Positions 1-11,989 of a DNA stretch of 11,989 nucleotides are shown here, piece after piece (position 1 is the first letter of the stretch; the number at the start of each line of letters is the position of its first letter). The position numbers and the translations under genes were made by a program. The DNA comes from Lachnospiraceae bacterium (GTDB lineage: Bacteria > Bacillota > Clostridia > Lachnospirales > Lachnospiraceae). The stretch is from positions 1-11,989 of the forward strand of contig JAGCCY010000301.1 in assembly GCA_017651385.1 (NCBI GenBank). Reading direction: 5' to 3'. The notes under the pieces were generated by a model that searched no databases, was not told the DNA's origin, and was given only the letters and a program-made list of their open reading frames with translations.

Positions 1-1
1 G

Positions 2-376
2 TCTCTTAAAGAAAACATGGATACCTTTACAAAGGTCGGTTTTGAGATCGATGATTTCGGTGATAAAAGCTATGCGATAAGAGGTGTTCCGATCGAACTT
101 TACGGCAATACTCCCGAAGAAATGTTCAAACGCCTTTTATATGAACTTTATGAACACGAAAAGATAAACAATCCCAAGGTGGTCCTCGAAAAACTTGCAT
201 CCATGTCATGCAAAGCTGCCATAAAAGGCGGAATGAAGATAAGTTACGAGGAGATGAGCCTGCTCATGAAACAGCTTATGAGCTTAGACAATCCGTATCA
301 TTGTCCTCACGGAAGACCTGTCTTTATATTGATAACCAAAAACGAACTTGAAAAGAAATTTAAACGTATTGTCTGA
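2..376 (+). CDS. mutL: DNA mismatch repair protein MutL, C-terminal part (5' end outside window)
   Basis: The open frame enters from the left edge with no start, so only about 124 C-terminal residues are present. The ATG at 17 is internal, because the frame stays open upstream of it. Visible are the ACR-type motif (SCKAAIKGG, nt 206-232), the zinc-site motif CPHGRP (nt 302-319) and the terminal F-x-R motif (FKR). These are established parts of the metal-dependent nicking endonuclease site of the MutL C-terminal dimerisation domain. The DQHAxxE motif would lie upstream, outside the window. MutL couples MutS mismatch recognition to strand incision in bacteria lacking MutH. The stop codon TGA directly abuts the miaA ATG, so the two genes are very likely cotranscribed and translationally coupled. 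Confidence 0.95.
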   Translation, partial: SLKENMDTFTKVGFEIDDFGDKSYAIRGVPIELYGNTPEEMFKRLLYELYEHEKINNPKVVLEKLASMSCKAAIKGGMKISYEEMSLLMKQLMSLDNPYHCPHGRPVFILITKNELEKKFKRIV

Positions 377-1333
377 ATGGAACCTTTGATCATCATTTCC
401 GGCCCGACGGCCGCAGGAAAAACCGATATATCCGTAAAACTTGCAAAGAAAATAAACGGAGAGATAATCTCCGCCGATTCCATGCAGGTTTATAAAGGTA
501 TGGATATAGGCTCCGCAAAGATAAGCGCTCAGGAAATGCAGGGAGTCAAGCATCATCTTATCGATATACTCGATCCCTTCGATGAATTCAACGCCGCATT
601 GTTTAAAGAATATGCGCTTGAAGCGATAAAGGATATCCGTTCAAGAGGTCATATACCCATTGTCGTGGGCGGCACCGGCTTTTATATCCAGGGTCTTTTA
701 TATGATGTGGATTTTGATAAAAGCCGGGGTGATATCCCGAAGATCAGGGAAAAGCTTGAGGAAGACCTTAAAACACACGGAAATCTTTATCTGTACGAAA
801 GACTTAAGGCCGTCGATCCGGAAAGTGCGGAGATAATACATTCAAACAATGTAAAAAGAATGATCCGTGCTCTTGAATTCTACGAAGAGACCGGTGAAAA
901 GTTAAGTGCTCACAACGATAAGATGCACCAGAACATTTCCCCTTACAATTTTGCTTATTTTGTGTTAACGTTTGACAGGCAGAAATTATATGAAAGAATT
1001 GACGCGCGTGTCGATAAAATGATAAATGACGGCCTTGTCAGTGAAGTAAAAGCCCTTAAAGACAAAGGACTGAGCCGGGCCAATACTTCAATGCTCGGCA
1101 TAGGATACAAGGAGATCCTCGATCATCTCGACGGAAAGTATTCCTTCGAAGAAGCTGTCGATATCATAAAAAAAGAGACAAGACATTTCGCCAAAAGACA
1201 GATGACCTGGTTCAGGCGCGAAAAAGAGGTCATATTTATCGATAAAGACGATTATGAGGATGACGAAGCGATCCTTGAATATATGCTTAATGTGTTAAAC
1301 GAAAGGAAGATAGTCTTATGGCCGAAAGCATAA
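377..1333 (+). CDS. miaA: tRNA dimethylallyltransferase MiaA
   Basis: MiaA transfers a dimethylallyl group from DMAPP to N6 of A37 in tRNAs that read UNN codons, the first step toward i6A/ms2i6A. The 318 residues match the usual family length. The P-loop-like GPTAAGKT is at residues 9-16, DSMQVY at 34-39 carries the conserved Asp34 (general base in the family), and GGTGFYIQG and QMTWFRR follow further on. The ATG comes immediately after the mutL TGA with no gap, so initiation probably depends on coupling; the preceding A-rich stretch gives only a weak Shine-Dalgarno. A mutL-miaA pair is common in Firmicutes. The 3' end overlaps the next gene by 16 bases. The protein looks intact and cytoplasmic. 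Confidence 0.97.
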   Translation: MEPLIIISGPTAAGKTDISVKLAKKINGEIISADSMQVYKGMDIGSAKISAQEMQGVKHHLIDILDPFDEFNAALFKEYALEAIKDIRSRGHIPIVVGGTGFYIQGLLYDVDFDKSRGDIPKIREKLEEDLKTHGNLYLYERLKAVDPESAEIIHSNNVKRMIRALEFYEETGEKLSAHNDKMHQNISPYNFAYFVLTFDRQKLYERIDARVDKMINDGLVSEVKALKDKGLSRANTSMLGIGYKEILDHLDGKYSFEEAVDIIKKETRHFAKRQMTWFRREKEVIFIDKDDYEDDEAILEYMLNVLNERKIVLWPKA

Positions 1334-2603
1334 ATCAGTTTTACAAAGAAGCGGGTATTGATGAAGATGTATACCTGTTGGGCGAAAAGATACTTTTTAA
1401 ACTTAAAGATAAATTTGCAAGGATCGATGAGATAAGCGAGATCAATCAGCTTAAAGTCTTATATGCTTTTAAGGAATGCAATGTAAGCGAAGCCTGCCTG
1501 AACGGTACCACCGGATACGGATACAACGATCTTGGCAGGGAAACTCTTGAAAAAGTGTACGCCAAAGTCTTTAAGACCGAAGATGCTTTAGTGCGTCCGC
1601 AGATAACATGCGGGACCCATGCGCTCGCACTTGCCCTTATGAGCAACCTGCGCCCGGGCGATGAACTTTTAAGCCCCGTAGGAAAACCGTACGATACCAT
1701 GGAAGAAGTGATCGGTATAAGGCCTTCCGTGGGGTCTTTAAAAGAATACGGCATTTCATACAGACAGGTCGATCTTCTCGAAAACGATGCGTTTGATTAC
1801 GAAGGCATCAGGAATGCGATAAACGAAAAAACAAAACTCGTGACCATCCAAAGATCAAAAGGCTACCAGACCAGGAAATCATTTTCCGTTGATGAGATCG
1901 CTCATCTTATAAGCTATATAAAGTCCGTAAAGCCCGAAGTTAAAGTCATGGTCGACAACTGTTACGGTGAATTCACCGAGGTCCACGAACCATCCGAATA
2001 CGGTGCCGATATGGTAGTCGGTTCTTTGATCAAAAATCCCGGAGGCGGGCTTGCTCCGATAGGCGGATACATCGCAGGCACAAAAGAATGTGTTGAAAAT
2101 GCCGCATACAGGCTTACAAGCCCGGGACTCGGAAGAGAAGTCGGAGCTTCCCTCAATGCTTTAAGAAGCTTGTATCAGGGCTTTTCCTTGCACCGACAGT
2201 AACCGCATCCGCTTTAAAAGGCGCTTTGTTTGCTGCGGGAATATACGAACTTTTAGGTTTTAAATGCGTCCCTTCCATGCATGAGACCAGACACGATATC
2301 ATTCAGGCCGTGACATTTGAAAATCCGGATATGCTCATCGCTTTTTGCGAAGGCATACAGTCCGCTTCACCGGTCGATGCATTTGTAAGACCCGAACCAT
2401 CAGATATGCCCGGATACGATTCAAAGGTCATAATGGCAGCGGGTACGTTTGTATCAGGCGCAAGTATAGAATTATCCGCAGACGGACCCTTAAGATCGCC
2501 CTATGCCGCATATTTTCAGGGCGGGATCACATGGCCGCACGTTAAATACGGCATATTGTCCACTGTTCAGCAGCTTAAAAATAAACACCTTATAACTGTT
2601 TAA
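1318..2603 (+). pseudogene. PLP-dependent methionine gamma-lyase / aluminium-resistance family protein (YnbB-like), frameshifted
   Basis: This is a fold-type I PLP enzyme of the Cys/Met-metabolism superfamily, often annotated as aluminium resistance protein; its true reaction is poorly established. The first part (1318-2202, 294 residues) holds GTHALALAL, the cofactor-binding Asp in VDNCYGEF (Asp213) and the likely Schiff-base lysine in SLIKNPGGG (Lys239). It then ends abruptly in an unrelated tail after YQG. The missing C-terminal domain continues in another frame from about 2184 to 2603 (LAPTVTASALKGALFAAGIY and onward). Restoring one base near 2182-2187 gives about 428 residues, the normal family length. 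The start overlaps miaA by 16 bases, and a miaA-ynbB neighbourhood is also known in Bacillus. The break is either a true mutation or a sequencing/assembly error; no canonical slippery site is seen. Confidence 0.85.
2179..2190 (+). other. One-base deletion site in the YnbB-like gene
   Basis: Frame 0 reads Gly-Phe-Ser-Leu-His-Arg-Gln-stop here. One added base (a C before, or a T within, the TTTT at 2182-2185) gives Gly-Leu/Phe-Phe-Leu-Ala-Pro-Thr, which is what the family has at this place. The short T run followed by CC is a plausible slip site for replication or sequencing. The two frames overlap without any intervening stop, so nothing else is damaged. Confidence 0.85.
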
Positions 2604-2607
2604 ATTA

Positions 2608-2636
2608 TTGATTTATTATGTTATCATAGATATCGA
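2608..2636 (+). promoter_or_regulatory. Possible weak promoter for the mreB operon
   Basis: The 68-base gap before mreB is AT-rich and is the only non-coding gap between the mutL group and the shape operon. TTGATT (2608-2613) and TATCGA (2631-2636) are 17 bases apart, but the -10 element matches the consensus at only three positions. No terminator hairpin is visible in this gap, so readthrough from the mutL-miaA group is also possible. Confidence 0.25.
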
Positions 2637-2661
2637 TTTTGAAAAGTTAAAAGTAATTCTC

Positions 2662-2666
2662 GGAGG
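2662..2666 (+). promoter_or_regulatory. Strong ribosome binding site of mreB
   Basis: GGAGG lies five bases before the ATG at 2672. It is the strongest Shine-Dalgarno of the shape operon and supports this start as the entry point of a new translational unit. Confidence 0.85.
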
Positions 2667-2671
2667 ACAAG

Positions 2672-3682
2672 ATGAACAGTCATTCATTTGGTATAGATCT
2701 CGGTACCAGCAACATAAAAATATACAATCGCCTTGATGACAGCATATTCATCGAGAAGAATATGATCGCCATCCAGAATAAAAGGAATATTTTTGCATAC
2801 GGCGATTCCGCATACGAAATGTACGAAAAGGCTCCAGGCAACATCCAGATCACATATCCGTTATCGAATGGTGTTATCGCCGATATCAAGAACATGGAAG
2901 TTCTTATCAAATTCTTTATGAACGATCTTATGAAGAGCAATGTTAAGCCTGCGGATTTCTATATCGCGGTTCCGACAGATATCACTGAAGTCGAAAAACG
3001 TGCTTTTTACGATCTTATAAAGGAATCCGAAGTTAAGGCAAGAAAGATCAGCGTTGTCGAAAAAGCTCTGGCAAACGGTCTCGGTATGGATATAGACGTT
3101 AAGAATTCTCAGGGTGTTCTTATCGTTGACGTAGGTTATAACACGACCGATATTTCCATCATTTCGCTTGGCGGTATCGTTATCTCAAGAATGATAAAGT
3201 GCGGCGGTCTTGTTTTTGATGAGACCATTAAAAACGTTATAAGAAATGAATTATGCCTTTACATCGGCGGAAAGACAGCCGAAAGCGTAAAGATGCAGCT
3301 TAGGGATCTTGAAGCTCAGAGACAGGATGCGGTCGTATACGGAAGAGACATCGTATCCGGCCTTCCCGTAGAAAGAAAGATCCCCACAAGAAGCATTGAC
3401 GAAGCATTGCTTGATAACTTCAATCTGATCGTCGATAACATAAAGATAGTTCTCGAGAGAACTCCTCCCGAACTTTCCGCAGATATATACAGACACGGTA
3501 TATATCTGACAGGCGGAGGAAGTCTGGTAAATCATCTTGCAGAGACGATAGAAATGGGCACCGGATTAAAAGTAAATCAGGCGGAAGATCCGCTTTCAAG
3601 CGTAGCCCAGGGCCTTTCAAAGGTAATTAACGACGACAATTATGCTTCCGTTGCATATTCCATAGAAGGAATGGGTAGATGA
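2672..3682 (+). CDS. mreB: Rod shape-determining protein MreB (divergent)
   Basis: This is a bacterial actin homologue that forms membrane-bound filaments and organises the RodA/PBP2 elongation machinery. It has 336 residues, close to the usual length. The phosphate-1 loop GIDLGTSNIKIY is at residues 7-18, IISLGGIVISR follows the phosphate-2 region, and the adenosine motif TGGG is at 280-283. The family assignment is firm from these and from the position directly before mreC. The phosphate-2 loop is unusual: canonical MreB has D-I-G-G-G-T-T, while this protein reads D153-V-G-Y-N-T-T. The preceding motif reads VEKALANGLG where most MreB proteins have EPMAAAIG. Nucleotide handling may therefore differ, although related clostridia also vary here. 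The stop overlaps the mreC start by four bases (ATGA). Confidence 0.92.
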   Translation: MNSHSFGIDLGTSNIKIYNRLDDSIFIEKNMIAIQNKRNIFAYGDSAYEMYEKAPGNIQITYPLSNGVIADIKNMEVLIKFFMNDLMKSNVKPADFYIAVPTDITEVEKRAFYDLIKESEVKARKISVVEKALANGLGMDIDVKNSQGVLIVDVGYNTTDISIISLGGIVISRMIKCGGLVFDETIKNVIRNELCLYIGGKTAESVKMQLRDLEAQRQDAVVYGRDIVSGLPVERKIPTRSIDEALLDNFNLIVDNIKIVLERTPPELSADIYRHGIYLTGGGSLVNHLAETIEMGTGLKVNQAEDPLSSVAQGLSKVINDDNYASVAYSIEGMGR

Positions 3683-4638
3683 GTCCTGTAATCAAGCCGA
3701 AAAAGGAGAAATTTACGCTTCCCAGTAAATATCTCCTTTTTATTTTGACGATCATATGCTGTGTCCTTATGGTCTTAACCTTTACATCGGACATTTTCAA
3801 CAAACCTCTCAACTATGTTGTGGGGTATATTATTGTACCCTATCAAAGGGGTATCTCATCGATAGGAGGCTATATCTCCGACAAAAATGATGCACTTGTC
3901 AATGTTTACGATCTTATAAACGAAAATCAGCAGTTGCGCGAAAAGATAGAACAGCTTGAAGACGAAAACACCCAGCTGCTTCAGGACAAATACGAATTAA
4001 ATACTTTAAGGGATCTTTACGAACTCGATAACACTTACGAAAATTACGAAAAGATAGGTGCGAGTGTAATATACAGGGATTCCGGCAACTGGTTTTCCTC
4101 GTTCATACTCGATAAAGGTTACAAATCCGGTATCACACCCGACATGAACGTTATCTGCGGAAACGGTCTTGTGGGCAAGATATCGGTTGTGGGACCGAAC
4201 TGGAGTAAAGTCACTTCGATCATTTCCGACAATTCCAATGTGAGTTCGACCGTATTAAAATCCCAGAATAACATCATCGTCTCCGGCAGTCTTGAAGACA
4301 TGAAGAACGGAGTTATCCTGTTTTCACAGCTCATCGATGATGAGGGCAAGGTTACGGAAGGAGATAAGGTCGTAACAAGCGACATAAGCGATAAATATCT
4401 GCCCGGTATTCTTATCGGATACATATCGACGGTCGATCCCGACCCGAACAACCTAACCAAATCGGGGACGCTCATTCCCGCAGTCGACTTTGAACATATC
4501 GAAGACGTTCTTATCATTACGCAGCTTAAACAGTATGTTGATGAAGAAGATGTAAATAACGGATACAATTCACTGACCTTCAGCGAAGATCTTTTAAATG
4601 AAGATGACACAACCGAGGGATCAACGGACACGCCTTAA
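3679..4638 (+). CDS. mreC: Rod shape-determining protein MreC
   Basis: MreC is a membrane-anchored extracytoplasmic scaffold that links MreB filaments to PBP2 and activates it. The 319 residues show a short basic N-terminus, one transmembrane helix (about 18-36), a heptad-rich coiled coil (about 70-116, with NENQQLREKIEQLEDENTQL), and the double beta-barrel domain including NGLVGKISVVGPNWSKV. An acidic, Thr-rich tail of about 30 residues follows. The ATG lies within the mreB stop (ATGA overlap), with AAGGA at 3666-3670 as the ribosome binding site. It ends in a TAATG overlap with mreD. The protein appears complete and ordinary for the family. Confidence 0.94.
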   Translation: MSPVIKPKKEKFTLPSKYLLFILTIICCVLMVLTFTSDIFNKPLNYVVGYIIVPYQRGISSIGGYISDKNDALVNVYDLINENQQLREKIEQLEDENTQLLQDKYELNTLRDLYELDNTYENYEKIGASVIYRDSGNWFSSFILDKGYKSGITPDMNVICGNGLVGKISVVGPNWSKVTSIISDNSNVSSTVLKSQNNIIVSGSLEDMKNGVILFSQLIDDEGKVTEGDKVVTSDISDKYLPGILIGYISTVDPDPNNLTKSGTLIPAVDFEHIEDVLIITQLKQYVDEEDVNNGYNSLTFSEDLLNEDDTTEGSTDTP

Positions 4639-5159
4639 TGAAAAGATTTATCATTACAGTATTTCTGCTCATAACATTATTCATATTGCAGGGCACATTG
4701 TTCAGGGCTCTTTCTTTTGCCGATACTGTACCGAATCTTCTGATCATATTTACGGTATCGGTAAGTTTGATGCGCGGAGATACCGCAGGAATGCTTGTGG
4801 GCTTTTTCTGCGGGCTGTTGGTCGATATCTTTACGGGACCCACGATCGGATTATATGCGCTCATTTATATGTATATCGGGTATTTTAACGGAGGGTTCAA
4901 CAAGATCTTCTTTCCCGAAGACATTAAGCTTCCGATGATCATGGTCATAGTAAGTGATATACTTTACGGATTTTTTGTGTATATCCTGTTATTCTTATTG
5001 CGGGGACGCACAGAGTTTTCGTTTTATTTTACAAAGGTCATATTCCCGGAAAGCATTTATACGATAATAGTTACGGTCATAATCTATCCGTTACTTTTGT
5101 CTATCAATAAATTACTTGAGAAAGATGAGATAAGAAAGGCAAGAAAATTTGTTTCATAA
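4638..5159 (+). CDS. mreD: Rod shape-determining protein MreD
   Basis: MreD is a small integral membrane protein of the MreBCD complex. The 173 residues are mostly hydrophobic, with about six predicted membrane helices (roughly 4-22, 31-45, 49-66, 68-85, 97-121, 134-157). The family signature region GFFCGLLVDIFTGPTIGLYA follows the second helix. The start shares one base with the mreC stop (TAATG), and the last 11 bases overlap the PBP2 gene. Assignment rests on the membrane profile, that signature and the fixed position between mreC and a class B PBP. Confidence 0.92.
   Translation: MKRFIITVFLLITLFILQGTLFRALSFADTVPNLLIIFTVSVSLMRGDTAGMLVGFFCGLLVDIFTGPTIGLYALIYMYIGYFNGGFNKIFFPEDIKLPMIMVIVSDILYGFFVYILLFLLRGRTEFSFYFTKVIFPESIYTIIVTVIIYPLLLSINKLLEKDEIRKARKFVS
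5135..5139 (+). promoter_or_regulatory. Ribosome binding site supporting the TTG start of PBP2
   Basis: AAAGG lies nine bases before the TTG at 5149, inside the mreD 3' end. There is no ATG in this frame before the membrane helix or for well over 100 codons after it, so TTG is the best start and includes the whole N-terminal anchor. Confidence 0.6.
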
Positions 5160-7971
5160 GTGGAAGGACTATATCTTAAGCTTAATCACATCAAGAGTCC
5201 TTTATCTTCTGATCGTTTTTGCCGTATTATGCGGAATACTTGTCAGAAGAGTCTTTATTTTACAGATAGTCAACGGTAAGGACTATCTTGACAGTTTTGA
5301 ATTAAAGACCAAAAAGGAAAGAACCATTGACGCCGCCAGAGGTAATATATACTACCGAAACGGCGTTCTTTTGGCATACAACAAACTCGCTTACTGCGTA
5401 AAGATAGAAGACGTTTACGAATCCGGCAAAGGCAAGAACGACAGGTTAAATGCAACCATCTTAAGGACCATAGCGATAATCGAAGAAAACAACGATAAGA
5501 TCACTTCGGATTTTAATATATATGTGGATGATTATAACCGTTATCAGTTTTCGGTAAGCGGCACAAAGCTTCAGCGTTTCAAGGCCGATATCTACGGCTG
5601 TGCATACATCGACAATATGACTTACGCGCAGTCGTCGTCAACTCCCGATGAGATCATGGAATATCTTACCGGTGAAGACAGATACAACATAGATACCAAA
5701 AAGCTTTCAAAGGATACGATACTTAAGCTTGTCTCAATAAGATATGCAATGAGTGCAAATACTTACCAGAAATATATCGCGACCACAATGGCCACAAACG
5801 TATCCGAGAAGACGGTCGCGGTCATAATGGAAAACGAAGATATCCTTGAAGGCGTTTCAATAGCAGAAGATACGATAAGGGTTTATCCAAACGGCGTCTA
5901 CACATCACAGATCATCGGATATACCGGAAAAGTTTCATCGGAAGAGCTTTCAGAACTTCAGAAGAAGGATCCCACATATTCAGCCAACGATATAGTGGGC
6001 AAGACCGGTATCGAAGCAAGCCAGGAGGATATCCTTCACGGTATAAAAGGCTCGGAAACGGTATATGTCGATACAATGGGTAAGGTCATATCATCCGAAG
6101 ATTATGTAGAGCCCAAAGCCGGAAGCAATCTGTATCTTACGATAGACAGCAAGCTTCAGGAGGATGTTTATCATATTCTTGAACAGAAGCTTGCCGGACT
6201 TTTACTTAAAAAGATCATAAACGCCAAGGAATATATACCGGGTGAGCATGCCACGAGTGCCGATATCCTTATTCCGATATATGATGTATATGTGGCTTTG
6301 TTTGACAATTCGGTTATCGATATTTCCCATCTGGATGCCGATGATGCCTCCGACAGCGAGAAAGCCGTATATTCGGAATTTCTGATAAAAAAGAAAGAGG
6401 TACTCGATAAACTCAATCTTGAACTTACCGAAACCCAGACTCCGTACAAAAAGTTAAAAACGGAGTGGAAGGTATACGAAAACTATGTCGAGGATATACT
6501 CCTTGCAAAAGGGATCCTTGACGACTCCCTTATAGACGATAAGGACAGCGTATATCAGGCCTGGGCGACCGACGAGACCATTTCGCTTGCCGAATACATA
6601 AAATATGCGATTTCAAGAAACTGGGTCAACACAACCATATTAAATCTTGAAAATCCTTATTCCGAATCGGAAGAGATATACGGAGTGATCCTAAACATCA
6701 TTAATTCGGAGCTTAACGAAGACGAAGCGTTTGACCGTATTTTGTATAAGTATATGGTAAAAGAAGACAGGATACGTTCAAAAACGATATGTCAGATACT
6801 TATCGATCAGGGAATAGTAACTCTTTCCGAAAGTGAGCTTTCCGCATGGAATAAAGGCAGGATCACCGCATTTACTTTTATAACCACAAGGATAGCCAAT
6901 CTTGAGATAACACCGGCACAGCTGGCTTTGGATCCTTATTCCGCATCGTGCGTGATCACGGATGTCAATAACGGTGATGTACTTGCTTTGGTATCGTATC
7001 CAAGCTACGACAATAATTATCTTGCAAACGGTGCCGACGCGGCATACCTTAAAAAAATAAATGCGGATCATTCGACTCCGCTCATCAATTATGCCACACA
7101 GCAGCGTACCGCTCCCGGATCGACCTTTAAAATGGTGAGTGCTACGGCGGGTCTTTTAGAAGGTGTCGTAACTCCGAATTCCCTTATAACATGCGTGGGT
7201 TCTTTTACCGAGATCACCGATACCCACAACTGCTGGATATACCCCGGAAGGCACGGTGCCATCAATTTAACGACGGCTATACAAAAATCCTGTAACTATT
7301 ATTTTTATACCGTAGGTTACAGACTGAGTATTGACGAAAACAACAAATACAATTCGGACCTTGGTATCGAAAAGCTTACAAAATATGCTTTAATGTACGG
7401 TCTGGGCGATAAGAGCGGTGTCGAGATAGAAGAATCCATGCCGCAGATCTCCACAAAATACTCGGTACCTTCGGCCATCGGACAGGGTACCAACAACTAT
7501 ACCACAGTCAGCCTTGCAAGATATGTGACGGCTGTCGCCAATTCGGGAACGGTATATAATCTTACTCTTCTCGACAGATCGACCGACAATGAGGGCAATC
7601 TCATAAAACAGTTTGATGCGGATATCTACAACACGATCGATATGGACGATTCTTATTGGAAGATCATTCATACTGGTATGAGAAGAGTGGTGGAGGACAG
7701 ATCCTATATGGCATCGCTTCCCATAAAGGTGGCGGGCAAGACCGGAACGGCCCAGCAAAGCCACGCAAGGCCCGACCACGGTCTGTTTGTATGCTATGCA
7801 CCTTACGATAACCCCGAGATAGCCATGGCAATAAGAATAGCCAACGGTTATTCTTCGGAATATTGTGTTGATACATCGAAAGATATAATAACGTATTACT
7901 TTGACATAGAAGATGACATTGTAACCGGTACGGCATCCGAAATAAGCGCCGTCGGTCACACCGGAGATTAA
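5149..7971 (+). CDS. mrdA: Penicillin-binding protein 2, class B transpeptidase with large insert
   Basis: PBP2 is the elongation-specific D,D-transpeptidase that cross-links glycan made by RodA, acting outside the membrane. A short cytoplasmic tail and one membrane anchor (about 16-36) are followed by the PBP dimer region (AARGNIYYRNG, then GKTGIEASQEDILHG). The transpeptidase domain carries STFK (nucleophile Ser658, Lys661), SCN (Ser714) and KTGT (Lys864). At 940 residues it is about 300 longer than typical PBP2. An extra block of about 250 residues, rich in acidic and helical sequence, sits at about 345-595 between LYLTIDSKLQ and ASCVITDVNNGDVLALVSYPSYD, which are adjacent in ordinary homologues. 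Long PBP2 forms are known in Lachnospiraceae. It overlaps mreD by 11 bases and uses a TTG start. Confidence 0.94.
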   Translation: MFHKWKDYILSLITSRVLYLLIVFAVLCGILVRRVFILQIVNGKDYLDSFELKTKKERTIDAARGNIYYRNGVLLAYNKLAYCVKIEDVYESGKGKNDRLNATILRTIAIIEENNDKITSDFNIYVDDYNRYQFSVSGTKLQRFKADIYGCAYIDNMTYAQSSSTPDEIMEYLTGEDRYNIDTKKLSKDTILKLVSIRYAMSANTYQKYIATTMATNVSEKTVAVIMENEDILEGVSIAEDTIRVYPNGVYTSQIIGYTGKVSSEELSELQKKDPTYSANDIVGKTGIEASQEDILHGIKGSETVYVDTMGKVISSEDYVEPKAGSNLYLTIDSKLQEDVYHILEQKLAGLLLKKIINAKEYIPGEHATSADILIPIYDVYVALFDNSVIDISHLDADDASDSEKAVYSEFLIKKKEVLDKLNLELTETQTPYKKLKTEWKVYENYVEDILLAKGILDDSLIDDKDSVYQAWATDETISLAEYIKYAISRNWVNTTILNLENPYSESEEIYGVILNIINSELNEDEAFDRILYKYMVKEDRIRSKTICQILIDQGIVTLSESELSAWNKGRITAFTFITTRIANLEITPAQLALDPYSASCVITDVNNGDVLALVSYPSYDNNYLANGADAAYLKKINADHSTPLINYATQQRTAPGSTFKMVSATAGLLEGVVTPNSLITCVGSFTEITDTHNCWIYPGRHGAINLTTAIQKSCNYYFYTVGYRLSIDENNKYNSDLGIEKLTKYALMYGLGDKSGVEIEESMPQISTKYSVPSAIGQGTNNYTTVSLARYVTAVANSGTVYNLTLLDRSTDNEGNLIKQFDADIYNTIDMDDSYWKIIHTGMRRVVEDRSYMASLPIKVAGKTGTAQQSHARPDHGLFVCYAPYDNPEIAMAIRIANGYSSEYCVDTSKDIITYYFDIEDDIVTGTASEISAVGHTGD

Positions 7972-7972
7972 T

Positions 7973-8653
7973 ATGAATTCATTGGTAACCATCAAAAGCA
8001 TTCCGAACGGGATAAAAGTTTTGCTCGATCCCGACTGCGATTTTTCTCTTATAATCGAAGAACTCGGAAAAAAGTTCAGAGATTCAAAGAACTTCTTTAA
8101 AGGCGGAAGGCTTTGCGTAACATTCAGCGGAAGGGTTTTAAGCGAAGTCGAAGAAAACACTTTAGTCGGAACAATGGAAACAAACGGCGAATTTACCGTC
8201 TTGTATCTTGTTTCTGAATCCGGCAACGAAGAAGACCGCATCACAAAGGCTCTTGCCGGTTCAAGGCTTAAAGATGATGATATAAACGGCTTCGGCGCAG
8301 TATACAGAGGAAGCGTGTTCAAAGGAGAGCATCTTCAGTTTTCAACCGGAGTCCTTATCCTCGGAGACGTAGAACCCGGTGCGTTGATAAAGGCTTCGGG
8401 AAACGTCATTATACTTGGCGGCCTTTACGGAAGTGTCAACATTGAATGCGAATCCGGTACTCCCGGCTTTGTATTTGCACTTGAATTAAGCCCGGAAAGG
8501 ATCAGGATATGCGATGCAAGATACTATTCGCCCGATAAGCCCAGGTGGTCGATAAAACCCAAATATCAGGGAAAGATCGCATATCTGTCAGAAGGTAAAG
8601 TGATCGCAAAAGAAGCAACGGCGCAGAATCTGAAGGAAATGCTAAAAGGTTAG
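7973..8653 (+). CDS. minC: Septum site-determining protein MinC (MinDE-less locus)
   Basis: MinC inhibits FtsZ polymerisation and normally acts with MinD at the membrane. The 226 residues show a weakly conserved N-terminal FtsZ-inhibiting domain (about 1-80) and a C-terminal beta-helix with the typical GDVEPGALIKASGNVIILG followed by GGLYGSVNIE. The MinD-contact motif RSGQ of well-studied MinC aligns here with FKGE (residues 116-119), so the key arginine and glutamine are missing. In related clostridia minC is followed by minD and minE; here rodA follows after seven bases. The ATG comes one base after the PBP2 stop, with GGAG at 7963-7966. Family assignment is good; whether it still controls division placement is open. 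Confidence 0.87.
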   Translation: MNSLVTIKSIPNGIKVLLDPDCDFSLIIEELGKKFRDSKNFFKGGRLCVTFSGRVLSEVEENTLVGTMETNGEFTVLYLVSESGNEEDRITKALAGSRLKDDDINGFGAVYRGSVFKGEHLQFSTGVLILGDVEPGALIKASGNVIILGGLYGSVNIECESGTPGFVFALELSPERIRICDARYYSPDKPRWSIKPKYQGKIAYLSEGKVIAKEATAQNLKEMLKG

Positions 8654-8660
8654 ATCTGAA

Positions 8661-9788
8661 ATGTTTAAAAATCTTCATATAAAAGATTATGATTTTAAAT
8701 TAATACTTTTTATCATCGCGATAAATACGATAGGTATCCTGGCGATAGGAAGCGCCAATCCCGATAACCGTTCAAGGCAGCTGGCCGGAGCGGTCATGGG
8801 GCTGTTTTTGATGATCGTAATATCGTTGTTTGACTATGCGATCATCCTTAAGTTTTACTGGGTATTGTACGCTGTGGATCTCGCTCTTTTGTTAGCGGTA
8901 CGTATTGCAGGTAACACCGCAAATAACTCACAGCGCTGGTTTACCATAGCGGGAATACGTTTTCAGCCTTCCGAGACGGCCAAAATATTATTGATTATTT
9001 TTTTCGCACAGTTTATTATGAAATATAAGGAAAAGATAAATTCGTTAAAGTTTCTGTTTTGCTTTTTCTTTTTGGCTGCGATCCCGCTATATCTTATATA
9101 TGACCAGCCGGATCTGTCTACGACGATCGTATGTTTCATTATCATCTGTACATTGCTTCTCGTGGGCGGCATAAGCTGGAAATATATACTTGCGGCATTT
9201 GCCGTCGCTGTTCCTGCCATAATTGTATTTTTCAGTATTATCCTTAAGGAAGGACAGACTTTGATAGACGGCTATCAGAGAAAAAGAATTTTATCGTTTA
9301 TCTATCCGGAAAAATACGTTGATGATGCTTACCAGCAGATGAATTCGGTCATAGCAATAGGATCGGGTCAGCTCTGGGGCAAAGGATATAACAATAACGT
9401 GATCAGTTCACTTAAAAACGGCAATTATATCATCATGCCGGACACCGATTTCATTTTTGCCGTCATAGGCGAAGAGCTTGGTTTTGTGGGTACGATCACT
9501 GTGATCTTTCTTTTGTTTTTGATCGTTTTCGAGTGTTTCTTTATAGCAAGACGCGCAAGAGACCTCGCAGGCAGGATAATATGTGTCGGAATGGGTACAC
9601 TTATCGGTATTCAGACGTTTTTTAATGTGGGAGTTACAACGTTCATTTTACCGAATACGGGGCTTACGCTTCCGTTTGTCAGTTACGGACTTACGTCTTT
9701 GTTAAGTCTTTATATGGGTATGGGCGTGGTTATTAATGTACGGTTCAGGTCGGGACTGCCGGACCGTGAGAAGAGAGAGGTGTTTTAA
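8661..9788 (+). CDS. rodA: SEDS-family peptidoglycan glycosyltransferase RodA
   Basis: RodA is an integral membrane polymerase that joins lipid II into glycan strands as partner of the class B PBP encoded two genes upstream. The 375 residues are almost all membrane helices (about ten). Family signatures are QRWFTIAGIRFQPSETAK (with conserved Trp93), YDQPDLSTTI, GSGQLWGKGYNN, DTDFIFAVIGEELGF and the terminal LPFVSYGLTSLL. The acidic pair Asp221/Asp222 in YPEKYVDDAYQQMNS sits in the extracellular loop where SEDS enzymes keep their essential Asp. RodA is preferred over FtsW because of its place in the mre cluster. The ribosome binding site is weak (AAAGG at 8645-8649, 11 bases before ATG), so coupling to minC is likely. 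Confidence 0.93.
   Translation: MFKNLHIKDYDFKLILFIIAINTIGILAIGSANPDNRSRQLAGAVMGLFLMIVISLFDYAIILKFYWVLYAVDLALLLAVRIAGNTANNSQRWFTIAGIRFQPSETAKILLIIFFAQFIMKYKEKINSLKFLFCFFFLAAIPLYLIYDQPDLSTTIVCFIIICTLLLVGGISWKYILAAFAVAVPAIIVFFSIILKEGQTLIDGYQRKRILSFIYPEKYVDDAYQQMNSVIAIGSGQLWGKGYNNNVISSLKNGNYIIMPDTDFIFAVIGEELGFVGTITVIFLLFLIVFECFFIARRARDLAGRIICVGMGTLIGIQTFFNVGVTTFILPNTGLTLPFVSYGLTSLLSLYMGMGVVINVRFRSGLPDREKREVF
9776..9780 (+). promoter_or_regulatory. Ribosome binding site deciding the TTG start of mgsA
   Basis: AGAGG within a GAGAGAGG run ends eight bases before the TTG at 9789. The TTG directly follows the rodA stop and gives the family-typical N-terminus (MNIALIAHD), so no later start is credible. 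Confidence 0.7.
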
Positions 9789-10184
9789 TTGAACATCGCA
9801 TTGATTGCGCATGATGCAAAGAAAAAGCTTATGCAGAATTTCTGTATAGCTTACAGGGGAATATTAAGCAAAAACGATCTTTATGCCACCGGTACAACGG
9901 GCAGACTGATCGAAGAAGTGACCAATCTTACAATACATAAATATCTTGCGGGGCATCTTGGGGGAGAGCAGCAGATAGGAGCTCAGATCGAACACAATCA
10001 GATCGACCTTGTCATTTTTTTGAGAGATCCGTTAACTCAGAAAACCCATGAGCCCGATGTAAGTAATCTTATGAGATTATGTGATATGCATAACATTCCG
10101 CTGGCCACGAATCTGGCTTCTGCGGAACTGCTTATTAAATCATTGGATCGTGGGGATTTGGAGTGGCGTGAAATGTACAAATAA
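9789..10184 (+). CDS. mgsA: Methylglyoxal synthase (MgsA) with altered catalytic residue
   Basis: The family converts dihydroxyacetone phosphate to methylglyoxal and phosphate, a cytoplasmic bypass of lower glycolysis. The 131 residues contain [10 protein letters not shown] (Asp9, Lys12), ATGTTG (33-38), [10 protein letters not shown] (58-67), RDPL (Asp80) and THEPDV (His87, Asp90). Aligned by eye to the E. coli enzyme, Asp20, Lys23, Asp91, His98 and Asp101 are kept. The catalytic base Asp71 in GGDQQ is replaced by Glu60, and the usual S/G-G-P just before it reads A-G-H. Activity may therefore be low, altered or lost. The TTG start abuts the rodA stop; the end overlaps the next gene by 17 bases. 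A mgsA gene after rodA is a recurring clostridial arrangement. Confidence 0.9.
10160..10163 (+). promoter_or_regulatory. Ribosome binding site for the GTG start of the carboxypeptidase gene
   Basis: GGAG lies four bases before GTG at 10168, inside mgsA. This spacing is slightly short. A GTG at 10150 is the alternative, but starting at 10168 gives a clean signal sequence with Lys residues right before the hydrophobic core. Confidence 0.45.
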
Positions 10185-11178
10185 GTATAAGATCATAGCT
10201 ATTATCGTTATCATGGCATCTTTATTGTGCGGTTGCGGCAACAAGTCACAATTATGGATGCCTTTTTCAGATTACACAAAAACAGCCAGAAGTACCATCG
10301 GCAGAACGTTCACATTCGAACACGCAACCTATGACAACCGTTATCCGGGTTTTGCCGACGATCTGTGCGTTTTTTCGGGCAATGTTTCAAATCCCTCTTT
10401 TTCGCAGGCCGAAGGCAGTGCCGCTCTTTTGATCGACTCGGGAAACGATACTGCTTTATATGCTCAGAATGCCTTTGAACAAAGGTATCCCGCAAGTATC
10501 ACAAAGATCATGACCGCATATGTCGCATGTAAATATCTGTCACCCGATTCGGTCATCACATGTACCGCATCCGTTGAGACCATTGATGTATCGGGTGCCA
10601 TCCTGCTCGGGCTTAAAGAAGGAGATTATTTTACGTTGGATCAGGCGCTCCATCTTTGTCTTTTATCGTCTTATAACGATGTTGCCGTTGCCATAGCCGA
10701 AGCCGTATCGGGCAATGTTGAGGATTTTGCCAAACTGATGAATGACGAAGCATTAAAGCTTGGCTGTACGGGCACGAACTTTGTAAATCCGAGCGGACTT
10801 CCCGATGAAAACCATTACACCACGGCATACGATCTTTATCTGATCTTTAACGAAGCCATCAATAACCCTCTTCTTATGGAAGTCATCCAGTGCAACGATT
10901 ATTCGACCGTAATACATTCGAAAAACGGAAGTGAAAAACAGGTTTCGTCGAGAAACACCAATCAGTATTTTATCGGTAATTTTTCCGCTCCCGCGGGTAT
11001 TACGATCGTCGGAGGAAAGACCGGTACCACGACCGATGCGGGACACTGTCTCATCATTCTGGTAAGGAACACCGACTCAAGACCGTATATCGCTTTGGTG
11101 CTCGGCGCGCCGACAACCGAAGGCTTATATAATGAAATGAGTGAAATGTTAAAATTATGTGAAGTATCATCAAATTAA
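10168..11178 (+). CDS. D-alanyl-D-alanine carboxypeptidase, S11 family, putative lipoprotein
   Basis: This penicillin-binding DD-carboxypeptidase removes the terminal D-Ala from peptidoglycan pentapeptides outside the membrane and so limits cross-linking. Counted from the GTG at 10168 (336 residues), the motifs are SITK (nucleophile Ser110, Lys113), SYN (Ser168) and KTG (Lys284). The typical stretch [22 protein letters not shown] is also present. The N-terminus has a basic start, a hydrophobic core and L-C-G-C (20-23), a passable lipobox with Cys23, so the protein may be lipid-anchored; an ordinary cleaved signal cannot be excluded. It ends about 50 residues after KTG, so the PBP5-type C-terminal beta domain and amphipathic anchor are absent. 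That would fit an N-terminal lipid anchor instead. The frame stays open back to 10081, but that part lies inside mgsA. Confidence 0.9.
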
Positions 11179-11200
11179 GGATTAACAGTCCAAATTAAGG
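11171..11200 (+). repeat. Direct repeat, two copies of CAAATTAAGG 20 bases apart
   Basis: Identical 10-mers occupy 11171-11180 and 11191-11200. Their starts are exactly 20 bases apart, about two helical turns, so both would face the same side of DNA. The second copy ends right at the -35 element of the promoter at 11201. The first copy contains the stop codon of the carboxypeptidase gene. The geometry suits an activator or repressor site, but no known operator was recognised. Confidence 0.55.
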
Positions 11201-11229
11201 TTGTTTTTTATACTTTCATAACTTATAAT
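11201..11229 (+). promoter_or_regulatory. Promoter of the P-loop gene
   Basis: TTGTTT (11201-11206) and a perfect TATAAT (11224-11229) are separated by 17 bases, the optimum for housekeeping sigma factor. Transcription would begin near 11236, leaving a leader of about 30 bases with AGGAGGG at 11252-11258, six bases before the ATG. Confidence 0.75.
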
Positions 11230-11264
11230 ATTCATAAGAAATTTTACTTTCAGGAGGGTTTCCA

Positions 11265-11684
11265 ATGGTTCAGTTAATTGTAGGCGAAAAGGGTAAAGGA
11301 AAGACCAAGCACCTGCTCGAAAAAGTAAATAACGAAGTTAAAACAGTATCGGGTAACATCGTTTATTTGGACAGAAGCACCAAGCACATGTATGAGTTAA
11401 ATAACAAAGTGCGTCTTATCGATGTATCCGATTATTTTATTGATTCCAGTAATGAATTTTTAGGTTATATAGCAGGCATCATCGCTTCGGATCACGATCT
11501 TCAGCAAATGTATTTTGACGGATTTTTGGCTATGTCGGGTACCAAACTTGAAGATTTTGAGGCAGCGGTTGCCAAACTTGAGAAGTATTCTGAGAAGTAT
11601 GGGGTTGACTTTATTCTTTCCGTTTCGGTAAACGAAAAGGACCTTCCGGAAACACTTAAATCGAAGATAATCATTTCTTTATAA
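11265..11684 (+). CDS. Small P-loop NTP-binding protein of unknown function
   Basis: I do not recognise a characterised family. The 139 residues start with a strand and Walker A motif GEKGKGKT at 7-14 (LIVGEKGKGKTKHLL), so nucleotide binding is likely. A hydrophobic strand starting with Asp (VDFILSVSV, about 114-122) may serve as a Walker B-like element, but it has no acidic residue at its end. YLDRSTKHMYELNNKVRLIDV in the middle looks like a folded core element. There are no cysteines, membrane helices or signal peptide, so it should be cytoplasmic. It has its own strong promoter, strong ribosome binding site and terminator, making a one-gene unit. Similar short proteins, as I recall, occur as hypothetical ATPases in related clostridia. 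A role in pilus retraction is sometimes guessed for such proteins but nothing here supports it. Confidence 0.8.
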   Translation: MVQLIVGEKGKGKTKHLLEKVNNEVKTVSGNIVYLDRSTKHMYELNNKVRLIDVSDYFIDSSNEFLGYIAGIIASDHDLQQMYFDGFLAMSGTKLEDFEAAVAKLEKYSEKYGVDFILSVSVNEKDLPETLKSKIIISL

Positions 11685-11700
11685 GATATCGCCCAATACC

Positions 11701-11730
11701 AAAGCCTCGGCGTAACTCGCCGGGGCTTTT
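11701..11730 (+). terminator. Rho-independent terminator
   Basis: A 12-base-pair stem (11701-11712 with 11718-11729, one G-U wobble) closes a five-base loop, TAACT, and ends in a short T run (TTTT through 11730). It starts 16 bases after the stop codon of the P-loop gene and ends 12 bases before the next start. Confidence 0.88.
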
Positions 11731-11742
11731 AAATGAGATTAT

Positions 11743-11989
11743 ATGAGATCAGACAAACAGATTGCACAATTTCATAAGGCACATCATTTAAACCTGGGAA
11801 TACTTGTATTCGCATTTATTTTGGTGTACGTGATCGTCTGTATAATCTTAAGCTCCAAAGAGAGCAAGATCGTAGGCTATCAGGTCAAAAACGGAACTCT
11901 CTCCGAAAACAGGATCTATACGGGCATTGCGCTTAGAGACGAATATCCCGTATTTTCCGAAGCTACCGGATATGTTTCCTTGTTCGTAA
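11743..11989 (+). CDS. Membrane-anchored protein, likely HlyD-type adaptor (N-terminal part, runs off window)
   Basis: The frame opens with ATG at 11743 and is still open at the right edge, giving 82 residues. It has a short basic and polar N-terminus, one membrane helix (about 17-37, LNLGILVFAFILVYVIVCII) and then extracytoplasmic sequence YQVKNGTLSENRIYTGIALRDE, with EATGYVSLFV at the edge. This anchor followed by a biotinyl-lipoyl-like beta segment resembles HlyD-family adaptor subunits found next to division genes in Lachnospiraceae. The family call is from general resemblance, because most of the protein is missing. Only a weak ribosome binding site (GAG, about six bases upstream) is seen, and no promoter lies between the terminator and the start, so its transcription is unclear. 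Confidence 0.6.
   Translation, partial: MRSDKQIAQFHKAHHLNLGILVFAFILVYVIVCIILSSKESKIVGYQVKNGTLSENRIYTGIALRDEYPVFSEATGYVSLFV

What the first reader, a model, noticed from the sequence alone, without database searches (positions are those of the whole stretch)
7973..8660. Orphan minC: minD and minE are missing and the MinD-binding motif has changed
Seen: minC is followed seven bases later by rodA, with no minD or minE remnant. The segment aligning with the RSGQ motif of MinC reads FKGE (residues 116-119). Known: RSGQ in the MinC C-terminal domain is needed for MinD binding in E. coli, and many clostridia have minC-minD-minE-rodA in this place. Inference: minDE were lost from this lineage or moved, and MinC has been freed from MinD recognition. 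It could inhibit FtsZ alone, use another recruiter, or have taken a role in the elongation complex encoded around it. Two independent signs pointing the same way make this the strongest observation in the window.
Basis: partly seen in the sequence, partly recalled or inferred. Interest (0 to 1): 0.75.

Follow-up and report, generated by a model that had tools for sequence, protein, structure and literature searches.

The report
Orphan MinC after minDE loss
A bacterium of the family Lachnospiraceae has kept the cell-division inhibitor MinC but lost its two usual partners, MinD and MinE; related lineages did the same several times, which opens the question of what MinC does on its own.

Summary
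minC (7973-8653) is followed 7 nt later by rodA, and FKGE (residues 116-119) lies where MinC has RSGQ. The minDE loss is real: in the 18 held genomes of the genus there is no MinE and no MinD over cut-off, while MinC is kept in 16 of 18 (6 of 6 genomes >=90% complete). Among 200 genera of the family, 19 have MinC without a separate MinD or MinE, all as pbp2-minC-rodA. A tree needs 12 changes for this state (at least 10 on supported branches).

The motif is not a second sign. RSGQ is also missing from 54 of 113 MinCs in minCDE genomes and from 13 of 13 minDE-keepers in the window's clade, whose MinD contact residues are unchanged. Motif erosion therefore began before minDE was lost. The place beside rodA is ancestral (107 of 113 minCDE loci).

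Orphan MinC is under purifying selection (dN/dS 0-0.07 in the four closest pairs), but its C-terminal domain evolves faster than in minCDE lineages. Best reading: a MinD-independent FtsZ antagonist acting through its N-terminal domain. A substitute recruiter is not excluded. New variant of a known kind.

The parts
7973..8653 (+). minC, orphan MinC homologue (226 aa)
   Evidence: Pfam MinC_N and MinC_C over cut-off
7985..8200 (+). MinC N-terminal domain (residues 5-76), the FtsZ-inhibiting domain in known MinC
   Evidence: Pfam PF22642/PF05209; lysine of the E. coli K9 column conserved in 19 of 19 orphan MinC
8303..8596 (+). MinC C-terminal beta-helix domain (residues 111-208)
   Evidence: Pfam PF03775; Foldseek best hits 1hf2 and 4v02
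8318..8329 (+). FKGE (residues 116-119) at the RSGQ position
8654..8660 (+). 7-nt minC-rodA junction where minD-minE lie in relatives
8661..9788 (+). rodA
   Evidence: PF01098 268.7 bits
5149..7971 (+). pbp2 (class B penicillin-binding protein) immediately upstream
   Evidence: PF00905 and PF03717
2672..5159 (+). mreB, mreC, mreD
   Evidence: PF06723, PF04085, PF04093
9789..10184 (+). mgsA-like gene (MGS domain), right-hand end of the conserved neighbourhood
   Evidence: PF02142; synteny

Best explanation
The gene is a diverged but working MinC whose partners minD and minE were lost cleanly from an ancestral pbp2-minC-minD-minE-rodA operon in an ancestor of the genus (inferred from comparison). 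It is one of at least ten such events in the family (on the tree used). It is not a relic: it is intact across the genus and under purifying selection (shown). Most likely it acts as a MinD-independent antagonist of FtsZ assembly (inferred). Its N-terminal domain would cap or shorten FtsZ filaments; its C-terminal domain would be kept mainly for dimerisation and perhaps for FtsZ-tail contact; and its dose would follow the elongation operon, so it would set a general threshold for Z-ring assembly rather than mark the poles by oscillation. The RSGQ position drifted because selection on it had already relaxed in this clade before minDE were lost (order of events inferred from sister lineages).
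For: Genus: MinC 16 of 18, MinE 0 of 18, MinD over cut-off 0 of 18; minC open and pbp2-minC-rodA adjacent in 15 of 16 species loci, the 16th (L211) having pbp2-minC and then a contig end. Family: 19 of 200 genera with MinC but no separate MinD or MinE, 14 of them >=90% complete, 19 of 19 pbp2-minC-rodA. Tree: 12 changes, at least 10 forced by supported branches; in a 30-row subset the AU test rejects one orphan clade, p 1.75e-5. Selection: the four MinC pairs with dS<1 have dN/dS 0, 0.048, 0.049, 0.073, against 0.023-0.065 for RodA and 0.019-0.039 for PBP2. Constraint: terminal-branch CTD/RodA 1.95 (19 orphans) vs 0.79 (102 minCDE), p 6.5e-8; NTD/RodA 1.72 vs 1.23, p 0.0035; CTD/NTD 1.14 vs 0.62, p 8.8e-5. 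The N-domain lysine (E. coli K9 column) is kept in 19 of 19. Literature passages: MinC-N alone inhibits division when overexpressed, and full MinC without MinD needs 25-50-fold overexpression (PMC6803595).
Against: No functional data. In E. coli MinC without MinD is weak at normal dose, so a soluble MinC may do little unless expression is high; expression is unknown. The N-domain also sped up in orphans (1.72 vs 1.23), and in one orphan (G135) both N-domain models fall just below cut-off (21.9 vs 27.3, 26.8 vs 27). Over all MinC pairs with dS<2 the median dN/dS is 0.23 (23 pairs) against 0.088 for PBP2 (27) and 0.053 for RodA (6), so MinC is the least constrained of the three. Within the window's clade the domain contrast is modest (CTD/NTD 1.10 vs 0.77, p 0.038; CTD/RodA 1.93 vs 1.48, p 0.051; NTD/RodA 1.90 vs 1.76, p 0.48), and the window's own MinC sped up in both domains (NTD 0.91, CTD 0.83, RodA 0.42). 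37 of 200 genera have none of the three genes over cut-off, so orphan MinC may be one step towards total loss. CTD branch lengths depend on alignment of divergent sequence.
Confidence: 0.56

Rival explanations
1. A substitute recruiter has replaced MinD: a membrane or polar protein, perhaps of the elongation machinery, binds MinC through its C-terminal domain and brings it to the membrane.
For: Artificial membrane tethering of MinC bypasses MinD in E. coli (PMC6803595 passages), and the prophage protein DicB inhibits division through MinC (PMC4967827 abstract). The C-domain is kept in all 19 orphans and has residues invariant in 11 aligned genus sequences (among them G131, P135, G149, G150, Y152, G153, W192, P196, K197, K201). 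mreB lies between the metgamma-like gene and mreC in 16 of 17 orphan loci against 51 of 73 minCDE loci (p 0.06). In G091 MinC is fused to a MinD-like domain with a degenerate P-loop.
Against: No conserved replacement motif: the RSGQ position reads nine different tetrapeptides in 16 species of the genus. The C-domain evolves faster, not slower, in orphans. Its tail resembles that of minDE-keeping relatives, so is not new. The C-terminal tail is no more amphipathic than in minCDE relatives (median moment 0.497 vs 0.506). The mreB contrast is not significant and ignores phylogeny.
Confidence: 0.25
2. A decaying remnant on the way to complete loss of the Min system.
For: In 18 of 20 sampled loci of genomes with none of the three genes over cut-off (20 of 37 such genomes), pbp2 abuts rodA (gaps 0-83 nt) with no min gene recognised. 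Orphan MinC branches are longer than those of minCDE lineages in both domains, and MinC dN/dS over more distant pairs is higher than that of PBP2 or RodA.
Against: dN/dS near zero in the four closest pairs; open reading frame in 16 of 16 species of the genus with the gene, and MinC present in 6 of 6 genomes >=90% complete; the window's MinC is 38-57% identical to those of ten other genus loci, so it has lasted long.
Confidence: 0.14
3. The flagellar MinD paralogue FlhG, or a ParA, serves as membrane partner for MinC.
For: The genus carries MinD-like ATPases (best TIGR01968 hit 83-110 bits per genome, 18 of 18); in the window's genome the best one lies beside an flhF-like gene.
Against: None passes the MinD cut-off, and none was seen near minC. 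FlhG also occurs in bacteria with complete Min systems (recalled), so it gives no specific link. Binding was not tested.
Confidence: 0.04
4. minDE are present but missed because the genome is an incomplete MAG.
For: The window's genome is 72.09% complete.
Against: minDE are absent from the locus itself with both flanks assembled; 0 of 18 MinE and 0 of 18 MinD over cut-off in the genus, six genomes >=90% complete.
Confidence: 0.01

Closest known systems
MinC of the MinCDE oscillator (E. coli type; also C. difficile)
   Same: Both MinC domains, beta-helix C-domain (Foldseek best hits 1hf2 E 4e-11, 4v02 E 1.5e-6); same operon place as minC in minCDE relatives.
   Different: No MinD, no MinE, no RSGQ.
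MinCD with MinJ/DivIVA (B. subtilis type)
   Same: MinC without MinE; a short C-terminal helix is predicted (residues 217-225), as PMC5548801 proposes for Gram-positive MinC (passages).
   Different: B. subtilis keeps MinD; here no MinD was found. MinJ and DivIVA were not searched.
Total Min loss in the same family
   Same: Same operon with a clean gap between pbp2 and rodA (18 of 20 sampled).
   Different: minC is also gone there.
Reciprocal state: minDE without minC in the same family (23 of 200 over cut-off)
   Same: Partial loss of the same three-gene block at the same place.
   Different: minC lost, minDE kept; in 3 of 3 sampled loci (3 of 23) pbp2 is followed directly by minD.

Membership tests
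MinC protein family | N-terminal MinC_N domain over Pfam cut-off | tested here: met
   39.3 vs 27.3 bits; PF22642 39.5 vs 27
MinC protein family | C-terminal MinC_C domain over Pfam cut-off | tested here: met
   53.5 vs 33.2 bits
MinC protein family | Two-domain fold with beta-helix C-domain | tested here: met
   AF2 pLDDT 79.3, pTM 0.56; the six PDB chains at E<=0.001 are all MinC; whole-chain TM only 0.38-0.47 for 1hf2, C-domain TM 0.73-0.81 by target length for 4v02, 5xdm, 6riq
MinC protein family | NCBIfam equivalog cut-off TIGR01222 (95.25 bits) | tested here: not met
   40.1 bits. Control: 7 of 8 relatives also fail (58-74 bits), four of these 7 being minDE-keepers of the same clade; only G099 passes at 97.4. 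So it is filed as a diverged MinC homologue, not as an NCBIfam equivalog
MinC protein family | RSGQ MinD-binding motif | tested here: not met
   FKGE; but RSGQ is also missing in 54 of 113 MinCs of minCDE genomes, so not defining in this family
MinC protein family | Inhibits FtsZ assembly | not testable with these tools
   needs biochemistry
MinCDE / MinCD system | MinD encoded in the genome | tested here: not met
   0 over cut-off in G000 and 0 of 18 in the genus
MinCDE / MinCD system | MinE encoded in the genome | tested here: not met
   0 in G000 and 0 of 18 in the genus

The most novel reading that the evidence does not exclude
In at least ten lineages of one bacterial family MinC has been released from MinD and kept as a stand-alone division regulator, with constraint eased most on its MinD-facing domain and less on its FtsZ-facing one. 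Position control by oscillation would there have been replaced by dose or partner control tied to the elongation operon, and MinC and MinDE would each be able to persist without the other.
Probability: 0.3. Interest if true: 0.72.

Novelty: new variant of a known kind. Interest (0 to 1): 0.5.

Why it matters
MinC is treated as an effector that needs MinD at normal dose. Natural, repeatedly evolved orphan MinC under selection makes the question 'what does MinC do without MinD' testable in real lineages, and the reciprocal minDE-without-minC lineages test the proposal that MinDE patterns have uses beyond MinC. It also warns that loss of RSGQ should not be read as loss of MinD binding.

Tried and rejected
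RSGQ loss as evidence of release: rejected because of the sister lineages. Position beside rodA as evidence of an elongation role: rejected, ancestral place. A C-terminal tail of the type W..[KR]PK...KIAY as a new orphan feature: rejected, similar in minDE-keepers. A new membrane anchor in the C-terminal tail: no difference in hydrophobic moment. mreB retention linked to orphan MinC: p 0.06, not corrected for phylogeny. MinD change compensating for RSGQ loss: none seen at the contact residues of minCDE genomes. Paper searches (open-licence PMC library only) showed no paper on orphan MinC in the titles and abstract starts listed; PMC4905992 says in its abstract that clostridia carry 'various combinations' of Min homologues. 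mostly returned philosophy papers ('mind-independent') and microbiota papers. The search for related loci gave only three Lachnospiraceae MAG loci, so no cultured orphan species is named here.

Rows moved or dropped: by cut-off alone 21 of 200 genomes are MinC-only. I moved G040 (MinD in two pieces on two contigs, one next to minC) and G066 (MinD-like 140 bits next to minC) to the minCD class, leaving 19; one of these, G091, carries a fused MinD-like domain, so 18 are strictly orphan. Five of 156 rows were left out of the 151-row tree for too few columns, and 12 of 136 MinCs out of the branch-length test. Of 37 genomes with none of the genes over cut-off 20 loci were read, and of 23 minDE-only genomes 3. 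A first branch-length run failed in part and was redone.

Full report
What is there. The window is a whole 11,989-base contig of a 1.9-Mb MAG, 72.09% complete. The three relatives returned with names are Lachnospiraceae MAGs, isolates Tb.RUG.242, RUI050 and Horse_feces261 (that RUG and RUI stand for rumen is recalled). The contig carries miaA, a methionine gamma-lyase-like gene, mreBCD, pbp2, minC, rodA, mgsA and more, all on + (the names miaA and gamma-lyase are my reading). minC starts 1 nt after the end of pbp2 and ends 7 nt before rodA. The protein has both MinC domains over Pfam cut-offs, and a predicted fold whose six PDB matches at E<=0.001 are all MinC chains. The observation therefore stands.

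Loss of minDE is real. The MAG gives no MinE match and no MinD over cut-off. Because it is incomplete I searched all 18 held genomes of the genus: MinE 0 of 18, MinD over cut-off 0 of 18, MinC 16 of 18, and 6 of 6 among genomes >=90% complete. Of the 16 species loci with minC, 15 show pbp2-minC-rodA; in L211 the contig ends after minC.

How common it is. In 200 genera of the family (own genome included), counts over cut-off are MinC 136, MinD 141, MinE 137. By cut-off alone: minCDE 113, MinC only 21, minDE without minC 23, minCD 2, D only 3, E only 1, none 37. After reading the loci, G040 and G066 move to minCD, giving 19 orphans; one of them (G091) is a MinC fused to a MinD-like domain. Fourteen of the 19 genomes are >=90% complete. 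In 19 of 19, minC lies between pbp2 and rodA; in 107 of 113 minCDE genomes the order is minC-minD-minE-rodA. The other six are three contig ends (G092, G095, G199) and three loci showing only minCDE genes of this set (G003, G079, G159). In 18 of 20 sampled genomes with none of the three over cut-off, pbp2 abuts rodA; the other two (G005, G043) hold a lone diverged MinD-like gene there. In three of three sampled minDE-only genomes (of 23), pbp2 is followed by minD. The three-gene block thus breaks down in several ways at one fixed place. In a sample of 196 genomes of the class (G000 included; the search asked for at least 90% completeness), MinC without MinD over cut-off occurs in 4 of 102 MinC genomes: the window's own and three of one genus in another family. 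The state is therefore mainly a feature of this family, as far as sampled.

Independent losses. A tree of 151 genomes from eight neighbouring proteins (no min genes) needs 12 changes for the orphan state, at least 10 on supported branches (FastTree, SH-like support). In a 30-genome subset around the window an AU test rejects a single orphan clade, p 1.75e-5 (quick IQ-TREE, LG+G4, group chosen after seeing the first tree). Change counts do not give direction; loss is inferred because the full block sits at the same place across the family.

The motif. RSGQ is exact in 59 of 113 minCDE MinCs, 0 of 4 minCD and 0 of 19 orphans. That looks like tracking, but phylogeny explains much of it. In the window's 26-row clade the 13 minDE-keepers read REGQ, RDGQ, KDGF, SGGE, KNGQ, SGKK, SNGE, KNGQ, KNHQ, KKGQ, KKGQ, KDGQ and KNKE, none of them RSGQ; the next branch out, G170, has RSGQ. 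The MinD residues that contact RSGQ in E. coli are S148, D154 and I159 (PMC6803595 passage). In the family's MinDs these are S, D and L in 58 of 58 RSGQ genomes, in 13 of 13 of the clade's minDE-keepers, and S 53, D 54, L 53 of the 54 non-RSGQ minCDE genomes. The exceptions gather in the three minCD genomes whose MinD was compared. So a normal MinD coexists with changed motifs, and FKGE says nothing by itself about release. In eight independent pairs that differ in minDE, RSGQ follows in 1.9 on average and goes the other way in none; this is too few to reach significance. Inside the genus the position reads nine different tetrapeptides in 16 species, so no new motif has replaced RSGQ.

Is orphan MinC still working? 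The four closest pairs in the genus (dS<1) have dN/dS 0, 0.048, 0.049 and 0.073, in the range of RodA (0.023-0.065) and slightly above PBP2 (0.019-0.039) of the same loci. Over all pairs with dS<2 the medians are MinC 0.23 (23 pairs), PBP2 0.088 (27) and RodA 0.053 (6), with saturating dS, so MinC is constrained but less than its neighbours. On a fixed topology, orphan C-domains have terminal branches 1.95 times those of RodA, against 0.79 in minCDE genomes (p 6.5e-8); N-domains 1.72 against 1.23 (p 0.0035); the C/N ratio is 1.14 against 0.62 (p 8.8e-5) (19 and 102 genomes). Within the window's clade the contrast is weaker (C/N p 0.038, C/RodA p 0.051, N/RodA p 0.48), because minDE-keepers there already evolve fast in the C-domain (C/RodA 1.48 against 0.79 family-wide). 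Two minCD genomes look like intermediates: G044 and G066 have no MinE, and MinDs of 246 and 228 aa whose tails lack the aromatic and basic stretch seen in relatives (reading it as loss of the membrane-targeting helix is inference). The N-domain lysine in the E. coli K9 column is present in 19 of 19 orphans and 96% of minCDE MinCs. B. subtilis K12A almost abolishes FtsZ binding (PMC11938149, section 6); that K12 equals E. coli K9 is recalled, not tested. Of three other orphans scanned, two pass both N-domain models and one (G135) falls just below both.

Mechanism. Shown: conserved gene, partners not found, selection, C-domain eased more than N-domain. Inferred: FtsZ antagonism without MinD, with dose set by the operon. 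Literature support is indirect (PMC6803595 passages): MinC-N alone inhibits when overexpressed; MinC without MinD needs 25-50-fold overexpression; membrane tethering bypasses MinD. The last two points cut both ways: they make a weak soluble inhibitor possible, and they make a substitute recruiter attractive. I put the recruiter at 0.25.

Membership. It is a MinC homologue by both domains and fold. It fails the NCBIfam equivalog cut-off (40.1 vs 95.25), as do 7 of 8 relatives tested, four of which keep minDE. It is not part of a MinCDE or MinCD system, because MinD and MinE were searched for and not found.

Verdict. Interest 0.5: repeated natural orphan MinC under selection is unexpected and testable, but mechanism is unproven and 'various combinations' of Min genes in clostridia were already noted (PMC4905992 abstract).

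Noticed in passing
window 1318-2603: The methionine gamma-lyase-like gene is split into two ORFs (294 and 125 aa) in different frames around 2180-2226, while relatives have one ORF of about 430 aa; frameshift or assembly error.
   Followed up: partly
window 11265-11684: A 139-aa protein beginning with a P-loop-like string (GEKGKGKT) has no Pfam match at E 0.01, but a relative lies near mgsA in many of the family's loci, with or without minDE.
   Followed up: partly
L075:7968-9467 (G091): MinC fused to a MinD-like domain (TIGR01968 81 bits) whose P-loop reads GRNVGNTS, so probably a dead ATPase: a MinC-pseudo-MinD fusion in the place of minC-minD.
   Followed up: partly
L268, L269, L270 (G002, G032, G158): Reciprocal state: minD-minE directly after pbp2 with no minC; 23 of 200 genera have minDE but no MinC over cut-off.
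   Followed up: partly
L085:9330-10070 (G044), L072:2151-2837 (G066): MinD of 246 and 228 aa beside minC, no MinE, tail without the usual membrane-helix-like end, and changes at the MinC-contact residues: possible intermediates of loss.
   Followed up: partly
L255:8170-8988 (G005), L264:8080-8955 (G043): Lone diverged MinD-like ATPases (TIGR01968 132 and 114 bits, below cut-off) between pbp2 and rodA, no minC or minE recognised.
   Followed up: partly
family loci L065-L199: No mreB was recognised between the metgamma-like gene and mreC in 22 of 73 minCDE loci that show both flanking genes, so mreB loss or divergence is frequent.
   Followed up: no
G322, G362, G379 (another family of the class): MinC_C domains in frames of 360-453 aa in one genus with no MinD over cut-off; a different architecture or a second orphan lineage.
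   Followed up: no
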